A stretch of DNA of 64,000 nt, from NCBI RefSeq assembly GCF_000219535.2, contig NZ_CP007806.1, forward strand, positions 3,506,501 to 3,570,500, written 5' to 3'. Position numbers and translations under genes: made by a program. Under the pieces are notes generated by a model. It made no database searches, had not been told where the DNA came from, and saw nothing but the letters and a program-made list of their open reading frames with translations. This DNA is from Brevibacillus laterosporus LMG 15441 (GTDB lineage: Bacteria; Bacillota; Bacilli; Brevibacillales; Brevibacillaceae). Positions 1 to 64,000 of this stretch are shown here, piece by piece. Every line of letters begins with the position of its first letter. Position 1 is the stretch's first letter.

Positions 1-547
1 CCCACAGTCTCTCAATTTCAAGGTATAATGCCATTTGTCTTAGGTATCCATAAGCCTCTACAAAAGACACATACCCTTGGCTTTTATCCCAATACTTTCC
101 GTTAATGTCTCTGACTGTTTTTAGATCAGCAATCCTACATTGTTCAGGATTGTAGACATCCATTTTTATTTTCCATGGGGCATCTGCGAACTCAGCCGTT
201 GCGATTACTTCCTTTTGTCCTTCTAATGCAAGCATGACAAAGGGATCTTCTTGTAATGTCTGGATCATCTGGTCCGCATGGCGATACTGAGCGTACAGCT
301 CTCCCTTTTTTGTAAACAAGGATGGATTGTTCTCTTTAAATTGTTCCAAGGTTCCTTCTAACCAGGCATGTACATAGGAACCAAGCAATAAATTTATGTC
401 CGATGGATTACTCCATTCACCTGACAATTTAGCCATTGCCATAGCCTCACAAGTCCGGAAATCCTTATACTGGCTATTGCTCATATATTCTCTATCAGCC
501 TCTAGCGAGTAATAATTTTGATCATTCAGTTCCAGTAGCACTATCAT
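1..547 (-). CDS. Phage PD-(D/E)XK nuclease (DUF3799-like), 3' end outside the window
   Basis: Probable phage recombination exonuclease, working with the annealing-type protein encoded just upstream. The 182 visible residues carry the RecB-type nuclease signature: LGSYVHAWLE (His60), Asp130 in KIKMDVYN, D-L-K at 141-143 and a QMALY motif near 171-175. The C-terminus runs off the left edge. The ATG at 547 lies inside the end of the preceding gene, giving a 26-nt overlap and translational coupling; no strong ribosome site is visible, so GTG or ATG codons nearby are alternatives. The fold assignment rests on motifs and on the neighbour; the exact family (DUF3799 rather than YqaJ) is my recollection of the pattern. 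Confidence 0.72.
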   Translation of the reverse strand, partial: MIVLLELNDQNYYSLEADREYMSNSQYKDFRTCEAMAMAKLSGEWSNPSDINLLLGSYVHAWLEGTLEQFKENNPSLFTKKGELYAQYRHADQMIQTLQEDPFVMLALEGQKEVIATAEFADAPWKIKMDVYNPEQCRIADLKTVRDINGKYWDKSQGYVSFVEAYGYLRQMALYLEIERLW

Positions 548-1403
548 CACCGTCACTGTTGTCACTTGGTTGCTGAAGCTGTTGTTGCTTAAAAGCTTCC
601 TCCGTTTTGGAATTCAATTCTCTGCTACCTGCTTTTAAGTCAAAGTAATCTTCACGCTTACCCATGCCGTCCCTAAGGGCTTTATACACATTGGATAAAC
701 GAATGAAGTCATTTTCGCTAAATGCATCTGCACCGCAACCGATGTACTTCTCAAGCATGGCTTTATTCACTTGGAATTGAGTTTCAAAGATGGTTATCAT
801 ATTACGAACGCGATCTTGTAGTGGCTCCTTATGCCCATTTTTTAAAGTTTCTTTACAACGATCTATTGCGGAGTCAACAATATCTCCAGGAATCACCCCA
901 AGAATGCATGCTCTAACGCGACGAGCTCCTTGGTTTGCAACCATTTCGTAAATATCGCGTGGATCGTCTAGTTGATTAACTTTTCCTCTTGCTTTTCGCT
1001 CATGCTTTACAGTGAAAACTTTTGTTTGACGAGTGTTAGTTTCTAAATCCCACGCGTATGCCATCATTGAAGACTCTCCGTTTTTTTGCTCCAGCTCAAT
1101 TACTCCAAAATCAATATTTCCCCATGATTGAGCAAGCACTTCAGCCAATCGTATGGATGGACCTGTTACTTTGGTTCCACCTCTAGGAAACTCATACATC
1201 GCACTTTCTGCTAAAGCTTTTCTATCACATGCTTTCATGATTCTGTTGTAAGCATCGTACTCATCACGTGGAAATGTCTTTGCTACATACATGGCAGCTT
1301 GCACTTCCTGTGCTTGGCGACTCACCATTGCTTGTGCTGGTGCTGTTGATTGTCTAGTTGAGGGAGTAAACTGATTGTTTGATGGGGTTAAGCTATTTTC
1401 CAT
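522..1403 (-). CDS. Phage protein, candidate single-strand annealing protein
   Basis: A 293-residue protein I do not firmly recognise. It lies directly upstream of, and overlaps, a PD-(D/E)XK nuclease, which is the usual place of a RecT, Erf or Sak-type annealing protein. Visible features are a Gln/Thr-rich N-terminal tail, a conserved-looking core with GGTKVTGPSIRLAEVLAQ near residues 75-92, a segment ending in RRVRACILGVIPGDIVD, and a Gln/Ser/Asp-rich acidic tail resembling the SSB-recruiting tails of recombination proteins. AAGGAGG six bases before the ATG at 1403 fixes the start. It shows neither the RecT nor the Rad52 signature that I can see; a Sak3-like group is possible. Function is inferred from position. 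Confidence 0.6.
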   Translation of the reverse strand: MENSLTPSNNQFTPSTRQSTAPAQAMVSRQAQEVQAAMYVAKTFPRDEYDAYNRIMKACDRKALAESAMYEFPRGGTKVTGPSIRLAEVLAQSWGNIDFGVIELEQKNGESSMMAYAWDLETNTRQTKVFTVKHERKARGKVNQLDDPRDIYEMVANQGARRVRACILGVIPGDIVDSAIDRCKETLKNGHKEPLQDRVRNMITIFETQFQVNKAMLEKYIGCGADAFSENDFIRLSNVYKALRDGMGKREDYFDLKAGSRELNSKTEEAFKQQQLQQPSDNSDGDDSATGTE

Positions 1404-1484
1404 ATAATCCTCCTTGAAATTCCAGCCCGAACAAGTTACCATAGGGCTGGGTGTATTAGTGAACTTAGTGAAGGCTCTGCGCTG

Positions 1485-1703
1485 CTACGCAGGGTCTATT
1501 TCCTTTTCTTCCACATACTCAATCAACTCTTCTTCAATCTTTTCCAAATTGGAAATTAACGCTGAAAGCTTATGCTCGTGAAATTCTGCAAGGGCAGTAA
1601 GAATATTTGGTGTACTACGATATCGATCATCTGTTTCTTCTTTGAAATTAATAATTTCAGCTATTGAATCTTCTAAATTGCTAAGAGTTTGCCTTATACT
1701 CAT
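1485..1703 (-). CDS. Small acidic phage protein, unknown
   Basis: A 72-residue acidic, helical protein in the leftward early phage operon, 82 bases upstream of the annealing-protein gene. It begins at the ATG at 1703, eight bases after GAGGAGGT; the in-frame GTG at 1712 overlaps that ribosome site and is less likely. The C-terminal half is Glu-rich (IEEELIEYVEEKE). I recognise no family. The good ribosome site and the tight packing with the genes on both sides support it as a real gene. Confidence 0.6.
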   Translation of the reverse strand: MSIRQTLSNLEDSIAEIINFKEETDDRYRSTPNILTALAEFHEHKLSALISNLEKIEEELIEYVEEKEIDPA

Positions 1704-1720
1704 TTCAATCACCTCCTCTC

Positions 1721-1918
1721 TTACGCTTCCAGTAGAAGCAGCTCTCTTCTTAGTTCACGAAGCCTTGCTTTGGACTGTTGAATCTGTTCTTGATCACCAC
1801 TTTTTAATGCATCTGATAAAGTGGTCAATTCATAATTGAGTTCTAACCTGGCAACTGGGATGCGTTGTTCAGCGCGATCACTTTTCAACGCACGAATAAC
1901 GTTTTCAATTGCTGGCAT
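1721..1918 (-). CDS. Small helical phage protein, unknown
   Basis: A 65-residue charged protein predicted to be helical throughout, ending in an Arg/Glu/Leu-rich stretch (LRELRRELLLLEA) that could form a coiled coil. The ATG at 1918 follows AAGGGATG at usable distance; the upstream in-frame ATGs at 1936 and 1927 have no ribosome site. It ends 17 bases before the next gene of the leftward early operon. No family recognised. Confidence 0.5.
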   Translation of the reverse strand: MPAIENVIRALKSDRAEQRIPVARLELNYELTTLSDALKSGDQEQIQQSKARLRELRRELLLLEA

Positions 1919-2000
1919 TAGCTTCATCCCTTCCATGATTCAAATTTTCGATTCCATGAACGTTTGTAGTATTCAAACATGCCCTCTTGTCGTTGATCTT

Positions 2001-2258
2001 CTACCATGCATCCAGCCACACCAGAACCCTCCTTAGTTCGTTTTTTACAAACTCCTTATTCTCAGATGGGCTACGATCTCTCGCTGTCTCACGGACGCCC
2101 CTCACCTCTTCGGTGATGTCTTCCAACGATTCAATGACCAAGCCGATCCGCGTTTCCATCAACTCTGCTGGTTCATCAAAAGCTGTGGGCCCAAGTCTTC
2201 GTTGTCTCAGTGATTCTGTTTGCTCTACATACTCTGGAAAATCAGAAATTTGCTTCAT
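2001..2258 (-). CDS. Small phage protein, unknown
   Basis: An 85-residue charged protein rich in Glu and Arg, ending in VLVWLDAW. Its start overlaps the end of the preceding gene by 17 bases, as is usual in compact phage early operons. The ribosome site is weak (AGGTTGG), which is consistent with translational coupling. No recognisable domain. Confidence 0.5.
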   Translation of the reverse strand: MKQISDFPEYVEQTESLRQRRLGPTAFDEPAELMETRIGLVIESLEDITEEVRGVRETARDRSPSENKEFVKNELRRVLVWLDAW

Positions 2259-2478
2259 GTGATTTCCAACCTAGCTGCATTTTATCTTTGCCCAGTCTTA
2301 TCAATTCGTTTTGGAGCTCAATTTCTTGCATACGTCCTAATCGCAAGCGCTCCTTATATGGAGCTAAATCCCTTTCAAACTCATTGTTAATCTCATTCAA
2401 AGTAGTTAATTGCCGTTTGATTCTGCCTATTTTCAAATCGATATCATGTATCTGTTGGTTCTTTTCCTCTACTGTCAA
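2242..2478 (-). CDS. Small coiled-coil phage protein, unknown
   Basis: A 78-residue protein that is almost wholly predicted coiled coil, with Leu/Ile heptads in the segment from IHDIDLKIGRIKRQL to the C-terminus. AGGAGG lies eight bases before a TTG at 2478, which I take as the start; the GTG at 2487 overlaps the ribosome site. It is the first gene of this leftward block, as the next gene upstream (2540-3244) runs the other way. Function unknown; a scaffold or regulator of phage replication is possible. Confidence 0.5.
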   Translation of the reverse strand: MTVEEKNQQIHDIDLKIGRIKRQLTTLNEINNEFERDLAPYKERLRLGRMQEIELQNELIRLGKDKMQLGWKSHEANF

Positions 2479-2539
2479 GTTGGGCACCTCCTAATCAAGT
2501 TTTTAGGTAAATAAGCCTATTTGTTACAGGATTTTACTC

Positions 2540-3244
2540 ATGAATGTAGAACTATGTCGTAAGACCGTGAACTTTGGCGAGTGTCGGTTTATAATTTTTG
2601 ATGAAGGGACATTTGACATGGATGAAATTAAAATTAGTTTTACTCAATTTATGAAATATTCATTTTTAAACCCAAACAAACGATTGCAACAAGTAAAAGA
2701 GTGGAAATACACAAATTATGATGATGAGTCGAAATACGATTACTGGAAGAGGCTTAAGCTAGGTATTGTGAAATTTCATAAAGAAGGACTTGAATTATCA
2801 TTTTTAGATCAAATACCTTCTAGTGTTCCTATTGATCACCGAGATAACTATAGATTTGCAGTGAACAACTACAAAAAATTTTTAAAAAGAAATCCTAAAG
2901 CTGAATGGTTTAAAACTCAAAAGAAGTATTATCATTATGAAAATTTGCATATTAATGTTGGTCCTGAACTCGGTCTAAGAATCAAAGGTGTACCACATTT
3001 TATTAAGCTTTATTGCACCGATGATGGCGGATTAACTCAAAAGCTTGATCGTGGAAAGGCTGATTTAATGCTTCATCTCATGAAATTAGCAATACCAGAA
3101 CAACTTACTGAAGATTCCGTTCTTGCTCTCATCAACATCAAAAATGACGCTAGGATTATGAGATATAATTCTAATAACGAATACCTAGATGGGAATCTAG
3201 TTTTAAATATGAAAAGTTTTATTGATGCATGGAACATGGTTTAA
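2540..3244 (+). CDS. Hypothetical 234-aa protein, opposite strand within the phage early operon
   Basis: A 234-residue Lys- and Tyr-rich protein I do not recognise, the only rightward gene between 1 and 5,600. It is AT-rich, lacks a signal peptide and transmembrane segments, and its last codons overlap the end of the convergent zinc-finger gene at 3241. The orientation against the early operon is typical of a moron, a cargo gene with its own promoter that can be expressed from the prophage. The ATG at 2540 follows no strong ribosome site. A superinfection or anti-phage role is possible but nothing in the sequence shows it. Confidence 0.55.
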   Translation: MNVELCRKTVNFGECRFIIFDEGTFDMDEIKISFTQFMKYSFLNPNKRLQQVKEWKYTNYDDESKYDYWKRLKLGIVKFHKEGLELSFLDQIPSSVPIDHRDNYRFAVNNYKKFLKRNPKAEWFKTQKKYYHYENLHINVGPELGLRIKGVPHFIKLYCTDDGGLTQKLDRGKADLMLHLMKLAIPEQLTEDSVLALINIKNDARIMRYNSNNEYLDGNLVLNMKSFIDAWNMV

Positions 3245-3516
3245 CTTTGCTGCATATACTTCTCAATCAATTGCTCTATTTCGTCTATGTTGGACGCCGA
3301 GTCGAGTTCTGAAACTACTGCTTTCCAATTGACTCGTGCATCCATCTCGTGATCGAAAAACTCTTCCTTTTCTTCCTCGTTGATGTTAGCGAAAAGACCT
3401 ATATTGCTTCGTAAAGTACCTTCAAGGCAGACTTCGCAAATTGGGGTCCATTCACCCGTTTCATGCGCTACTGCCTTTCTTTTTTTACAAAAGCGACATT
3501 TACCTAGGCTCAACAT
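3241..3516 (-). CDS. Small zinc-ribbon phage protein
   Basis: A 91-residue protein whose first 30 residues hold two CxxC knuckles (CRFC at 8-11 and CEVC near 27-30), a treble-clef or zinc-ribbon arrangement that should bind one zinc ion. The rest is acidic and helical. GGAGAGG precedes the ATG, and the start overlaps the previous gene by 17 bases. The family is unknown; nucleic-acid or protein binding is plausible for a phage early protein. Confidence 0.6.
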   Translation of the reverse strand: MLSLGKCRFCKKRKAVAHETGEWTPICEVCLEGTLRSNIGLFANINEEEKEEFFDHEMDARVNWKAVVSELDSASNIDEIEQLIEKYMQQS

Positions 3517-3682
3517 TTACCTCTCCTATCTCAACCCCATACTCCTTGCAAAAGTCTTCTGTACGCTTCCTTGCAGCATCACAAACGGCTTGTCCAGAAA
3601 CAGGAAGCATTAAAGACATCTCACGGTTTGAATTCCTAGCTAATATCTCCGCTTGCCGACGGTTGAAATCATCCGCACTCAT
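3500..3682 (-). CDS. Small phage protein, unknown
   Basis: A 60-residue protein starting at the ATG at 3682, seven bases after a strong AAGGAGG; an upstream in-frame ATG would add 28 residues but lacks a ribosome site. It overlaps the downstream zinc-finger gene by 17 bases. No domain recognised. Confidence 0.5.
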   Translation of the reverse strand: MSADDFNRRQAEILARNSNREMSLMLPVSGQAVCDAARKRTEDFCKEYGVEIGEVNVEPR

Positions 3683-3842
3683 TTGCAAACCTCCTTCAAA
3701 TCCTTCATGTTCTCCCTCGCAAATCTCTGGATGTCTTTTGCCTTGCCAATCAAAACTAGCCAACAACCGCGATTAACTGGGTTAAGGATTTTCAATTTGC
3801 CATCTCCTTATATCATTTTTGAAACAAATAATGGTTTCGAGG

Positions 3843-4112
3843 TTAATATCTAGGCTGTTCATATAGCCATTCAATAAGAAACTCTCTTGTCTCCTTAGTT
3901 GGAAAATACCACTTACCTCCTACTTTGAATTTAGGAAACCTTGGATCGAAGAAAAATTTATCCTGTATTGTGTTCCAACACATGCAAGTTCTCCGCATTA
4001 ACTCCTTTGAATCCCAAAAAACTAATTCAGACTCAACTTCCTTCATCTTCTCCTTCAACTTCTCCAGATACATTCTTCTAACTTCAATCTCATCAATTTC
4101 TACCTTAATCAT
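3843..4112 (-). CDS. DUF771-like phage DNA-binding protein
   Basis: An 89-residue protein with a helical N-terminus and a C-terminal half that fits the DUF771 pattern of Firmicutes phages: a WDSKELMRRT start, a PRFPKFKVGGKWYFP core and a final TREFLIEWL helix, resembling a degenerate AlpA-type winged helix. It probably binds DNA, perhaps at the early control or excision region. The ATG at 4112, eleven bases after AAGGAG, is preferred over the ATG at 4121, which is only two bases from it. Confidence 0.6.
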   Translation of the reverse strand: MIKVEIDEIEVRRMYLEKLKEKMKEVESELVFWDSKELMRRTCMCWNTIQDKFFFDPRFPKFKVGGKWYFPTKETREFLIEWLYEQPRY

Positions 4113-4236
4113 TGCTAACATCGCTCCTTAGCTAATTACTTAGAGCTGGTTCATATTTGAACTTCCCCCTTTCATCAAGAATCTCCATATCAAAAAAACA
4201 ATAAACTATCTAATGTTATTTGCTTTATGAGAGCTC

Positions 4237-4458
4237 TTATGAATAACTCTGCTTGTCTGTTTTCAAACACCTATCCTGTTGCTGATCTTCAAGCCAGCGG
4301 ATAAATCCTTCTTTAGTAACCCTTTTGCTTCTTCCCAGCCGAATCAATGGGAAACCTTTTAACTCCATTAATTCATAGGATCTACGAACAGATATGTGTA
4401 GATATGACGCGATGTGCTGGGCGGTTAGAATCTGAGGCATTTCTTCAATTGTTTGCAT
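4237..4458 (-). CDS. Excisionase-family (HTH_17/AlpA-like) DNA-binding protein
   Basis: A 73-residue MerR/AlpA-like winged-helix protein. The motif runs LTAQHIASYLHISVRRSYEL followed by a basic wing with PLIRLGRSKRVTKEGFIRWL, the classical excisionase-type HTH_17 architecture. It could be the recombination directionality factor for the integrase at 9980 or an early regulator. AAGGAGGGGG precedes the ATG. It lies 14 bases downstream of the Rha-family gene. Confidence 0.72.
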   Translation of the reverse strand: MQTIEEMPQILTAQHIASYLHISVRRSYELMELKGFPLIRLGRSKRVTKEGFIRWLEDQQQDRCLKTDKQSYS

Positions 4459-4472
4459 AAAAACCCCCTCCT

Positions 4473-5258
4473 TTAATTCGCAATTTGCTTGTCCGTTTCT
4501 GAGACCATTCCCACTTTGTAGTGAATAGCCATTTCTTTTACAATTGCTAGATAAATTTCGGTTAAGCGCGCATCTTCAGCGATCGCATCCAAAGCGTTTA
4601 CCTTATCAATTTTTGATTTTGATACACCTTCTAAAGCCATTCTTTTCTGTATATTGGTTGTACGAATAGAGAGCTTACATTTTGATCGTTCCTCTAACCT
4701 TTGAAAAATCTCGTTCCGAATATCAGAGTAAGATCCAAAACCGCCTAGTTTTTTTGCCATTTTGTTAATGAGTGAATTGACCTTCTTTCGCCACTCTGTT
4801 GGGTTCAGGCTGAGAACCTCTGTAATATGCTCTTGTCTGGCTTCCACAGCTGCTAGACGCCTCTCTTGATCAACCAATTGCGATATAGAGGCTTGTAGGA
4901 TTTCGAGGTGTGTTTTTGGCTTGTCAGTTTCCTGAAGTTGCTCACGCATCCGCTTAAACTCTTCTAGAAATCTAACCTTCATTTTCATGGCTTCAGGTGT
5001 TACATAGCTCATTGCCACAATTGCGAAAGCATCTTCTGTTAAATCGTACTTGGAGTACATTTGCTTGTTCTGTGGGTGCTGGTATTGGGTAAGCTCAAAG
5101 TTGAGCAGACCCCATTCTTGTTCTCCCGCTTCTGTTAACTTCTCAATTTGATTTTCAATATCACGCATTACATTTTTATGCTCCTTATTGAAAACCTCAG
5201 CAATTGTTAAGCTATCCGTAACTACCCGATTGTGCTGAATGAAAACTAATTGGTTCAT
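4473..5258 (-). CDS. Rha-family phage regulatory protein with ORF6C domain (antirepressor)
   Basis: A 261-residue antirepressor-type protein. Residues 1-110 match the Rha domain (VVTDSLTIAEVFNKEHKNVM start, then DAFAIVAMSYVTPEAMKMKV), and the C-terminal 150 residues resemble ORF6C (LSLNPTEWRKKVNSLINKMA). Such proteins are expressed early after induction and counter the repressor or modulate host functions. It is the second gene of the leftward early operon, after the Cro-like gene. Family assignment is strong; the exact target is unknown. Confidence 0.82.
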   Translation of the reverse strand: MNQLVFIQHNRVVTDSLTIAEVFNKEHKNVMRDIENQIEKLTEAGEQEWGLLNFELTQYQHPQNKQMYSKYDLTEDAFAIVAMSYVTPEAMKMKVRFLEEFKRMREQLQETDKPKTHLEILQASISQLVDQERRLAAVEARQEHITEVLSLNPTEWRKKVNSLINKMAKKLGGFGSYSDIRNEIFQRLEERSKCKLSIRTTNIQKRMALEGVSKSKIDKVNALDAIAEDARLTEIYLAIVKEMAIHYKVGMVSETDKQIAN

Positions 5259-5292
5259 TTATTCAACCTCTTTTCGTAGTGTTGACACCACA

Positions 5293-5487
5293 TCATTCGC
5301 AATAAAAAATCTCCCTAGCATCTTTATTAAAATAGTGGGAGATTTTAAGCATTAATTCACCAGAGGGATTTCTTCCGTTTTCTACTCTTGTGATCGTATC
5401 TCTGTGGACACCAAGTTCCTTTGCAAGGTCTTCTTGAGAAATATTAAAATCCTCAGACTTTCGTAAACACCTAATTTTATTTTTCAT
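5293..5487 (-). CDS. Cro-like XRE-family repressor
   Basis: A 64-residue single-domain Cro/CI-type HTH protein with the motif ISQEDLAKELGVHRDTITRV near residues 17-36. It is the first gene of the leftward early operon and faces the CI-like gene at 5658, the standard lambdoid switch layout. The ATG at 5487, six bases after GAGGTG, is preferred over the GTG at 5496 that overlaps the ribosome site. It presumably binds the dyads in the 5,500-5,650 intergenic region. Confidence 0.8.
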   Translation of the reverse strand: MKNKIRCLRKSEDFNISQEDLAKELGVHRDTITRVENGRNPSGELMLKISHYFNKDAREIFYCE

Positions 5488-5512
5488 TTTTCTCACCTCG
5501 CGTTCCGTTGTG

Positions 5513-5542
5513 TCGACCCTACATTTTTAATTGTAGAGTCGA
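5513..5542. promoter_or_regulatory. Inverted repeat, candidate Cro/CI operator O1
   Basis: TCGACCCTACA and TGTAGAGTCGA form an 11-bp inverted repeat with one mismatch around an 8-nt spacer. It lies between the divergent Cro-like and CI-like genes, next to the Cro-like ribosome site. The CTACA/TGTAG core recurs in the second dyad at 5618. Confidence 0.6.
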
Positions 5543-5617
5543 ATCACACAAAAGTCAACCAATAATTTCTAAAAAAAAACAAGAACACATTATCTCTTTT
5601 ATTTTTGTGGTATATAC

Positions 5618-5632
5618 ACTACAATATGTAGT
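5618..5632. promoter_or_regulatory. Perfect dyad, candidate Cro/CI operator O2
   Basis: ACTACA-ATA-TGTAGT is a perfect 6-3-6 palindrome 25 bases before the CI-like start. It shares the CTACA/TGTAG half-sites with the dyad at 5513. Its position would let the repressor control its own transcription. Confidence 0.6.
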
Positions 5633-5657
5633 ATAGAAACGACAAGGACGGATGAAA

Positions 5658-6035
5658 ATGAATAATTTATTGGGCGATACCCTTCAAAAATTAAGGAAAG
5701 AGAAAAAGCTATCTTTGCGAGCTGTTGGCGAAATAACAGGTTTGAGTTATGGATATGTTAGAGATATTGAAATTGGGATAAATAGAAAAACCGATTCGCC
5801 AATGATACCAACGCCTGATACACTAAGAAAGTTTGCACAAGCATATGATTATCCTTATCAGGATCTTATGAGAATTGCTGGACATCTCGAAGATGCTTCT
5901 GGTCATCTTATTTTAGACGATCCAAACATCTCGGATGAAAACAAAGAATTATTCAGAAAAATATTAGACTTACCACCTGATCAATATGATTTAGTAAAAA
6001 ACATCATCAATAATTTTAAGAACGAAATAAAATGA
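5658..6035 (+). CDS. CI-like XRE-family prophage repressor
   Basis: A 125-residue repressor with an N-terminal Cro/CI HTH (LRAVGEITGLSYGYVRDIE) and a helical C-terminal part that probably dimerises. It has no S24 peptidase or LexA-like autocleavage domain, so induction must use another route, such as an antirepressor, a metalloprotease pair or a peptide signal; the RRNPP regulator next door is notable in that light. Divergent from the Cro-like gene and followed directly by a terminator. The ATG at 5658 has AAGGACGG at six bases; the in-frame ATG at 5652 touches it. Confidence 0.8.
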   Translation: MNNLLGDTLQKLRKEKKLSLRAVGEITGLSYGYVRDIEIGINRKTDSPMIPTPDTLRKFAQAYDYPYQDLMRIAGHLEDASGHLILDDPNISDENKELFRKILDLPPDQYDLVKNIINNFKNEIK

Positions 6036-6070
6036 AGCCCTACTCTCAGAGTAAGGGCTTCATTTTATTT
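6033..6070 (+). terminator. Terminator of the CI-like gene
   Basis: GAAGCCCTAC and GTAAGGGCTTC pair across a short loop, followed by ATTTTATTT. The hairpin begins at the stop codon of the repressor gene and overlaps the 3' end of the convergent 51-codon gene. Confidence 0.8.
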
Positions 6071-6220
6071 CGTGATATCTTTCAATAAACTGCATGCATG
6101 CTGAGCATGAGGTGTCTTTTCTTGGAGTATGGTTCTTAGCAGCATGAGTTCATCAGGTTTAAATGCAATCATATTAAGTTTCTCGAAATTAGTTTGATCA
6201 TTGTTGTTAATCCCTTCCAT
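6065..6220 (-). CDS. Small protein (51 aa), unknown
   Basis: A 51-codon gene starting at the ATG at 6220, preceded by GGGAGGAG at good distance. The product is soluble, with an Asn/Asp-rich N-terminus, a Leu-rich middle (PDELMLLRTIL) and two His and one Cys near the C-terminus. It lies between the peptide gene terminator and the repressor terminator and converges on the repressor gene. I do not recognise it. The strong ribosome site is the main support. Confidence 0.5.
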   Translation of the reverse strand: MEGINNNDQTNFEKLNMIAFKPDELMLLRTILQEKTPHAQHACSLLKDITK

Positions 6221-6334
6221 ACCTGAGCTCCTCCCTTAAAACCCCGTCTCATTTTTACATTATGTGTTTGTAATTAATTATATTATGAGGGACACGTTTT
6301 TGTACCTTCGACAAATTATATGGAAATTCGACAC

Positions 6335-6361
6335 GAAAAAAGCCCCTTTTATAGGGGGCTT
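6335..6361 (-). terminator. Terminator of the RRNPP regulator-peptide operon
   Basis: On the minus strand AGCCCCCT-ATAA-AAGGGGCT is followed by a run of T. It lies about 40 bases downstream of the pro-peptide stop codon and closes that two-gene operon. Confidence 0.8.
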
Positions 6362-6397
6362 AATTAACAAAAAAAGTTACTGTTCAATAAATTTGGT

Positions 6398-6544
6398 CTA
6401 CCAATCAGGTGCAGTACTGTATTGGATGAAATGTGCTGTGGCTTTTTCAGCGGTTACCTGAACTGATTCCTCCGTACTAACCATCGAAGAAGACATTAAA
6501 AGAAAAGCAAACAAAACTAGAGAAGAAGCAAATAGTTTTTTCAT
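6398..6544 (-). CDS. Secreted pro-peptide (48 aa), candidate RRNPP signal
   Basis: A 48-codon gene one base downstream of the RRNPP regulator stop codon, with AGAGAGG inside the end of that gene as ribosome site. The product has a basic start (MKK), a hydrophobic core of about 15 residues (LVLFAFLL) and a short polar tail ending in YSTAPDW. This is the architecture of Phr, NprX, PapR and AimP precursors, which are exported, trimmed to a C-terminal 5-10-residue peptide and taken up to bind the TPR regulator encoded upstream. The mature peptide is probably within the last 7-10 residues; that boundary is inference. Confidence 0.75.
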   Translation of the reverse strand: MKKLFASSLVLFAFLLMSSSMVSTEESVQVTAEKATAHFIQYSTAPDW

Positions 6545-6545
6545 G

Positions 6546-7856
6546 CTACAAACCTCTCTTTCCTTTTTGGATTACCATATTTAATAAATCTGAAATAACG
6601 AGTTGAGAATCAATATCTATCATACTTTTGCCAGAAGTATACAAGCCTGTAACTTGAGTTGCATTAAGTTTATACAACAATTCCATACTCTCTAAAAACT
6701 CTTGTCGCAAACCTAATTTTGCAAAAATACGCATACTCCCCAGGAGAGCTTTTACGGAACTTTTAACTTCACCTAGTAAAAACTCCACCCTCCCCTTAAT
6801 ACGTAAGTATAAACCATAATACAGATCGTTAAAAGGTCCTTTAAGGTTCTTCCTCTCTAAAATTTTAACGACCAACTCTTCAAAGCAATACATTTTTCTA
6901 GCCTCGTGTATTCTATTACTTTTAATATAAAGTTGCATTAACTCATTAATAACAACAATTGTATTGTGATGAAACTCATAATTCTCTAAATATTTTTCTA
7001 GTAATGTTATTGCCTTATCTATATTATTTCTTCTAGCATAAATAATTGCTTTATCTATTTTGTAATAGTTACTTTCATATTTATCATATTTTAAAGCGTA
7101 TTCTTCTAAATATTTATCAGCTCTATCAATATCCCCAATATCAATTAAATTGTTGTAAAAAGCGTGATAAGCTTTTTCCTTAAAAATAGTATCTTTAATT
7201 GTGTTATCCAATACTATTTTCCCTAGAAACTCATTGCTTTCATAGGGTTTTTTCAGGATTAAAGCATGTACCCCAACTTTATAGTAGGCTTCTATTTTTT
7301 GATCATCGTTTAAGAAATTCGAAACTTCAATTAACCTCTTTCCTAGATAATAGCTTTTAGATATATCTCGATCACGAGCTATCATATACTCATAAAACAT
7401 GCAGGAAGCCATGATACCACATTCCTGATAACTCATTGCATGTTTCCCTAAGACCGAATATAATTTTTCAGCGCTACTAATAGAATTGGTTTCCTTCGCA
7501 ATATTAAAAACGTCAATTAATCCTTTCTTTATATCCTGCCCGACAGTCACATATTGATGAACTATATCTGATAAAAGGTTCTCAGATGCCTCAGGTAAGA
7601 TTCGAAATAATATCTCTCTTACCCTCTCTTGATTTTTTTGAATTGGTACAACCTTTTCAACAACTTCAGTAAAAGGAATAACTAATGATTTCGCTACCTT
7701 TTCTATCGTTTCAAGTTTAGGCTGGTTCGTCAGATCACTTTCCAACCTGCGTAATACCTTCTCTGAGATGTTTGTTTCTTTTTTTAAATCTGCTATAGAC
7801 TTACCGCATTTCTTACGGTAAGTATGAATTAATTGACCTAAGGTACTACTGTTCAC
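6546..7856 (-). CDS. RRNPP-type regulator (N-terminal HTH plus TPR repeats), candidate arbitrium-like receptor
   Basis: A 436-residue peptide-responsive regulator. Residues 8-65 form an XRE-type HTH (SIADLKKETNISEKVLRRLE); residues 110-420 are a superhelix of about seven to nine TPR-like pairs, as in NprR, PlcR and AimR. The GTG at 7856 follows GAGGGGG. The pro-peptide gene lies one base downstream, the usual receptor-signal layout. It sits inside the lysogeny module between the CI-like gene and the integrase, so control of the lysis-lysogeny choice, as AimR does in SPbeta phages, is a reasonable inference. Sequence looks more like the NprR/PlcR type than SPbeta AimR, so it may be a separate lineage. 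Confidence 0.82.
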   Translation of the reverse strand: MNSSTLGQLIHTYRKKCGKSIADLKKETNISEKVLRRLESDLTNQPKLETIEKVAKSLVIPFTEVVEKVVPIQKNQERVREILFRILPEASENLLSDIVHQYVTVGQDIKKGLIDVFNIAKETNSISSAEKLYSVLGKHAMSYQECGIMASCMFYEYMIARDRDISKSYYLGKRLIEVSNFLNDDQKIEAYYKVGVHALILKKPYESNEFLGKIVLDNTIKDTIFKEKAYHAFYNNLIDIGDIDRADKYLEEYALKYDKYESNYYKIDKAIIYARRNNIDKAITLLEKYLENYEFHHNTIVVINELMQLYIKSNRIHEARKMYCFEELVVKILERKNLKGPFNDLYYGLYLRIKGRVEFLLGEVKSSVKALLGSMRIFAKLGLRQEFLESMELLYKLNATQVTGLYTSGKSMIDIDSQLVISDLLNMVIQKGKRGL

Positions 7857-7977
7857 AAAAATATCCCCCTCTTAAACAAAAAGCACCATCACCGTTTGCT
7901 TTCTAGTGACAGAGCTTTCTCCACAAGGAAACGTTCGCCCATCAGCTAAACTTTTGCCAGTAACTGAATAATAACTA

Positions 7978-8006
7978 ATGACAAAAATTTGAAAACTCGC
8001 TACAAT
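7978..8006 (+). promoter_or_regulatory. Promoter of the 8.0-kb small RNA
   Basis: ATGACA (7978-7983) and TACAAT (8001-8006) are separated by 17 bases, a good SigA-type match. Transcription would start near 8012, exactly at the structured RNA. It is divergent from the RRNPP gene and shares its upstream region, so the regulator could act here. Confidence 0.6.
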
Positions 8007-8011
8007 GGATA

Positions 8012-8120
8012 GCAAGTAAGCCGACGGGTACGAAAAGTGCTTCTGTTCACCGAGTCTGGTTCGGTGGTCAGACCTAACTGGATTCCCCAATCTAGTTAGG
8101 CATGTTGGCTTGCTTTTTAT
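8012..8120 (+). ncRNA. Structured small RNA, three-way junction ending in a T-run
   Basis: About 105 nt with three stems. P1 pairs AAGCCGAC (8018-8025) with GTTGGCTT (8104-8111). P2 pairs CACCGA (8048-8053) with TCGGTG (8061-8066). P3 pairs CCTAACTGGATT (8073-8084) with AATCTAGTTAGG (8089-8100), with one G-U, around a CCCC loop. P1 runs straight into a T-tract, so it doubles as the terminator. GTCTG (8054-8058) can instead pair with CAGAC (8069-8073), so an alternative fold exists. I recognise no riboswitch or known RNA class. Strand is set by the promoter and the T-run. Confidence 0.65.
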
Positions 8121-8411
8121 TTTCACTAAATTTTTCTTTATCTTAACAAAATTTAACTTTCTAAGCTAGACCTTTTTATGAAAATTTTGGAATAGTTATT
8201 TGTTAAATTCCATATTATAGCGTTAATTTGGGATAGATTCATTATGTTTTTGTTTGATTTAACCCAGCCATTAACCCGGAACGATTTATCTTTACTTATA
8301 CATATTACTCATCGTATATTACTTTGTTAAAAAAGATAAAAACACGTTTTTTTCTCCGTGATAAATGAGTTTAGTTTAGACCTATTCTGTGTTAAACTAA
8401 ACGTAAATACG
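8121..8411. other. AT-rich intergenic region with a 10-bp dyad
   Basis: No gene seen. The only structure is a perfect inverted repeat, GTTTAGTTTA (8369-8378) and TAAACTAAAC (8393-8402), just upstream of the antitoxin -10 box. It may be an operator or part of an RNA leader. Confidence 0.45.
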
Positions 8412-8545
8412 TATAATAAAAAAGACCGCAGGTGCTGCCAACACCCACGGTCATATAATAGACTGTCCCTTCAAAGGGGTAGCTCATTTACAGGTGAAGT
8501 AGATCACTGAGGTGCTAAACTCAAGGGTGATCTACTTCTTTTTAT
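8412..8545 (+). ncRNA. RatA-like antisense antitoxin RNA
   Basis: A TATAAT at 8412-8417 would start a rightward RNA near 8424. It would run through the 3' untranslated region of the toxin mRNA and end at a strong hairpin, GAAGTAGATCAC (about 8495-8506) with GGTGATCTACTTC, followed by TTTTTAT near 8540. The RNA is therefore complementary to the last ~120 nt of the toxin transcript, the TxpA/RatA and BsrG/SR4 layout in which 3' duplexing triggers RNase III cleavage. The -35 box is weak. Function is inferred from this geometry. Confidence 0.62.
8418..8453 (-). terminator. Terminator of the type I toxin mRNA
   Basis: On the minus strand GACCGTGGGTGTT pairs with the complementary arm ending in CACCTGCGGTC, followed by TTTTTTATT. 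It lies about 80 bases beyond the toxin stop codon. Confidence 0.75.
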
Positions 8546-8615
8546 GGAAAGACAGTATTAACACGACCAAAGTTGCAAAAGAAATCATGAGTGTCAATGC
8601 TTGAAATACCGTCAT
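8532..8615 (-). CDS. Type I toxin, holin-like (TxpA/Hol_Tox family)
   Basis: A 27-residue peptide with one transmembrane segment. It starts MTVFQALTLMISF, continues through a Val/Leu-rich core and ends SFHKKK, the standard pattern of the putative holin-like toxins found in Bacillus prophages. GGAAGGGGGTG precedes the ATG at 8615; an in-frame ATG at 8633 would add MEGGEA. It is expected to insert into the membrane when the antisense RNA is lost. Together with the promoter at 8674 and the RNA on the other strand it forms a complete type I module that would stabilise the prophage. Confidence 0.82.
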   Translation of the reverse strand: MTVFQALTLMISFATLVVLILSFHKKK

Positions 8616-8673
8616 AGCTTCACCCCCTTCCATTTGGAATAGGAGTGAGCCGACCACCCTTGAGGAGCTATCT

Positions 8674-8701
8674 ATTATATTAAGGTGAATTATAACAGCA
8701 A
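8674..8701 (-). promoter_or_regulatory. Promoter of the type I toxin gene
   Basis: On the minus strand TTGCTG (8701-8696) and TATAAT (8679-8674) are 16 bases apart. The leader is about 55 nt and contains a possible stem with AGCTCC and GGTGAAGCT, which could hide the toxin ribosome site. Confidence 0.65.
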
Positions 8702-8726
8702 ATGGAATATTTGGTATATAGTTTTA

Positions 8727-9536
8727 TTATGCCCACTGAGCAACCAGCTCTTTGGTTCTCTTCTCCTCTATCCGCTTCATTGTCCCGTAAAAACATCTTA
8801 GGAATCTATCTAACCCCCACTCCTTCTGATCCCGTTTATACGCATTTTTTGTGTATTCCCACGCATCTAAGGCGACAGGTATGACATTCTCGTTTCTTTC
8901 CCAGCCTGTTATGCGCTTAAACATAACTACTCTACTCCAAAACTGTTTGATAACTGCCCCGTGAGGGAATGCTGGTTTGATTGCTTTAACAAATTCTTTC
9001 GGGACGTAGCTTGGAATCACTGTCAAATCCTTTTCCAGCCGAGTCACTTTAACGTTATCTTTATTCTTTTCTTTTTGGTTTTTAGCAGTATTAAAAACCC
9101 TTGTATTAGACTTGCCTTTGTCAGCCTCTGAGCTTGATACTATTGGCTTATCCCCTTTGTCTAACCCCATCATTTCAACCCCGTCATTTGAGGGTAAAAA
9201 GACAAACATATTAGCGCCCTGAAGCCCCGTTTTTCTAGCTGTGGCAATACGTTTGATAATCCCCACCTGCTCTAGCTTTCTTATGCCTCTTTCAACGCTC
9301 GCACGGCTCGTTTTAGCCATCTTACATATAGAATCAATTAAGAGATAGGCAACACCTAGGGTTCCCTGTGAGGAGTTCATTGCACGCTTTCTAATCACAT
9401 CTAACACTTTCATTGTTGAAGGGGCTAATTTTTCTTTAAGTTGATTTAAACGCAGCCGTATTGATTCCCTTAACTGCTCTTTTGTCCTGAAAGAGCTTAA
9501 CTCTCTCATAGTTTTAATTTGTTCTTCTGTAAACAT
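8727..9536 (-). CDS. Winged-helix phage/plasmid protein, replication-initiator-like
   Basis: A 269-residue protein with a helix-turn-helix near residues 70-95 (KTSRASVERGIRKLEQVGI), a polar Lys/Ser-rich linker around residues 120-165 and a C-terminal domain rich in Trp and Arg (GWERNENVIPVALDAWEYTK). This resembles HTH proteins found next to integrases and in plasmid or phage replication modules of Bacillales. The ATG at 9536 follows GGGGTGG. It is oriented away from the integrase. An initiator or regulator role is inferred; no catalytic motif is visible. Confidence 0.55.
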   Translation of the reverse strand: MFTEEQIKTMRELSSFRTKEQLRESIRLRLNQLKEKLAPSTMKVLDVIRKRAMNSSQGTLGVAYLLIDSICKMAKTSRASVERGIRKLEQVGIIKRIATARKTGLQGANMFVFLPSNDGVEMMGLDKGDKPIVSSSEADKGKSNTRVFNTAKNQKEKNKDNVKVTRLEKDLTVIPSYVPKEFVKAIKPAFPHGAVIKQFWSRVVMFKRITGWERNENVIPVALDAWEYTKNAYKRDQKEWGLDRFLRCFYGTMKRIEEKRTKELVAQWA

Positions 9537-9703
9537 TACAACCACCCCTAATATGTACAAAAAAGAGTATCAAAAATATGATTTATTATATCTAAAATAT
9601 ATTTACAATCAAACATAAAGTCAATACCTTAAATATAACTTCTTGTACTTTTACTTGTTCCTCATGTATAATTTATATAAACAAATATAGGGAGGGTGAT
9701 ATC

Positions 9704-9916
9704 TTGCCATTTACTTTCAAACCTCTTTGGAAATTACTAATTGATAGGGATATGAAACGTGTTGATCTTAGAGATGCTATACACTTATCACCATCTACAC
9801 TCGCAAAGATGGGCAAGGACGAGTATGTAGCACTAGAAGTACTTGATAAAATCTGTACTCATTTGGATTGCAAGATCGAGGATATTATGGAGCATGTTCC
9901 AGACAAAAGTGAATAG
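9704..9916 (+). CDS. Small Cro/CI-type HTH protein (HTH_26-like)
   Basis: A 70-residue XRE-type DNA-binding protein consisting only of the HTH (MKRVDLRDAIHLSPSTLAKM) and a short tail, like the YozG/HTH_26 group. It uses TTG as start, placed after GGAGGGTGAT. It stands immediately before the integrase gene with a terminator between them, so it could regulate integrase or act as a directionality factor. Confidence 0.7.
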   Translation: MPFTFKPLWKLLIDRDMKRVDLRDAIHLSPSTLAKMGKDEYVALEVLDKICTHLDCKIEDIMEHVPDKSE

Positions 9917-9955
9917 GCGTATCTGACTTGATACGCCTACATTGTTTTTTTTGAT
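9912..9955 (+). terminator. Terminator between the small HTH gene and the integrase gene
   Basis: GGCGTATC-TGACT-TGATACGCC is followed by ACATTG and a run of eight T. Confidence 0.8.
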
Positions 9956-9979
9956 TTTTCAAAAAGGAGGAGTTAGATT

Positions 9980-11119
9980 TTGAAGGGACATTTCAGTAAA
10001 AGAGGATCAAGATGGTCGTTTAGTGTTGATATAGGTCCTGATCCTACTACCGGAAAAAGAAAACAAAAAACTGTAAGTGGTTTTAAGACAAAAAAAGAGG
10101 CTGAAAAAGCTTGTGCTGAACTAATTACGCAAATTGAAAATGGATCATACGTGAATGAAAGTAAAATTACATTTGGAGAATTTATCTTAGACTGGTTAGA
10201 TACAGTGGCCAAGCCAACATTAAGAGCAACAACTTTGGCTGGTTATACAAGCGCCATAAAATCAAGACTTATACCAACTTTCGGAATGTATAAGTTGTTA
10301 GATATTAAACCAGTACAAGTAATGAGATATTACTCAAAGTTATTATCAGAAAATGTATCAGAAGAATACGTAAATTATTTACACAGTATCCTTACAAATT
10401 CCTTTAATACAGCTGTTAAATGGGGAGTCATAAAGAATAATATACTTTCACAAGTTGATGCACCTAGTCGTAAACGTAAACAAATGAAAGTATGGACGTT
10501 GGAGGAAGCTAATCTGTTTTTGAAGGCAGTTAAAAAAGACAAACCGCATTACTACATGCTGTACCTACTTGCTATTTATACAGGAATGAGAAGAGGTGAG
10601 ATACTTGCACTAAAATGGAAAGATTGTTTATTAGATCAGGGGAAAATAAGTGTAAATAAATCTTTAACTTATATCCCGGGGCAAGGTATTATCAGTCAGG
10701 AGACAAAAACGGGAAGATCAAACCGGGTGATATCTATTCCACAATCCATTATTAACGAACTAATAAACCATAAAAATCTTCAGCAAGAAGATAAAAAACT
10801 GTTCGGAGAAGGCTATCAAGATAATGACTACATCATTGCAAAAAAGGATGGAACACCACTTAATCCTCAATATGTTCACAATCATTTTAAAAGGTTTATT
10901 CAATCTCTAGAAATTCCTGATATTCGATTTCATGACCTGAGACATACTCACGCCTCAATTATGTTAAAAATAGGGGAACACCCCAAAATAGTTTCAGAAC
11001 GATTGGGGCATTCCAGTATTCAGATGACATTAAATGTATACAGTCATGTTACTTTTGATATGCAACAGGAATCTGCAGCACGATTTGATCAAGCTATGTC
11101 CAACGCAAGGAAACTTTAA
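9980..11119 (+). CDS. int: Tyrosine recombinase/integrase of the prophage
   Basis: A 379-residue phage integrase of the Tn916/phage Int type. Residues 1-55 are the AP2-like arm-binding domain, 60-160 the SAM-like core-binding domain and 170-375 the catalytic domain. Catalytic residues are visible: Arg204 (TGMRRGE), Lys243, His318 and Arg321 (HDLRHTHAS), His344 (RLGHSS) and nucleophile Tyr354 (NVYSHV). It starts at TTG after AGGAGG. The gene ends about 115 bases before a 25-bp repeat identical to the mutL 3' end, so it probably integrates the element there. Confidence 0.93.
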   Translation: MKGHFSKRGSRWSFSVDIGPDPTTGKRKQKTVSGFKTKKEAEKACAELITQIENGSYVNESKITFGEFILDWLDTVAKPTLRATTLAGYTSAIKSRLIPTFGMYKLLDIKPVQVMRYYSKLLSENVSEEYVNYLHSILTNSFNTAVKWGVIKNNILSQVDAPSRKRKQMKVWTLEEANLFLKAVKKDKPHYYMLYLLAIYTGMRRGEILALKWKDCLLDQGKISVNKSLTYIPGQGIISQETKTGRSNRVISIPQSIINELINHKNLQQEDKKLFGEGYQDNDYIIAKKDGTPLNPQYVHNHFKRFIQSLEIPDIRFHDLRHTHASIMLKIGEHPKIVSERLGHSSIQMTLNVYSHVTFDMQQESAARFDQAMSNARKL

Positions 11120-11233
11120 CAGGATAAAGGTTGTCAAATTGTTGTCATTCCGTAAAAATAACTATCTCCTTTTATGACAAAGCACACCAAAACCCTTGTT
11201 ATTGTTAGCCTTTAAAAGCCAATATAAATAGTG

Positions 11234-11258
11234 TTCTTTTTTTATGCTTACATCACTC
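11234..11258. repeat. 25-bp direct repeat copy 1 (attachment site next to integrase)
   Basis: A 25-bp sequence beginning TTC with a seven-T run and containing ATGCTTACATCACTC is identical to 18837-18861, the 3' end of mutL. Read on the minus strand, this copy also keeps the last MutL codons in frame (KRVM stop, with CGA instead of AGA). It lies 115 bases after the integrase stop and is taken as the attachment junction of the prophage at left. Confidence 0.8.
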
Positions 11259-11384
11259 GTTTGATTAGTTGTGTTTCTATTAGTTAATTTGACCGCATTA
11301 ACCGCTTTTTAATGCGATTCTTAACGGATATAGTTAACGTACATTTAGCTGATTTACTTAAGTGCGTTGTCAAATTTGTTTTCA

Positions 11385-11531
11385 ATGTTGTCAAATAGAT
11401 CAAACAGGAGTGAAGGAGATATTTCAAAGGAAGCTATCAAAATAATTGAAGTGTACGACAGTAAAACTCGTCTCATATTAGGCTATATGGAACTGACAGA
11501 AAAAGCTATTGCTGAATCAGACCCGTCTTAG
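11385..11531 (+). CDS. Possible small protein (48 aa), weak
   Basis: An open frame of 48 codons with protein-like composition (SKEAIKIIEVYDSKTRLILG), but no ribosome site in front of the ATG at 11385. It may be the end of a larger lost gene. No family recognised. Confidence 0.3.
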   Translation: MLSNRSNRSEGDISKEAIKIIEVYDSKTRLILGYMELTEKAIAESDPS

Positions 11532-11589
11532 TGAGAAGGAGAGCAAGTTTTCAAGGAACTTAAAAATGTAAAAACCTCTCGGATAACTT

Positions 11590-11665
11590 GGGCGGTCTTC
11601 CTTATGAACTGGTATCCACCAAAAATCTTCATCATTCTCTTATTTGATCTGCTGGAACGGGTGAT
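11590..11665 (-). pseudogene. YolD-like remnant 1 (C-terminal fragment)
   Basis: The minus strand encodes a piece resembling NDEDFWWIPV, which matches the C-terminal segment of the two other YolD-like remnants at 12,520 and 13,745 (KNNEDFWWIPAEDV in the latter). A stop interrupts it and nothing upstream is intact. YolD-like proteins accompany UvrX-type polymerases in Bacillus prophages; none remains here. Confidence 0.5.
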
Positions 11666-11934
11666 CAACCTTCTCCCTCTGTACTATAAAGAAGGACTGA
11701 CGCTGACGCATTATCCCTTGCATGATATAGGGTAGGCGTGGACTGGACGCCTCGTTTTATTGCTATGGGTAGATGTATCGCCTTGCGTACTGCTTTCCAT
11801 CTCCATTCGGCCAACGCATACTACTTACCAAGCCCCGAATAGCTCCCCTATACCTGATTTTCGTCTACCTATTCCGACACCACATCATATATGTGAAGCA
11901 TACTTGGAAAAGCCCAGTATGCAATCCCCCAAAA

Positions 11935-11965
11935 TAAAAAGCCGCTGAATAATCAGCAGCTTAAT
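11935..11965 (-). terminator. Minus-strand terminator
   Basis: On the minus strand AAGCTGCTG-ATTATT-CAGCGGCTT is followed by TTTATTTT. It may end the transcript of the 56-aa secreted peptide gene, 165 bases upstream. Confidence 0.65.
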
Positions 11966-12129
11966 CCAATGATATATCTCCAGCAGCTTTTTTACTATAT
12001 TAGCTGAACGAATGCTTTGCATGTAGGATATGGGATGTCTTTGCTGTAGAACCCATTCCGCTGCATTCATTCGTTCAACATATATAGAATAACTCAGGTC
12101 TTCATAGTTTTCACAGGTAGTATCTATTT

Positions 12130-12300
12130 TCAGCAGTCATGTGGGTTGTGGCATTCATAGCCACCACCACTATAACCTTTAGTCGGATCTATACCCGGAT
12201 ATGTAGTCCACGGAATACCAGATGCCTGAATGTTAGTTGGAAAAAAGGATAATCCAACTACCGCCAAAGACAAAAAAGAAATTGCTATCATTTTTTTCAT
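12130..12300 (-). CDS. Secreted small peptide (56 aa) with C-terminal Gly/His/Cys segment
   Basis: A 56-codon gene. The product has a signal peptide (MKKMIAISFLSLAVVGLSFF) with a probable cleavage after IQA near residue 26, leaving about 30 residues: SGIPWTTYPGIDP, then KGYSGGGYECHNPHDC. Two Cys five positions apart and two His at the very end suggest a disulphide ring or metal binding. I recognise no family; a bacteriocin-like or signal peptide is possible. The ribosome site is modest (AAAGTAGG). No transporter or modification enzyme is near. It sits in the segment between the two mutL repeats. Confidence 0.6.
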   Translation of the reverse strand: MKKMIAISFLSLAVVGLSFFPTNIQASGIPWTTYPGIDPTKGYSGGGYECHNPHDC

Positions 12301-12519
12301 AGTTAACCTACTTTCTCTATGTATTCATAATTATTATAATTATATGAATATTATAACTATATGACTCATATGGGTCAACTATAAATGAACATATGAGCAA
12401 ATTTATATGAATAAATCATAATTTAATTATTACCTTGCACATAAGATGAATGAAGCGCAACTACGCTATTTTATTGCGATTAACAATGATTATTTTTAGC
12501 TTTTTTGCTTGTCATTTAC

Positions 12520-12790
12520 TTCATTGCGTTGTCTACTCTCAATACATCTTCTACAGGTATCCACCAAAAATCCTTATCATTCTTTAACTTGATCCTCTTA
12601 AACGTTGACCCATCCCCAAGCGGATTCTATCACACCTTTACCCCCCTTTGTCTCTTTCCACCATAGTCAGGGCATAGTCATATGACGTGGGTCAGATATC
12701 ATGTAGCAAAACTCGGCCAGCTCATCCTCTTCAATAATTGGTTTCTCGATTAGTTTCTTATCCCGTGAAGCTGCTATCATCTTTTTATAT
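12520..12790 (-). pseudogene. YolD-like remnant 2
   Basis: The minus strand encodes pieces of a YolD-like protein: KKLIEKPIIEEDELAEF near 12,750, then after a stop WWKETKGG and, in another frame, KNDKDFWWIPVEDVL near 12,560. Its 5' part has been replaced by the toxin fragment that starts at about 12,826 on the other strand. Several stops and frameshifts show it is dead. Confidence 0.65.
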
Positions 12791-12825
12791 ATACATTTTT
12801 TCACTAAAAAATATACTTTTTTATT

Positions 12826-13364
12826 TAATAGACGCTGCCAAAGCAGGACTGGACTTCTTAATTTTAGATGATGTAAAAACAATTTTTGATCCAAAAGCTA
12901 GTGATGCAGAGAAAGGATTCCCAATTCTCTCTCTATTCCCTGCAGGAAAAGGTGCAAAGGCCGGTAAAAAAGCATATAATCTTTTAAAAGAGCATGGTGA
13001 TGATATAGCTAGTTTTGCTAATAAGGTTTTAAATGGCCGAAAGAAAATTGGAAAATATTATGTTAATTCAAGAATCGATGAAGATTCTTTTCTTATACGC
13101 GAAACTGAAAAAGCAATGAAAGATAAAAAGCTTCAAGCTGAAGCAAATCATTTACTCAATGAGTATTTAAAAGGAAATAGTAATCCTGGTTCAGGGAACA
13201 ACTATCTTTCTAATGGGGTTTTTGAGCTTCGTTCAAAAAATGGAGCTAGAGTATATCTAAGAACTGAAGGAGATACCGTTGAAATACTGGCAAAGTCAGA
13301 TAAAAGAAATCAATCTAAAGTTATTGAACGTCTAGAAGAAATATACGGAAAAAAAAGAAAATAA
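12826..13364 (+). pseudogene. C-terminal tip of a polymorphic toxin
   Basis: About 179 residues open to the stop at 13364, without a credible start; the frame opens inside the YolD remnant. The first part (DFLILDDVKTIFDPKAS, then a Gly/Ala/Lys-rich FPAGKGAKAGKKA) looks like the pretoxin region of LXG/WXG polymorphic toxins. The last 90 residues (from SFLIRETEKAMKDKKLQ to a basic end with GVFELRSKNGARVYLR) look like a small RelE/ParE-type or Gp49-like RNase fold. An immunity-type gene follows 21 bases later. This is the orphan tip expected after recombination or decay; delivery domains are missing. Confidence 0.6.
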
Positions 13365-13385
13365 CACAATCATAAGGAGAAAAAT

Positions 13386-13709
13386 ATGAAACATGTAGTA
13401 AAAGAAATTTGGATCAATGTAGAGCAGTCAGAAGATAAAAATTACGACATTTACGATAACAATGTTGATGTAATGGTAACGTTATCAGACAACTCAAAGT
13501 GGGTCGCAACATTCTTCACCTATGAAAATATAAAGACACTCCAATAAAAAAATAAAAAAACTGGTGAGAATTTAAAAGGTGCTTATCTATGGGCAAGTGA
13601 TATGATTTTGGTTGATAACGTTAGTAGAAAAAGAATAGAGGAAATAATAAACCATTTAATAAACGAGGATGACTTTAAATATATATTTGTCCATTGTGAA
13701 GATGATTGA
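13386..13709 (+). pseudogene. Immunity protein gene interrupted by a stop codon
   Basis: The ATG at 13386, behind AAGGAG, opens a frame of 107 codons broken by a single TAA at codon 54 (13545), after which the same frame continues with NLKGAYLWASDMILVDNV and ends at 13709. The first 53 residues (VVKEIWINVEQS, then SKWVATFFTYENI) and the rest look like one immunity protein of the kind that follows polymorphic toxins in Bacillus. The toxin fragment immediately upstream gives the context. The A-rich site of the stop suggests slippage or substitution. Confidence 0.65.
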
Positions 13710-13744
13710 TTAAAAATCAGGCGTGAAACCAAGTGAGAGTAGAT

Positions 13745-14091
13745 TTATGTATTCTCTACTCTCACTACATCCTCAGCAGGTATCCACCAAAAATCTTCAT
13801 TATTCTTTAACTTGATCTGTTTAAACGTTGAATCAAACTTCTCTTTCCATCCCCGAGCTGATTTAATTACTCCTCTACCCTCATTCGTTTCTTTCCACCA
13901 GCTAATTGTAAGAGGATAGTCATACTGTGACGTGAGTCAGAAATCTTGTAACAAAACTCGGCTAACTCATCCTCTTCAATGATCGATTTCCTAATTAGTT
14001 TCTTATCCTCGTGATACTGGCGTAACATTTCTGCATGCTCTGGCAAGATGAATTTCGTTACAAGTGGATCAAGAATTTTGCGAGCCATCAA
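13745..14091 (-). pseudogene. YolD-like gene with frameshift (remnant 3)
   Basis: The ATG at 14091, behind GGAGAT, opens MARKILDPLVTKF, then KKLIRKSIIEEDELAEFCYK. The frame is lost near 13,925, and the neighbouring frame continues WWKETNEGRGVIKSARGW, then KNNEDFWWIPAEDVVRV to a stop at 13,746. One indel separates the halves. The joined product of about 115 residues matches the YolD-like family, the usual partner of UvrX-type translesion polymerases in prophages. Confidence 0.7.
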
Positions 14092-14254
14092 AACATCTCC
14101 TCGAAATACGAATGCGTGTTCTTGTTTTGTTTGATAATGAGGAATTTATGCAATGGGTAAAATTACATGTTTATTAATAAAAAAAGACTATCCGTCTGGG
14201 GTTTGAGCAGAATAGTGATTTGGATAATACCCAATAACCATTTACAATTACGTA

Positions 14255-14392
14255 CTATAGTTCCTTAACAAAACTCGATATGATATGATTTATGTAAAGT
14301 CTTATGTAAACCTTCTTTAGAAACCAACTCCGCGTTTTCAGCCATGCTCCTGACGCCATTACTACCGCAATAACTAAACCAATTTCTATCAT
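14255..14392 (-). CDS. Small holin-like membrane protein (45 aa)
   Basis: A 45-codon gene starting three bases after the BhlA-type stop. The product has one hydrophobic segment (IEIGLVIAVVMASGAWL) and a basic, aromatic C-terminal half. Its position after a BhlA holin gene suggests a second lysis membrane protein, but the family is not clear and it may be truncated. Confidence 0.45.
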   Translation of the reverse strand: MIEIGLVIAVVMASGAWLKTRSWFLKKVYIRLYINHIISSFVKEL

Positions 14393-14394
14393 CC

Positions 14395-14661
14395 TTATCC
14401 CACCTTTTCCTTTAGTTCTTGTAATTCATTTTCCAAGCCGTTTAGACTGCGCTCAATCTGTTGCAATGTAGTGGTATTACGTTCTAATTCGATTACTATT
14501 CGCTCGTTATGCTCCATGAGCTTGGTTTCACGTGCTTGAGCCTGTTTCACTAGTCGAGCCTCGCGATCTCTCCCCTCTTTTTTGGTAGAGAATAATAGCC
14601 AAACAAACAGAACAGCAAACGGCCCCTGTTAGAGTAATGCGTTCATTACACTCTCTTCCAT
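14395..14661 (-). pseudogene. BhlA/UviB-type holin with an in-frame stop
   Basis: An 89-codon frame that begins MEESVMNALL behind AGGAGAAAGGAAGC, hits TAA at codon 11, and continues QGPFAVLFVWLLFS, a charged region and a coiled coil (QQIERSLNGLENELQELKEK) to 14395. Apart from the stop it is a normal BhlA/UviB holin-like protein with one transmembrane segment. A single change (TCA to TAA would do) inactivates it unless a downstream start is used, so the lysis module is probably dead. Confidence 0.75.
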
Positions 14662-14724
14662 GCTTCCTTTCTCCTTATCACCCCTTAAGGAAAATAAAAT
14701 AGGGAACCGCAGCTCCCCATGAAA

Positions 14725-14757
14725 AAACGCCCTCTCCAGATCGGAAAAGGCGTTTTA
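14725..14757 (-). terminator. Hairpin after the CD1375-like gene
   Basis: AAAACGCC-TCTCCAGATCGGAA-GGCGTTTT forms an 8-bp stem that overlaps the CD1375-like stop codon; on the minus strand a TTTT and CATGGGG follow. Probably a terminator or attenuator. Confidence 0.55.
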
Positions 14758-14883
14758 TGATTCAGTTTGTTCAGCTAAATATTCAGCTACGGGAATTCTA
14801 TAAACTTCCGGTAAAGATTCAATTTCTCTGCGACCGACTTTAACCAATAGGCTGTACACATTAATCATATACGCTTTAACCAT
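14755..14883 (-). CDS. CD1375-family small phage protein
   Basis: A 42-residue protein: VKAYMINVYSLLVKVGRR followed by a short acidic tail, the pattern of the CD1375 family found downstream of phage tail genes in Firmicutes. It starts two bases after the stop of the gene before it, so they are translationally coupled. Function unknown. Confidence 0.65.
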   Translation of the reverse strand: MVKAYMINVYSLLVKVGRREIESLPEVYRIPVAEYLAEQTES

Positions 14884-14885
14884 TC

Positions 14886-15029
14886 CTACTTTGCTCCTTC
14901 GAGTGTTTTTATTTTGGCTTCCATTTTTATGACTATCTCTTGCAACTGAGCAATAGCTTCATAGGCTTCTATTAACTCTGGCGAGATTTTATCCTTCTCG
15001 CGCTCATGTTCCATTTCAGCTAAATCCAT
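14886..15029 (-). CDS. Small coiled-coil phage tail-region protein
   Basis: A 47-residue charged, helical protein (MDLAEMEHEREKDKI, then a coil ending KIKTLEGAK). It lies between a tail-fibre remnant and the CD1375-like gene, where XkdW/XkdX-type small proteins usually occur. No strong ribosome site is visible. Family uncertain. Confidence 0.5.
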   Translation of the reverse strand: MDLAEMEHEREKDKISPELIEAYEAIAQLQEIVIKMEAKIKTLEGAK

Positions 15030-15043
15030 TGACTTAATCAGAA

Positions 15044-15282
15044 TCAATCGAATGCACCCCCGAATCCTCTTACAATCACAGGCTCAGTTGCAACTCCTTT
15101 AACAAAAACAAAGCGTACACTAACGCCCCATTTTTCTGCTGTTTTTTCCTTGTTGGTGAAGATGAAGCCTCGATTGAATTTAACACGCTTAGTTGCGTCT
15201 TCCACGTAGGCGACTCGTCAAATGCATTGTTACACACCTCGATTTTATAATCTGCACCAGGAGAAACTATCACATTCTGCAT
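15044..15282 (-). pseudogene. Phage tail protein C-terminal remnant with frameshift
   Basis: The minus strand opens with MQNVIVSPGADYKIEVCNNA, loses frame near 15,205 and continues in the next frame through FNRGFIFTNKEKTAEKWGVS and VRGFGGAFD to a stop at 15,044. This resembles the C-terminus of phage tail or baseplate proteins ahead of the small XkdX-like genes. Only the last 80 or so residues remain. Confidence 0.5.
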
Positions 15283-15313
15283 TCATCTCATTGAAAGATG
15301 AATGCTTTTTTTG
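15279..15313 (+). terminator. Hairpin followed by T-run
   Basis: GCATTCATC and GATGAATGC pair across nine bases and are followed by seven T on the plus strand. No plus-strand gene lies just upstream, which suggests the region has been rearranged. Confidence 0.6.
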
Positions 15314-15333
15314 TACATAATAAATAAAAATTT

Positions 15334-15729
15334 TTGTCACAAAACATGTTTTTCCGAATTGAAAAAATAGATAGAAGTTTGGTACCGTTTGAATTTGACA
15401 CAACAGGATTAAACCTTAAAAACGATGGAAAAACAAATGGCCAACAAGAAGAAAATCCTGAATATTATACGAAAGATGGTAGCTTCTCACAATCATCATT
15501 TATTCAAGGTTCAGATAGTTTACCATTCAAATTAACAGCAGCAGGAAAAGAATTAACGCATGTAGGTATTCGTGATAAAGATAGACCAGAGGGTATCATT
15601 ACATTTGTTGAAGGTCCTGAAGGGAAAGAATCCTTTAAACAACCAATTACATTAGATGTAACTATAAATAGAATTGGAAAAGTAGCTGGTTCTTGGAAAG
15701 GCCAAATTCATATTGATCCTCAAAATTGA
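15334..15729 (+). CDS. Hypothetical protein or C-terminal fragment (131 aa)
   Basis: A soluble 131-residue protein with an Asn/Gln/Glu-rich first half (GKTNGQQEENPEYYTKDGSF) and a beta-rich second half (PITLDVTINRIGKVAGSW). It has no signal peptide, and no ribosome site precedes the TTG at 15334 or the ATG at 15346. It could be the tail end of a larger surface or phage structural protein. Not recognised. Confidence 0.4.
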   Translation: MSQNMFFRIEKIDRSLVPFEFDTTGLNLKNDGKTNGQQEENPEYYTKDGSFSQSSFIQGSDSLPFKLTAAGKELTHVGIRDKDRPEGIITFVEGPEGKESFKQPITLDVTINRIGKVAGSWKGQIHIDPQN

Positions 15730-16221
15730 AAAGTAAAGTGAATGGAAAATGAAAAAAGAATAGAACACTGTGTATCTAATACCGTGCTTATCTTCTTCCT
15801 TGTGTTATGATTAAGCAAGAAGAACAGCTTATAAATTGCCCTCCCACAAACCCTATACAATGAACATATAAAACATCTTTCAACCTTTTACGGAAATGGA
15901 AGGTGTTTTACATTAATCATTTGAAATTTTCCAGTGAACACCACACTTTTTACAGAGTGGTGTTCTTTTTATTTATAACAAAGTGCGGATTATATAATAA
16001 TTTGTCAAATTCTGTTGAACGTTTCGATTTTTTTCTATTTTGTAGAAAGAACAATACGATTGGTAAAATATTGCACAAAAGGAAGAAAGGAGGGATTTAA
16101 TTAGATTTGTTTACACTTCAAAAGGACGTTCCCCTAGCCATCAAACTAATTGGAACGCCCCTGTCGTGAATAACAAAAATTGTTATTCGGATGATTGTAT
16201 CACTCAATGAAGGAATGTGAA
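15730..16221. other. Gene-free segment with several hairpins
   Basis: No coding region seen. It holds a weak hairpin near 15,870-15,912, a strong terminator at 15,936, and a perfect hairpin GAATAACA-AAAAT-TGTTATTC at 16169-16189 next to GGACGTTCC/GGAACGCCC arms (about 16,122-16,160). The last two could be ends of a lost mobile element or an untranslated RNA. Confidence 0.4.
15936..15972 (+). terminator. Strong intrinsic terminator
   Basis: GAACACCAC-ACTTTTTACAGA-GTGGTGTTC is followed by TTTTTATTT on the plus strand. Confidence 0.75.
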
Positions 16222-16388
16222 ATGGTAAATACCCAATCGAAAGATGATCTACAGAAGGTTATAGAAATCCTCCGCCAAGAATTAGAGATGTTGTATTACA
16301 AAAAAGGCTCTTTCTACACCCAGCCGTACTACAAATGAGGCAACAACTAGATAAATACATCGTTATCTTTCAGAAGCTTAGACGCTAG
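16222..16388 (+). pseudogene. Spo0E-like phosphatase gene with frameshift
   Basis: The ATG at 16222, behind AAGGAATGTG, opens DLQKVIEILRQELEMLYYKK and stops at 16338. The neighbouring frame continues AVLQMRQQLDKYIVIFQKLR to 16388. Joined, the product is a ~55-residue two-helix hairpin typical of the Spo0E-like sporulation regulatory (aspartyl-phosphate phosphatase) family. The usual S-Q-E-L-D signature is represented by QQLD. One indel separates the halves; a sequencing error cannot be excluded. Confidence 0.6.
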
Positions 16389-16543
16389 TTGATCGATATG
16401 AATTAAGCTGTACGGGAAACTTTACAAAGCCCAGTAGGGGAAATAATTATTAAAGCCGTTTTTCAGCTATTCATTGAAGATAACTAAAAATGTTTATATT
16501 TAGAATTTTCGAATATAATAGGATAAGGAAGGCGATTATTACA

Positions 16544-17143
16544 ATGAAAAAAATTTCTTTAGGTGTACTTGCTCTGCTGACCACAGTAAGCTTTTCCACA
16601 TCTGCCTTTGCATCAGGAGCGATAGCGAATAACAATCTTCCTATTGAGCAGAACAAAGAGGTATCGGTTAATAAAAATCCATATTCTTATACCTATAATG
16701 GCATAACTATTTCAGGCCTTAGTCCATTAAAAGAAAATCACTTGTATAGTATGTACGACAGTGTGATAAATCACAATAAGGCATCATTAATTGAAGGTCC
16801 CGGCTCAAGTGCCGAAATTATTTATGGTCCAGAATACAGAAGCTATGACCACTCATATTTAAGAACTACAGCCAAGTTCGTCCTTTCTTATTTGGCTGTG
16901 GCTATTCCTGCCCCAATAAAAAAATGGGAAAAGGCAGTTTTGGCTTTTTTATTAGATACTTTAGGTGGTTGGTCGCAAGATGCACTCCAAGATACTCATA
17001 TAGGGTTTTGGGATTGGAAGGTTCGGGATTCTGATGACAAAGTGGATATTTATTATGTGACCGTTGTTCGTTATAAAGATAACACATTTAAAAAAGTTAT
17101 AGATGTCCAATACTATGAAGCTGATAGAGTACATTATAAATAA
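16544..17143 (+). CDS. Secreted protein of unknown family (199 aa)
   Basis: A 199-residue exported protein. A signal peptide (MKKISLGVLALLTTVSFSTS) ends at AFA-SG near residue 23. The mature part has a Tyr-rich beta region, an amphipathic/hydrophobic central stretch (FVLSYLAVAIPAPIKKWEKA then VLAFLLDTLGGW) and a charged beta-rich end. The ATG at 16544 follows AAGGAAGG. A small membrane protein gene follows 74 bases later, which recalls bacteriocin-immunity pairs, but I recognise no bacteriocin family. Located between the two mutL repeats. Confidence 0.6.
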   Translation: MKKISLGVLALLTTVSFSTSAFASGAIANNNLPIEQNKEVSVNKNPYSYTYNGITISGLSPLKENHLYSMYDSVINHNKASLIEGPGSSAEIIYGPEYRSYDHSYLRTTAKFVLSYLAVAIPAPIKKWEKAVLAFLLDTLGGWSQDALQDTHIGFWDWKVRDSDDKVDIYYVTVVRYKDNTFKKVIDVQYYEADRVHYK

Positions 17144-17217
17144 AAATTAATTATAGGAGGGGGAGAGGTGATGTATTTTCCTCTACACCCTTCTATATAT
17201 GAAAGGAAGGAAAGTTT

Positions 17218-17475
17218 ATTAAAGTAGAGAAATATTCATCGTGTTCCTATTTCATTGTTTTGGGTATAGTCGTTTTTATTGATCGTTTACTACGGAATTC
17301 GTTCGACAATATTTATGTTCTCTTGCTTATCGATTTAGTTTTGATATATTTATTGTTCAAATTAGCGGATAAATTCATCGCCCCATTCATACAAAAAATT
17401 TGTACTAGATATCATATTCATGTGCTAGTCATATATATCGTTTATTTCCTGTTTTTTATTTTTGTTATGGCATAA
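17218..17475 (+). CDS. Small membrane protein, possible partner of the upstream secreted protein
   Basis: The product has three hydrophobic segments (FIVLGIVVFI; IYVLLLIDLVLIYLLFKLA; HVLVIYIVYFLFFIFVMA). The only strong ribosome site, AAGGAAGG, sits seven bases before an ATT at 17218, which would give 85 residues; the first conventional start is a TTG at 17260, giving 71 residues but no ribosome site. An ATT start is unusual and may limit expression. Position after a secreted protein suggests an immunity or membrane-anchor role; this is inference. Confidence 0.5.
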   Translation: MKVEKYSSCSYFIVLGIVVFIDRLLRNSFDNIYVLLLIDLVLIYLLFKLADKFIAPFIQKICTRYHIHVLVIYIVYFLFFIFVMA

Positions 17476-17804
17476 AATCTAGTTATTGTAAGAGCGAACG
17501 TCCGAATCCCTTATATTCGGACATTTCTTTATTTGGATTCACCCCTTTCTAACTTTTAATCTACAGCTCCTATCCACTCGCAATCCTTACCCGCTCAACC
17601 AGTTCCCCCAGATATTTAGCCTGCTCTTTCATCCCTATTGCGTCACTAACGTTCCATTGTGTTTTCAATACTAAAATGATTATTCAGGCGTACGGGGTAG
17701 CATCACATCGCCTGAGCTTGATGACGAAGTAAATACTACCCCATGTATAAATAAAAACACCTTTGGAAAAGAAAAGGATGAAGTACTATATATAGGAGGC
17801 AGAA
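17476..17804. other. Intergenic region with terminator
   Basis: A hairpin GTCCGAAT...ATTCGGAC followed by ATTTCTTT at about 17,500-17,528 ends the membrane-protein transcript. The remaining 270 bases contain no gene that I can support; a palindromic GGGGTAG...CTACCCC pair at 17,694 and 17,738 may form a long stem. Confidence 0.5.
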
Positions 17805-18734
17805 ATGAAGAGGTCGTTCTTGTTATTGTCGATATTTACAGTACTATTGGTTGCATTAGTTGGAATCATGAAATTTCAAAGTGAAGCAGTCTCAAAACGC
17901 AACTCTGAAATATCTCAAGAGCAAGATCCTAAATGGGAGTCTGTCAAGAGAGTTTTTAACAAGGGGTCAATTCAAAATGATGTTTTTAGAGTAACGTTCC
18001 CTCGTTCCGATTTGCAGATAAAAGTAGATCATGTTCAAATTGATCCAAATCTTGCTTTAACATCTTATTTAGCTTTTAAACAAGTTGGTAACCATTCAAT
18101 GATGATGGGTGATCTTGTTCTCCTTGAAAAAGAAGTCAAACCTGTTGAAACAAAGTTAGCTGAGCTTGGAATTGAGATTACTGCTTTACACAACCATATC
18201 ATCGAAGAAAATCCAAAAATCATGTATTTACATGTTGCTGGTCACGGTGATCCGGTTAATCTGGCTGAAAAAATGAAGGATGCTCTTTCCGTAACAGGCA
18301 CTCCATTAGCCTCTACGCCACCTGAAAAATCACCGTCAACCTTTAACTGGTCTAAGGTTGAGGACATAATAGGGTGGAAAGGTGTACAAAGAGGAAAGGT
18401 GTTTCAATTCTCTATACCAAGGCCCGAAAAAATAACGGAAAAAGGCGTAGGTATTCCACCGGCTATGGGTATAGCGATGCCCATAAACTTTCAATTGATT
18501 GGTGAGAAAGCAGCAACAACTGGTGATTTCGTTCTGCTTTCAAACGAAGTGAATCCCGTGGTTCGTGAATTAACGAAAAATGGGATTACCGTAACAGCGA
18601 TACATAACCACATGTTGGATGAATCTCCTCGATTATTCTTCTTGCATTTCTGGGGAGTGGATGAACCCGAAAAGCTAGCTCGTGGTCTACGTGCGGCACT
18701 AAATCAAACCACAGTGGGAACACAAATAAAGTAG
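17805..18734 (+). CDS. Exported DUF1259 (LppY/LpqO-like) protein, two domains
   Basis: A 309-residue protein with an N-terminal signal or anchor (LLLSIFTVLLVALVGIMKF) and two tandem copies of the DUF1259 domain. Each has the same order: a VTFPR/FSIPRP strand, a GDLVLL or GDFVLL motif, and LHNHIIEENPKIMYLHVAG or IHNHMLDESPRLFFLHFWG, with HNH and E-x-P as the likely functional residues. The ribosome site is AGGAGG. The biochemical role is unknown. It is the last gene before the mutL-end repeat. Confidence 0.8.
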   Translation: MKRSFLLLSIFTVLLVALVGIMKFQSEAVSKRNSEISQEQDPKWESVKRVFNKGSIQNDVFRVTFPRSDLQIKVDHVQIDPNLALTSYLAFKQVGNHSMMMGDLVLLEKEVKPVETKLAELGIEITALHNHIIEENPKIMYLHVAGHGDPVNLAEKMKDALSVTGTPLASTPPEKSPSTFNWSKVEDIIGWKGVQRGKVFQFSIPRPEKITEKGVGIPPAMGIAMPINFQLIGEKAATTGDFVLLSNEVNPVVRELTKNGITVTAIHNHMLDESPRLFFLHFWGVDEPEKLARGLRAALNQTTVGTQIK

Positions 18735-18747
18735 CCATAACGGAAAT

Positions 18748-18786
18748 AGCCGGTTTCCTAAGCATATAGGATTCCGGCACTTTTTT
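18748..18786 (+). terminator. Terminator of the DUF1259 gene
   Basis: GCCGGTTTCCTA-AGCATA-TAGGATTCCGGC is followed by ACTTTTTT. Confidence 0.8.
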
Positions 18787-18836
18787 CGGTCAAAAAGGTC
18801 TTAGTGTTTATTTTATCGTTTTGAAGGTGATCCTTT

Positions 18837-18861
18837 TTCTTTTTTTATGCTTACATCACTC
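18837..18861. repeat. 25-bp direct repeat copy 2 (mutL 3' end, attachment site)
   Basis: This 25-bp sequence is identical to 11234-11258. It contains the mutL stop codon and its last codons, so an element carrying the same core restores the gene on integration. The copies bound a 7.6-kb segment without an integrase of its own. Confidence 0.8.
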
Positions 18862-21109
18862 TTTTAAACATTTTCTCTAAATCATAGGTTGAAAAATGAA
18901 TAGCGATGGGTCTGCCATGCGGACAAGTGAATGGGCTCGTAGTTCGGCGAAGTTTGTTTAAAAGTGCCTCCATCTCAGCGTGGGTCAAATAACGATTCGC
19001 TTTTATAGAAGCTTTGCATGACATCATAATCGCAGCCTTTTCCCGCATTTTACTCACGTCAACCCGTTCATTTTCGCTCGCTTCTTGTACGAACTGAATC
19101 AGTTCGTTAATGACCTCCACTTCACTCCCCTGAGGGAACCACTGAGGATGAGCTCGAACAATAAACGTCCGGTTGCCAAACCATTCTATATCTAACCCAA
19201 AGGATTGCAGCAAATCAAGTCGATCCAACAGTTTCGCTTCCTCCTGCATTGTACATTCGACTGTATGCGGAAATAGAAGCATCTGACTTGAAACCTTTTC
19301 CTCTTGCAGTTTTTGCATGAAGTACTCGTAAAAAATTCGTTCCTGAGCAGCATGCTGATCAATTAAATACATACCGGTGTCATTCTGAGCAATGATGTAA
19401 GTACCATGAACCTGACCTACTGGGTATAAGATTGGGACAGCATTTCCAGACTCATCTACGTAGGCTGCATCTTCATGGTTGCTTGCTTTTTGTATGAATG
19501 TATTCTCTGTATTCTCCTCAACTGCTGAGCTACTCATTTCACCTATATGCTCTGGTTGTTCTTCTCGATTTGAACCCAGCTTATGAGAAGCTTCCTCGTG
19601 CGGTGTGCTATTGTCTTCCTCAATAGCATCGCTCCAAAAGTCTTCCTCTGTATTGATACTCCTCCCTGAATCGGTCATATCATCTTTAGTTGACGATTTT
19701 TCCAGCACGTTAGCATCAATAGTATTTCCAGACTCATTTTGAGCAAAATGGTTACGAGAGCCTTCTGTGACAGACTGACTGGAATTGTGAGCAGGATAAC
19801 TGGGCTTGCTGTTACCTGTGTACATCCAATTGCTCTCGCGTTGCTGATCTGACTGTATCTGAGCCTCTGCTTTCGACTCCTGATCTCCTTGCTGTCCAGA
19901 TCCTTTTTTTGCCGTCAATTCAGAAGATGCAGGATCTGTGGATTGTTCTACGTAGGCTGACCGTTTTTCTCTAATTGGTACATCAAAAGCGGTCAGTAAT
20001 CGATTCATCTGCTGTTGCTGCTCGTTTGAATGGTGTTCACCTAGATTAAACTGCGGCTGATACGGTTTTTCCAGCTTAATTTTGGGCTTACTGTTCGTTT
20101 GCATCGGCTGTACAATTCGTAAGCCTGCGCGCAGTGCCTCTTTTACTGATTGTTCAACCGCTGCACACAATTCCTGTTCCTTACTAAAACGTACCTCTAA
20201 TTTAGCCGGGTGAACGTTTACGTCAACCAAGATCGGGTCCATTTCAATATGCATAGCGACTATCGGAAAACGTCCAATCGGTAAAAAGGTATGATACCCT
20301 CGCATAATCGCTTGTGATAATGGATAATTGCGTACATAACGACCATTAACCAGCGTAGAGATGTAGGTACGATTCGCTCTCGTTACCTCTGTCTTAGATA
20401 AAAGTCCGCTCCAGCGAAAATCTAACGTCTCCCCTTCAAATGGCAATAATTGCTTTGCTACCTGAACCCCATAAATGGCCGCCATCACATGTAACAGTTT
20501 ACCATCGCCTGATGTTTGGAGAAGATTTTTTCCATTATGAGTCAACGTAAAAGCAATTTTTGGATAGGTAATCGCTAAACGGTTTACATAATCTGATACA
20601 TGTCCTACTTCTGTCGAAATGGAGCGCATATATTTTAACCGAGCTGGTGTATTAAAAAATAAGTCACGTACAACAATTTCCGTTCCTTTTACCCTAGCCA
20701 AATCCTCAACGCTTTTCATGTCTCCACCGTCGATAACGACCTTAGTTCCTACTTGTCCGCTATCTTCAGCACTCATCAATTCAATTCGAGATACCGAGGC
20801 GATAGATGCCAAGGCTTCCCCGCGAAAACCAAGAGAACGAATATGAAATAAATCACGTGCCGAACGAATCTTGCTCGTAGCGTGCCGTTCAAAAGCTCGC
20901 AAACAATCTTCTCGATCCATTCCCACGCCATTATCAACGATGCGGATTAGCTGTAATCCGCCCTCCTCAATGTGAATCTCTACTTGAGAGGTACCTGCAT
21001 CAATAGCGTTTTCCACCAGCTCCTTCACCACGGAGGCTGGGCGTTCCACCACTTCACCAGCAGCAATCATATTGCTTACCTGCTCCGTAAGCACTTGAAT
21101 TTTTCCCAT
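18851..21109 (-). CDS. mutL: DNA mismatch repair endonuclease MutL
   Basis: A 752-residue MutL. The N-terminal GHKL ATPase motifs are intact (ELVENAIDAG; DNGVGM; RHATSKI; LGFRGEALASI). The C-terminal domain keeps the nuclease metal site DQHAAQERIFYE (584-595) plus ACKASIKAN-like and CPHGRP motifs, so it is an endonuclease-type MutL as in other Bacillales. The linker between about 345 and 560 is unusually long and Ser/Gln/Glu-rich. It nicks the error-bearing strand after MutS recruitment. It lies 30 bases downstream of mutS, and its last codons form the attachment repeat. Confidence 0.97.
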   Translation of the reverse strand: MGKIQVLTEQVSNMIAAGEVVERPASVVKELVENAIDAGTSQVEIHIEEGGLQLIRIVDNGVGMDREDCLRAFERHATSKIRSARDLFHIRSLGFRGEALASIASVSRIELMSAEDSGQVGTKVVIDGGDMKSVEDLARVKGTEIVVRDLFFNTPARLKYMRSISTEVGHVSDYVNRLAITYPKIAFTLTHNGKNLLQTSGDGKLLHVMAAIYGVQVAKQLLPFEGETLDFRWSGLLSKTEVTRANRTYISTLVNGRYVRNYPLSQAIMRGYHTFLPIGRFPIVAMHIEMDPILVDVNVHPAKLEVRFSKEQELCAAVEQSVKEALRAGLRIVQPMQTNSKPKIKLEKPYQPQFNLGEHHSNEQQQQMNRLLTAFDVPIREKRSAYVEQSTDPASSELTAKKGSGQQGDQESKAEAQIQSDQQRESNWMYTGNSKPSYPAHNSSQSVTEGSRNHFAQNESGNTIDANVLEKSSTKDDMTDSGRSINTEEDFWSDAIEEDNSTPHEEASHKLGSNREEQPEHIGEMSSSAVEENTENTFIQKASNHEDAAYVDESGNAVPILYPVGQVHGTYIIAQNDTGMYLIDQHAAQERIFYEYFMQKLQEEKVSSQMLLFPHTVECTMQEEAKLLDRLDLLQSFGLDIEWFGNRTFIVRAHPQWFPQGSEVEVINELIQFVQEASENERVDVSKMREKAAIMMSCKASIKANRYLTHAEMEALLNKLRRTTSPFTCPHGRPIAIHFSTYDLEKMFKRVM

Positions 21110-21139
21110 GTTCCTCCTCCTTTTTTGTGTGAAGCAAGC

Positions 21140-23881
21140 TTATTTATGCTTGCGTAAACGTGTATTCCAGTCAGACAACTGAATGAGTGCCTGTAGAGGT
21201 GTCATTTGATTTAAATCGATATCACGTAATTCTGATAGGACATCAACCTCTGTTGGATTTGGTAAAGGTTCATTTTTGCTAGATGTAGCTGGGGCTTGGG
21301 CTACCTCTGTACCTTCTACTACTGTATCGGTTTTATCCGTTTTTCCTTTTGTTTCTGCCTTTGATGTAGAAGCATCGTTAGCTCTTTTCTTCTGATGAGT
21401 CGTTGTTTCAATTTGACCAGAAAAAACCTGCTGGGAAGCGGCTGGGACTTGTCCCCAAAGCAAATCAAGCGAAAGCTGCTCTAATGGTGCTTCTCGATCC
21501 TTGCCTTCTAAGCCCTGTAAAATTTCACGTGCACGACTGATTACCTCTAGCGGCATTTCTGCTAATTCTGCAACATGAATACCGTAGCTTTTATCAGCTC
21601 GTCCCTCTTCGATTTTATGCAGGAATAAGAGTTTGCCGTCACGCTCCTCACAACGTGCATGAACATTCACCACTCCTGGAATCTTCTCCTCCAGATCAGT
21701 TAGTTCATGATAATGTGTAGAGAATAAGGTCTTTGCCCCAATATGCTCGTGGATATATTCAATGACAGCTTGAGCTAATGCCATACCATCATAGGTGGAC
21801 GTTCCCCGCCCAATTTCGTCCAGTAATATCAAGCTACGCGGGGTTGCTTTTACCAGCGCGTTACGAGTTTCTAGCATCTCCACCATAAACGTAGAGAATC
21901 CCCCCACTAAATCATCGGCCGCTCCAATTCGAGTAAAAATCTGATCCACTAGGCTAATACGAGCTTCACTGGCAGGAACAAAGCAGCCGATCTGAGCCAT
22001 AACCGTAATCAAAGCCATTTGACGCATATATGTACTCTTACCCGCCATATTGGGGCCTGTAATGAGTAAAATATTACGATCCTTTTGATTCATCGTCACG
22101 TCATTTGCCACATACTTCTCTTGATTTAATACTGCTTCCACAACAGCATGGCGACCGTCTTTTACATAAACCTCGCCATCGGTGGTCAAGGTAGGACGGG
22201 TAAAGCTGCGTTCTTCACTCACGGTAGCAAAAGCCTGCAACACATCAATGCGGGCAATTCGTTCTGCTAAATTTTGAATCCGCGGGATATGCTTCGCTAC
22301 TTCCAAGCGAATTTGGGTAAACAACTGATATTCTAATTCCACAAGCTTCTCTTCAGCTTCCAGAATCAGAGCTTCCTTCTCTTTTAACTCTGGGGTGACA
22401 TAACGCTCCGCATTCGTTAGGGTTTGCTTACGCTCATAACGTCCCGGTGGTATGTGGGCCAGATTAGCCTTCGAAACTTCGATATAGTAACCAAAGACTT
22501 TATTGAAGCCTACCTTCAAGGAGCGGATTCCTGTTAGCTCACGCTCGCTTTTTTCGAGTTGTGCGATCCAGCCTTTTCCTTGGCGACTAGCTAATCTGAG
22601 CTTGTCTAGATATTCGTCATAACCGTCCTGAATTAAATTACCCTCACGCACGCTTACAGGAGGATCTTCTACAAGAGTTTCGGATAAAAATTGGGCAATA
22701 TCACCACAGTCATCCATATCTGAAGCAATCAATTGCAGGGCTTGCTCTCCGCTGTTAACCAATAGATCGATTACACTCGGGATAGCTTCAAGAGAATGGC
22801 GTAGCTGCACCAAATCCTTGGCATTTGCATTTCCATAAGAAATCCGGCCCGCTAAACGCTCCAAATCATATACGCGATCCAGCCCCTCACGTACATCAGA
22901 ACGCAGTAATAAATCGTGGCGAAATGCTTCTACTGTATCATAACGATTACCAATTTCCTCAGGATTCAAAAGAGGCCGTTCAATCCAGCGACGTAACAAT
23001 CGTCCTCCCATGGCCGTCTCTGTTTTATCCAGAAGCCACAATAAAGAGCCCTTTTTGGACTTGTCCCGAATCGTTTCAGTTAGCTCTAAATTTCTTCGTG
23101 AGAAATGGTCCATTTGCAGAAATTCATCTGCCACGTAATGCTGTAGGGAACGCATATGTGTTAACGCTCTCTTTTGCGTAGTCCCTACATAGTGCAAAAG
23201 TCCATTCATAGCTAGGCGGACTGCATCCTCTAGCTGCGTAGCTTCCTCCGGATATAGCTCATCTACGGCTGTTTGCGACATTGCATTGGTAGCTAGGCAG
23301 GTAATAGACATATGGGGCGGTAATCCTTTTCCGCGAAGCTCATCCTCAGCGATATCACATAGCAATAGCTCACTCGGGCGATATTGCATCGCTTCCTCTA
23401 CTGCTGCATACATGGTTGACAATGAGGTGGTATACATTTCACCAGTACTTAAATCACACGCTGCTACCGCCGCTTTCCCTGACAAAGCGGCAATAGCAAC
23501 TAGATAATTGTTCTCTTTATCATGTAACCATTTTCCCTCAATCATGGTTCCAGGTGTGATCATTCGCGTTACTTCACGCTTTACAACACCTTTTGATGCT
23601 TTCGGATCTTCTACCTGCTCACAAATCGCTACTTTATATCCTTTTTTTAACAATTCAGCGATGTAGGTCTCCGCTGCATGATGAGGAACTCCACACATGG
23701 GAATGCGCTCTTCAGCTCCTCCACCACGACCTGTCAACGTAATCTCTAGTTCGCGTGAAGCTAGAACTGCGTCTTCAAAAAATAGCTCATAAAAATCACC
23801 TAAACGGAAAAACAAAAAAGCATCGGTATATTGACGCTTTATCTCTAAATATTGTTGAATCATCGGGGTGTATTGTGCCAT
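21140..23881 (-). CDS. mutS: DNA mismatch recognition ATPase MutS
   Basis: A 913-residue MutS1. The mismatch-reading Phe-x-Glu is in RLGDFYELF near residue 30, Walker A GPNMAGKS is at 609-616, Walker B LILLDE at about 684-689, and a sliding-clamp motif QLSLDLL lies near 801-807. Residues 820-880 are a Thr/Lys/Glu-rich low-complexity linker before the C-terminal oligomerisation helix, longer than in B. subtilis. Cotranscribed with mutL. It opens directly after the amidoligase gene, from which it is separated by 50 bases. Confidence 0.97.
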   Translation of the reverse strand: MAQYTPMIQQYLEIKRQYTDAFLFFRLGDFYELFFEDAVLASRELEITLTGRGGGAEERIPMCGVPHHAAETYIAELLKKGYKVAICEQVEDPKASKGVVKREVTRMITPGTMIEGKWLHDKENNYLVAIAALSGKAAVAACDLSTGEMYTTSLSTMYAAVEEAMQYRPSELLLCDIAEDELRGKGLPPHMSITCLATNAMSQTAVDELYPEEATQLEDAVRLAMNGLLHYVGTTQKRALTHMRSLQHYVADEFLQMDHFSRRNLELTETIRDKSKKGSLLWLLDKTETAMGGRLLRRWIERPLLNPEEIGNRYDTVEAFRHDLLLRSDVREGLDRVYDLERLAGRISYGNANAKDLVQLRHSLEAIPSVIDLLVNSGEQALQLIASDMDDCGDIAQFLSETLVEDPPVSVREGNLIQDGYDEYLDKLRLASRQGKGWIAQLEKSERELTGIRSLKVGFNKVFGYYIEVSKANLAHIPPGRYERKQTLTNAERYVTPELKEKEALILEAEEKLVELEYQLFTQIRLEVAKHIPRIQNLAERIARIDVLQAFATVSEERSFTRPTLTTDGEVYVKDGRHAVVEAVLNQEKYVANDVTMNQKDRNILLITGPNMAGKSTYMRQMALITVMAQIGCFVPASEARISLVDQIFTRIGAADDLVGGFSTFMVEMLETRNALVKATPRSLILLDEIGRGTSTYDGMALAQAVIEYIHEHIGAKTLFSTHYHELTDLEEKIPGVVNVHARCEERDGKLLFLHKIEEGRADKSYGIHVAELAEMPLEVISRAREILQGLEGKDREAPLEQLSLDLLWGQVPAASQQVFSGQIETTTHQKKRANDASTSKAETKGKTDKTDTVVEGTEVAQAPATSSKNEPLPNPTEVDVLSELRDIDLNQMTPLQALIQLSDWNTRLRKHK

Positions 23882-23930
23882 TATTTCTACTCCTAATACC
23901 CATAATCATTCATCTATTATAACATGGTTC

Positions 23931-25238
23931 CTAGTGGTTGTTGAGTTGAAATGGAGGTAACTTCCAAGTAAGCTTCATATCCTGATTGCAAGGCCACTCC
24001 CCATCCATAAAAATACTATGAAAAAAGGGGGTTATATATTTTCGATACGTTTGAAATAAAGGTAGATTATTTATCTCCAAATACAAGTCCTTGACCAATG
24101 AAGCAAGTTTTTCTTTTTCCCCGCGATAGTAGGCAAGCTGCATGGATATGTCTGTACTGACATCTTGCTTGAGAAGATATTGGGATTCTGCTATTACTTT
24201 TGTAAGAGCCAATACTCCTTTGGTGATTCTTGGCGAAACCAGCCAACTAGGAAGAGTCCTGTATTCAAATCCTCCATGCGCCTGTGCACGTACATCTCCT
24301 AAAAAACCGTAGCGCGGCCTTCTTTTCATACATCCTTGATCTTCTAGTAAACATAAAGGTAATGCCAAATACGTATCTAATTTACGCACTAAATCAAAAT
24401 GCAGAGTAGTCCCGCTAACATGAACATGACCGCCGATTGGATAACCATCAAAGGGCATCCCCCCTGCCAACCAAATAATCGAATCATCTGAAATCCGGCG
24501 TTGAGCCAGATGGAGGGCTCTATAAATATTTTTAAAGACAGTTTCTGGTTCAGTTGAGGGTTCTGGTCGAACTTCAACCAATGGATGCTGGTGCGATAGA
24601 AGCTCTGTTTTTAATCGGACTCCATCATATCCGATAACACCATTTTTCGGTAAATATTCTGAAGCAATTGCCATATTTCCAGACTGATCTCGTAAAGCAA
24701 ATTCCGGATCGGCTCCTAGCATTACTTGTGGAGCTGCTACTTGATCTAAAAGAATTTGCTGTTCACGTTCCTTCATAAACAACTGTAAACGTTCTCGTAG
24801 CGAAACATCTGCTGGTAGCTCGGCTTTACAGTCCAGTACCCGCATCCTTGTTGGAGAATGAACTCCAACCAAAACTTTCCCGTAATCTAATCCAAGGGCG
24901 TAAATGGTACGAATCGCCAGGCTAATGATCCGATTTTTCTCAATCTCATCCAGCTTTTGACTTACTTCTTCTTTTTGCGTTTTGCCAGTTGTTCGTGCTT
25001 CTTGTAAAATCCAAACATTCCGTTCTTCTATTCGATAAATGGCAGCAACCTGGTGCTGAAATAGATGTACCTCAAACGTTTGCATAGGGATTACTCCATC
25101 GTACGTCTGAATTGGCATTCCGTGTAATTTCAGAATAGCCAACATTTTCTCTCGATGATGCGTATGTTTTATGGCACTCTCCCTATTCCACTTCTCAAAC
25201 GTAGAAGCGGCGACTTTACTCACTACCATGTTAGACAT
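23931..25238 (-). CDS. Amidoligase-type protein (phage COOH-NH2 ligase type 2 family)
   Basis: A 435-residue protein. The C-terminal two thirds carry the signature of the phiEco32-like COOH-NH2 ligase family, a glutamine-synthetase/GCS-like ATP-dependent fold: LGADPEFAL near residue 180, GYDGVRL, VEVRPEPS, and GGHVHVSGT near 270, with FEYRTLPSW later. Acidic and His residues in these motifs would hold Mg-ATP. The family is expected to form amide bonds between a carboxylate and an amine. Between cotE and mutS, with the coat gene beside it, a role in spore-coat crosslinking or modification is an inference. The N-terminal 150 residues are unassigned. Confidence 0.75.
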   Translation of the reverse strand: MSNMVVSKVAASTFEKWNRESAIKHTHHREKMLAILKLHGMPIQTYDGVIPMQTFEVHLFQHQVAAIYRIEERNVWILQEARTTGKTQKEEVSQKLDEIEKNRIISLAIRTIYALGLDYGKVLVGVHSPTRMRVLDCKAELPADVSLRERLQLFMKEREQQILLDQVAAPQVMLGADPEFALRDQSGNMAIASEYLPKNGVIGYDGVRLKTELLSHQHPLVEVRPEPSTEPETVFKNIYRALHLAQRRISDDSIIWLAGGMPFDGYPIGGHVHVSGTTLHFDLVRKLDTYLALPLCLLEDQGCMKRRPRYGFLGDVRAQAHGGFEYRTLPSWLVSPRITKGVLALTKVIAESQYLLKQDVSTDISMQLAYYRGEKEKLASLVKDLYLEINNLPLFQTYRKYITPFFHSIFMDGEWPCNQDMKLTWKLPPFQLNNH

Positions 25239-25398
25239 ACGCTTACCTCCCTTACTTCCTTCCTACACGCTATGCATGATAAAAAAGTAAGGTGCCTGGC
25301 CCAGTATGGTACCATTTTTAATAATAATATAATATTTTTCGTTATAAAAAATAGACGTAAAAAAGCCGCCGGACAAACCGACAGCCTTTTTCTACCAC

Positions 25399-25953
25399 TT
25401 AATCTAAATCATCTAGTAAACTCGATGAGTCGAATTGATCATACTCTTCGGTTGAGTCATCAAAGTCATGCGAGAAGGAATCTTTATCCTCACAGTTGTG
25501 ACAAATTACAACACACACCTTCGTTTCTCCAACAACTTCAACAGAATACTCCTGTTCAACTCTTACATTAACTGCATTACCGCAAATTTCTGCTCTGACG
25601 CATTTTGGTTGTTCAATGCACTGGCAAATGATTTCTAAATCACCGCGGCAATTTTTGTCAAAATAAGAAAGAGGAACATCTAACGTGTACTTTACTTCTT
25701 CTTTTTTGACTTCTGTTTGAGTATTATCCTCATAAGAATACCAGAGATTGACATCATACGTTCCACTGATAACGACCGATTCTAACACTTTCTCTGCTGA
25801 AAAGTTATTGTTTATAATCCAGCATCCTAGGATAGTAGTCGGTGTCTGAGTAGGTGTGATCGTATGTGTCGTTTGCGAGAATCTATGTCCTCTACCGCAG
25901 ACAGCCTTGGCAATCAATTCTCGACACTGCAAATCTTTATCAGGACCAGACAT
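25399..25953 (-). CDS. cotE: Outer spore coat morphogenetic protein CotE
   Basis: A 184-residue CotE. The diagnostic core is present: RELIAKAVCGRGHRFSQTTH, ILGCWIINNNF, GTYDVNLWYSY and VEVVGETKVCVVICH. It directs outer-coat assembly around the forespore. The ATG at 25953, preceded by GGAGGAGG, is preferred over an upstream in-frame start. The Asp/Ser-rich C-terminal tail (SLLDDLD) is typical. It has more Cys residues than B. subtilis CotE (two CxxC-like pairs), which may support disulphide or metal crosslinks. Position beside ricA, miaB and mutS is the conserved Bacillales order. Confidence 0.92.
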   Translation of the reverse strand: MSGPDKDLQCRELIAKAVCGRGHRFSQTTHTITPTQTPTTILGCWIINNNFSAEKVLESVVISGTYDVNLWYSYEDNTQTEVKKEEVKYTLDVPLSYFDKNCRGDLEIICQCIEQPKCVRAEICGNAVNVRVEQEYSVEVVGETKVCVVICHNCEDKDSFSHDFDDSTEEYDQFDSSSLLDDLD

Positions 25954-26058
25954 ATTGTAACCTCCTCCATACATCGTTTCTGTACATTTGTATGCAGGTG
26001 ATTCGCTCAGAGTGCAAGATCGAGAGAACTGTTGCGGCAAGAATTAATCTTTCATACT

Positions 26059-26517
26059 TTAGTGACCACAGCCACAGCCTTCATCATCATGATGACCGGC
26101 TTCAGGGCCACCTGTTTTACCGGTGAGAGGATTACCACCCGTATCTAAAATAATTCTATCGGACACAGTATTGGTAATAACATGGGTCACCATTTGCAAA
26201 AGATCGTTTACATCTGTTTGAGATTGCTTAAATTCTGTAACTAGCGGAATCTCATCTAATTCTTCCTGAAGAGCATCGAACTCCGCTTGTACTTTTTCTA
26301 CAAGTTTCGTATTGTTCATGCTTTCATACATGACTAGTTGCTTTTGTTTTGCTTTCAGACTGGAAATCAAATCCTGAACGCGTTTGTTTTGCTTCACCTG
26401 TGATTCTGCTCGTTTAAAAAAGTCTACTTCCTTCGTCCGAGAAATCATGTTAGCTAATTCACGCGCTTTTGCTAAAATTTCTTGATCTGTGTAAACCGGT
26501 GTTTCTGCCATCTCCAA
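26059..26517 (-). CDS. ricA: RicA (YmcA), regulator of RNase Y and phosphorelay
   Basis: A 152-residue YlbF/YmcA-family helical protein (KELANMISRTKEVDFFKRAE-like core, with the Q-K-E pattern in KAKQKQLVMYES). In B. subtilis RicA forms a complex with RicF and RicT that carries iron-sulphur clusters and directs RNase Y processing. This copy ends in GCGCGH, supplying Cys and His that could ligand such a cluster. Its ATG directly abuts the miaB stop region, so the two are coupled. Confidence 0.88.
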   Translation of the reverse strand: MEMAETPVYTDQEILAKARELANMISRTKEVDFFKRAESQVKQNKRVQDLISSLKAKQKQLVMYESMNNTKLVEKVQAEFDALQEELDEIPLVTEFKQSQTDVNDLLQMVTHVITNTVSDRIILDTGGNPLTGKTGGPEAGHHDDEGCGCGH

Positions 26518-28029
26518 TTACACCTCAACTTTAGTCACTAATTCCCCATATGTGGTAAATGTTTTTGCCTCTGTAATTGTAACATGTACCAGTGTACCAA
26601 TTAAAGATTTATCAGCTTTTACATGCACTAATTTTCCAGTTCGAGTGCGTCCAGCTAATACCTCTGGATTTTTTCGACTCTCTCCTTCAATCAGCAATTC
26701 ATAGGTTTTACCAACCATCTCTTGATTTTTACGCAAGGAAATCTCATTCTGTACAGCCATCAATCGTTGTAAACGATCCTTTTTCACCTCTTCTGGTACA
26801 TTATCCACCATAGAAGCAGCCGGTGTACCCTCGCGTGGAGAGTAGATGAACGTATACGCTGAATCGTATTCCACTTCTTTCATCAAGGACAGTGTTTCCT
26901 GGAATTGTTCCTCCGTTTCACCTGGGAATCCCACAATAATATCTGTAGATAACGAAACATCAGGAATAGCAGCCTTAATTTTACGAACCAACTCCATATA
27001 ATGCTCGCGTGTATATTTACGTGCCATTTTTTTCAAGACTTCTGAGCTACCAGACTGTGCAGGCAGATGAATTTGCTCTACCAAATTTCCGCCTTTTGCT
27101 AAGACTTCAATGAGGTGGTCATCAAAATCCCGTGGATGACTTGTTGTAAAGCGAATACGTGGAATATCAATCTTACGAAGTTCGTCTAACAAATCCCCAA
27201 GTCCATATTTCCGATCTTCAAAGTCTTTACCGTATGCGTTTACGTTTTGTCCCAGTACCATGATCTCTTTAAAGCCTTGGCGCGCCAATTCACGCACTTC
27301 AGCAACGACATCCTCTGGGCGGCGACTGCGTTCTTTTCCACGTGTGTAAGGCACGATACAGTACGTACAGAACTTATCACAGCCATACATAATATTAACC
27401 CACGCTTTGATATCACCTGTGCGTGTTTTCGGCATATTCTCGATGATATCGCCCTCTTTAGACCATACCTCAATCACCATTTCTTTACTAAACATTGCAT
27501 CTCGCAATAATACTGGCAGACGGTGTATATTATGCGTTCCAAAAATCATATCTACTTCTGAATAAGAACGTAATACTTTATTGACTACCTTTTCTTCCTG
27601 TGACATACAGCCACATAAACCGAGAATGAGATTAGGATTGTTACGTTTCAGATGCTTCATGTGACCAAGCTCACCAAACACCTTATCCTCTGCTCCTTCT
27701 CGGATCGCACAGGTATTAAACAGAATGACATCAGCTTCCATTGTATCTTCTGTCGCTGTATAACCCATTGCTTCAAAAATTCCAGCCATGGTCTCCGTAT
27801 CATGCTCGTTCATTTGACAGCCATACGTACGAATCAAATAGTGAAGACCTTTTCCTATTTGTTTCATCTCTTCAGGTATAGTGAAATCGTAATGCACGGT
27901 AATGTCTTCTTTTCCACGTTTCTTGGCGTCCTTTAAGCTTGGTGCCTGAAAATATTTTGCATAATCAGCTGTGGACTTACTAGACTTTCCGGATTTTAAG
28001 TCCGTTGTCGCCTCTTTTTTATCGATCAT
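26518..28029 (-). CDS. miaB: tRNA-2-methylthio-N6-dimethylallyladenosine synthase MiaB
   Basis: A 503-residue radical-SAM methylthiotransferase that modifies A37 of tRNAs. The N-terminal cluster Cys are in [18 protein letters not shown] and LCGCMSQEE; the radical-SAM cluster is [11 protein letters not shown]; a TRAM domain ends the protein ([20 protein letters not shown]). The about 60-residue Lys-rich N-terminal extension before the MTTase domain is normal for Bacillales MiaB. First gene of the miaB-ricA-cotE group. Confidence 0.96.
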
Positions 28030-28251
28030 TTTCTATTTTCACCTCATAATATGCTGTTTTTTTCTGCTATCATCCAGATATTATAGCATATTTGGACTTT
28101 GAGAATAAAAGGAAAAAAGTTCTCTGGGGATAGGGGTAGGGTGCTTATACTTGTCGTACAAGTAAAGAGCAAAAACGCTGACCACTATTCTTAACGTGTG
28201 TTATTTAAAAGTGTAAAACAAGCCTGATGCGAGTGTAAAAAAATGGATACG
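28030..28251. other. miaB upstream region
   Basis: About 220 bases with no gene; AT-rich, presumably holding the leftward miaB promoter. This is also the left edge of the variable 25-kb block. Confidence 0.4.
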
Positions 28252-28295
28252 TGAAAAAGAGCCTTTCTTGGTTGATTCAAGAAAAGCTCTTACGG
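28252..28295 (-). terminator. Terminator of the FhuF-like gene
   Basis: On the minus strand AAGAGCTTTTCTTG and CAAGAAAGGCTCTT pair around GAATCAAC, followed by TTTTC. It lies 115 bases after the FhuF-like stop. Confidence 0.75.
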
Positions 28296-28409
28296 AATAC
28301 AAGCAAACGATGCTTTTACCTGACATGTATAATATCATGCCTGTTCAGACTTACTTTTAAACTGATGCTTTTTTTGCGGGAATGTCTAATCGAAGCATGT
28401 ACTTCGCTA

Positions 28410-29222
28410 TTATCCATTTGCTTGGATGATTTCAGCCCGATGTTTCGTTCTTCTTGCCGCCCTATCCTCTTCTTTCATGAGAGGACAGGTATAGCAATAC
28501 TGGGCACCCTCGGTTCTAAAATATCTACAGCAAACATTTTTCATTCTCATTTGCTTTGTTGGATCCTCTATATGTTCGATTAATCGTACCTTCACATCAA
28601 ACGGATTCTTGCTACGTCCAAAAACACTTGGATTTAACTCATGCTGTAAAAAATGAAAATCATCAATCACACGCTGCTTCTCTTCGGAGCTTGTTGTTTG
28701 TTCCAAAAGATTTGTTATAAAATGATGGAATTTCGTTGGCAGTTGTCCCCACATTTGGCCTACGTTAAATCCAGTAACTGCAGATATACATTCCAAAAGA
28801 GGACGCAAAGTTTCACCATACAGCCTGGAAAGAACGCCCGTTCTCCATTCCTGTCTCTCATCACTCACCGGTGCTTTTGTTTCTGCCCAGGAGCGTAGTT
28901 GAAAAGAGATTCGAGTATACGATCCCTCTGGTTTTGGACTCATATGTACAATTACATTCTCTAAGGAGAAATCCAACGCCTCATTTTGGATCGACACCAT
29001 GTACTGAAGTCCTGTAGCCATCGCCAGAAACCAGCTAGCAATGTAAGCAGCCGTAGCCGTATCATCTAATGCCTTGATCACTAGAGCGTATTGATCAATA
29101 AAATTTCGCATAGTGCTCTCATTAAGGAGGTCCGTGGCAGGCATGGAATAAAAAGCCCCATTAGGTTCTAGCAAATGAATATTAAACAGCTCATCAAGTC
29201 GTTGGATATATTCGTTTTTCAT
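28410..29222 (-). CDS. FhuF-like siderophore-iron reductase
   Basis: A 270-residue protein whose C-terminus carries the FhuF [2Fe-2S] signature C-C-x10-C-x2-C (CCRYFRTEGAQYCYTCP near residues 231-247). The rest resembles the IucA/IucC-FhuF type N-domain. It should reduce ferric iron released from siderophores in the cytoplasm. A Fur box lies 56 bases upstream of the ATG, so iron limitation would induce it. It is a single-gene transcript; no siderophore transporter is adjacent. Confidence 0.82.
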   Translation of the reverse strand: MKNEYIQRLDELFNIHLLEPNGAFYSMPATDLLNESTMRNFIDQYALVIKALDDTATAAYIASWFLAMATGLQYMVSIQNEALDFSLENVIVHMSPKPEGSYTRISFQLRSWAETKAPVSDERQEWRTGVLSRLYGETLRPLLECISAVTGFNVGQMWGQLPTKFHHFITNLLEQTTSSEEKQRVIDDFHFLQHELNPSVFGRSKNPFDVKVRLIEHIEDPTKQMRMKNVCCRYFRTEGAQYCYTCPLMKEEDRAARRTKHRAEIIQANG

Positions 29223-29277
29223 TATATTTCTCCTTTTCTTACTTTTCGTTATGTAGCAGAGAACGGTTCTAATGTAC

Positions 29278-29296
29278 GAGAATGATTTTCATTATT
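29278..29296 (-). promoter_or_regulatory. Fur box
   Basis: GAGAATGATTTTCATTATT matches the 19-bp Fur consensus at 16 positions. It is upstream of the FhuF-like gene. Confidence 0.78.
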
Positions 29297-29332
29297 TGTA
29301 ATTGTAAAGCACAGGGCTTACGCATTCAACTC

Positions 29333-29377
29333 AAAAAAGCTACCAAACGTTCCCTTATGACGTTTTGTAGCCACTTT
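29333..29377. terminator. Bidirectional hairpin
   Basis: GCTACCAAACGTTCCC and GACGTTTTGTAGC pair imperfectly, with A-rich and T-rich flanks on either side (AAAAAAGC and CCACTTTTTATTT). It lies between the FhuF-like promoter and the XRE regulator and may insulate the two. Confidence 0.6.
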
Positions 29378-29477
29378 TTATTTGACATTCCCATGCAGTT
29401 CTTCATCAGCCTCTGTTCTCCTGTGCTTTTATTTTTTTCAAAATGTATCTAGCTTCCTAATTTTTAAAGAACAAAAC

Positions 29478-29492
29478 TTGAAGGTATTTCAA
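29478..29492. promoter_or_regulatory. Candidate XRE operator A
   Basis: TTGAAGGTATTTCAA fits TTGAA-N5-TTCAA. Two more copies lie at 29620 and 29675. Confidence 0.6.
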
Positions 29493-29546
29493 CTCAAGGA
29501 ATCTCAAAATCTATTTTTCATCTTATAAGCAAATTATATTTTATGT

Positions 29547-29561
29547 ACTATAGTATGTAGT
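29547..29561. promoter_or_regulatory. Dyad resembling the prophage operator
   Basis: ACTATAGTATGTAGT matches the prophage repressor dyad ACTACAATATGTAGT at 13 of 15 positions. It may be a second operator type or coincidence. Confidence 0.4.
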
Positions 29562-29619
29562 AACTAGCTTCTTTTGACAGAAATCCATGGTTGATATTCT
29601 GGGATAAACACGAAAAAGC

Positions 29620-29634
29620 TTGAAATAAGTTCAA
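29620..29634. promoter_or_regulatory. Candidate XRE operator B
   Basis: TTGAAATAAGTTCAA fits TTGAA-N5-TTCAA. A half-conserved copy follows at 29,653. Confidence 0.6.
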
Positions 29635-29672
29635 ATCATTTATGTAGATATCTTGAATTTTCTTCATATTCC

Positions 29673-29701
29673 TTTTGAAGATACTTCAACTATCGTATAA
29701 T
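29673..29701 (+). promoter_or_regulatory. Promoter of the XRE gene with overlapping operator C
   Basis: TTGAAG-ATA-CTTCAA (29675-29689) is a perfect 6-3-6 palindrome lying on the -35 region and spacer of a promoter whose -10 is TATAAT (29696-29701). This geometry implies autorepression by the XRE protein encoded at 29727. Confidence 0.65.
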
Positions 29702-29726
29702 TGTTAGAAAAAAATGGGGTGAGAAT

Positions 29727-30116
29727 ATGTCGACATTTGGTCAACGATTACAAAAATCTAGAAAAAAAGCAAAATTAACGCAGGAACAAGTGGCCAATAA
29801 ACTCGGACTTGACTACTCCACTATCTCCAAATATGAGAATGATCACTCGCAACCCGATAATGATACTCTTATTTCGCTAGCAGATTTATATTGGGTTACT
29901 GTAGATTATCTACTCGGTCGATCAGTCGAACAATCTGATCACGATCTCTCTTTAGTGGATGCATACCTGCCTAAGGAAAAATTAGAAAAATTAACTCCAA
30001 AACAAATGGAAAAGATTAATGATTTTTTGTCTTTACCTGAAGACATTCAGATGAATATTGGTACAATGATTGAAGCCGCTGTCGAAATCGTAAAAGACAA
30101 AAATCGTCCTGATTAG
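29727..30116 (+). CDS. XRE-family transcriptional regulator
   Basis: A 129-residue regulator with an N-terminal Cro/CI HTH (LTQEQVANKLGLDYSTISKY, residues 17-36), then DTLISLADLYWVTVDYLLGR, the SinR/Xre-type dimer edge, and a helical tail of 60 residues. It is preceded by three or four TTGAA-N5-TTCAA dyads, one on its own promoter. Immediately beyond it lie a convergent 55-codon gene and the Agr-like operon, so it may control that island. It resembles immunity repressors such as ImmR, but no integrase is adjacent. Confidence 0.82.
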   Translation: MSTFGQRLQKSRKKAKLTQEQVANKLGLDYSTISKYENDHSQPDNDTLISLADLYWVTVDYLLGRSVEQSDHDLSLVDAYLPKEKLEKLTPKQMEKINDFLSLPEDIQMNIGTMIEAAVEIVKDKNRPD

Positions 30117-30280
30117 TAATCGAACTGATTATGGCGTTTTTTCGCATCTTCAATGATTTTCTCTATAAAACAAATAATGGAATTTATACTATAGTCTTTA
30201 TTTTCGATTAAGTAGAGTTCGGCTAATTCAACGGCTTTCATTTTGGTATAATCTGTGAGTTGTACCGCTTTTATCTCCAT
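30113..30280 (-). CDS. Small protein (55 aa), unknown
   Basis: A 55-codon gene starting at the ATG at 30280 behind AGGTG and ending inside the last codon of the convergent XRE gene. The product is soluble and helical (MEIKAVQLTDYTKMKAVELA) with a Lys/His-rich end. Not recognised. The 3' overlap with the XRE gene means the two transcripts are partly antisense. Confidence 0.5.
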   Translation of the reverse strand: MEIKAVQLTDYTKMKAVELAELYLIENKDYSINSIICFIEKIIEDAKKRHNQFDY

Positions 30281-30431
30281 TTTTTTCACCTACTTTAAAA
30301 TTCTTTGCATATAAAAATTTATCATTAAATTATAGAATTTTTTGTCGAAAAATGAAGATAAAGCCTGTCTGTTTTACCCCCTTCAATTTTTCTTTACATT
30401 CAAAAAAAACTGATGTATAATTTTATCCCAA

Positions 30432-30472
30432 AAAAAGAGTCACCCAGTTAATCTGGATGACTCTTTCTTTTT
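30432..30472. terminator. Bidirectional terminator after the LytTR gene
   Basis: AAAGAGTCACCCAG-TTAAT-CTGGATGACTCTTT is flanked by A-rich sequence on the left and TCTTTTT on the right. On the minus strand it ends the Agr-like operon. Confidence 0.8.
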
Positions 30473-30822
30473 AGATGTTTAACTAATTCATACTTAGACC
30501 TAGAAACTGTTGTATAAGAACCGTCACCGAAGTAAGCCCTGATGAACAATGCATTCTCCACTACATATGTAATATTTTCGAGATTGACAACATTTACAGC
30601 ATCTAAAGAAACAAATCCATACTTCCCCCAAGATGCCCGAATTCCTTCTAATGTAGTCACTGCAAGAAATACACCTTTATTTGTATGGAAGCGTAAAATG
30701 CTGTCTGAATTCTTTTTTGGTCTAAAGAGATCTACATAATTGACCTCTTCTACTCCAAATTCAATAAAATCTGACTCATCGTACTTTCTTTCGATTCTAA
30801 TCCCTGTTAGCCTAGGTTTCAT
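30448..30822 (-). CDS. Stand-alone LytTR DNA-binding regulator of the Agr-like operon
   Basis: A 124-residue protein with a LytTR beta-fold in its last 100 residues (FHTNKGVFLAVTTLEGIRAS; FVSLDAVNVVNLENITYVV; YTTVSRSKYELVKHLKRK). There is no receiver domain, so it cannot be phosphorylated as AgrA is. Its ATG overlaps the AgrD-like stop (ATGA). Stand-alone LytTR proteins paired with membrane proteins (HdrRM, BrsRM) are held inactive at the membrane; by analogy the sensor at 31467 may control this one. It is the last gene of a four-gene overlapping operon. Confidence 0.8.
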   Translation of the reverse strand: MKPRLTGIRIERKYDESDFIEFGVEEVNYVDLFRPKKNSDSILRFHTNKGVFLAVTTLEGIRASWGKYGFVSLDAVNVVNLENITYVVENALFIRAYFGDGSYTTVSRSKYELVKHLKRKSHPD

Positions 30823-30953
30823 TTTGCTTCACTTTGCTTTTTTAGTTCTTCTGGCACGGCTGGACTACCGATAGCAGCTTTGAAAGAAACAGCAAAAGCT
30901 CTAGCTACAGCGGTAAGCATAATCGATGTAGTTTCTGCGATATGTTTTTTCAT
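30819..30953 (-). CDS. agrD: AgrD-like autoinducer precursor without cysteine
   Basis: A 44-residue peptide precursor whose ATG overlaps the AgrB stop (ATGA), with GGGAGGTGAG as ribosome site. It has an amphipathic N-terminal helix (MKKHIAETTSIMLTAVARAF), a short core (AVSFKAAIGSP) and an acidic AgrD-type tail PAVPEELKKQ, the part that AgrB recognises. No Cys is present; Ser23 or Ser30 could form a lactone, as known for serine-type AgrD peptides, or the signal may be linear. The tail and the neighbours identify it; the mature product is unknown. Confidence 0.75.
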   Translation of the reverse strand: MKKHIAETTSIMLTAVARAFAVSFKAAIGSPAVPEELKKQSEAK

Positions 30954-31474
30954 TTTATACTCACCTCCCTTCTTGGAATCAAAAGTAATGATTGAACAAA
31001 GAATGCTAGTGCTACTATGGGAGAAACGATAACAAAATTTATACTTACAATCAAAACAGAACATAATTTTAAAATCAGAACTTTTCGAGGTACGGTTAGG
31101 TTTTCATATGTACTATTAGGTGCATAAATAAGCACTAGAAGAACACTAATAGCTGTTAATAGATATATGATAATATTGTTTACAGGAATATATGGTATCA
31201 CTGCAATAATAACTGTCGTAACAATTACACAGTGATCTAAGGATTTCATATGATATCCACCTGAAAAAAAACGTAATATCACAAAAGTCATCAACGCAAT
31301 AAAGATTTCCTGTAACCTATTTGTTAAAAGACCTATTAGGAGTAAAAAGAAACAAATAAAAAAGAAATTAAGCAAAATAGAAAGAGCGTAAGATAATACA
31401 GCTATGCTATTGGTACGCTCTGGGCTTGCATTTTTTATTTTGATAGAAATCGCTTTCGATAGTTTCTCAATCAA
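30950..31474 (-). CDS. agrB: AgrB-like peptide-processing membrane protease
   Basis: A 174-residue AgrB-family membrane cysteine endopeptidase with about five hydrophobic segments. The catalytic pair is present with the family spacing: His75 and Cys82 in FFSGGYHMKSLDHC. It would remove the C-terminal tail of the AgrD-like peptide and form the ring. It overlaps the sensor-like gene by eight bases and the peptide gene by the ATGA motif, so all are translationally coupled. Confidence 0.9.
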   Translation of the reverse strand: MIEKLSKAISIKIKNASPERTNSIAVLSYALSILLNFFFICFFLLLIGLLTNRLQEIFIALMTFVILRFFSGGYHMKSLDHCVIVTTVIIAVIPYIPVNNIIIYLLTAISVLLVLIYAPNSTYENLTVPRKVLILKLCSVLIVSINFVIVSPIVALAFFVQSLLLIPRREVSIK

Positions 31475-32138
31475 TAATCTTGTCCCTCCTAATTAACCAC
31501 CGAAGTAACAATAAAAGAGGGGCTAGAATAGGCAATATCAACAGCCATACATCACCTTTAAAAATAAAAATCCAGTATGTAGTAGTAGAAATAGTTATAA
31601 TCCCTAACACCAATCCACAAATGATTCTTATCTTTAATGAGTCCAATTTTCCTTTTTGATATAAATCGTGAGGAGGTTGCATTATAAAGGAAAACCCAAA
31701 ATTAAACATACCAATAAGCCAGCCTATCACCAAAACAGTTACATCAGTAATTAGCTGTATTAGAAAGGTCCCCCACTCTACAAGACTTTTACCATCACTT
31801 AGTGTCACTAGACCAAAAGATATAAGAACAGGATATATAACAAATTGTATACCTAGATAACTTAGATACCCAATAGCGGCAATTAAAGCTGATTCATAAA
31901 TTCTTATCTTAAATAAAAGTCTAAAAAACACCACAATTAAAACAAATTGCGCTCCAACATCACTTCCGTTCACCTCTAAGACAATCCTATTGACAAAGGA
32001 CGTAATGGAGAGTGCTGTAGCCATTATGGTGAAATCCCTCAAATACATTGTTACTGGTAACCTAAATGCTTTGAAGGTTAAAAATAAAATGGTAAAAGAA
32101 TCAATAAATCCAAACAATACGTATAAAAAACTTTTCAT
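31467..32138 (-). CDS. AgrC-like membrane sensor lacking a histidine kinase domain
   Basis: A 223-residue protein with about seven transmembrane segments (near 5-25, 34-54, 62-80, 82-105, 122-148, 168-190 and 193-213) and nothing after them except RRDKIID. This is the size and topology of an AgrC sensor domain, but the whole DHp/HATPase kinase part is absent, and no kinase gene is nearby. First gene of the operon, overlapping agrB. It may bind the processed peptide and release or hold the LytTR protein. A role in peptide export is an alternative. Confidence 0.65.
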   Translation of the reverse strand: MKSFLYVLFGFIDSFTILFLTFKAFRLPVTMYLRDFTIMATALSITSFVNRIVLEVNGSDVGAQFVLIVVFFRLLFKIRIYESALIAAIGYLSYLGIQFVIYPVLISFGLVTLSDGKSLVEWGTFLIQLITDVTVLVIGWLIGMFNFGFSFIMQPPHDLYQKGKLDSLKIRIICGLVLGIITISTTTYWIFIFKGDVWLLILPILAPLLLLLRWLIRRDKIID

Positions 32139-32259
32139 AATATATCCCCTATTTAGCCAAGATCAAAACGATGTAGGTGCTCCGTATTCACGACCATACA
32201 ATAAACTATCTCATAAAGAATGTAGCTCGCTCATAACTTCATGGTGAAAAATGATCTCC

Positions 32260-32371
32260 TCGCTTCATCAGCTCAAGGGAGGTTTTGTATTTTTGACAAA
32301 AAAAAATCAAGGCTAAAAAGAACAATACAAAAATGAACATCAAAGACAACGTCTGAAGTACCTCTGCGAAC
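32260..32371 (-). pseudogene. Possible type I toxin-like peptide without a proper start
   Basis: On the minus strand a frame reads FAEVLQTLSLMFIFVLFFLA and ends KPPLS, much like the holin-like toxin at 8532 (FQALTLMISF). A strong ribosome site GGGAGGTGAG lies upstream, but it is followed by ATA and no ATG in frame; the first ATG is internal, giving 23 residues. A TATAAT at 32439-32444 could be its promoter. Probably a decayed or non-canonically started type I toxin. Confidence 0.42.
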
Positions 32372-32444
32372 CTTTATGTACTCACCTCCCTCCCTTGTGG
32401 GATAAAAGAGAGCTACTTAAGAAACCTTTACTTCGATATTATAG

Positions 32445-32863
32445 CACGGATTATTTTGGTATTCTATACTTTCATGAAATCTCAATACCTCTGTAAATCC
32501 TTACTATATAAAGGTTTTTATTGAAATAAAATGTAATAAATAACACAAAAAAAGACAGTAGGTTTTTCTTTTAAATCTAATAAATTACCTTGTTATATTT
32601 CAATACTACTTTTGTCCAAACCAACAACAAGTCATTGGCAAATTGTAAAGACCTGTGTTAGCAGAGGAGCTACCATGGGCTACCTGTCGTTTGTCGACCA
32701 ATACGGTATCTACGCCACTATCTCCTATCACCTAACATTTATAGTGATTCATCGTTCGGTAAGATGTCATGGGGCATTATAAATCACTGACATCCATGAT
32801 TCATACCCTTGGCGAAGATATACCCTTCCCACACTAGTATTGTTGATTCGTTTGGGGAACAAA
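32445..32863. other. Gene-free region right of the Agr-like island
   Basis: About 420 bases. A 35-codon frame from an ATG at 32,675 has a ribosome-like AGAGGAG but no recognisable product. Otherwise I see nothing coding here. Confidence 0.4.
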
Positions 32864-32865
32864 AG

Positions 32866-32905
32866 AAAAACGCCACAGCTTATATGTAAGCCTGGCGTTT
32901 TCTTG
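32866..32905 (-). terminator. Terminator of azoR
   Basis: On the minus strand AACGCCAGGCTTA and TAAGCTGTGGCGTT pair around CATA, followed by TTTCTTTT. Confidence 0.75.
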
Positions 32906-32971
32906 CTGAATGGATTTTGTTTTTATATATTCTCTAACTTAATCTACTGGTCGTTTATCGTATGTTTATTT

Positions 32972-33613
32972 TTATTTACCAAACGTTTTTGCGATTTCAA
33001 CAGCACGCTCTTTTGCTTTTGCCTTGATATTTTCTGCCTCAGCAGGAAGTGCGTTCATGCCTTCTACTGCCAACGTTTCGTAGTCAGTGATACCGATGAA
33101 GTTCATTACTGCTTTTAAATATTTATCACCAAATTCAAAGTCAACAGCAGGACCCTCAGAGTACATGCCACCACGAGCTTGGATATGGAGAACTTTTTTA
33201 CCGTTTAGTAAGCCTGCTGGACCAGCTTCTGTATATTTGAAGGTTTTTCCAGCGATTAATACGTTGTCAATGTATGCTTTCACTACAGGAGGGAAGCTCA
33301 AGTTCCACATTGGTGTTACGAATACATAGCGATCTGCTTCTAAGAACTGATCCAATACTTCACCCATGCGGCCAACTTTAGCTTGAGCTTCTGGAGATAA
33401 ATCACCAAACGCAGTTCCTTGACGCAATTTGTTCCATGCATCTAGCACAGTTCCATCAATCATTGGAATATCTTCCTTGAATAGATCAACACGTACTACC
33501 TCGTCCTGAGGATTTGCTTGACGGTATGCATCTACGAAAGTTTGTCCCACACTTAGTCCAAAGGAATCCTCTACAGAGTTCGGATTTGCTGTAATATACA
33601 ATACTTTTGCCAT
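32972..33613 (-). CDS. azoR: FMN-dependent NADH-azoreductase
   Basis: A 213-residue flavodoxin-fold enzyme of the AzoR family. The FMN-binding loop follows [40 protein letters not shown] is the diagnostic core. It reduces azo and quinone compounds with NADH and protects from thiol-reactive stress. The ATG at 33613 starts MAKVLYI; upstream in-frame starts are not supported. It is divergent from the TetR gene, whose operator lies in the shared intergenic region. Confidence 0.92.
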
Positions 33614-33787
33614 TTTTGTAATCATCCCTTCTGATGTATGTACCTTATTATGTGCTTGATAAGCCTGCTGCATGTAATACATTAATATTTATTTACTTAC
33701 CTTATATAAGTATAGTACTTTTTGATAGAAAATTTGTCAACACATTTATTTAGAAAGTACCCTTCCATATTTTTCTGTATTCTTTAT

Positions 33788-33816
33788 TTGACAAGAGTGA
33801 ACTACCTGTGAGATAT
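33788..33816 (+). promoter_or_regulatory. Promoter of the tetR-SMR operon
   Basis: TTGACA (33788-33793) and AGATAT (33811-33816) are 17 bases apart, just upstream of the palindromic operator. Confidence 0.55.
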
Positions 33817-33819
33817 TTT

Positions 33820-33837
33820 ACCTAACGAACGTTAGGT
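33820..33837. promoter_or_regulatory. TetR-type palindromic operator
   Basis: ACCTAACGAACGTTAGGT is an 18-bp near-perfect palindrome between the -10 box and the TetR start, well placed for autorepression. Confidence 0.75.
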
Positions 33838-33852
33838 AGGAGGTTTTGTCTT

Positions 33853-34443
33853 ATGACTGCAAACAAGATAAAAGAGGCTGCCTTGCAGTGCTTTGCTCAA
33901 CACGGCTACGAGGGAACATCGCTTGCTCAAATTGCAAACGAGGTTGGAATAAAAAAACCTTCCATTTATGCTCACTTTAAGGCAAAGGAAGATCTTTTTC
34001 TGCACCTGATCCATGATGTATTCACGATTGAGAAGGCCAAGATACAACAATTTTTAATGATCAATCAGGATCAACCCCTAGCTACCTTGTTACCCGAATT
34101 GTTAAACCATTACAAAACAAATTTTACTTCCGATAGCACGTTTACCTTTTGGCTTCGGATGGCTTTCTTTCCCCCCTCTAGCTTGGTGGAGCCGGTTAGT
34201 GATGTGACCAATCAATTTTTAGACGAACTGGAGGCTATGCTAGTCCCCTTGTTCAAGCGTGCAAAAGAATTAAGAGAAATTCAGGTGGATGATCCCCAAG
34301 ATGCCGCCATTGCCTTTCTTTGTTTAATGGATGGTCTATTTGCGGAATTATTGTTTGGTGGATCAGATCGATATGAGAAACGTTGGTCTTCCTCATGGAA
34401 AATCTTTGCCAAGGGAATACACATGGAAAGGGATTGGGAGTAA
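33853..34443 (+). CDS. TetR-family repressor of the SMR pump
   Basis: A 196-residue TetR regulator. The HTH is near residues 23-45 (GTSLAQIANEVGIKKPSIYA), followed by HFKAKEDLFLHL, and the rest is a helical ligand-binding domain with a C-terminal TetR_C-like dimer interface. It ends five bases before the first SMR gene, with which it forms an operon, and it follows a palindromic operator. It probably senses a cationic or amphipathic drug carried by the pump. Confidence 0.88.
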   Translation: MTANKIKEAALQCFAQHGYEGTSLAQIANEVGIKKPSIYAHFKAKEDLFLHLIHDVFTIEKAKIQQFLMINQDQPLATLLPELLNHYKTNFTSDSTFTFWLRMAFFPPSSLVEPVSDVTNQFLDELEAMLVPLFKRAKELREIQVDDPQDAAIAFLCLMDGLFAELLFGGSDRYEKRWSSSWKIFAKGIHMERDWE

Positions 34444-34447
34444 ACCT

Positions 34448-34807
34448 ATGATGAACCGGAACTGGACATACGTCCTTATCGCAGGCTTATTAGAAATTAT
34501 TTGGGTCTCAGGGATTAAACACTCCTCTACCTGGTATGAATGGGCTGGAACAATAATCACGATTGCTCTTAGTTTTATCGTGCTTATCCGTGCAACGACA
34601 TTTCTGCCTATTGGCACGGTCTATGCGGTCTTTACAGGAATCGGTACGACAGGTACTGTTTTGACAGAGATGTTGTTATTTGGTGAACCGTTTCATTTAG
34701 CGAAAATAAGTCTTGTTGCATTATTGCTGATTGGTGTTATCGGACTGAAATTAATTACATCTGATGATTCCAATACGAATGAAACAAAGATGAAAGGAGC
34801 GAGCTAA
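34448..34807 (+). CDS. Small multidrug resistance subunit 1 (YkkC-like)
   Basis: A four-helix SMR protein of 119 residues. The conserved Glu is in GLLEIIWVSGIKHS near residue 17, and the family motif TVYAVFTGIGTTGTVL is present. The polar tail (DDSNTNETKMKG) is longer than usual. It pairs with the second SMR gene two bases downstream; such pairs (EbrAB, YkkCD) work as heterodimers that exchange cationic drugs for protons. Confidence 0.88.
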   Translation: MMNRNWTYVLIAGLLEIIWVSGIKHSSTWYEWAGTIITIALSFIVLIRATTFLPIGTVYAVFTGIGTTGTVLTEMLLFGEPFHLAKISLVALLLIGVIGLKLITSDDSNTNETKMKGAS

Positions 34808-34809
34808 GC

Positions 34810-35124
34810 ATGGGCTGGGTTTTCTTATTTTTTGCAGGATGCTTTGAAATTGTTGGCGTGCTTGGCTTAAAAAAGGTCTCATTGAAGCAGAGCTTAGCCT
34901 CTTATCTGATTTTAATGGGGGGATTCGCTCTTAGTTTTACCTTTTTGAACCTGTCCATGCAAAGTATATCCATGGGTACAGCTTACGCAATCTGGACTGG
35001 CATCGGTACAGTTGGGAGCGCCTTATTGGGTATGCTTGTTTATAAGGAACCGAAAGAATGGAGGCGGATTTTATTTATTATGATGATTGTATCCGCTGCT
35101 ATTGGTTTGAAAATAATCGCATAG
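34810..35124 (+). CDS. Small multidrug resistance subunit 2 (YkkD-like)
   Basis: A 104-residue four-helix SMR protein with the conserved Glu in FAGCFEIVGVLGLKK (residue 13) and GTAYAIWTGIGTVGSALLG. Immediately downstream of its partner. Some YkkC/YkkD-type pairs export guanidinium, but no ykkC riboswitch lies upstream here and the TetR operator points to another inducer. Confidence 0.88.
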   Translation: MGWVFLFFAGCFEIVGVLGLKKVSLKQSLASYLILMGGFALSFTFLNLSMQSISMGTAYAIWTGIGTVGSALLGMLVYKEPKEWRRILFIMMIVSAAIGLKIIA

Positions 35125-35256
35125 GTACTGCACAGCAAAGACGAGTGGAAAAGCACAGAAGGTTGAGATTGCGAGAATGTTCAATATTTCGCAATGACAC
35201 CTCTGTGCTTTTTGTACAGGTGAAATGACTGACTATCCCGTTTCTTTTTGTTTCAT

Positions 35257-36612
35257 CTAGATGTTACCAACCTCTGCGGTCACTTTCCTTGTCTCCTCTT
35301 TGAAAAACTGGGGCAGATAGGGCTTATGTGCTTCCAGCATTTCATCTAAAATCGTTTTAGCGATGGAGTCTGATGGAATTAACGGATTAATGCTCATGGC
35401 TAGCAATGCTTTATGGTAATCGCCTGTCACTGCTGCTTCGATCGTCACGCGTTCAAAGGATTTAATTTGTTGAACTAAACCGTTTACGGCGATTGGTAGC
35501 TCTCCCACCGAGATTGGCACAGGTCCTTCTTTTGTGATAACGCAGTTCACTTCGACAGCCGAATCAGGAGAAATCCCCGCAATGGCACCGTTGTTACGAA
35601 CATTAACCGGTTGAATATCCCGTACATCATTATAAATCGAGTAAATAAGATTACATGCCGCATCACTATAGTATGCGCCGCCTCGTTTCTCTAGCTGTGG
35701 TGGCTTGATCGCCAACTCAGGGTCTTTATACAGTTCAAACAATTCCGCTTCTACCTTCTGAACTACCTCAGCTCTCGTTCCTTCTTTTTTCGCCGCTTCT
35801 CTTTCATGTTCAAGCATCGGTCCAGTCTGATAATAATAGCGATGATAGGGACATGGCAATAAGCCTAGCGCCCGAATAAACTCTTTTTCCCACCCCATAT
35901 CTGCAATATTTTTCACGGAAGGACCGGTTTCTTCGTCACTTGTCAGCTTATCAATTACTTGCTGGGTTACCTTCTTGCCATCCAGATAGACGTTTGTACC
36001 GAAAACCATATGATTTAACCCTGCAAAATCAATATGCACGCGATTACCATCTACATCCAGCATCTTGGCAACAGCCATTTTCATACCTACTGGAACATTG
36101 CAAAGACCTACGACTTTTTTAATATTGCTGTGACGCAGAACTGCCTCGGTCACCATTCCTGCTGGATTGGTAAAATTAATGAGCCATGCTTCTGGACATA
36201 GCTCTTCCATATCCCTACTAATGTCTAAAATTACTGGGATAGTGCGCAATGCCTTAAACAGACCACCTGCACCGTTTGTTTCCTGACCAATGCATCCATG
36301 CTTTAATGGTATACTTTCGTCTAATCCACGAGCCTTTAGTAGACCTACACGTAACTGAGTCGTAACAAAATCTGCTCCTGGCAGTGCTTCTCTGCGATCC
36401 AATGACAAATGAATTTGCATGGGAACACCAGCCTTCTCCACCATGCGTTTTGCTAAATTGCCTACGATTTCTAACTTTTCTTTGCCTTCTAAAATATCGA
36501 CCAGCCAAAGCTCACGTACAGGTAATTCCGCATACCGCTTGATAAAGCCTTCAACTAACTCTGGTGTGTAGCTGGAACCACCGCCAATGGTTACGATTTT
36601 AATTCCGCTCAA
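35257..36612 (-). CDS. 6-phospho-beta-glucosidase, glycoside hydrolase family 4
   Basis: A 451-residue GH4 enzyme that hydrolyses phosphorylated beta-glucosides such as cellobiose-6-phosphate, using NAD+ and a divalent metal. The NAD loop is [17 protein letters not shown] at the N-terminus; the metal-binding Cys and His are in GLCNVPVG and LNHM. It starts at a TTG (36612) behind AAGGGGGA, overlapping the IIA gene by 14 bases. Last gene of the PTS operon. Confidence 0.9.
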
Positions 36613-36934
36613 CTGTAAGTCCCCCTTCGATGTTAATTTTTGCATAAAGGTCAATGAACTCGTTTGCTAAGTCTTTCACTGTGATTGCATTCATTAAATG
36701 ATCCTGCGCGTGGATCATTAATAGGGTTACTTCTGTCTTGTTTCCGCCCGCTTCTTCCTGAATTAAAGAAGTTTGAATATGGTGTGCTTCACGTAGCTCT
36801 GCAGTCGCTTTGTCCATTAGCTTGCGTGCTTCCTCTATTTCTCCTCGCTTTGCCGCTGCAATTGCCTCCATAGCGAAGCTTTTTGCGTTGCCACCATGTA
36901 ATATTATGTGAAATGCTACATCTGTAATTTCCAT
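36599..36934 (-). CDS. PTS lactose/cellobiose-family IIA component
   Basis: A 111-residue helical IIA protein. The phosphorylated His is in [12 protein letters not shown] near residue 78. It passes phosphate from HPr to IIB. The ATG at 36934 follows AGGAGG at good distance. It lies between the ChbG-like and GH4 genes. Confidence 0.92.
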
Positions 36935-36963
36935 ATGGTTGCCTCCTATCCCATGCACTACTG

Positions 36964-37731
36964 TCAGCCTAGTTGTTCAAATGTAATCAATTGTATATCT
37001 CGGCAGTTCAACCGTTTTGTAACATGCGGGTCAGTCAAAATCGCCAATTCGTTCATACGTTGAAGCGCATAGCTGCTCCCTTGGCAAAGTGGCTGGTCGA
37101 TAAAAGCTGGATGTGTCATAATCTCCAGTGATTCAGCTCCAGCATGCTTATCAAGAATTTGTTCCAGAGACTCAAGGGAAAGCTTATCTCCATAAAAACT
37201 CTGATCGAAAGCAGCAGTGCTTTTTATGCCTGCTGGTAACCGATTTGTCTCGTCATGTGTGCGGAGAAGACGAAGCGGCAGATGATACCGCTCCGCCAAT
37301 TTCAACACAATAGGCAATATTTTTTCATGCGCATGTACATGATGATGACTATCAATATGGGTTGGTTTCTTTCCATATGAGAGAAATGCTTCTACTTGAC
37401 GTGTAAATTCTTTCTCTACATCTTCTGTATTTATGTGATGAAATACATCCGGCAGTGAGTGAAAATGACCTGATTCATTTACTAAGGAAGGTACGTCGTC
37501 ACCAAGTGGTTTGCCACAGGTCAAAACCAAATGAATTCCTACTCCTAACGTTGAATGCTGTTTGGCCAGTAAAAAGGCATGATCTACCTCGGGCATATTC
37601 ATCATCATCGTAGTCGATGTAACAACCCCGCATGCATGAGAAGTAATAATTCCATAGTTGACTCCTTTTGAGTAACCAAAATCATCGGCGTTTATAATCA
37701 GTTTCGTAACGATTCCTCCCTTCCCGTGCAT
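36964..37731 (-). CDS. chbG: ChbG/YdjC-family carbohydrate deacetylase
   Basis: A 247- to 255-residue deacetylase with the metal and catalytic motifs [20 protein letters not shown] and MTHPA. It removes acetyl groups from phosphorylated chito-oligosaccharides, so the operon may also handle chitobiose. Start selection is odd: the good ribosome site GGGAGG is followed by ATCGTTACG without ATG, GTG or TTG, and the ATG at 37731 lies upstream of it without its own site. Either translation is coupled from the IIC gene or a rare start is used. Confidence 0.88.
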
Positions 37732-37750
37732 CTAACTAACACAATTGTTC

Positions 37751-39100
37751 TTATGCTTGTAATGTGGTGACAGCTTGATTTTTTGTTGCCTCCTGCTCTT
37801 CCTTGCATTTTTGACGATCCCACAGACGTATAAATGGGTAATAAATCGCAAAAGCGAGTATAAAATTGATTAATTGTAGGACTAATCCGGATGTTTTAGC
37901 CCCAGTCGCGAGATAACCACTAACTAACAATGGAGTGGTCCATGGCACGGATATACCGCTTGGTCTGGCTACAAGTCCCGTGGACATTGCAAAATAAGAG
38001 ACACATAAAAGAACAACAGGCGTTACTATAAATGGAATAATTAAGAGCGGGTTCATGACGATCGGTACCCCGAAGATCACCGGTTCGTTAATGTTAAATA
38101 ACCCTGGTGCAAGAGATAGTCTTCCTAAGCTTTTCATCTGCTGGCTCTTTGCCAGAAAGGCCATGGCAACAACCATTGCAAGCGTTGTACCTGATCCGCC
38201 AATATAGAGCCATAAATCAAAGAATTGAGTCGTGATAACATTCGGTAATTCTGCATTAGGATTGCTCATGTAAACAGCTCGGTTTGCATCCATCAGCGTT
38301 AACCAGATCGGGCTCATTACACTGCCAACCAAATTGGCTCCATGCAAGCCGCAAGCCCATAAAAGGTGAATAAGAATAACAGCGATTAAAGCACCTGCGA
38401 AGCTGGAACCCAGTGCCTGTAGGGGAACTCCTAATAGTGTTTTAACAACATTGTGTACGCTTTCAAAAGTAGTAGCTTCCATAATCAAACGAATAATCCA
38501 GCAGGTTCCAAGCACAATAAAAGCTGGAATCAATGCAACGAAGGATTTCGCAACCGCTGGTGGTACACCTGGCGGCATTTTTAAAACAATGTCCTTTTGT
38601 ATAACAATACGGAAAATTTCTGTCGATAAAAGAGCCATAATCATGGCAACAAACAATCCTTGACTTCCCATTAATGTTACCGGTATGACACCGCTAACCT
38701 GTATGGCTGTTTCTGTGCCAGCCGGAGTAAACATCGTGTTGTATGGCGTTACCAGCAAAAAGGAGGCAACAGATATCGATGCTGCCGATAAAGGGTCCAC
38801 CTTATACTTTTCCGCTAACCGATACGCTATACCAAAACTAGCAATGAGTGCCATAATATCAAAGGTAACGCCTACCGGATATAAGAGCTTTGTACGCCAT
38901 AGCTCTCCAAAAATCCCCTTCATAAAGTCATCATAACCCTCGATTGGAATAAACCCAATAACCAAACATAAGGAGCCGACAATTAGAAGGGGAGTTGTTA
39001 AAACGATACCGTCACGAATGGCTTGTAAGTGCTTCTGCCCAGCGACTTTCCCTGCAATGGGCATTAGCGCTCTCTCGAATAATTGAACGAGTCTGTCCAT
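37751..39100 (-). CDS. PTS cellobiose/lactichelose-type IIC permease
   Basis: A 449-residue IIC permease of the lactose/cellobiose class with about ten membrane segments. Diagnostic regions are the EPVIFG-like NEPVIFGVPIVMNPLLIIPF and the KMPPGVPPAVAKSF loop. It imports beta-glucoside disaccharides while IIB phosphorylates them. The ATG at 39100 follows AGGAGTGAT. Located between the IIB and deacetylase genes. Confidence 0.92.
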   Translation of the reverse strand: MDRLVQLFERALMPIAGKVAGQKHLQAIRDGIVLTTPLLIVGSLCLVIGFIPIEGYDDFMKGIFGELWRTKLLYPVGVTFDIMALIASFGIAYRLAEKYKVDPLSAASISVASFLLVTPYNTMFTPAGTETAIQVSGVIPVTLMGSQGLFVAMIMALLSTEIFRIVIQKDIVLKMPPGVPPAVAKSFVALIPAFIVLGTCWIIRLIMEATTFESVHNVVKTLLGVPLQALGSSFAGALIAVILIHLLWACGLHGANLVGSVMSPIWLTLMDANRAVYMSNPNAELPNVITTQFFDLWLYIGGSGTTLAMVVAMAFLAKSQQMKSLGRLSLAPGLFNINEPVIFGVPIVMNPLLIIPFIVTPVVLLCVSYFAMSTGLVARPSGISVPWTTPLLVSGYLATGAKTSGLVLQLINFILAFAIYYPFIRLWDRQKCKEEQEATKNQAVTTLQA

Positions 39101-39115
39101 CGATATCACTCCTAT

Positions 39116-39418
39116 CTATTTCTTCATGTGTAAGGCAGCTTCTAGTACCTTTTGGCCATTGACCATTCCATAGTCAACAGGGTTTATAACATCAACGGGT
39201 ATATTTCTCGCTTCGCCTTCCTTTTTAAATTCTGCTAATTTATAACGGATTTGCGGTCCGAGCAACACAACCTCTGCTTTATCCCAGTTATCACGCATAT
39301 CATCTGCAGATATAGCCCAAATCGTTGCTTCGATACCTTGCTCCTTTGCTGCCTCCTCCATTCGAGTTACAAGTAGGCTAGTTGACATTCCTGCTGAACA
39401 ACATAGTACGATATTCAT
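39116..39418 (-). CDS. PTS lactose/cellobiose-family IIB component
   Basis: A 100-residue IIB protein with the phosphorylated Cys in the loop [12 protein letters not shown] (Cys6 or Cys7). First gene of a five-gene leftward operon (IIB, IIC, deacetylase, IIA, GH4). A sigma54 promoter with upstream activator-type repeats lies in front. Confidence 0.93.
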
Positions 39419-39465
39419 CTTTATATACCCCCTCTGGTCATGTAAGTGCTTACATTTTAGTTATT

Positions 39466-39483
39466 TTGCAAATATGATGCCAA
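39466..39483 (-). promoter_or_regulatory. Sigma54 (-24/-12) promoter of the PTS operon
   Basis: On the minus strand TTGGCATCATATTTGCAA matches TGGCAC-N5-TTGCA with one mismatch. The adjacent activator gene encodes a sigma54-interacting AAA+ domain, which supports the call. Confidence 0.85.
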
Positions 39484-39582
39484 AACACTAATGATGTATA
39501 TGTAGGCTGTCATCCTTTCATTCTTCCATTAGTGTTTCGCTTGTCCATAAGAAAAACGAAACACTAATCTATAGTGTTTCGT
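39481..39582. repeat. Four copies of an ATTAGTGTTTCG-type box, candidate activator sites
   Basis: CAAAACACTAAT (39481-39492), ATTAGTGTTTCG (39528-39539), CGAAACACTAAT (39557-39568) and TATAGTGTTTCG (about 39570-39581) alternate in orientation between the activator gene and the sigma54 promoter. The first touches the -24 element, and the middle two form a large dyad. They are probably the upstream activating sequences of the LevR-type protein. Confidence 0.7.
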
Positions 39583-39604
39583 CCTAAATACAGTGAGTGT
39601 TTAC

Positions 39605-42418
39605 TTATACGTGAGACTGATTTGCTTCACTCATATGGAAAAATTTCGCGAGATAACAAATTTCATTTTCTTCCACCATGATTCCATACGTCAACTCAAT
39701 TGGCTGCATTTGTCCTTGTATAACAGTAAGCATCTCTTTAAAATGCTCTTTGTACGCTTCCTTTTCTTTAAATTCTGCTACTTCTCCTCCGCCTTTCAGC
39801 CGATCAATCATACAGCACATATGCAATGTAATCCCCATCAATTCATCCTGATATAGCTTCTGCTGTAGTTTTCTCTCCATGCGTTTAATAGTAGCACGTA
39901 CATCTGCTAGGACTTGTTCGCCTGGGAGATATTTTAAATGAGCTTCTAGTGTTTCACCCATTTTTTTATAAATTTCTTCCTGGTTGATAATTTGCTGAAT
40001 CTCAGGAATAGCCTGTAAGCTTAAGACCTGCTCAATATTATATTGAGGTGCATCTATATCCAATCGAAAATTGCTGACAATACACAAAATCTGGCGTTTT
40101 GTCTTTAGTGCCTCCAGCTCCTGTTTCGCTTTGTTTTGATCCACACACGTAATCGGTATAATTTGTAAGGATTCGTTATGAAAGCGAAGATAATTTTTCA
40201 ATAGATTTTTAATCACAAGTGCGCTTCCTTCACCTGTCAAGCACGCTGTTACGATCACTTGCTTTGGTAGCTTATTACGTTCCCGTTTAACAGACTGTTC
40301 TTGTATTTCATGACTTGATACCGCTAATACGCTTTGATAAATCTCGTCTAATGTAGAACCGGATATCGCTTTGCGGGTAGCCTCTAAAACATGCGTGGTA
40401 CTAACCAAGGGGATCACTTTTACCGGTATTCCCAATTCTTTTTGGATGATTTCTCCAAAGGTAAGTAAAGAGCCCATATCTACTAAAAACAGCAGACCCT
40501 CTTCATTCCCAATCGTTTTGGCAATTTCTTTGGCTTTTTCTAATAATTCATGGGGAGGTTTTTCTAAGGGCATATCTAAAGGAACAGCATGATTCGTTCC
40601 TAAGAGGCGATTTGTCACCTCTACCATGGAGGTCGCACTGGAATTACCGTGCATCATGACGAGAATACCCACATAATTTTTGATCTCCTCAGGCTGTGCT
40701 TCGTCAAGTACAAAGAACATGCAGAGAAAACCTGCCTCGTCTAGCGGTATGTCGAGATCAAAAGCCTCTTCTATCTTACTCACACATTCAAGAGCTACCA
40801 TGAATTCAGCTTTATGTAGCTTGCTAATTTGATTCAATTGCGGATTCGAAATTGTTTTTCCCCTTCCAATCCGATCAATGAGTGTCTGAATATGCAAAGA
40901 CATTCCCAGTAGAACATTGCGTGTTAATGTTCTATTCAATATAGTCTGGGCATACGTAACGATGTCCTCGACCAGATTGACAATTTCGGGGTGGACAATT
41001 TTCAAGACATCTTCCTGATTGAAGCTTTTTCGTACATTAGTCAGATAAGTAGTGAAATACTTTTCAATCTCACTAGTCAAGACTGTGTACAGCTCTGTAT
41101 CAGATACTCCCGTAGCTCGCAATTGTACAATCTTTTGTTCCATTCGTTCGTAGATATTATTGTCCATTACCGATGAATCTTCTAAAATATATGGTTCTTG
41201 ATCGGGATGAAACAAAAAATACTTCTTTTCCCCAATAAGCTTCTCGATATTTTGTCTATTCTGCTCCACATGCAGCACGCCCTCTTTTACATGAGGGGGA
41301 AGATCAGCGGTAGTAATTTGCATTTCTGTTTTCCGCAAAGATATAAAATCGGCATATGCCTTTGCACAGGATAGGCGAATATCCGTTTTCAATTGACCAA
41401 TGTTGTTTGGACAGTCGTACAGGAGAAGCGCACGGATAGAATTACCTGAGACATGAATATCCTTCCCTAAACGATAAGACTCTTCTTGAAAAAATTGTTT
41501 GATTAGCTGTAGCCGCTCCTCCAGTCCTCTTTCTTTTAAGGAAGGCAGAGAAATCATCATAGGAATTCGTCTGGTAAAAGTCGCGAGCAATGCAGAGGTA
41601 GGATTCTCTGTTGTCGCCGCAATTAATCGTACATTTGCCTGACGCACTCCATTTGTTTCTCCTACACGTCTGAAGAAGCCTTTATCGATGAAAGTAAATA
41701 ACATTTCCTGCCCTTCAGACGGTAAGCGGTGAACCTCATCTAAAAACAGAATGCCAGTGTCAGCAGCTTCCATTAATCCTTGTCGATCATGATCAGCGCC
41801 AGTATAGGCACCCTTTTTCACACCAAATAATTGGCCTACCAATAATTGAGCATTGTGAGCATAGTCTGCACAGTTAAAAGTGATAAACGGAGCAGTAGCT
41901 GCTAAGATTCCTTTTTCCACAGCATATTCGTACATAAGCCCAGCAAACATGGTTTTCCCAACACCCGTTTCCCCAAAAAGTAGCGTATGCATGCCATGGG
42001 GCGGATAGAGCAATGCAGCCTTAGCTTGTTCAATGAGTGCTGCTAAGCTCTGGCAATCTCTAGCCAACTGGTCCATTACACTAGCTTGTAGCTGATTTTC
42101 GCTATGATGTATATTCCTCTTAAGCTCCGGCGGAAAAGAACCCGCTCTCTTACGTTCCCAAGTCTGCTTCTCGTCCGTTTTCCTTTGTTCAGACAAACCT
42201 GCGTTCCTCAAAGCTTTAGGTTGAATCCCAGGCAAGGAGAAGCGTACAGGCCTAGTTGTACTTTTCTCTATACGACCTTCTCTCCAAAGCTGGTTTAAAT
42301 CAGAGCTGACATTGGCTCGACTTAACGAAAGAATCTCGGCCAGCTCTTGGGCACTGCTTGCTTGTCCTTCACGCGATCTGGATACAATCTGTTGCATAAT
42401 CAGCTCTATGCGTTTCAT
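39605..42418 (-). CDS. LevR/CelR-type sigma54-dependent PTS-regulated activator
   Basis: A 937-residue enhancer-binding protein. N-terminal winged HTH (residues 1-60, SAQELAEILSLSRANVSSDL), AAA+ domain with Walker A GETGVGKT (149-156) and the sigma54-contact motif GAYTGA (203-208), Walker B LFLDEVHRLP, then a PRD, an EIIA-Man-like domain (LVMMHGNSSATSM), an EIIB-Gat-like domain and a second PRD. Phosphorylation of His in the PRD and EIIA domains by the PTS should couple its activity to substrate. It lies upstream of, and in the same direction as, the operon it is expected to activate. Confidence 0.92.
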   Translation of the reverse strand: MKRIELIMQQIVSRSREGQASSAQELAEILSLSRANVSSDLNQLWREGRIEKSTTRPVRFSLPGIQPKALRNAGLSEQRKTDEKQTWERKRAGSFPPELKRNIHHSENQLQASVMDQLARDCQSLAALIEQAKAALLYPPHGMHTLLFGETGVGKTMFAGLMYEYAVEKGILAATAPFITFNCADYAHNAQLLVGQLFGVKKGAYTGADHDRQGLMEAADTGILFLDEVHRLPSEGQEMLFTFIDKGFFRRVGETNGVRQANVRLIAATTENPTSALLATFTRRIPMMISLPSLKERGLEERLQLIKQFFQEESYRLGKDIHVSGNSIRALLLYDCPNNIGQLKTDIRLSCAKAYADFISLRKTEMQITTADLPPHVKEGVLHVEQNRQNIEKLIGEKKYFLFHPDQEPYILEDSSVMDNNIYERMEQKIVQLRATGVSDTELYTVLTSEIEKYFTTYLTNVRKSFNQEDVLKIVHPEIVNLVEDIVTYAQTILNRTLTRNVLLGMSLHIQTLIDRIGRGKTISNPQLNQISKLHKAEFMVALECVSKIEEAFDLDIPLDEAGFLCMFFVLDEAQPEEIKNYVGILVMMHGNSSATSMVEVTNRLLGTNHAVPLDMPLEKPPHELLEKAKEIAKTIGNEEGLLFLVDMGSLLTFGEIIQKELGIPVKVIPLVSTTHVLEATRKAISGSTLDEIYQSVLAVSSHEIQEQSVKRERNKLPKQVIVTACLTGEGSALVIKNLLKNYLRFHNESLQIIPITCVDQNKAKQELEALKTKRQILCIVSNFRLDIDAPQYNIEQVLSLQAIPEIQQIINQEEIYKKMGETLEAHLKYLPGEQVLADVRATIKRMERKLQQKLYQDELMGITLHMCCMIDRLKGGGEVAEFKEKEAYKEHFKEMLTVIQGQMQPIELTYGIMVEENEICYLAKFFHMSEANQSHV

Positions 42419-42527
42419 TTCATCACCTTGTGCCGATTTTTAACTGACAGCCTTCACTATGAAAACTCTTTCATGATCCATCATCTCATATTTATATTCA
42501 TTCATCCATGCATCATTTTTGTGAAAG

Positions 42528-43730
42528 TTAGATTCGCTTGGTTCGAGCTCGATCTACCTCTGGAATTTTGAATACTAGATAACCAAGAAAGACTACAAGA
42601 AGAATACCCTGAAATAAAATGGCAAAGGAAACAGAGCCGCCCATATAGGATACAGCATAGTAAATAACCGTTCCCCCTAGCATTAAGCTATTCTCTACAA
42701 AATTTTGGACCGCAATCGTTTTACCTGATCCGATGATTTGAAGTCCTTGCTCCTGAATGACAGTGTTCATCGGAACGATAAATACCCCGCCCATAAAGCC
42801 AACACCAAGCAACATCAGAATAGCAATGAATGTTGAATGTATCCAAGGAAACAGCATAATACAGCCAGTCATAAGAAATCCATAGAGAATGGCTTTCGTA
42901 AATCTAGATAAAGGAATCACCTTCGGAGCAAAGAAGGCTCCTCCAATAATGCCAATGGAGGTAGTCGCTAGTATAAGGGATACACGAAAGTCGTTCTCTG
43001 CAAAACCCAGGGCAAGCGGAATCCAAGCAAGCACAGCAATCCGAAGTACCGCCGAACTCATCCAGAATGCCCCTGTTCCTATCAGTGCGTAGTGTGTAGT
43101 CGGATGACCGTACAGCAAACGAAAATTTTCAAAAAATAAGCGGGTTTCTTTTCTGATTTTAATATGGCGATTGCCTCGCTGCATTGGGATGTAAAAGGTC
43201 ATCGCAATCGAAGCCGCAAAGAGCAGCAAGCAGATGCTCGAAGAAACCATGACACTAGTAACGGCCGCAATGGCCCCTCCTCCTCCGATTCCTAGCAAAA
43301 TAGCCAGTATCGTATAGGCCTCAATCCGTGAATTAGCTTCAAATAACTCCATTTCGTTTTCAGTAAGCTCTACTAATATGCCGTACTTGGCTGGGGAGTA
43401 GACAACCGCTCCTATTCCTACAGTAAAGTAACTAGCCATCAACGCTATAATGCTTTGGTGGTCTACCGTCATTAATAATACGATGCCTAAAAGCTTCAAA
43501 AAATTACCTACAAGTAAAACGGCTGTTTTCGAATACTTATCTGCTATGGGCCCTACCACAGGTGCCATTACAATAAACGGCACGAAAAATGCCATGGAAA
43601 CTAAGGCAAGCGCGACAGGAGAAAAGCCATTTTGTCTTAACAGATTGGCAATCACAAATAATGCCATGTTATCAGCAAACGCAGATAAAAACTGAGTGAT
43701 ATATAAATACTGCAAGGCTTTATTTTTCAC
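42528..43730 (-). CDS. lplT: LplT-like lysophospholipid transporter (MFS)
   Basis: A 400-residue, 12-segment MFS permease of the LplT type (FLSAFADNMALFVIANLL; DKYSKTAVLLVGNFLKLLG; SPAKYGILVELT). LplT flips lysophosphatidylethanolamine and related lipids inward for re-acylation. It is 19 bases downstream of an Aas-like gene, the same pairing as in Gammaproteobacteria, which supports the substrate assignment. Confidence 0.82.
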   Translation of the reverse strand: MKNKALQYLYITQFLSAFADNMALFVIANLLRQNGFSPVALALVSMAFFVPFIVMAPVVGPIADKYSKTAVLLVGNFLKLLGIVLLMTVDHQSIIALMASYFTVGIGAVVYSPAKYGILVELTENEMELFEANSRIEAYTILAILLGIGGGGAIAAVTSVMVSSSICLLLFAASIAMTFYIPMQRGNRHIKIRKETRLFFENFRLLYGHPTTHYALIGTGAFWMSSAVLRIAVLAWIPLALGFAENDFRVSLILATTSIGIIGGAFFAPKVIPLSRFTKAILYGFLMTGCIMLFPWIHSTFIAILMLLGVGFMGGVFIVPMNTVIQEQGLQIIGSGKTIAVQNFVENSLMLGGTVIYYAVSYMGGSVSFAILFQGILLVVFLGYLVFKIPEVDRARTKRI

Positions 43731-43749
43731 GAATGCCGCTCTCCTCTCC

Positions 43750-45876
43750 CTATCGTTTAGATGGGGTCTCTTGTTCTGCCCATTGTTTTAATGTTACATA
43801 GTCCACCTTACCGCTTCCTAATAAAGGAAGTTCCTCAATTTCCACAATTTTAGAAGGAACCAATAGTGCTGAGAAGCCTTTAGCTATCACGTATTCCTTA
43901 ATCTCACGCATTGTAATGGGAGTAGAGGTAAATAGATAAATGCGCTCTCCTTTTCGCGGATCACCTGTGGTAACAGCAGCGAGCCTCGTATCTTGCACTA
44001 CCTCCGTAATCAGTTGCTCAACTAAATTTAGTGAGACCATTTCACCTGCAATTTTTGCAAAACGTTTTTTCCGAGCTACAATGGAAATATACCCTTCGTC
44101 ATCCACTGTTACGATATCTCCACAATCGTAGTACCCTTCTCTCGGCTCGAAGCCTTTGCCATGAAATAAATAGCCCTTCATGACATTTGCTCCATCCACC
44201 CAAAGATTGCCGCCTTCCGCTATGCCTTCAATCTTCTCTAATTCGTAACGAATACCTGGCAAAAATTGACCGACTGTTCCTTTTTTATGCTGTAGTGGAG
44301 TGTTCAGTGAAAGGATTGGAGAAGCCTCTGTTGTACCATATCCCTCCATTACCCTAATGCCGAATTTATCCATCCAAAGCTGTCGAACCTCATCCTTTAA
44401 TTTTTCTGCTCCCGCCACTACATGACGCATAGCGTAAAAATCGTATGGTTTGGCAGTCCGAGCATATCCTGCAAGGAATGTAGACGTTCCAAATAACACG
44501 GTACAATTGCGATCATAAGCAATCTCAGGGATCACCTTGTAATGAAGCGGCGAGGGGTAAAAAAACACAGGAATTCCTGTCACAATTGGTAAAATCGTAC
44601 CTACCGTTAACCCAAAGCTGTGAAACATGGGTAAGGTATTTAAAAACTTGTCTTTCGATGTCATATCCATCATGGCCAAGACCTGCTGAATATTGTTATA
44701 GATATTACTGTGTGTTAGCACCACTCCTTTTGGTTTGCTCTCGCTTCCAGATGTAAATAAAATAAGTTCACTTTCCTGTAATGGATTCACCTTTAAAGCA
44801 CGCTGTTTGCTCACATAAGCAACCAGCGCTTTTCCTTTATCAGTTGTGCTAATCGATGCTTTTACGTCTTCTAGGTAAATAACCCGAATATGTTTGGTAA
44901 GCGCATCAGCCATCGCCTGTAAATTAGCCTTCTGAATAAACTCTCTGGAGGTTAAAATGGTGGAAATACTCGCTGTTTCACAAGCATCCAATACCGTCTG
45001 AACCCCCATACTAAAGTTGAGGAGAGCGACCGTTTTGTCTAAATAAAATAATGAAAATAAAGCTACGGTATGCCCAAGTGATGTAGGTAATAATGTGCCG
45101 ATGCGTTGCTCCTGCTGAACAAGATCCTGTAATTTATTCCCTAATGCATATGTACTTATGACCAGCTTTTTATACGTTATTGACTGTGTTAATTCTTCCC
45201 CAATCATCCGGTTTGGACCATTAAGACGACAGGCATCTAGCATTTCATTAAATAATTGCACGTGATGCTTCTCTTTGGCATAAAATAATTCTGTTTGCAT
45301 TGTTCTCAGGACTGTACTTCCGGCCTTTTCCTTTTGAATACGTTTCGATACTCCCTCTTTTGCTGGAATCGTATAGGCCTCACCAATACGGATACGCACC
45401 TTGGGGAATAAATGCGTTTTCCACTTATCCGTAATGTAAGAAAATGGTGTTCGTTCAGGCCCCACCAATGTAACGGGATAAATAGTGGCCCCTGTGCGAA
45501 GAGCAATATAACCGAGCCCACTATATATTTTCATGATTCCACCAGTCGTTGTAATTCTCCCTTCAGGAAACAACACCAAAGGAACTCCAGCCTTAACCTC
45601 ACGCACAATTTTGCGGATGGAATAAGAATTAAAAGGATCAACCGTTATAAATTTTCGTTGTGATAAAAAGCTGGCATATTTTTTGGCAATATCCGTATTC
45701 ACCACATAGCATACTTCTTTAGGAAGATTGCAGGCCAGTAATACGGCATCTAATATGGAAACGTGATTTGGCGCTAAAATAACCGGCTTGGAAAAATCGA
45801 GTTTTGAGAGTCCCTCAATCTCAACTCGATAACTCGTATTAACCACCGTTTTTAACAAACTATCTACAATACCCAC
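43750..45876 (-). CDS. aas: Aas-like bifunctional acyltransferase/acyl-ACP synthetase
   Basis: About 708 residues in two domains. The N-terminal PlsC-type acyltransferase has HX4D (NHVSILD) and FPEGRIT; the C-terminal AMP-binding ligase has LILFTSGSESKPKGVVLTHS, YGTTEASPI and the hinge YDCGDIVTVDDEGYISI. It should re-acylate lysophospholipids, with the fatty acid activated by the ligase domain. GTG at 45876, behind AAGGTGG, is preferred to a TTG 45 bases upstream. With LplT it forms a membrane-repair operon, which may help resist phospholipases or membrane-active peptides. Confidence 0.85.
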   Translation of the reverse strand: MGIVDSLLKTVVNTSYRVEIEGLSKLDFSKPVILAPNHVSILDAVLLACNLPKEVCYVVNTDIAKKYASFLSQRKFITVDPFNSYSIRKIVREVKAGVPLVLFPEGRITTTGGIMKIYSGLGYIALRTGATIYPVTLVGPERTPFSYITDKWKTHLFPKVRIRIGEAYTIPAKEGVSKRIQKEKAGSTVLRTMQTELFYAKEKHHVQLFNEMLDACRLNGPNRMIGEELTQSITYKKLVISTYALGNKLQDLVQQEQRIGTLLPTSLGHTVALFSLFYLDKTVALLNFSMGVQTVLDACETASISTILTSREFIQKANLQAMADALTKHIRVIYLEDVKASISTTDKGKALVAYVSKQRALKVNPLQESELILFTSGSESKPKGVVLTHSNIYNNIQQVLAMMDMTSKDKFLNTLPMFHSFGLTVGTILPIVTGIPVFFYPSPLHYKVIPEIAYDRNCTVLFGTSTFLAGYARTAKPYDFYAMRHVVAGAEKLKDEVRQLWMDKFGIRVMEGYGTTEASPILSLNTPLQHKKGTVGQFLPGIRYELEKIEGIAEGGNLWVDGANVMKGYLFHGKGFEPREGYYDCGDIVTVDDEGYISIVARKKRFAKIAGEMVSLNLVEQLITEVVQDTRLAAVTTGDPRKGERIYLFTSTPITMREIKEYVIAKGFSALLVPSKIVEIEELPLLGSGKVDYVTLKQWAEQETPSKR

Positions 45877-46209
45877 ACCATTCCACCTTTCTCCCTTTTT
45901 CTCTTTAACTTGTATTCTCAAAAAATCATAACAGACTTGTCAACTAATATATACTTTCATCTTCTAATCCCAACCATACATCTTATGTAGGATTTGCTTT
46001 TTCTATCTTTTTTCTTAGCATATTCTACTCTCCGTTGTCTAAAACAAGTCTTTTTAGCCAGGTAAGAATACCTCTCAGGAAATTAGCCCTACTCAATCAG
46101 CCCTATTTTTTATTTTTTCTGATAAATGTCGAAACTAACTCGTTGTTTTGCGCGTCAAGGATTTTGACAAACATCACATATTTGTGAAAAAGAACATGAG
46201 GAGGAAACC
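45877..46209. other. Intergenic region with promoter of the SLH gene
   Basis: No gene seen. TTGACA at about 46,163 with a TATTTG-like -10 could drive the SLH gene, and a dyad TCACATATTTGTGA (near 46,177) overlaps the -10 area. AGGAGG precedes the ATG at 46210. Confidence 0.45.
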
Positions 46210-47460
46210 ATGAAAAGGATATCTGCTTTATTGCTGTCGTTCCTATTGCTGTTTTCCATGATGCCCCTGCTAGCACAAGCTAAAAACACAAATTTCTGGG
46301 ATGTCTCGCGAGATCATTGGGCTTATGAGGCCATCACTGACATGGCCACCAAGGGAATTATTGATGGCTACAGTGACGGTTCGTTTCGTCCAAACTCAAA
46401 AGTGACCCGGGCTGAGTTTGCTAAAATTATGATTGCAGCAGCAGGAGTCCAATTGGGGGATAAATGGGGGATTTCTCAGACCTTTAAAGATGTACCGCGC
46501 AGCCACTGGGCATTTACGTATGTCGAGTATGCAAAGCCTTACCTGACTGGCTACAAGTCAGGCTCAACCTACAGCTACAAGCCTGATCAGAATGCCGTAC
46601 GTGAAGACATTGCCGTAGCTTTGGTGCGCCTGCTGGGCTATGATCAATCAAAATCAGCAAAAGTATCTTTATTAAATCAATTCAGAGACAAAGAAAGAAT
46701 TTCTTACAATCTTCGCACCTTTATCGCAATCGCCTTAGATAATGATCTGATTAAAGGCTTCAACGATGGTACCTTCCGACCACAAGATGCCATTACACGC
46801 GCGGAAGCCGCCTCTCTATTGTATCGAGCTAAGCTAGATGAGCAAAAAGTCGTTTTCCCAACTGATCCTACTTCTCCCGTCCCGCAACCAAAGCCTGATC
46901 AAAAAACAAGAGAAGTGGTTGATGATTTTTCAGATAATCAATTGAAAAAATGGAACAGTGCGCGAGGAACTGGATCGTGGGTGGTTTATGATAAGCGTGT
47001 AACAGCTTATAGCAATGACAGCGCTCTAAAGCATTATCTCCTGCCCCTAAAAGATAAGGTAAGCAGGGATGATACAGAATGGGAAATATCAGTAGATATT
47101 ATTCCAGTCAAAACCGATGCGGAAGCCGGTATATTTATTAATGGGAACGACGGAGAAGCTGATATCGTTTATCTAACAAAGGATTCTCTACAGATTCGCC
47201 ACCTGCCTGATCCTGAAAAGAAAGAGACAAAAGCTATCGCAAGCATTGCCACCAAGCTAACAACCAACAATAGCCTTAAAATAAAAGCTAGCGGTGATAC
47301 ATTATCCGTTTATCTAAACGGCACCAACATCTATACGCTCCAAAATGTGAAATGGGATCATTCCGAAATAGGATTATATATGAGTAAGGATGCTTTTAAA
47401 CAGATTCCATCAAAGACTACCTGGTTTGACAATTTCACATTTACCGCTACGAAAAAATAA
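46210..47460 (+). CDS. S-layer-homology surface protein with a carbohydrate-binding-like domain
   Basis: A 416-residue secreted protein. Signal peptide residues 1-24 (LLSFLLLFSMMPLLAQA). Three SLH repeats cover about 28-210 (FWDVSRDHWAYEAITDMA; FKDVPRSHWAFTYVEYA; GFNDGTFRPQDAITRAEA), anchoring it to the secondary cell-wall polymer. A Pro-rich linker (TDPTSPVPQPKPDQ) leads to a beta-sandwich of about 185 residues (VVDDFSDNQLKKWN; WFDNFTFT at the end), similar to DUF1080/LamG-type sugar-binding domains. The ligand is unknown. Confidence 0.85.
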   Translation: MKRISALLLSFLLLFSMMPLLAQAKNTNFWDVSRDHWAYEAITDMATKGIIDGYSDGSFRPNSKVTRAEFAKIMIAAAGVQLGDKWGISQTFKDVPRSHWAFTYVEYAKPYLTGYKSGSTYSYKPDQNAVREDIAVALVRLLGYDQSKSAKVSLLNQFRDKERISYNLRTFIAIALDNDLIKGFNDGTFRPQDAITRAEAASLLYRAKLDEQKVVFPTDPTSPVPQPKPDQKTREVVDDFSDNQLKKWNSARGTGSWVVYDKRVTAYSNDSALKHYLLPLKDKVSRDDTEWEISVDIIPVKTDAEAGIFINGNDGEADIVYLTKDSLQIRHLPDPEKKETKAIASIATKLTTNNSLKIKASGDTLSVYLNGTNIYTLQNVKWDHSEIGLYMSKDAFKQIPSKTTWFDNFTFTATKK

Positions 47461-47461
47461 A

Positions 47462-47556
47462 AAAAGCTGGTCCCCTGAACATTTCGTTATATGATAAAGG
47501 TACCATTATTATTGTTTGGTACCTTTGGCGAAATGTTCTGGGAAGCCAGCTTTTGT
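47462..47556. terminator. Long nested hairpin, probable bidirectional terminator
   Basis: Three nested pairings share one axis: AAAAGCTGG/GCCAGCTTTT, GAACATTTCG/CGAAATGTTC and AAGGTACCA/TGGTACCTT, with short internal loops. It is longer than a normal terminator and lies between convergent genes. Confidence 0.65.
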
Positions 47557-47565
47557 TTTGCTGTT

Positions 47566-48036
47566 TTACAGATTTTTTTTTAAAATCACCATATCTAAAG
47601 CACGAATTCCATTTTCCCAAATTGGATAGGGATATTGCAAAAAGAAATCGGCTTTGATTCCTGTAATTCGAAACCCTACCTTTTGATAAAACGCTAGATT
47701 ATCCAAGCTAGAATTCGCTGTTCCTACAACCATCACCTTATAGTTGCCTTCTTTAGCCTTCTCTTCCAAACACGAAATGAATTGTTTGCCGTAGCCCTTT
47801 CCCTGCTCTCCTCTACATACCGCAATATTTTTAATTTCGACCATTTCTTCGGTACACGGAAGCAAAATGGCGATACCAAGCAAACGCTCCTCTGTATAAG
47901 CAGCGTACATATCTCCACGATGCTTATAGCGTGCAATCATCTCTTCTGATTCATCAGCCTCTAACAACAATCGATCATATTCACCTTTATCCCGCTCTTC
48001 CATGGGTACAAGGACTACAGTTACCTCCTCTGACAA
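47566..48036 (-). CDS. GNAT-family N-acetyltransferase
   Basis: A 156-residue GNAT enzyme with the acetyl-CoA loop R-G-x-G-x-G/A in CRGEQGKGYGKQFISCLEE (about residues 83-101) and NLAFYQKVGFRITGI. The substrate is unknown. TTG at 48036 behind GAGGAAGAG is the likely start; an internal ATG at 48003 gives a shorter version that would lose one beta strand. Confidence 0.82.
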   Translation of the reverse strand: MSEEVTVVLVPMEERDKGEYDRLLLEADESEEMIARYKHRGDMYAAYTEERLLGIAILLPCTEEMVEIKNIAVCRGEQGKGYGKQFISCLEEKAKEGNYKVMVVGTANSSLDNLAFYQKVGFRITGIKADFFLQYPYPIWENGIRALDMVILKKNL

Positions 48037-48212
48037 ATCGCTCTTCCTCTCTTACATGGACTTCTTGACTTTCTCCTCATATATTAAACAAATCACACCG
48101 AAAAATCCATCTTTTCTGAATACTCCTTTTTCCTAGCAGAGATTTTCATGACATGTGTATAATGGAGAAAGACACCTCTCTTACAGGAGGGTATTTGGGA
48201 AGGGGTTTTACT

Positions 48213-49067
48213 GTGTATTCTGAACTACTGCACTCTCCATTTACCTGGATTGACTCGGGCATCTACCGACAATCTCCGGTAGAACCGATCGCATTGGATG
48301 AAGCATTAGCTACTGCTATGAAAGAGCCTAATGCAAAACCAATTATCCATTTATGGATTTATGATAAAGCTTTTTGGTTGGGACGACGTGACGCCAAGCT
48401 TCCGCACTTAGAGCAAGCCTTGAAGGCATACAGTTATGAAGGGTACTCGGCTCTCCTCCGTTCCTCGGGCGGCGCATGTGTTCCACTGGACAGCGGTGTT
48501 TTAAATATGGCTATTTTATTCCCACAATGCAATCTGGCAATTGATGATTTTTATAAGCTAGCTGCTGATATTCTATCAGTCGGACTTGCTGACTACGGAA
48601 AGATTGAACTGGGAGAAGTCGTAGATTCCTATTGTGTAGGTGACTATGATTTTGCGCTTTCTGGTAAAAAAATTGGTGGAATGGCTCAACGCCGTACCCG
48701 CTATGGTTCCATTTTACAGCTCTGTATCAATATTGAGGGTAGTGGAATAGAACGCGGAGCCCTGATGGAAGACTTCTATCATCAAGCTGGACTTTATGAA
48801 ATGGAAGTAGCCCAGCGCCCTGTTCCTGCCGTTCGAAAGGAGACTATCGGCAGTATCTCCGAGCATATGGGACGTGCCATCTCCGTAGATGAAGTAAAAG
48901 AACAGCTTTATTCTGCTATCTCAAACAAATGGACAGCTCCCAAGGGAGAATTACCTTTGACAGAAGCGGATAAAGAAGTCGCAATCCAGCATTTAACGGG
49001 ACGCCTTGGCCTCTTCTCTTATACCGCAGCAGAGATTCAACAATCTGATTGGCGGTTACAAAAATAA
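48213..49067 (+). CDS. lipL: Octanoyl-[GcvH]:protein N-octanoyltransferase LipL
   Basis: A 284-residue LplA/LipB-fold amidotransferase. The catalytic Cys is in VVDSYCVGDYDFALSGKKIG, followed by GGMAQRR; ALLRSSGGACVPLDSGVLN is the lipoyl-binding region. It moves octanoyl groups from GcvH to E2 subunits of 2-oxoacid dehydrogenases. GTG at 48213 behind AAGGGG is chosen; an upstream ATG at 48153 is unlikely because a TATAATGG promoter -10 lies at about 48,158. The length then fits B. subtilis LipL. Confidence 0.88.
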   Translation: MYSELLHSPFTWIDSGIYRQSPVEPIALDEALATAMKEPNAKPIIHLWIYDKAFWLGRRDAKLPHLEQALKAYSYEGYSALLRSSGGACVPLDSGVLNMAILFPQCNLAIDDFYKLAADILSVGLADYGKIELGEVVDSYCVGDYDFALSGKKIGGMAQRRTRYGSILQLCINIEGSGIERGALMEDFYHQAGLYEMEVAQRPVPAVRKETIGSISEHMGRAISVDEVKEQLYSAISNKWTAPKGELPLTEADKEVAIQHLTGRLGLFSYTAAEIQQSDWRLQK

Positions 49068-49355
49068 ACTCATAATCAATGAGGTCTTTTGCATATCTAT
49101 AAAAAAGACATCTTCTCATTTAAAAAACCTGAGGATTGACCCGCTCAGGTTTTTTCTTTTTCATCTATTTTGAGACAAAATGGGCAGCATACATAAAAGA
49201 TTTAGGATAGTCAGGACTTATAAAAATTTGCTCAAGCTACTTCTACACTGTTTTTCAACTCATTTCAAATAGAGAAAAAAATGCATTTTTGCTTAATTTT
49301 TTATACAATACAAGAAGAATGTCCATTAACAATGAAAGGTAAGGAGGATCTTGCA

Positions 49356-49796
49356 TTGATTAATCCTCAAGCTAAGCATATTTTCAATTACCCGATTATG
49401 GATTTAATATTGCCCGCCTCAAAAGTAGCTCATGTTCAATTGGGCAATTCTTTGGAACACGCTTTATTAGTATTGGTGAAAAGCAGATATTCGGCCATTC
49501 CTGTATTGGACTCTTCCTATAAAGTGATGGGACAAATTAGTAAAACAATGATACTGGAATCCATTCTAGGTTTAGAGCGTGTGGAGTATGAAACATTACA
49601 TGAGCATCATGTAGAAGAGGTCATGGAACATAACATCCCTCGTTTACGCCCTACTGACTCTTTTCAACGCGCTCTAGAATTATCCATTAATCATCCGTTT
49701 GTGTGTGTCGAGGATGAGCAAGGTGTTTTTGAAGGAATTTTGACTCGTAAAGCAGTTCTTGCCCTCGTGTACCACCATTTCCGTAACGCCGAATAA
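49356..49796 (+). CDS. cbpB: CBS-domain cyclic-di-AMP-binding protein CbpB (YkuL)
   Basis: A 146-residue protein made of two CBS motifs (ALLVLVKSRYSAIPVLDSSY; ALELSINHPFVCVEDEQGVF). YkuL/CbpB binds c-di-AMP and, when free, stimulates the stringent-response enzyme Rel. TTG at 49356, eight bases after AAGGAGG, gives the expected length; upstream in-frame ATG codons lack a ribosome site. Confidence 0.85.
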   Translation: MINPQAKHIFNYPIMDLILPASKVAHVQLGNSLEHALLVLVKSRYSAIPVLDSSYKVMGQISKTMILESILGLERVEYETLHEHHVEEVMEHNIPRLRPTDSFQRALELSINHPFVCVEDEQGVFEGILTRKAVLALVYHHFRNAE

Positions 49797-49843
49797 TACA
49801 GTCTCAGACCCACACCCCATGGTGATGTTAGAAATGAAGGAAA

Positions 49844-49876
49844 GGCCCGCATCCAACTTGGAGCAGGCCTTTTATT
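49844..49876 (+). terminator. Terminator of cbpB
   Basis: AAGGCCCGCATCCAA and the arm GGAGCAGGCCTT pair imperfectly and are followed by TTATT. It can serve only the plus strand. Confidence 0.6.
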
Positions 49877-49946
49877 ACACACACGCTTTTTCTATTTTCC
49901 CGTAACCAATAGCATGATGTCTGGCCGTCTAGCAGTCTACTAATCA

Positions 49947-51014
49947 TCATTTTTTCTTTTTGTACAGAGTAGCTCCATATTCAAGTGGTGTTTTATAAGA
50001 TTGATAAAACATGGCCTTCTCACCTGCTTTAAAAAATGAGTATCTTTGATCCCTTACGTTCGCCTCTATAAAATATGGTAATCCAGACCGGTCAATCCCC
50101 ATATCTAAGCCCAGATCAGCTAGTGACGTTTCATGTTGTTCTAGCTCCTCTACAATGGCAAAGCATGCAGCCTTCAAACGATTCACAATGACGGGAATAC
50201 TTTGAGTAGCAAACAGCGAGGCCAGAACTGTTTCCAATTGTTCTGCCCTACCACCTTGTGCTAAGTTACTTAATTTATTGGTAGGGTTTTCCAACTTCGC
50301 TACCATCCCTGATATCTTCCATTCATGCAGTTGATTTTTTTGAATAGAAACACGCACATCAAAAGTTCGATCCTGATACTTGCAAAGCGGAATACCTTGT
50401 TGAATAATGTAGGTTTTGTTCTTGATCCAGTTTTCCACAAACTGTACAAGTTCTTCTACATGCTGAAAGCTTTCCTTTGTTTGCGACGAGTAGAAAAAAT
50501 ATTCCTCTGCCTTACGTTCTATTCGAGCAACTCCGATCCCTACTGATCCGACTACGGGTTTGATGTAGATAAAAGAATATTTATTCAGCATGTCGGTAAA
50601 GGCTTGTTTACGAAATAGCTTGGTTTCTGGAATGTAATGACGTAAATTATCCTGTCCCCACAGTCTCTTGTGCACCCTCCATTTATTGCGTGTGACAATT
50701 CCGTTATACACTTGGCTTATTTTTTCTAATTTTTTTATCCGAAAAATCGTAGCTTTCTTGCCAGAAAGTAATCGATTGTGAATGACTTTTGGGATTATAA
50801 AAGTGGATGGTACCAGCTTCTTATCTCTCCATACATAGCCTTTAATTTTATTCGTGGCAAAGTTAATTTGATCAGCATGAAAAAACACAGTCTCTAGTCC
50901 AAGCCTAGCCCCAATCTCTACATAAAAAGCCAGCCGCTCATAGGTGTGTCGTCGTCGTCTGTTCAAGGAAATAACTTTCTTATCAAGCATGATTCCGATT
51001 TTTTCCACATTCAT
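49947..51014 (-). CDS. YheC/YheD-family ATP-grasp protein (endospore coat associated)
   Basis: A 355-residue ATP-grasp protein. The N-terminal region begins IGIMLDKKVISLNRRRRHTY; the ATP-grasp core shows FIYIKPVVGSVGIGVARI, TFDVRVSIQK and GLDMGIDRSGLPYFIEANVR. YheC and YheD are spore-coat-associated proteins in B. subtilis; the chemistry (a carboxylate-amine ligation) is unknown. It is alone on its transcript. Its presence with the amidoligase at 23931 gives this window two potential coat ligases. Confidence 0.82.
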   Translation of the reverse strand: MNVEKIGIMLDKKVISLNRRRRHTYERLAFYVEIGARLGLETVFFHADQINFATNKIKGYVWRDKKLVPSTFIIPKVIHNRLLSGKKATIFRIKKLEKISQVYNGIVTRNKWRVHKRLWGQDNLRHYIPETKLFRKQAFTDMLNKYSFIYIKPVVGSVGIGVARIERKAEEYFFYSSQTKESFQHVEELVQFVENWIKNKTYIIQQGIPLCKYQDRTFDVRVSIQKNQLHEWKISGMVAKLENPTNKLSNLAQGGRAEQLETVLASLFATQSIPVIVNRLKAACFAIVEELEQHETSLADLGLDMGIDRSGLPYFIEANVRDQRYSFFKAGEKAMFYQSYKTPLEYGATLYKKKK

Positions 51015-51177
51015 CCCTTCCTACATCATTTCTTCAGTACATTTTTCTTTTTTATTACTCTATGTAGGCCGCAGACAGATGGGTTGCCTATTTTTTATCT
51101 GCTTGATTTCAACTAAAAAAAAAACGAGTAATGAATAGGTCCATTACTCGGCTAGGGCTGACGATATCTGTTTTGTC

Positions 51178-51732
51178 TTATCTTTTTTCAATGGCAATGA
51201 TAAAAGGAGCTTGGTTTTGTTGATTCATATATTGATAACGAAGCACAAGGTATTCTGTCTGCGGTAGTTTTTCACAATAATCAACAACCGCCTCCTTCTC
51301 TACAGCCCCTGCTTCGTGCCCCCAATAAATAATGATCGTCATGATTCCACCAGTCCTGAGCTTATCCAATCCGGCTTCAATAGCACGAATGGTGGTATTA
51401 GCCTGTGTCGTAATATCCTTATTTCCACCTGGTAAATATCCTAAATTAAACATAACAGCTCCGATTGCTACCGGAATCTCTTTCATTTGCTCGTGGCTGG
51501 TTAATAATAAATTCACCCGCTCTACTACCTGTTCGCGTTCTAAACGTGCTCGGGTTTTCTCAATCGCTTCTGATTGAACATCATAAGCGTACACTTTTCC
51601 TCTTTCCCCAACTAGCTGAGCAAGAAATAATGTGTCATTTCCATTGCCCATAGTGGCGTCCACTACCGTCTCTCCTTCTTCTACTCGTTCTCTAATATAT
51701 TGACGTACAACTTCTAAAACATTTGGAAACAC
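51178..51732 (-). CDS. mnmM: tRNA nm5(s2)U methyltransferase MnmM (YtqB)
   Basis: A 184-residue Rossmann methyltransferase of the YtqB type. SAM-binding motif VVDATMGNGNDTLFLAQLVG, then YAYDVQ, and MFNLGYLPGGNK as the NPPY-like motif. MnmM completes the wobble uridine modification mnm5(s2)U34 in Gram-positive bacteria lacking bifunctional MnmC. It lies 16 bases downstream of a beta-lactamase-fold gene and is cotranscribed. Confidence 0.88.
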   Translation of the reverse strand: MFPNVLEVVRQYIRERVEEGETVVDATMGNGNDTLFLAQLVGERGKVYAYDVQSEAIEKTRARLEREQVVERVNLLLTSHEQMKEIPVAIGAVMFNLGYLPGGNKDITTQANTTIRAIEAGLDKLRTGGIMTIIIYWGHEAGAVEKEAVVDYCEKLPQTEYLVLRYQYMNQQNQAPFIIAIEKR

Positions 51733-51748
51733 GTTGGCTCTCTCCTTT

Positions 51749-52486
51749 TTATATCTCTATCTGTAATCCTATCCTTGCAACATAGCATGATTCCCCATAT
51801 GAGCTTGCTTGCTCGTATACATCCTCGTCTTTTGTATTATGAAATAGATGCGTAATTAATAATGCTTTTGCTTTTATATCATTGGCAATCTGAGCAGCTT
51901 GCCGCACTGATAAATGGCCAGTCGGCTTGTTCGGTTCAAAGCCGTCAAGATACGTTCCTTCACATATAAATAAATCAGGCTCCATAACCCTCTCCCAATT
52001 CGTTTGCATCCCTGTATCTGCACCATAGAGGATTGTTTTTCCATTATACGTAAACATCATGGCATAACATAAAATGGGGTGATCTGTTTTAACAAAACGA
52101 ATAGTGATGTCTCCTACAATTACGTCTGTCTGCTCAGTTATCGGCTTAAAAACTGTTGCTTCTTTATAGGCCATTTGACTGCTAAATTCGACTGGCTCTG
52201 TCGGAGCATAAATGGGTACAGGTTGATTGGCACGAATCCCTTCTACTCTTTGATGCACATTCAAACCATACTGCAAAACTCCAACATCAGCAATATGATC
52301 TTGATGATAATGTGATAAGAAAATCGCATCTAGCTGATGAATTGGTATGTATTTTGTTACCTGACTAATTACCCCGCTCCCACAATCAATTAATATATTC
52401 TTTGATTCTGTTTGTAATAAATAACCAGGGGTAGCTCCTCCAGGTCCTGGATACGGTGATTGAAAGCCTAACACAGTCATACGCAT
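51749..52486 (-). CDS. Metallo-beta-lactamase-fold hydrolase (YhfI-like)
   Basis: A 245-residue MBL-fold hydrolase with the metal motif SHYHQDHIADVG, an Asp in YGADTGMQ and a His in LITHLFHN. It is related to RNase Z and YhfI. The substrate is unknown. ATG at 52486, behind GGAGAGTG, gives MRMTVLGFQSPYP. It is divergent from ykvI. Confidence 0.85.
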   Translation of the reverse strand: MRMTVLGFQSPYPGPGGATPGYLLQTESKNILIDCGSGVISQVTKYIPIHQLDAIFLSHYHQDHIADVGVLQYGLNVHQRVEGIRANQPVPIYAPTEPVEFSSQMAYKEATVFKPITEQTDVIVGDITIRFVKTDHPILCYAMMFTYNGKTILYGADTGMQTNWERVMEPDLFICEGTYLDGFEPNKPTGHLSVRQAAQIANDIKAKALLITHLFHNTKDEDVYEQASSYGESCYVARIGLQIEI

Positions 52487-52537
52487 GTTTTCACTCTCCA
52501 TTTCATAGGATGTAGTATGGTGGACAGGAGGTACTCA

Positions 52538-53596
52538 ATGCAAAATTCATGGAAAACTATTTTGCAGATCGCCTTTACTTATATCGGAACGGTTGTAGGC
52601 GCTGGATTTGCTTCAGGTCGAGAGATTCTCGAATTTTTTGTACGGTTTGGACCCTATGGCTTAGTTGGCATTGGCATTGCTAGTCTATTATTTGTCTGGT
52701 CTGCTATACAGGTTATGCTGGTAGCACAGCGTATACAGGCCAAATCCTATCAGGAAGTTAGCTTCTACCTGTTTGGCAAAACGATCGGCACTTTTTTTAA
52801 TACAATATTACTCCTAGTTCTCATCGGGACAACTTCCGTCATGCTTGCTTTTACTGGTTCACTTTTTAAAGAATCGTTCCATTTACCAGCTCAGCTTGGA
52901 ATTTGGGTAAGTATGATATTTATTTTCCTGGTAACAGCTAGAGGTATGGGTGCTATTCATATGGTAAATAGTATTTTTGTTCCAATCCTTATTGGATTTA
53001 CGCTACTTGTCTTTTTCTACACGAAGCCTTGGGATAGCACTGCCTCCGTAGCCGGCTTGCCTCTTGATGAACTAGAAGCTGACGGATGGCTCCAATCTCC
53101 CATCTATTATGTATCACTAAACGTTGCATTAGCCCAAGCAGTCCTAGTCCCTATTGGACGTGAGTGCCCCTATAGGCGTACTTTGATTTACGGAGGTTTA
53201 GTTGGCGGTTTAGGTATTGGCTTGCTTCTCTTTCTCGCATATGCATCATTATTGGACAATATGCCCCACGTTCAATTTGTAGATACGCCTACTATTTTCA
53301 TTTTGTCTGGACTAGGGAAAACGATTACCTTTCTTTTTGCATTATTGGTCTATGCGGAGGTTTTCTCCTCGCTCGTTGCCAATCTGTTTGGATTAGTTGA
53401 ACAGGTGAAAAGCTATATTAACGTTCATTTTTCACTAATCCTATTGATCATACTGCTAATCTGCTATGGAGTTAGCTTCGTAGGATTTAGTTCTTTGCTT
53501 ACTATATTGTACCCGCTTTTTGGACAGATTGTCGTGTTCTTTTTGGTGATGCTATTTTATCGCCAAATGATGGATCGATCAAAGCAATTGAATTGA
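52538..53596 (+). CDS. YkvI-family membrane transporter
   Basis: A 352-residue, ten- or eleven-helix membrane protein of the YkvI/LeuT-like (APC) group. The N-terminal TYIGTVVGAGFASGREILEF motif is the unwound helix typical of this fold. The substrate is not known. ATG at 52538 follows ACAGGAGGT. Confidence 0.82.
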   Translation: MQNSWKTILQIAFTYIGTVVGAGFASGREILEFFVRFGPYGLVGIGIASLLFVWSAIQVMLVAQRIQAKSYQEVSFYLFGKTIGTFFNTILLLVLIGTTSVMLAFTGSLFKESFHLPAQLGIWVSMIFIFLVTARGMGAIHMVNSIFVPILIGFTLLVFFYTKPWDSTASVAGLPLDELEADGWLQSPIYYVSLNVALAQAVLVPIGRECPYRRTLIYGGLVGGLGIGLLLFLAYASLLDNMPHVQFVDTPTIFILSGLGKTITFLFALLVYAEVFSSLVANLFGLVEQVKSYINVHFSLILLIILLICYGVSFVGFSSLLTILYPLFGQIVVFFLVMLFYRQMMDRSKQLN

Positions 53597-53689
53597 TATT
53601 TGCATGCGCATAAGCTGATTTTTGTATGTTACTAGAATCAGCTTGCTTGTATGGTATGATCATGTCAAAATTCCCCGCCCATCCTCAAA

Positions 53690-53770
53690 AAAACATCCCC
53701 TCATAAACACTATTGTAGCAAAAGAAATCCGTTTTGCTGCCAAGTGTAGATGAAGGGATGTTTTTATGAG
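53690..53770. terminator. Long imperfect hairpin, bidirectional terminator
   Basis: AACATCCCCTCATAAACACT and the arm GTGTAGATGAAGGGATGTT pair, with T-runs on both strands. It separates ykvI from korB and marks the right edge of the variable block. Confidence 0.7.
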
Positions 53771-53797
53771 GTAAGCATCGTTATACTTGCATTTGCC

Positions 53798-54664
53798 TTA
53801 CGCAAATTCCGCTTGTAATTGATTAAAGAGCTCTTCACCAAGATGCAAATCCTTTTTCACAAGGGCTTCTTGATCAAATCCTTTAACCAAGTCCTCGTAG
53901 CGCTGTTGCTCTGTATTTTGATAGATAATACCTGTTAGCAGGCCATTGTTCGCCATCGAATGGGACATTGCCATAATTTTATTGTGCTTTTCATAGCCTT
54001 CAATGCTATCAACTGGAACAATATTTTGCTTGAACCAGTCATATGTGTTTACTTTATTAAAGGTTACACAGGGGCTGAATACGTTAATTAACGAGAAGCC
54101 CTTATGTTGTATTCCCTTTTCAATAACATCTGTCAAACCTTTTAAATCACTAGATACGGACTGAGCCACAAAAGTAGCTCCCGCTGACAGAGCTAATTCG
54201 ATAGGAGAAATAGCTTGTTCAATCGCGCCAGCAGGGGTAGATTTCGTCACAAAACCTGCCGCAGAGCGTGGCGATGTTTGACCTTTAGTAAGTCCATAAA
54301 TCTGGTTATCCATCACAATATACGTAATATCCATATTGCGACGAATCGCATGTACAGTATGCCCCATACCAATAGCGAAACCATCTCCGTCTCCACCAGA
54401 AGCAATGACAGTTAATTCACGGTTTGCCATTTTTAGACCTTGGGCAATTGGTAAAGCTCGGCCATGCACACCGTGGAAGCCGTAGCAATTAATATAGCCT
54501 GAAATACGTCCTGAACAACCAATACCAGACACGACGGCCAAGTTTTCTGGTTCTAATCCCACGTTTGCTGCTGCCCGCTGAATCGCAGCTTGTACGGAGA
54601 AGTCACCACACCCTGGACACCAGTTTGGCTTGGTACTATTGCGAAACTCTTTGAACGTCGCCAT
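53798..54664 (-). CDS. korB: 2-oxoacid:ferredoxin oxidoreductase beta subunit
   Basis: A 288-residue thiamine-pyrophosphate subunit. CxxC-type WCPGCGDFSV starts the protein; GIGCSGRISGY and the TPP motif GDGDGFAIGMGH follow. With KorA it oxidises 2-oxoglutarate (or another 2-oxoacid) with CoA, reducing ferredoxin. Its start overlaps korA by 29 bases. In a spore former with a normal TCA cycle this offers low-potential electrons. Substrate choice is inferred. Confidence 0.92.
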   Translation of the reverse strand: MATFKEFRNSTKPNWCPGCGDFSVQAAIQRAAANVGLEPENLAVVSGIGCSGRISGYINCYGFHGVHGRALPIAQGLKMANRELTVIASGGDGDGFAIGMGHTVHAIRRNMDITYIVMDNQIYGLTKGQTSPRSAAGFVTKSTPAGAIEQAISPIELALSAGATFVAQSVSSDLKGLTDVIEKGIQHKGFSLINVFSPCVTFNKVNTYDWFKQNIVPVDSIEGYEKHNKIMAMSHSMANNGLLTGIIYQNTEQQRYEDLVKGFDQEALVKKDLHLGEELFNQLQAEFA

Positions 54665-56414
54665 CTTTTATCAGCCCCTTGACTTGTGTATAAATTTCGT
54701 TCGGCAAGAACGGATTCCCATCGTATTTTACTACGTTCTCCAGTCTGTCAGCACAGCCTACATTCAATTTCACTAGGTTGGCGATTTGACCAGTCGCGTT
54801 ATTTTCAACTACAATAATTTTTTTAGCTTGATCTACGTATGGCTTGATTGCTTCTACAGGGAACGGATGAAGCAATCGAATTTGAGCATGATTTACCTTT
54901 AAACCGTCCGCTTCCAAGCGTGTACGCGCTTCTTCCACGGTACCTCCGACAGAGTTGATCGAAACCAACAGTACATCAGATTCTACGCCTTCACCATTAA
55001 TGCGAACCGGTGTAGGGAATTTAGAAGGAAGCACGTCTAATTTTCGTAAACGTTTATCCATTTGCGCCTTACGGTTAGTTGGGCTTTCCGACGGTTTACC
55101 TGTTTGGTCATGCTCTACCCCTGTAACGTGGTGAAGACCATACTTTTGTCCTGGAATGACGCGTGGAGATACACCATCCTCTGTTACTTGATATCGCTGG
55201 AACATCGCTCCAGCTTCAGTTTCTGGAAGCTCCTGACCCGCAAGCAGCTTTCCTCGACGAATCTCAACACGTTTATAATCAAGCGGTTCAACGGTTTGCT
55301 TACCAAGTGACAATGCCAAATCCGTAATCAAAATAACAGGGACTTGATATTCTTCCGCAATATTAAAAGCCTCTACTGCATCATAGAAGCACTCTTCAAC
55401 CGATGTAGGTGCCATTACTACCTTAGGAATTTCACCATGTGTACCATTGATCATGGCATTAACATCTGATTGCTCTTGTTTTGTAGGTAAACCTGTAGAC
55501 GGACCGCCACGTTGTGTATCTACAATCACGACAGGCATCTCGGTCATTCCTGCTAAACCGATTGCCTCCATCATCAGAGACAGACCTGGACCGGCTGATG
55601 CTGTCAAGGTACGTACACCACCATAGCTAGCTCCAATTGCCATCGTAATAGCGGCAATCTCATCCTCTGTTTGTATAACTGTACCGCCAAATTTCGGTAG
55701 TTTTTTAATAAGATATTCCATGATCTCAGACGCTGGTGTGATTGGGTATGCAGGCATAAAGCGGACTCCAGCCGTCAAACAGCCTAGAGCTATCGCATCA
55801 TTGCCGATCATGAAAAGACGTTTATTTCCATCTGCCGGTTCTAGTTGGAACTCTGGAAGTTGTCCACCTGTTAATTCATTTACAAATTGTGCTCCACGAG
55901 TAATCGCTTGCATGTTTAATTCGACTACTTTTTCACCTTTACGCAAGAACATGTCCTCTACAATGTTTCGGTATCCCTCAACTGGAATACCCAAAATTGC
56001 GCTGGTTGCCCCAATGGATACCATGTTCTTCATTAAGGAAGTACCCAATTCATCAGCAATTTGAGTTAGTGGAACAGCTAATAGGCGGACAGACTGTATC
56101 CCTTCTGGCAACACTGGGTTGAATTTAGCATCTGCTATGATGACTCCGCCTTCACGTAGCTCTGGAGCATTTACATCAATCGTTTCCTGATCAAACGCTA
56201 CCAACATATCTAGGACATCCGAAATGGCCTGAACAGGCTTCGTGCTCACACGAATCTTGTTATTGGTGTGTCCTCCTTTAATACGCGAGGAGAAATGACG
56301 GTAACCATACAGATAATAACCCATGCGGTTCATGGCAATAGAGAAGATTTCACCTGTACTTTCAATACCTTCCCCTTGTTGTCCTCCAACTTTCCAAGAA
56401 AGTTGACTAATCAT
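54636..56414 (-). CDS. korA: 2-oxoacid:ferredoxin oxidoreductase alpha subunit (gamma-alpha fusion)
   Basis: A 592-residue subunit: residues 1-190 are the gamma domain (GGQQGEGIESTGEIFSIAMN; FSSRIKGGHT), and 200-590 the alpha pyrimidine-binding and C-terminal domains (PAYPITPASEIMEYLIKKLP; TASAGPGLSLMMEAIGLAGM; RGGPSTGLPTKQEQSDV). The RGGPSTG sequence is the CoA/TPP-lid motif. First gene of the korAB operon. Confidence 0.93.
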   Translation of the reverse strand: MISQLSWKVGGQQGEGIESTGEIFSIAMNRMGYYLYGYRHFSSRIKGGHTNNKIRVSTKPVQAISDVLDMLVAFDQETIDVNAPELREGGVIIADAKFNPVLPEGIQSVRLLAVPLTQIADELGTSLMKNMVSIGATSAILGIPVEGYRNIVEDMFLRKGEKVVELNMQAITRGAQFVNELTGGQLPEFQLEPADGNKRLFMIGNDAIALGCLTAGVRFMPAYPITPASEIMEYLIKKLPKFGGTVIQTEDEIAAITMAIGASYGGVRTLTASAGPGLSLMMEAIGLAGMTEMPVVIVDTQRGGPSTGLPTKQEQSDVNAMINGTHGEIPKVVMAPTSVEECFYDAVEAFNIAEEYQVPVILITDLALSLGKQTVEPLDYKRVEIRRGKLLAGQELPETEAGAMFQRYQVTEDGVSPRVIPGQKYGLHHVTGVEHDQTGKPSESPTNRKAQMDKRLRKLDVLPSKFPTPVRINGEGVESDVLLVSINSVGGTVEEARTRLEADGLKVNHAQIRLLHPFPVEAIKPYVDQAKKIIVVENNATGQIANLVKLNVGCADRLENVVKYDGNPFLPNEIYTQVKGLIKDGDVQRVSQ

Positions 56415-56938
56415 GAAATTCCACCCCTTCAGCGACTGTGAGAAAATCTACAATCATCATTCAATCCGAACTGCACACATCTGTTCAATCAGTATTTGTC
56501 TATGTAATATAGTAGACAAATTGTGAAGAATTTGTGTATAAACAAAACCAATTTTAGACCTAGCTTATTCAAATTGCAAGTGCTTTTACTAAAGATGGTT
56601 GCATTGTGTTAATAAATGTACTCGGTATATTAATGATCTTCTCAAGTAATTGTAACATGTTCCCATAAAGTCGCAACTATTTTTACTAAAAATTTAGAAG
56701 GTTTTGTCCTTCTGTTGAAGTTGATTCATTAGCTATTCTTTATATCTTCGTTGATTTTCGTGCTGAAAGCAAGTCATGTTTATTTATTTGTTTTTTTGAC
56801 TGCTTGTACATCTTTTTTACGATGTATTTTTGAAATAATTATATGTAAAAACGATAAGAAAGCCAAGCCAATCGACTGAGAGGCTTGGCATCTAACTCTC
56901 TATGCTTTAACAGGCTTGTCTGCTATTCGGCAAATAAA
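56415..56938. other. korA upstream region and intergenic hairpin
   Basis: About 520 bases without a gene. It contains a strong hairpin GCCAAGCC-AATCGACTGAGA-GGCTTGGC (about 56,861-56,890) and presumably the leftward korA promoter in the AT-rich part. Confidence 0.5.
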
Positions 56939-56970
56939 AAACCTGTTTATTCCAAGAGGACAAACAGGTG
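56939..56970 (-). terminator. Terminator of spoVS
   Basis: On the minus strand CACCTGTTT and AAACAGGT pair around TGTCCTCTTGGAAT, followed by TTTTTATTT. Confidence 0.75.
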
Positions 56971-56991
56971 AATAGGCAGTTTAGTTCTCTA

Positions 56992-57252
56992 TCATCTGGG
57001 TTCTACAATTAATTTTATGGCAGTACGTTCTTCTCCATCAATTATTATGTCTGTAAAGGCTGGGATACAGATCAAATCGACACCACTAGGCGCTACGAAC
57101 CCACGTGCGATAGCTACTGCCTTAACAGCTTGATTGAGCGCCCCCGCTCCAATGGCTTGAATCTCGGCGGCCCCACGCTCACGGAGTACGCCTGCAAGAG
57201 CACCAGCAACAGAGTTGGGGTTAGACTTTGCTGAAACTTTTAATACGTCCAT
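56992..57252 (-). CDS. spoVS: Stage V sporulation protein S
   Basis: An 86-residue SpoVS/Alba-like protein, nearly invariant in Bacillales (EVLKVSAKSNPNSVAGALAG-type start, IGAGALNQAVKAVAIARGF). It is needed for coat assembly and spore-core steps. It lies 117 bases downstream of ymdB. Confidence 0.97.
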   Translation of the reverse strand: MDVLKVSAKSNPNSVAGALAGVLRERGAAEIQAIGAGALNQAVKAVAIARGFVAPSGVDLICIPAFTDIIIDGEERTAIKLIVEPR

Positions 57253-57368
57253 CCTTTGTACCTCCCGTCAGATAGAAATAACTCTTATCTCTAGAATGAT
57301 ATTCGCATAACCCCTAAAAATTCCTGCCTTTTACGATTAATATTCGCAAAATTCGAATCTACCTTGTA

Positions 57369-58163
57369 TTATTCCATAAAAGGACAAGCTGCGTCAATTC
57401 GAATTCGATCTATCTTTTTCGTTTTTCCTGTGGAATTATCGAGGGTAAAGAGAACACCGTTTAATTGTGTCGGCCCTTCTGCCACTTCAAATCTGACAGG
57501 TAATTGTGTTAAGAATTTCTTTATCACTGCGCTCCGTTCCATACCCAGAATCCCATCTGTTGGACCGCACATTCCTGCATCGGTAATATAGCCGGTCCCA
57601 TTAGGTAAGATTCGTTCGTCTCCTGTTTGTACATGTGTATGTGTTCCAACCATGGCACTAATTTTCCCATCCAGATACCAGCCTAGTGCCTGTTTTTCTG
57701 AAGTAGCCTCAGCATGCACATCCACAAAAATAAATTTGGTGCGCTTTCTTGCTTCTTCTACTAGCCGCTCTGCCGTTTCAAATGGACACATCAATGGTGG
57801 TAAAAAGGTTCTTCCCTGCACGTTAATGATGGCTACCTCTCCCACATGTGTTTGGACATAGGTAAGACCTCTACCTGGGGTCCCCTCCGGAAAGTTCGCT
57901 GGGCGAACAATACGTGAATCCTCATCTATAAAATCAAAAACTTCTCGATTATCCCATGTATGATTCCCCATCGTGATCGCCTGAACACCCACCTGAAAAA
58001 GCTCATTAGCAATTTTTCGTGTAATTCCACGACCATGTGCCGAATTTTCACCATTAACTACAATCAGATCAGGTGCATATTTTCGTTTCAAACGTGGTAC
58101 ATAATCTTTTACAATTTCTCTTCCGGGAGACCCTACAATATCTCCAATGAACAATAATTTCAT
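57369..58163 (-). CDS. ymdB: YmdB-family 2',3'-cyclic nucleotide phosphodiesterase
   Basis: A 264-residue calcineurin-like phosphoesterase with metal motifs GDIVGSPGR, VNGENSAHGRG, MGNHTWDNRE and DVHAEATSEK, and GTHTHVQTGDE. In B. subtilis YmdB affects biofilm and SlrR levels. ATG at 58163 follows GAGGTGAT. Cotranscribed with rny upstream and spoVS downstream in the usual order. Confidence 0.94.
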   Translation of the reverse strand: MKLLFIGDIVGSPGREIVKDYVPRLKRKYAPDLIVVNGENSAHGRGITRKIANELFQVGVQAITMGNHTWDNREVFDFIDEDSRIVRPANFPEGTPGRGLTYVQTHVGEVAIINVQGRTFLPPLMCPFETAERLVEEARKRTKFIFVDVHAEATSEKQALGWYLDGKISAMVGTHTHVQTGDERILPNGTGYITDAGMCGPTDGILGMERSAVIKKFLTQLPVRFEVAEGPTQLNGVLFTLDNSTGKTKKIDRIRIDAACPFME

Positions 58164-58307
58164 TCTAATCACCTCTACTATTGATTCTAAAAATGGGCGA
58201 TGACCAATCCGCTACCCCCAGCAGGACTTGGTTGTACGTATAGAGATGAGAATGTAGATACATTTCTATCCGTCAAAAAAATAAAGTGGCGTCTCGCCAC
58301 TTTATTT

Positions 58308-59858
58308 TTACTTCGCGTATTCAACAGCGCGGGTTTCCCGAATCACCGTTACACGTATATGTCCTGGATAATCCAGCTCATTTTCAATACGTTTCGTAAT
58401 TTCTCGTGCTAGCCTCATTGACTCAGCATCATCAATTTTTTCTGGCTGTACCATCACGCGTACTTCTCGACCTGCTTGGATTGCATATGATTTTTCTACG
58501 CCATCGAAGGACTCAGAGATTTCCTCAAGTTTCTCTAAGCGTTTAATATATGTTTCCAAGGTTTCACGGCGTGCGCCTGGACGTGCAGCAGAAAGGGCGT
58601 CAGCTGCAGCTACTAACATCGCAATGACAGAAGTAGGTTCTGTATCACCATGGTGAGAAGCAATACTGTTGATAACAACAGGGTGCTCATTGTATTTCTT
58701 CGCTAGTTCCACACCAATCTCTACGTGAGAGCCTTCTACCTCATGATCAATTGCTTTACCGATATCATGTAGCAAACCTGATCTTTTTGCCAGTTTCACG
58801 TCTTCTTTTAATTCCGCAGCCATTAGGCCAGCAAGATGAGCTACTTCCATTGAATGTTTCAAGACATTTTGTCCGTAACTTGTACGGTAACGCAAACGTC
58901 CTAAAATCTTTATTAAATCAGGATGTAATCCGTGTACATCTGTCTCAAATGTTGCTTGTTCCCCGTACTCACGAATACGTTCATCTACTTCACGTCTTGA
59001 TTTCTCAACCATTTCCTCAATACGAGCTGGGTGAATACGTCCGTCTGCCACCAGCTTATCGAGAGCCGTTTTAGCAATTTCACGTCGAATCGGGTCAAAG
59101 CCTGAAAGAATAACTGCCTCAGGAGTATCATCAATAATAAGATCAATACCAGTTAGTGTCTCTAGTGCTCGAATGTTACGACCTTCTCGACCGATAATTC
59201 GACCTTTCATTTCATCATTGGGAAGAGTAACAACTGAAACGGTCGTCTCTGCCACATGATCAGCCGCGCAGCGTTGGATTGCTGTTGTGATAATCTCACG
59301 AGCTTTTTTATCAGCGTCCTCTTTTGCTTGCGTTTCAATATCCTTGATCATAATTGCCATGTCATGGCGCACTTCGTTTTCTACGTTTGTTAGAATAATT
59401 GTTTTTGCTTCATCTTGAGTTAGTCCTGAAATGCGTTCGAGTTCAGCAACTTGATCTTTATATAATTGCTCAACCTTGGCTTGCAACTCAGTAATTGATT
59501 TTTCACGGTCGCTTTGTTCTACTTCTTTACGTTCCAATTGGTCCAGCTTTCGGTCAAGAGACTCCTCTTTCTGAAGGATACGTCTCTCTTGACGCTGAAT
59601 TTCGTTACGACGCTCTTTGATTTCGTGATCAGCATCTGTACGCAGCTTAAACACTTCGTCTTTGGCTTCTAAGACTTTTTCCTTTTTCACTGCCTCCGCA
59701 TCGCGTTTCGCTTCTTCGACGATTTGCTTCGCCGCTTCTTCTGCGCTTGAAATTTTGGCTTCTGCAATGGATTTACGTAAGAAGTATCCGACCCCAAAAC
59801 CAATTGCTAGTGCTACCAACAATAGCAAAACTAACAATAGTGGGTTAGATAGATCCAT
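58308..59858 (-). CDS. rny: Ribonuclease Y
   Basis: A 516-residue membrane-anchored endoribonuclease. An N-terminal membrane helix ([20 protein letters not shown]), a long coiled coil (about 40-200), a KH domain ([19 protein letters not shown]) and an HD domain ([12 protein letters not shown]). It initiates mRNA decay, and RicA (26059) is part of its specificity complex. ATG at 59858; AAGGAGGTGT is 12 or more bases away, longer than ideal, but MDLSNPL fits the family start. Confidence 0.95.
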
Positions 59859-60218
59859 ACGTGTTCTCTTACACCTCCTTTGTCTATGACTTTTACATTT
59901 CTCATACAAATCATTTTTTTCTTGGTGATTCCTATCATCTTCGTATCTCGTACACAAAATGAAAAACAAGTAAGACCGAAGAAGGAAACATTTGGCATCC
60001 ATAGCCTAAAAAACAAGACCGATGCGACTCGGTCGACTGCAATCATGATAGACATAGGCCTCATGGATGTTCAGTTATGGATTGCTAATCGCAAAAAGTT
60101 ATCAAACACCAAGTAATACAAACCTATTTTATTATTTGCGAACAAGCCTTGTCAAGGAGTAGACCTTGTGGGGAGTAGGATTGCTTCGCTAGGGAAGGAT
60201 TTAGAGGATACGCCCTCC
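59859..60218. other. rny leader and recX terminator region
   Basis: No gene seen. A hairpin GACCGA-TGCGAC-TCGGTC at about 60,019-60,036, followed on the minus strand by TTGTTTTTT, ends the recX transcript. The rny promoter presumably lies between this and 59,880. Confidence 0.5.
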
Positions 60219-60878
60219 CTACTCGTCATCTTCCTCCATCCAGTTTTTTGTTCTCCATTCATTTCTTAGCTGTTGAACAATGGAATGGGAAAATCCTTTC
60301 CGTAATAAAAATTGTAAGAGCTTATGCTCTGTTTTTTGATCAATGGGAGCTGTTATTCTTGCTAGTTTTCCTCGTAACAAACCACGCGCTGCATCTAGCT
60401 CCTGTTCATATTCTATTCTTCCCAATACTTTCTCTATCAAACTTGGGGCAATTCCCTTCTGCTTTAATTCCATCTTGAGCATATAGGCTCCTCTAGGCTT
60501 CAAACGCAATCTCTCTTCTACCCATTTTTTAGCAAATAGCTCATCGTTTATATATCCTTCTCGCGTACACTTCTCTACTATTCGCTCCGCTAGTTCTAGT
60601 GAAAACTCTTTCCCTATTAAATATCTTTCTACTTCTCTAGAACTCCGTGGACGATAGCTAAGATAATTAATAGCAGCCAAATAGGCTTTATTCTCATGAT
60701 CCGCTCGTAAAACCTCTGCGAAAAAATTACTATCTATCTCTGTACCCTTCATCAAATGGTACTTAATAAAGACTTCCTCATGCACTTCAAATGCAAATTC
60801 ATTGTCCAGATCAATTAAATACACTTGTTTTCTTTTAGAATCCCTATGAACGGCCGTGATTACCCCTGAGGTTTTCAT
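60219..60878 (-). CDS. recX: Regulatory protein RecX
   Basis: A 219-residue RecX made of three-helix repeats (YLSYRPRSSREVERYLIGKE; FAKKWVEERLRLKPRGAYML; LRKGFSHSIVQQLRNEW). It binds RecA filaments and limits their extension. ATG at 60878 behind GGGAGG. It lies downstream of recA with a terminator between them, so part of the recA transcription may read through. Confidence 0.93.
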   Translation of the reverse strand: MKTSGVITAVHRDSKRKQVYLIDLDNEFAFEVHEEVFIKYHLMKGTEIDSNFFAEVLRADHENKAYLAAINYLSYRPRSSREVERYLIGKEFSLELAERIVEKCTREGYINDELFAKKWVEERLRLKPRGAYMLKMELKQKGIAPSLIEKVLGRIEYEQELDAARGLLRGKLARITAPIDQKTEHKLLQFLLRKGFSHSIVQQLRNEWRTKNWMEEDDE

Positions 60879-60916
60879 GTTTCCTCCCATTCTAATCGAG
60901 ACTGCTTTGTCTTCAC

Positions 60917-60957
60917 ATAAAAAGCCTGCCGCACAGAATACGACAGGCTTACATCTC
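60917..60957 (-). terminator. Terminator after recA
   Basis: On the minus strand AAGCCTGTCG and CGGCAGGCTT pair around TATTCTGTG, followed by TTTATG. Confidence 0.75.
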
Positions 60958-60959
60958 TT

Positions 60960-62018
60960 CTACTCTAAATCAAAAGTTGGCTCTTCATCCTGCTCTGGAT
61001 CGAGAACCGCTTCTCCCTCTGGGATGGAATTAGGATTCAAGCTGTAATATTCTCGAATTTTTTGGTCAATCTGAGCTGCAATAGCTGGATTCTCTTTCAA
61101 GAACTGTTTTGCATTTTCACGGCCTTGACCTAAACGTTCCTCATTAAAAGCATACCAGGCGCCGCTTTTAGCAACAATGTCCAGCTCAGCTCCAATATCC
61201 AGAATACTTCCTTCTTTAGAAATACCTTCTCCATACATAATATCGACTTCGGCTACTTTGAACGGAGGAGCTACTTTATTTTTTACAACTTTAATTTTAG
61301 TCTTTGTACCTACTATATCATTGCCTTGTTTAATTCCCTCTGCTTTACGCACATCAAGACGTACACTAGCATAGAATTTCAAAGCACGTCCACCAGGAGT
61401 AGTTTCTGGGTTTCCAAACATAACGCCCACTTTTTCACGCAATTGGTTAATAAAGATCGCAATCGTTTTGGATTTATTGATAGCTCCAGAAAGCTTACGT
61501 AAAGCTTGAGACATCAAACGAGCTTGTAGACCAACGTGAGAGTCACCCATTTCTCCTTCAATCTCAGCTTTTGGTACCAAAGCCGCTACGGAGTCTACTA
61601 CAATAATATCTACAGCGCCAGAGCGTACGAGAGCTTCCGCAATTTCTAAAGCTTGTTCTCCTGTGTCTGGTTGGGATAAAAGTAATTCTTCTATGTTAAC
61701 ACCCAATTTAGCAGCATAAACAGGGTCTAGAGCATGCTCTGCATCAATAAAGGCTGCTTGTCCACCTTGCTTCTGTACTTCTGCAATGGCATGAAGTGCA
61801 ACTGTTGTTTTACCAGAGGATTCTGGCCCGTAAATCTCAATAATACGGCCACGTGGGAAACCGCCGACACCAAGTGCGATATCAAGAGCTAAGGCTCCTG
61901 TTGAAACAGTAGAAACCTGTGAATGTGCCATTTCTCCCATCTTCATGATGGAGCCTTTCCCGAACTGTTTTTCTATTTGTCTTAAAGCACTCTCAAGCGC
62001 AGCGCGACGATCTGACAA
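60960..62018 (-). CDS. recA: Recombinase RecA
   Basis: A 352-residue RecA with Walker A GPESSGKT, Walker [11 protein letters not shown] and the L1/L2 DNA-binding loops ([40 protein letters not shown]). It drives strand exchange and LexA/SOS co-cleavage. It begins at TTG (62018) behind AAAGGGAG, giving [20 protein letters not shown]. It lies directly downstream of a DEAD-box gene and cinA. Confidence 0.97.
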
Positions 62019-62133
62019 TAGTGACACTCCCTTTCTCGTTCCACTCAACTTTTTCTTATGTATGTATCATACATCGAGATAGAGGGGTTTGCCAAGTATT
62101 TTTTGCGAACAAATATTCGTATAGGAATTATAT

Positions 62134-62184
62134 AGAAAAAAGAAGGCATTTTCACTTAACCTCCATGTGAAAAAACCTTCTGTA
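62134..62184 (-). terminator. Terminator of the DEAD-box gene
   Basis: AAGGCATTTTCAC and GTGAAAAAACCTTC pair around a 12-base loop just after the helicase stop. The minus strand ends TTCTTTTTTC. Confidence 0.7.
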
Positions 62185-62192
62185 CAGCCTAA

Positions 62193-63782
62193 TTATGATT
62201 TACGTGTCCGCGGTTTTGCGGGCTCTAGATTAATACGTTTACCGTTGATACGCGTCTGTCTTAACGCCTCATAAACAAACGGAGCAACATCTTCTGGGAC
62301 TTCTACAAACGTGAAGTTTTCAAAAATATCAATTCGTCCTACTGATTTGCCCGGAATGCCCACCGATTCGGAAATCTCCCGTACAAGATCCTGAGGCTTC
62401 ATGTTCACATTTCGTCCTACATTTAAGAAGAAACGAACCATTCCTCTTGCGGCGCCCGTCTCACCAAAATTGTACCCTTCTTCTTCATCATTTCCACTCG
62501 GATCAGTATGAAACGCGAGATGTAGAGCAGCGGCTGCAACTTTAGCCGGGTCATGCTCCTGCATTAGCTCATTCACGATTTCTTGATACATACCATTCAC
62601 AGACTCACTTTCAATCAGCGAACGTAGCTGTTCACGTAATTGAGTACGTTTGCGCTCCGCAATCTCCTCCAAGGTAGGCACGGTGCGAGTAATCAAGGAT
62701 GCTTTCGTCTGTTTTTGAATCACCATTAACTGACGCATCTCCCGAGGAGTGACTAGTGTCATAGCTATCCCTTTACGCCCAGCACGTCCAGTACGGCCGA
62801 TCCGATGTACGTAGCTTTCTGGGTCCTGTGGAATATCGTAATTAATAACATGTGAGACGTTACCTACATCAATCCCACGAGCTGCTACATCTGTAGCAAT
62901 CAAAAACTCAATCGTACCTTCCCGGAAGGCCTTCATTACTTTGTCGCGCTGTGCTTGAGATAGGTCGCCATGCAAGCCATCTGCCATATAGCCTCGTGCT
63001 TGTAAGGCCTCACTCAATTCGTCTACCCCGCGCTTCGTTCGACAGAAAATAATGCCAAGCTCTACATCCTGGCTATCGAGAATGCGGCATAGGCTCTCCC
63101 GTTTATTACGTTCGAAAACTTTATAATACACTTGTTCAATAGAAGGTGCTGTTACTTCTTCACGGCTGACAGCCACAGTCTCGGGATTTTTCATATAGCG
63201 ATGAGCTAAACGCTTGATTTCAGGAGGCATGGTTGCTGAGAAAAGCAAGGTTTGACGCTCAGCTTTCATGTGGCTAAGAATGGTCTCGATATCTTCAATA
63301 AAGCCCATGTCCAGCATTTCATCTGCTTCATCGAGAACAAGCATTTTCACATTTTCCAAATGGAGTGTCTTGCGGCGCAAATGGTCCAAAACACGCCCAG
63401 GTGTACCAATCACCACATGCACGCCTTGTCGAAGTGCACGAATCTGATGGCTAATTGATTGCCCACCGTAGATAGGGAGTGTGCGAATTTTTTTGTATTT
63501 GCATATTCTCACTAATTCTCCCGCCACCTGTATAGCGAGTTCGCGAGTCGGAGTCAAAACAATCGCCTGTATACGGTTGTTAGTAGGGTTTAAGACCTCA
63601 GCCAACGGGATACCAAACGCAGCCGTTTTCCCTGTACCTGTTTGAGCCTGTCCGATCAGGTCGCCACCCTCTAGTATTTTAGGAATGCAAGCCGCCTGAA
63701 TTGGTGATGGTTCTTCAAAGCCCATATCATGAATAGCTTGCAACACATTTTTATGTAAAGCTAAATCTGAAAAAATCGTCAT
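62193..63782 (-). CDS. DEAD-box ATP-dependent RNA helicase (CshA/DeaD-like)
   Basis: A 529-residue DEAD-box helicase: Q motif near residue 30 (EEPSPIQAACIP), motif I AQTGTGKT, PTRELA, TPGRVLD, DEAD, SAT, ATDVAARGIDV and HRIGRTGR. A C-terminal DbpA-like RNA-binding domain (about 460-520, ending with VPEDVAPFVYEALRQT) is present. It should act in ribosome assembly or mRNA decay; DeaD or CshA-type naming cannot be settled by eye. ATG at 63782 behind AAAGGTGA. Confidence 0.93.
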   Translation of the reverse strand: MTIFSDLALHKNVLQAIHDMGFEEPSPIQAACIPKILEGGDLIGQAQTGTGKTAAFGIPLAEVLNPTNNRIQAIVLTPTRELAIQVAGELVRICKYKKIRTLPIYGGQSISHQIRALRQGVHVVIGTPGRVLDHLRRKTLHLENVKMLVLDEADEMLDMGFIEDIETILSHMKAERQTLLFSATMPPEIKRLAHRYMKNPETVAVSREEVTAPSIEQVYYKVFERNKRESLCRILDSQDVELGIIFCRTKRGVDELSEALQARGYMADGLHGDLSQAQRDKVMKAFREGTIEFLIATDVAARGIDVGNVSHVINYDIPQDPESYVHRIGRTGRAGRKGIAMTLVTPREMRQLMVIQKQTKASLITRTVPTLEEIAERKRTQLREQLRSLIESESVNGMYQEIVNELMQEHDPAKVAAAALHLAFHTDPSGNDEEEGYNFGETGAARGMVRFFLNVGRNVNMKPQDLVREISESVGIPGKSVGRIDIFENFTFVEVPEDVAPFVYEALRQTRINGKRINLEPAKPRTRKS

Positions 63783-63798
63783 GATAGTCACCTTTCTT

Positions 63799-64000
63799 TT
63801 AGTCATTACAGTGAAGCTGCTGGAGCGCATAATATAGAGCATTCTTGGCAACACGCCCAATTATCGCTCTGCGCTGTCCCGCAACTTGCACCTTTTTTAC
63901 CAAAGTAGGCTGCTTCTCACTGGCGATTCCGATATAGACCAGTCCCACAGGTTTTCCCTCGGAAGACTCAGGTCCTGCTACACCGGTAACAGAAACGCCA
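63799..64000 (-). CDS. cinA: CinA C-terminal domain, gene continues right
   Basis: The visible 66 residues (GVSVTGVAGPESSEGKPVGL, then VAKNALYYALQQL) are the end of the CinA/PncC nicotinamide-nucleotide amidohydrolase domain. The stop is at 63799, and the start lies beyond the window. CinA upstream of recA is the conserved Bacillales order. Confidence 0.9.
   Translation of the reverse strand, partial: GVSVTGVAGPESSEGKPVGLVYIGIASEKQPTLVKKVQVAGQRRAIIGRVAKNALYYALQQLHCND

Follow-up and report, generated by a model that had tools for sequence, protein, structure and literature searches.

Two described kinds of system come closest to the locus analyzed here. The first is Agr (agrBDCA) of Staphylococcus and Listeria, which shares with it the AgrB His/Cys pair, an AgrD tail resembling PxxPxEL, a multi-helix sensor and DNA binding of the LytTR type; unlike Agr, the new set has no kinase, no receiver and, in the window's class, no Ser or Cys at the ring position of AgrD. 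Among Agr signals, AIP-I is described as a 16-membered thiolactone (PMC4979651), and the Listeria AIP CFMFV has a five-residue ring core (PMC4916163, PMC11297923), as in the Ser/Cys class of AgrD described below. The Listeria signal is likewise a thiolactone, and its lactams are synthetic side-chain analogs or rearranged homodetic rings (PMC11297923). The second kind comprises the LytTR regulatory systems, defined in PMC6193735 and represented by HdrRM and BrsRM, the signals of which are stated there to be unknown. These also combine, in one operon, a solo LytTR protein and a membrane protein free of enzyme domains. However, their membrane protein is of the DUF3021/DUF2154 type, whereas the one found here resembles an AgrC sensor and has no Pfam match, and their LytTR gene comes first, whereas here the sensor gene leads, the LytTR gene is last, and AgrB and AgrD are present.

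Phage-borne agr cassettes have also been reported. AgrC homologs without an ATPase domain were noted in 2014 in phages Davies, Emery and Abouo (PMC3901668), whose cassettes belong to the present set; the passages of that paper on these three phages mention neither the LytTR gene, nor a Lys-type AgrD, nor the receptor Asp, nor chromosomal families. The cassette of phage phiCDHM1 is described with a GHKL AgrC, unlike the kinase-less sensor of our locus. The initial annotation had held that no system of this composition was described. For the full four-gene set this stands: the literature searched, which lay mostly outside subscription journals, described neither this set nor a Lys-lactam AIP of natural origin; for the kinase-less phage AgrC homologs, the 2014 report came earlier.

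The window is a stretch of 64,000 nucleotides from Brevibacillus laterosporus LMG 15441 (NZ_CP007806.1, positions 3,506,501 to 3,570,500). Its ORF listing holds four overlapping minus-strand ORFs in the transcription order sensor, AgrB, AgrD and LytTR. The features, in window coordinates, are:

31467..32138, minus strand: AgrC-like sensor lacking a kinase, 223 aa, modeled with seven long helices
31959..31961, minus strand: codon of sensor Asp60, at the predicted extracellular start of helix 3
30950..31474, minus strand: AgrB, 174 aa, TTG start, PF04647 at 67.3 bits (cut-off 23)
30819..30953, minus strand: AgrD precursor, 44 aa, Lys-type
30870..30881, minus strand: predicted signal core Lys-Ala-Ala-Ile, placed from the fixed spacing to PxxPxEL
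30448..30822, minus strand: solo LytTR DNA-binding protein, 124 aa, without a receiver domain
30113..30289, minus strand: small ORF 3' of the LytTR gene, 58 aa, no Pfam match
29727..30116, plus strand: XRE repressor-like gene, convergent to the operon; nearest NCBIfam model RstR, below cut-off

The four overlapping same-strand genes proposed in the initial annotation are borne out by these coordinates, with overlaps of 8 bp (sensor/AgrB), 4 bp (AgrB/AgrD) and 4 bp (AgrD/LytTR). The AgrD frame is given as 81 aa in the ORF listing, counted from an upstream ATG at 31064. We adopted the ATG at 30953, giving 44 aa, because a Shine-Dalgarno-like stretch precedes it and the resulting length is that of the relatives. 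Searches against Pfam returned no match for the sensor and none for AgrD. For the LytTR protein the score was 22.5 bits, slightly below the cut-off of 22.6, and no other Pfam domain was found in its 124 aa. AgrB has a single match in the whole genome, and LytTR has one other, within a separate LytTR + DUF3021 pair that is the textbook LytTR-inhibitor arrangement. The XRE gene scored 69.4 bits against RstR (cut-off 80). XRE genes also adjoin the four-gene set in phages and in Brevibacillus relatives, and small ORFs occupy the same spot in L018, L020, L025 (numbers with L denote loci) and in phages Abouo and Davies; we claim no role in the mechanism for the 58 aa ORF or the XRE gene.

A structure model of the sensor (pLDDT 87.6) has helices at residues 2-24, 30-53, 60-76, 80-108, 122-144, 167-192 and 197-222 and nothing beyond the last, so that the histidine kinase part of AgrC is absent, as expected of the seven-helix sensor part alone that had been proposed for the first gene. 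The helix model and the loop charges (positive-inside rule) place the C-terminus inside and residue 60 outside. The label 'AgrC-like' rests on length, context and AgrC-shaped intermediates. The sensor profile aligns over about residues 4-213 of AgrC-shaped proteins of 406-416 aa in L092, L095 and L096, and over residues 45-252 of an AgrC-shaped protein in L091; in L095 and L096 this protein accompanies AgrB, AgrD and a receiver-LytTR protein. A reading of the 406-416 aa relatives as true kinases was withdrawn, as Pfam found no kinase domain in the C-terminal halves of the AgrC-shaped proteins of L091, L092, L095 and L096. Against the AgrC of L226, which has recognized kinase domains, the sensor gave a marginal E of 5e-4; that AgrC gave E 0.16 against the Lys-type sensor profile, with an hhalign probability of 3.8%.

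The last gene had been read as a receiver-less LytTR, and the 124 aa product agrees with this: Pfam detects LytTR alone, leaving no AgrA-type receiver, and with E values between 4e-4 and 6e-4 the family profile matched LytTR structures, namely 3d6w and AgrA 4xqj/3bs1. Two matches to the repeat protein BURRH ranked above these structures, with no stretch passing alone. In the model (pLDDT 88.6) the nine best Foldseek matches were all LytTR proteins, with TM-scores of 0.36-0.44 and none at E 0.001. No kinase or receiver domain is detected in any of the four proteins.

We determined how widely the set occurs. The sensor was found in 8/39 genomes of the window's family, and its profile matched in 38/398 genomes of the class, covering 9/145 genera. 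In a second family, the Lys-type AgrB profile matched 239 of 394 genomes at E 1e-18, these matches including both AgrD types defined below; the 22 named loci retrieved with this profile were from Paenibacillus (19), B. laterosporus (2) and 'Bacillus sp.' (1). The loci sample combined part of these matches with phage, plasmid and named-contig copies. After removal of identical AgrBs it held 141 distinct AgrBs, 89 Lys-type, 50 Ser/Cys-type and 2 assigned to neither, shares that differ from those in nature because most entries were taken from the tops of the match lists, a sampling that favored the Lys type.

The initial annotation had proposed searching for the four genes in relatives. A locus was counted as complete if the sensor upstream did not exceed 350 aa (the longest was 311) and the LytTR protein downstream was shorter than 170 aa. 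By this definition the set is kept in 84 of the 89 distinct Lys-type loci, across Brevibacillus, Paenibacillus, plasmids and phages. The four-gene arrangement is therefore real and beyond chance, and a remnant or accidental grouping is rejected. The five exceptions are L101, with a LytTR protein of double length, L167, L179 and L180, with a sensor and no detected LytTR, and L183, with neither. Of the Ser/Cys-type loci, 30/50 have the same set, and three more were added by hand (L176, L186, L194). Eight Ser/Cys-type Brevibacillus loci (L070-L076, L082) have sensor, AgrB and AgrD with no LytTR detected, and none was detected in L085, L185 and L190 either; L093 has a doubtful one. The remaining exceptions are L025, where a receiver-LytTR protein stands in place of the solo LytTR, and L091, L092, L095 and L096, with their AgrC-shaped proteins. 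In L089 and L090 a sensor and a LytTR gene occur with no AgrB or AgrD nearby, which fits a functional sensor-LytTR pair.

A kinase or receiver that pairs with these genes elsewhere had been named in advance as evidence against a phosphorylation-free system, and such partners do occur at the edges of the family. L020 and L024 carry a receiver-LytTR protein after the set, in addition to the cases of L025, L095 and L096, and L024 also encodes a GHKL protein, in which no H-box His was evident by eye. The operon could conceal a two-component system, with a kinase contributed from elsewhere or a host AgrA-like regulator acting and the solo LytTR as an accessory; the receiver-LytTR and GHKL genes, together with the AgrC-shaped relatives, speak for this. 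However, among the Lys-type loci that were flanked on each side by 3.5 kb or more of sequence, a kinase-like gene was seen near 0/29 and a receiver gene near 1/29, in a search whose queries were ten domains taken from these loci and which could miss remote kinases, and the one other LytTR match in the window's genome sits in its DUF3021 pair. We consider a concealed two-component system improbable. For Ser/Cys-type loci with the same flanks, kinase-like and receiver genes were each found in 4/31.

The initial annotation did not remark on the AgrD core, which lacks a ring-forming Ser or Cys. A PxxP-tailed AgrD adjoins AgrB in the operon, and its predicted cut falls between KAAI and GSPAVPEEL, so that -5 is occupied by Phe and -4 by Lys. 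His75 and Cys82 of AgrB, which we take to be the active-site pair as in S. aureus AgrB, are conserved in 139/139 AgrBs compared (H71/C78 in the trimmed alignment). The cut position in AgrD is predicted from the five-residue ring rule of the Ser/Cys class; in the precursor of the Listeria AIP, the second Pro follows at an identical distance.

AgrDs were identified by a rule blind to the positions tested, and core positions were assigned by their distance from the second Pro in the PxxPxEL motif. A downstream AgrD was present at 165/178 AgrB ORFs, giving 117 distinct 26-residue cores. These fall into 78 with Lys at -4 and 39 with Ser or Cys at -5 and no Lys, and none has neither; both features coincide in 2/78, leaving 76 Lys-type cores without Ser or Cys at -5. 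An earlier scoring of AgrD (91 Lys and 50 Ser/Cys of 141) was replaced, as it favored Lys(-4)/Ser(-5) candidates. The 13 AgrB ORFs for which the rule gave no AgrD were read by hand: 6 were Lys-type, 5 Ser-type and 2 had no AgrD, namely the ORF of L193 and a second, spurious ORF of L179. Within the Lys class, which is defined by its Lys, entropy is 2.2-3.1 bits at every other position from -7 to -1. A Ser at +2 of the cut was tried as an alternative nucleophile and rejected as not general, since Ala or Asn stands there in 8/78. In a phylum sample of 398 genomes, 30 of which had an AgrB match, we inspected 26 loci beyond the two families, and Lys(-4) was found in 0/20 of those with an AgrD candidate. 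The -5 rule does not hold throughout, since three of these 20 candidates are irregular: L226 and L231 have Ser or Cys at -6, and L243 lacks one at -5. The two AgrD classes in this sample are new here.

The class of AgrD is matched by a residue in the sensor. Residue 60 is Asp in 88/88 sensors partnering a Lys-type AgrD and in 0/49 partnering a Ser/Cys-type AgrD, a match over 137 sensors. Supported branches show a single joint switch of both traits, so that the match is not statistically independent and a sign test is without power. All 49 Ser/Cys-type partners have Ala, Ser, Val, Ile, Met or Phe at this position. The column is the best class separator in the sensor, the next best differing by 0.77 between the classes and the best AgrB column reaching 0.88; further columns distinguish the two clades as well, less completely. 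The switch between Lys and Ser/Cys requires two changes on the AgrB tree and one on a sensor tree from which residue 60 had been left out. As the trees support only one switch, we regard this as co-conservation and not repeated evolution, and the argument for a receptor match lies in both residues having stayed fixed over a long divergence. The Lys/Asp60 match fits a sensor that recognizes the peptide from the AgrD of the same operon.

We therefore weighed how the four products might act together. The sensor is probably the receptor of the peptide from its own AgrD and probably controls the LytTR protein directly, without two-component chemistry. Processing, binding, the sign of regulation and the targets are inferred as follows. 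Judging by the active site of AgrB and the motif of AgrD, AgrB would cut the precursor and free a short peptide with Lys-Ala-Ala-Ile at its C-terminus, or something derived from that peptide. The seven-helix sensor would bind this peptide, and on the strength of the co-conservation Asp60 on the outer face may meet the invariant peptide Lys. By analogy with HdrRM/BrsRM, the sensor would then bind or release the LytTR protein at the membrane, with neither kinase nor receiver, and the free LytTR protein would regulate target genes. If this is true, Agr peptide signaling can run without two-component phosphorylation, and the LytTR-inhibitor type of system gains a defined ligand.

The chemistry of the peptide can be read in two ways. 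In one, AgrB hydrolyzes the precursor with no nucleophile taking part, and the free Lys of a linear peptide forms a salt bridge with Asp60. The Asp60 match (88/88 versus 0/49) and the Lys as the sole invariant position of the Lys-class core both agree with a linear peptide, but AgrC usually binds linear AIPs poorly, and the equal 16-atom ring size considered next would be left as a coincidence. We give this version close to an even chance, leaning slightly against it. In the other, the amine of Lys(-4) would resolve the AgrB acyl-enzyme on the C-terminal residue and so close a 16-membered lactam. By arithmetic, 7 Lys atoms plus 9 make 16, as do 4 plus 12 for a Cys or Ser ring; Lys is fixed at -4 while its neighbors vary, 76/78 Lys-type cores have no Ser or Cys at -5, and 0/117 cores lack both Lys and Ser/Cys. 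Synthetic lactam analogs of the Listeria AIP are reported as active, although those of S. aureus AIPs are about 1000-fold less potent (PMC11297923). Further, the invariant receptor Asp60 is probably better suited to a charged free Lys than to a neutral amide, the cut site is itself a prediction, and no natural lactam AIP appeared in the literature searched. Lactam formation is possible but doubtful. The combined claim, that AgrB makes a third kind of AIP, a 16-membered Lys lactam, and that an AgrC-type sensor with a dedicated Asp reads it and signals directly to a DNA-binding protein without phosphorylation, we regard as unlikely; if it were true, the phage module beside integrase/recombinase and repressor genes could inform the lysis-lysogeny decision. 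The Lys-type AgrD, carried by 89/141 distinct AgrB loci under a sampling that favored it, predicts that the peptide chemistry is out of the ordinary and that peptide and receptor meet in a simple contact, swappable by mutation.

The sensor might also be the immunity or export partner of an antimicrobial peptide made by AgrB and AgrD, with LytTR regulating the operon independently. Ordinary transporters among the sensor homologs had been named in the initial annotation as a reason to abandon its proposal. PDB searches gave the sensor no match by sequence, and by fold none that reached E 0.001; a transporter identity was set aside on this basis, a non-match being weak evidence. The immunity or export role is also opposed by the kinship of the sensor with AgrC-shaped proteins over their N-terminal part, and the Lys/Asp60 matching suits recognition. 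We consider this role very improbable, and retain the sensor as probable receptor and direct controller of LytTR.

The hallmark of LytTR regulatory systems such as HdrRM and BrsRM is a pair of 9-bp direct repeats that precedes the operon promoter, with about 12 bp between the two copies. In 88 upstream regions, pairs of 9-bp repeats with a 21-bp period occurred in 7, versus 2.4 in shuffles, and had no sequence in common; no consistent signal of such repeats was found at the operon promoter or upstream of sda. When the sensor promoters were aligned, a promoter-like block proved conserved, with nothing assignable to LytTR among the promoters listed. The initial proposal, an Agr peptide joined to a system of LytTR and membrane protein, is favored by the conserved set, the Lys/Asp60 match and the L089/L090 pairs, but the promoter repeats of its model systems were not convincingly enriched. 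The gene sda adjoins 63 loci, all of one AgrB clade with common surroundings; it was rejected as a neighboring target, since the adjacency may be mere synteny.

Relatives of AgrB were found on mobile elements. They occur in the B. laterosporus phages Abouo, Davies and Emery and the P. larvae phages Harrison and Paisley (8 records), and the full set is present in all four phages examined (Abouo, Davies, Emery and Harrison), near integrase or recombinase genes and XRE repressor genes. These phage-borne copies make a role in phage communication testable. Five Paenibacillus plasmids carry AgrB relatives; of the four examined, L101 and L103 are Lys-type and L102 and L104 Ser-type. Six IMG/VR contigs also have relatives, one being the Abouo genome. 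The window copy is adjoined by an XRE gene and a small ORF, like several relatives, and its ortholog in genome G029 has the same chromosomal surroundings; on these grounds the window copy may be a settled, formerly mobile cassette. The sensor of genome G030 is 99% identical to that of the window, and Davies and Emery have two sensors each.

A small gene for an Sda-like sporulation inhibitor (PF08970) was found 3' of the set in 63 of the 89 Lys-type loci (AgrD with Lys at -4 from the predicted cut), all 63 belonging to one Paenibacillus-type AgrB clade, and after none of the 50 Ser/Cys-type loci (Ser or Cys at -5). Two examples tested scored 27.0 and 26.6 bits against PF08970 (cut-off 22.6). 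This gene could be a target of the set, or its position could be mere synteny. An alignment of 61 upstream regions also revealed a conserved leader before sda, exemplified, like the gene, by the Paenibacillus locus L061 (a further example of the gene is in L057):

L061:7880-8003, conserved leader before sda
L061:8004-8183, Sda-like gene, about 230 bases downstream of the LytTR gene

Among the regions listed, the leader occupied the equivalent position in most of the 61. It contains two inverted repeats, ATTCGC..GCGAAT and AAATGGTACCATTT, as well as a CAGGAGACGG block. An Rfam search of four loci gave no match at the leader, which is a possible new cis-regulatory RNA.

A tandem pair of kinase-less sensors precedes a single AgrB in one chromosome stretch (L019) and in phages Davies (L098) and Emery (L099), and the second sensor may perceive a different peptide. 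Two genomes, G373 and G301, carry a sensor and LytTR gene with no AgrB or AgrD nearby:

L019:5881-7288, tandem kinase-less sensors
L098:3604-5008, tandem kinase-less sensors
L099:4607-6008, tandem kinase-less sensors
L089:5542-6600 and the corresponding stretch of L090, sensor plus LytTR

By eye, the residue 60 region of the L089 and L090 sensors looked Ser/Cys-class. These sensor-LytTR pairs are possible eavesdropper receivers; each of the two genomes carries AgrBD loci at other places (L057, L058, L080).

Further genes were seen within or beside related operons:

L024:2666-3499, GHKL protein in the operon (HATPase_c_5, 47.7 bits)
L019:7542-7721, minus strand, holin-like toxin ORF upstream of the tandem sensors (PF16935, 41.6 bits; cut-off 23.3)
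window 32239-32349, minus strand, shorter peptide ORF upstream of the sensor
L017:6079-7262, two adjoining transposase-like genes (by eye of IS3 type), inserted immediately upstream of the orthologous operon in genome G029

The L024 GHKL protein has two apparent membrane helices, and no H-box His was evident by eye. Loci L021-L023 encode a shorter relative at the same place, the L022 copy of which had no Pfam kinase match. The window's peptide ORF resembles the L019 toxin by look and gave no Pfam match.

Finally, locus L163 carries two agr sets in tandem. In one of its AgrDs, CKLTL, Cys at -5 is combined with Lys at -4, which makes this AgrD a naturally occurring test of how the ring is closed.
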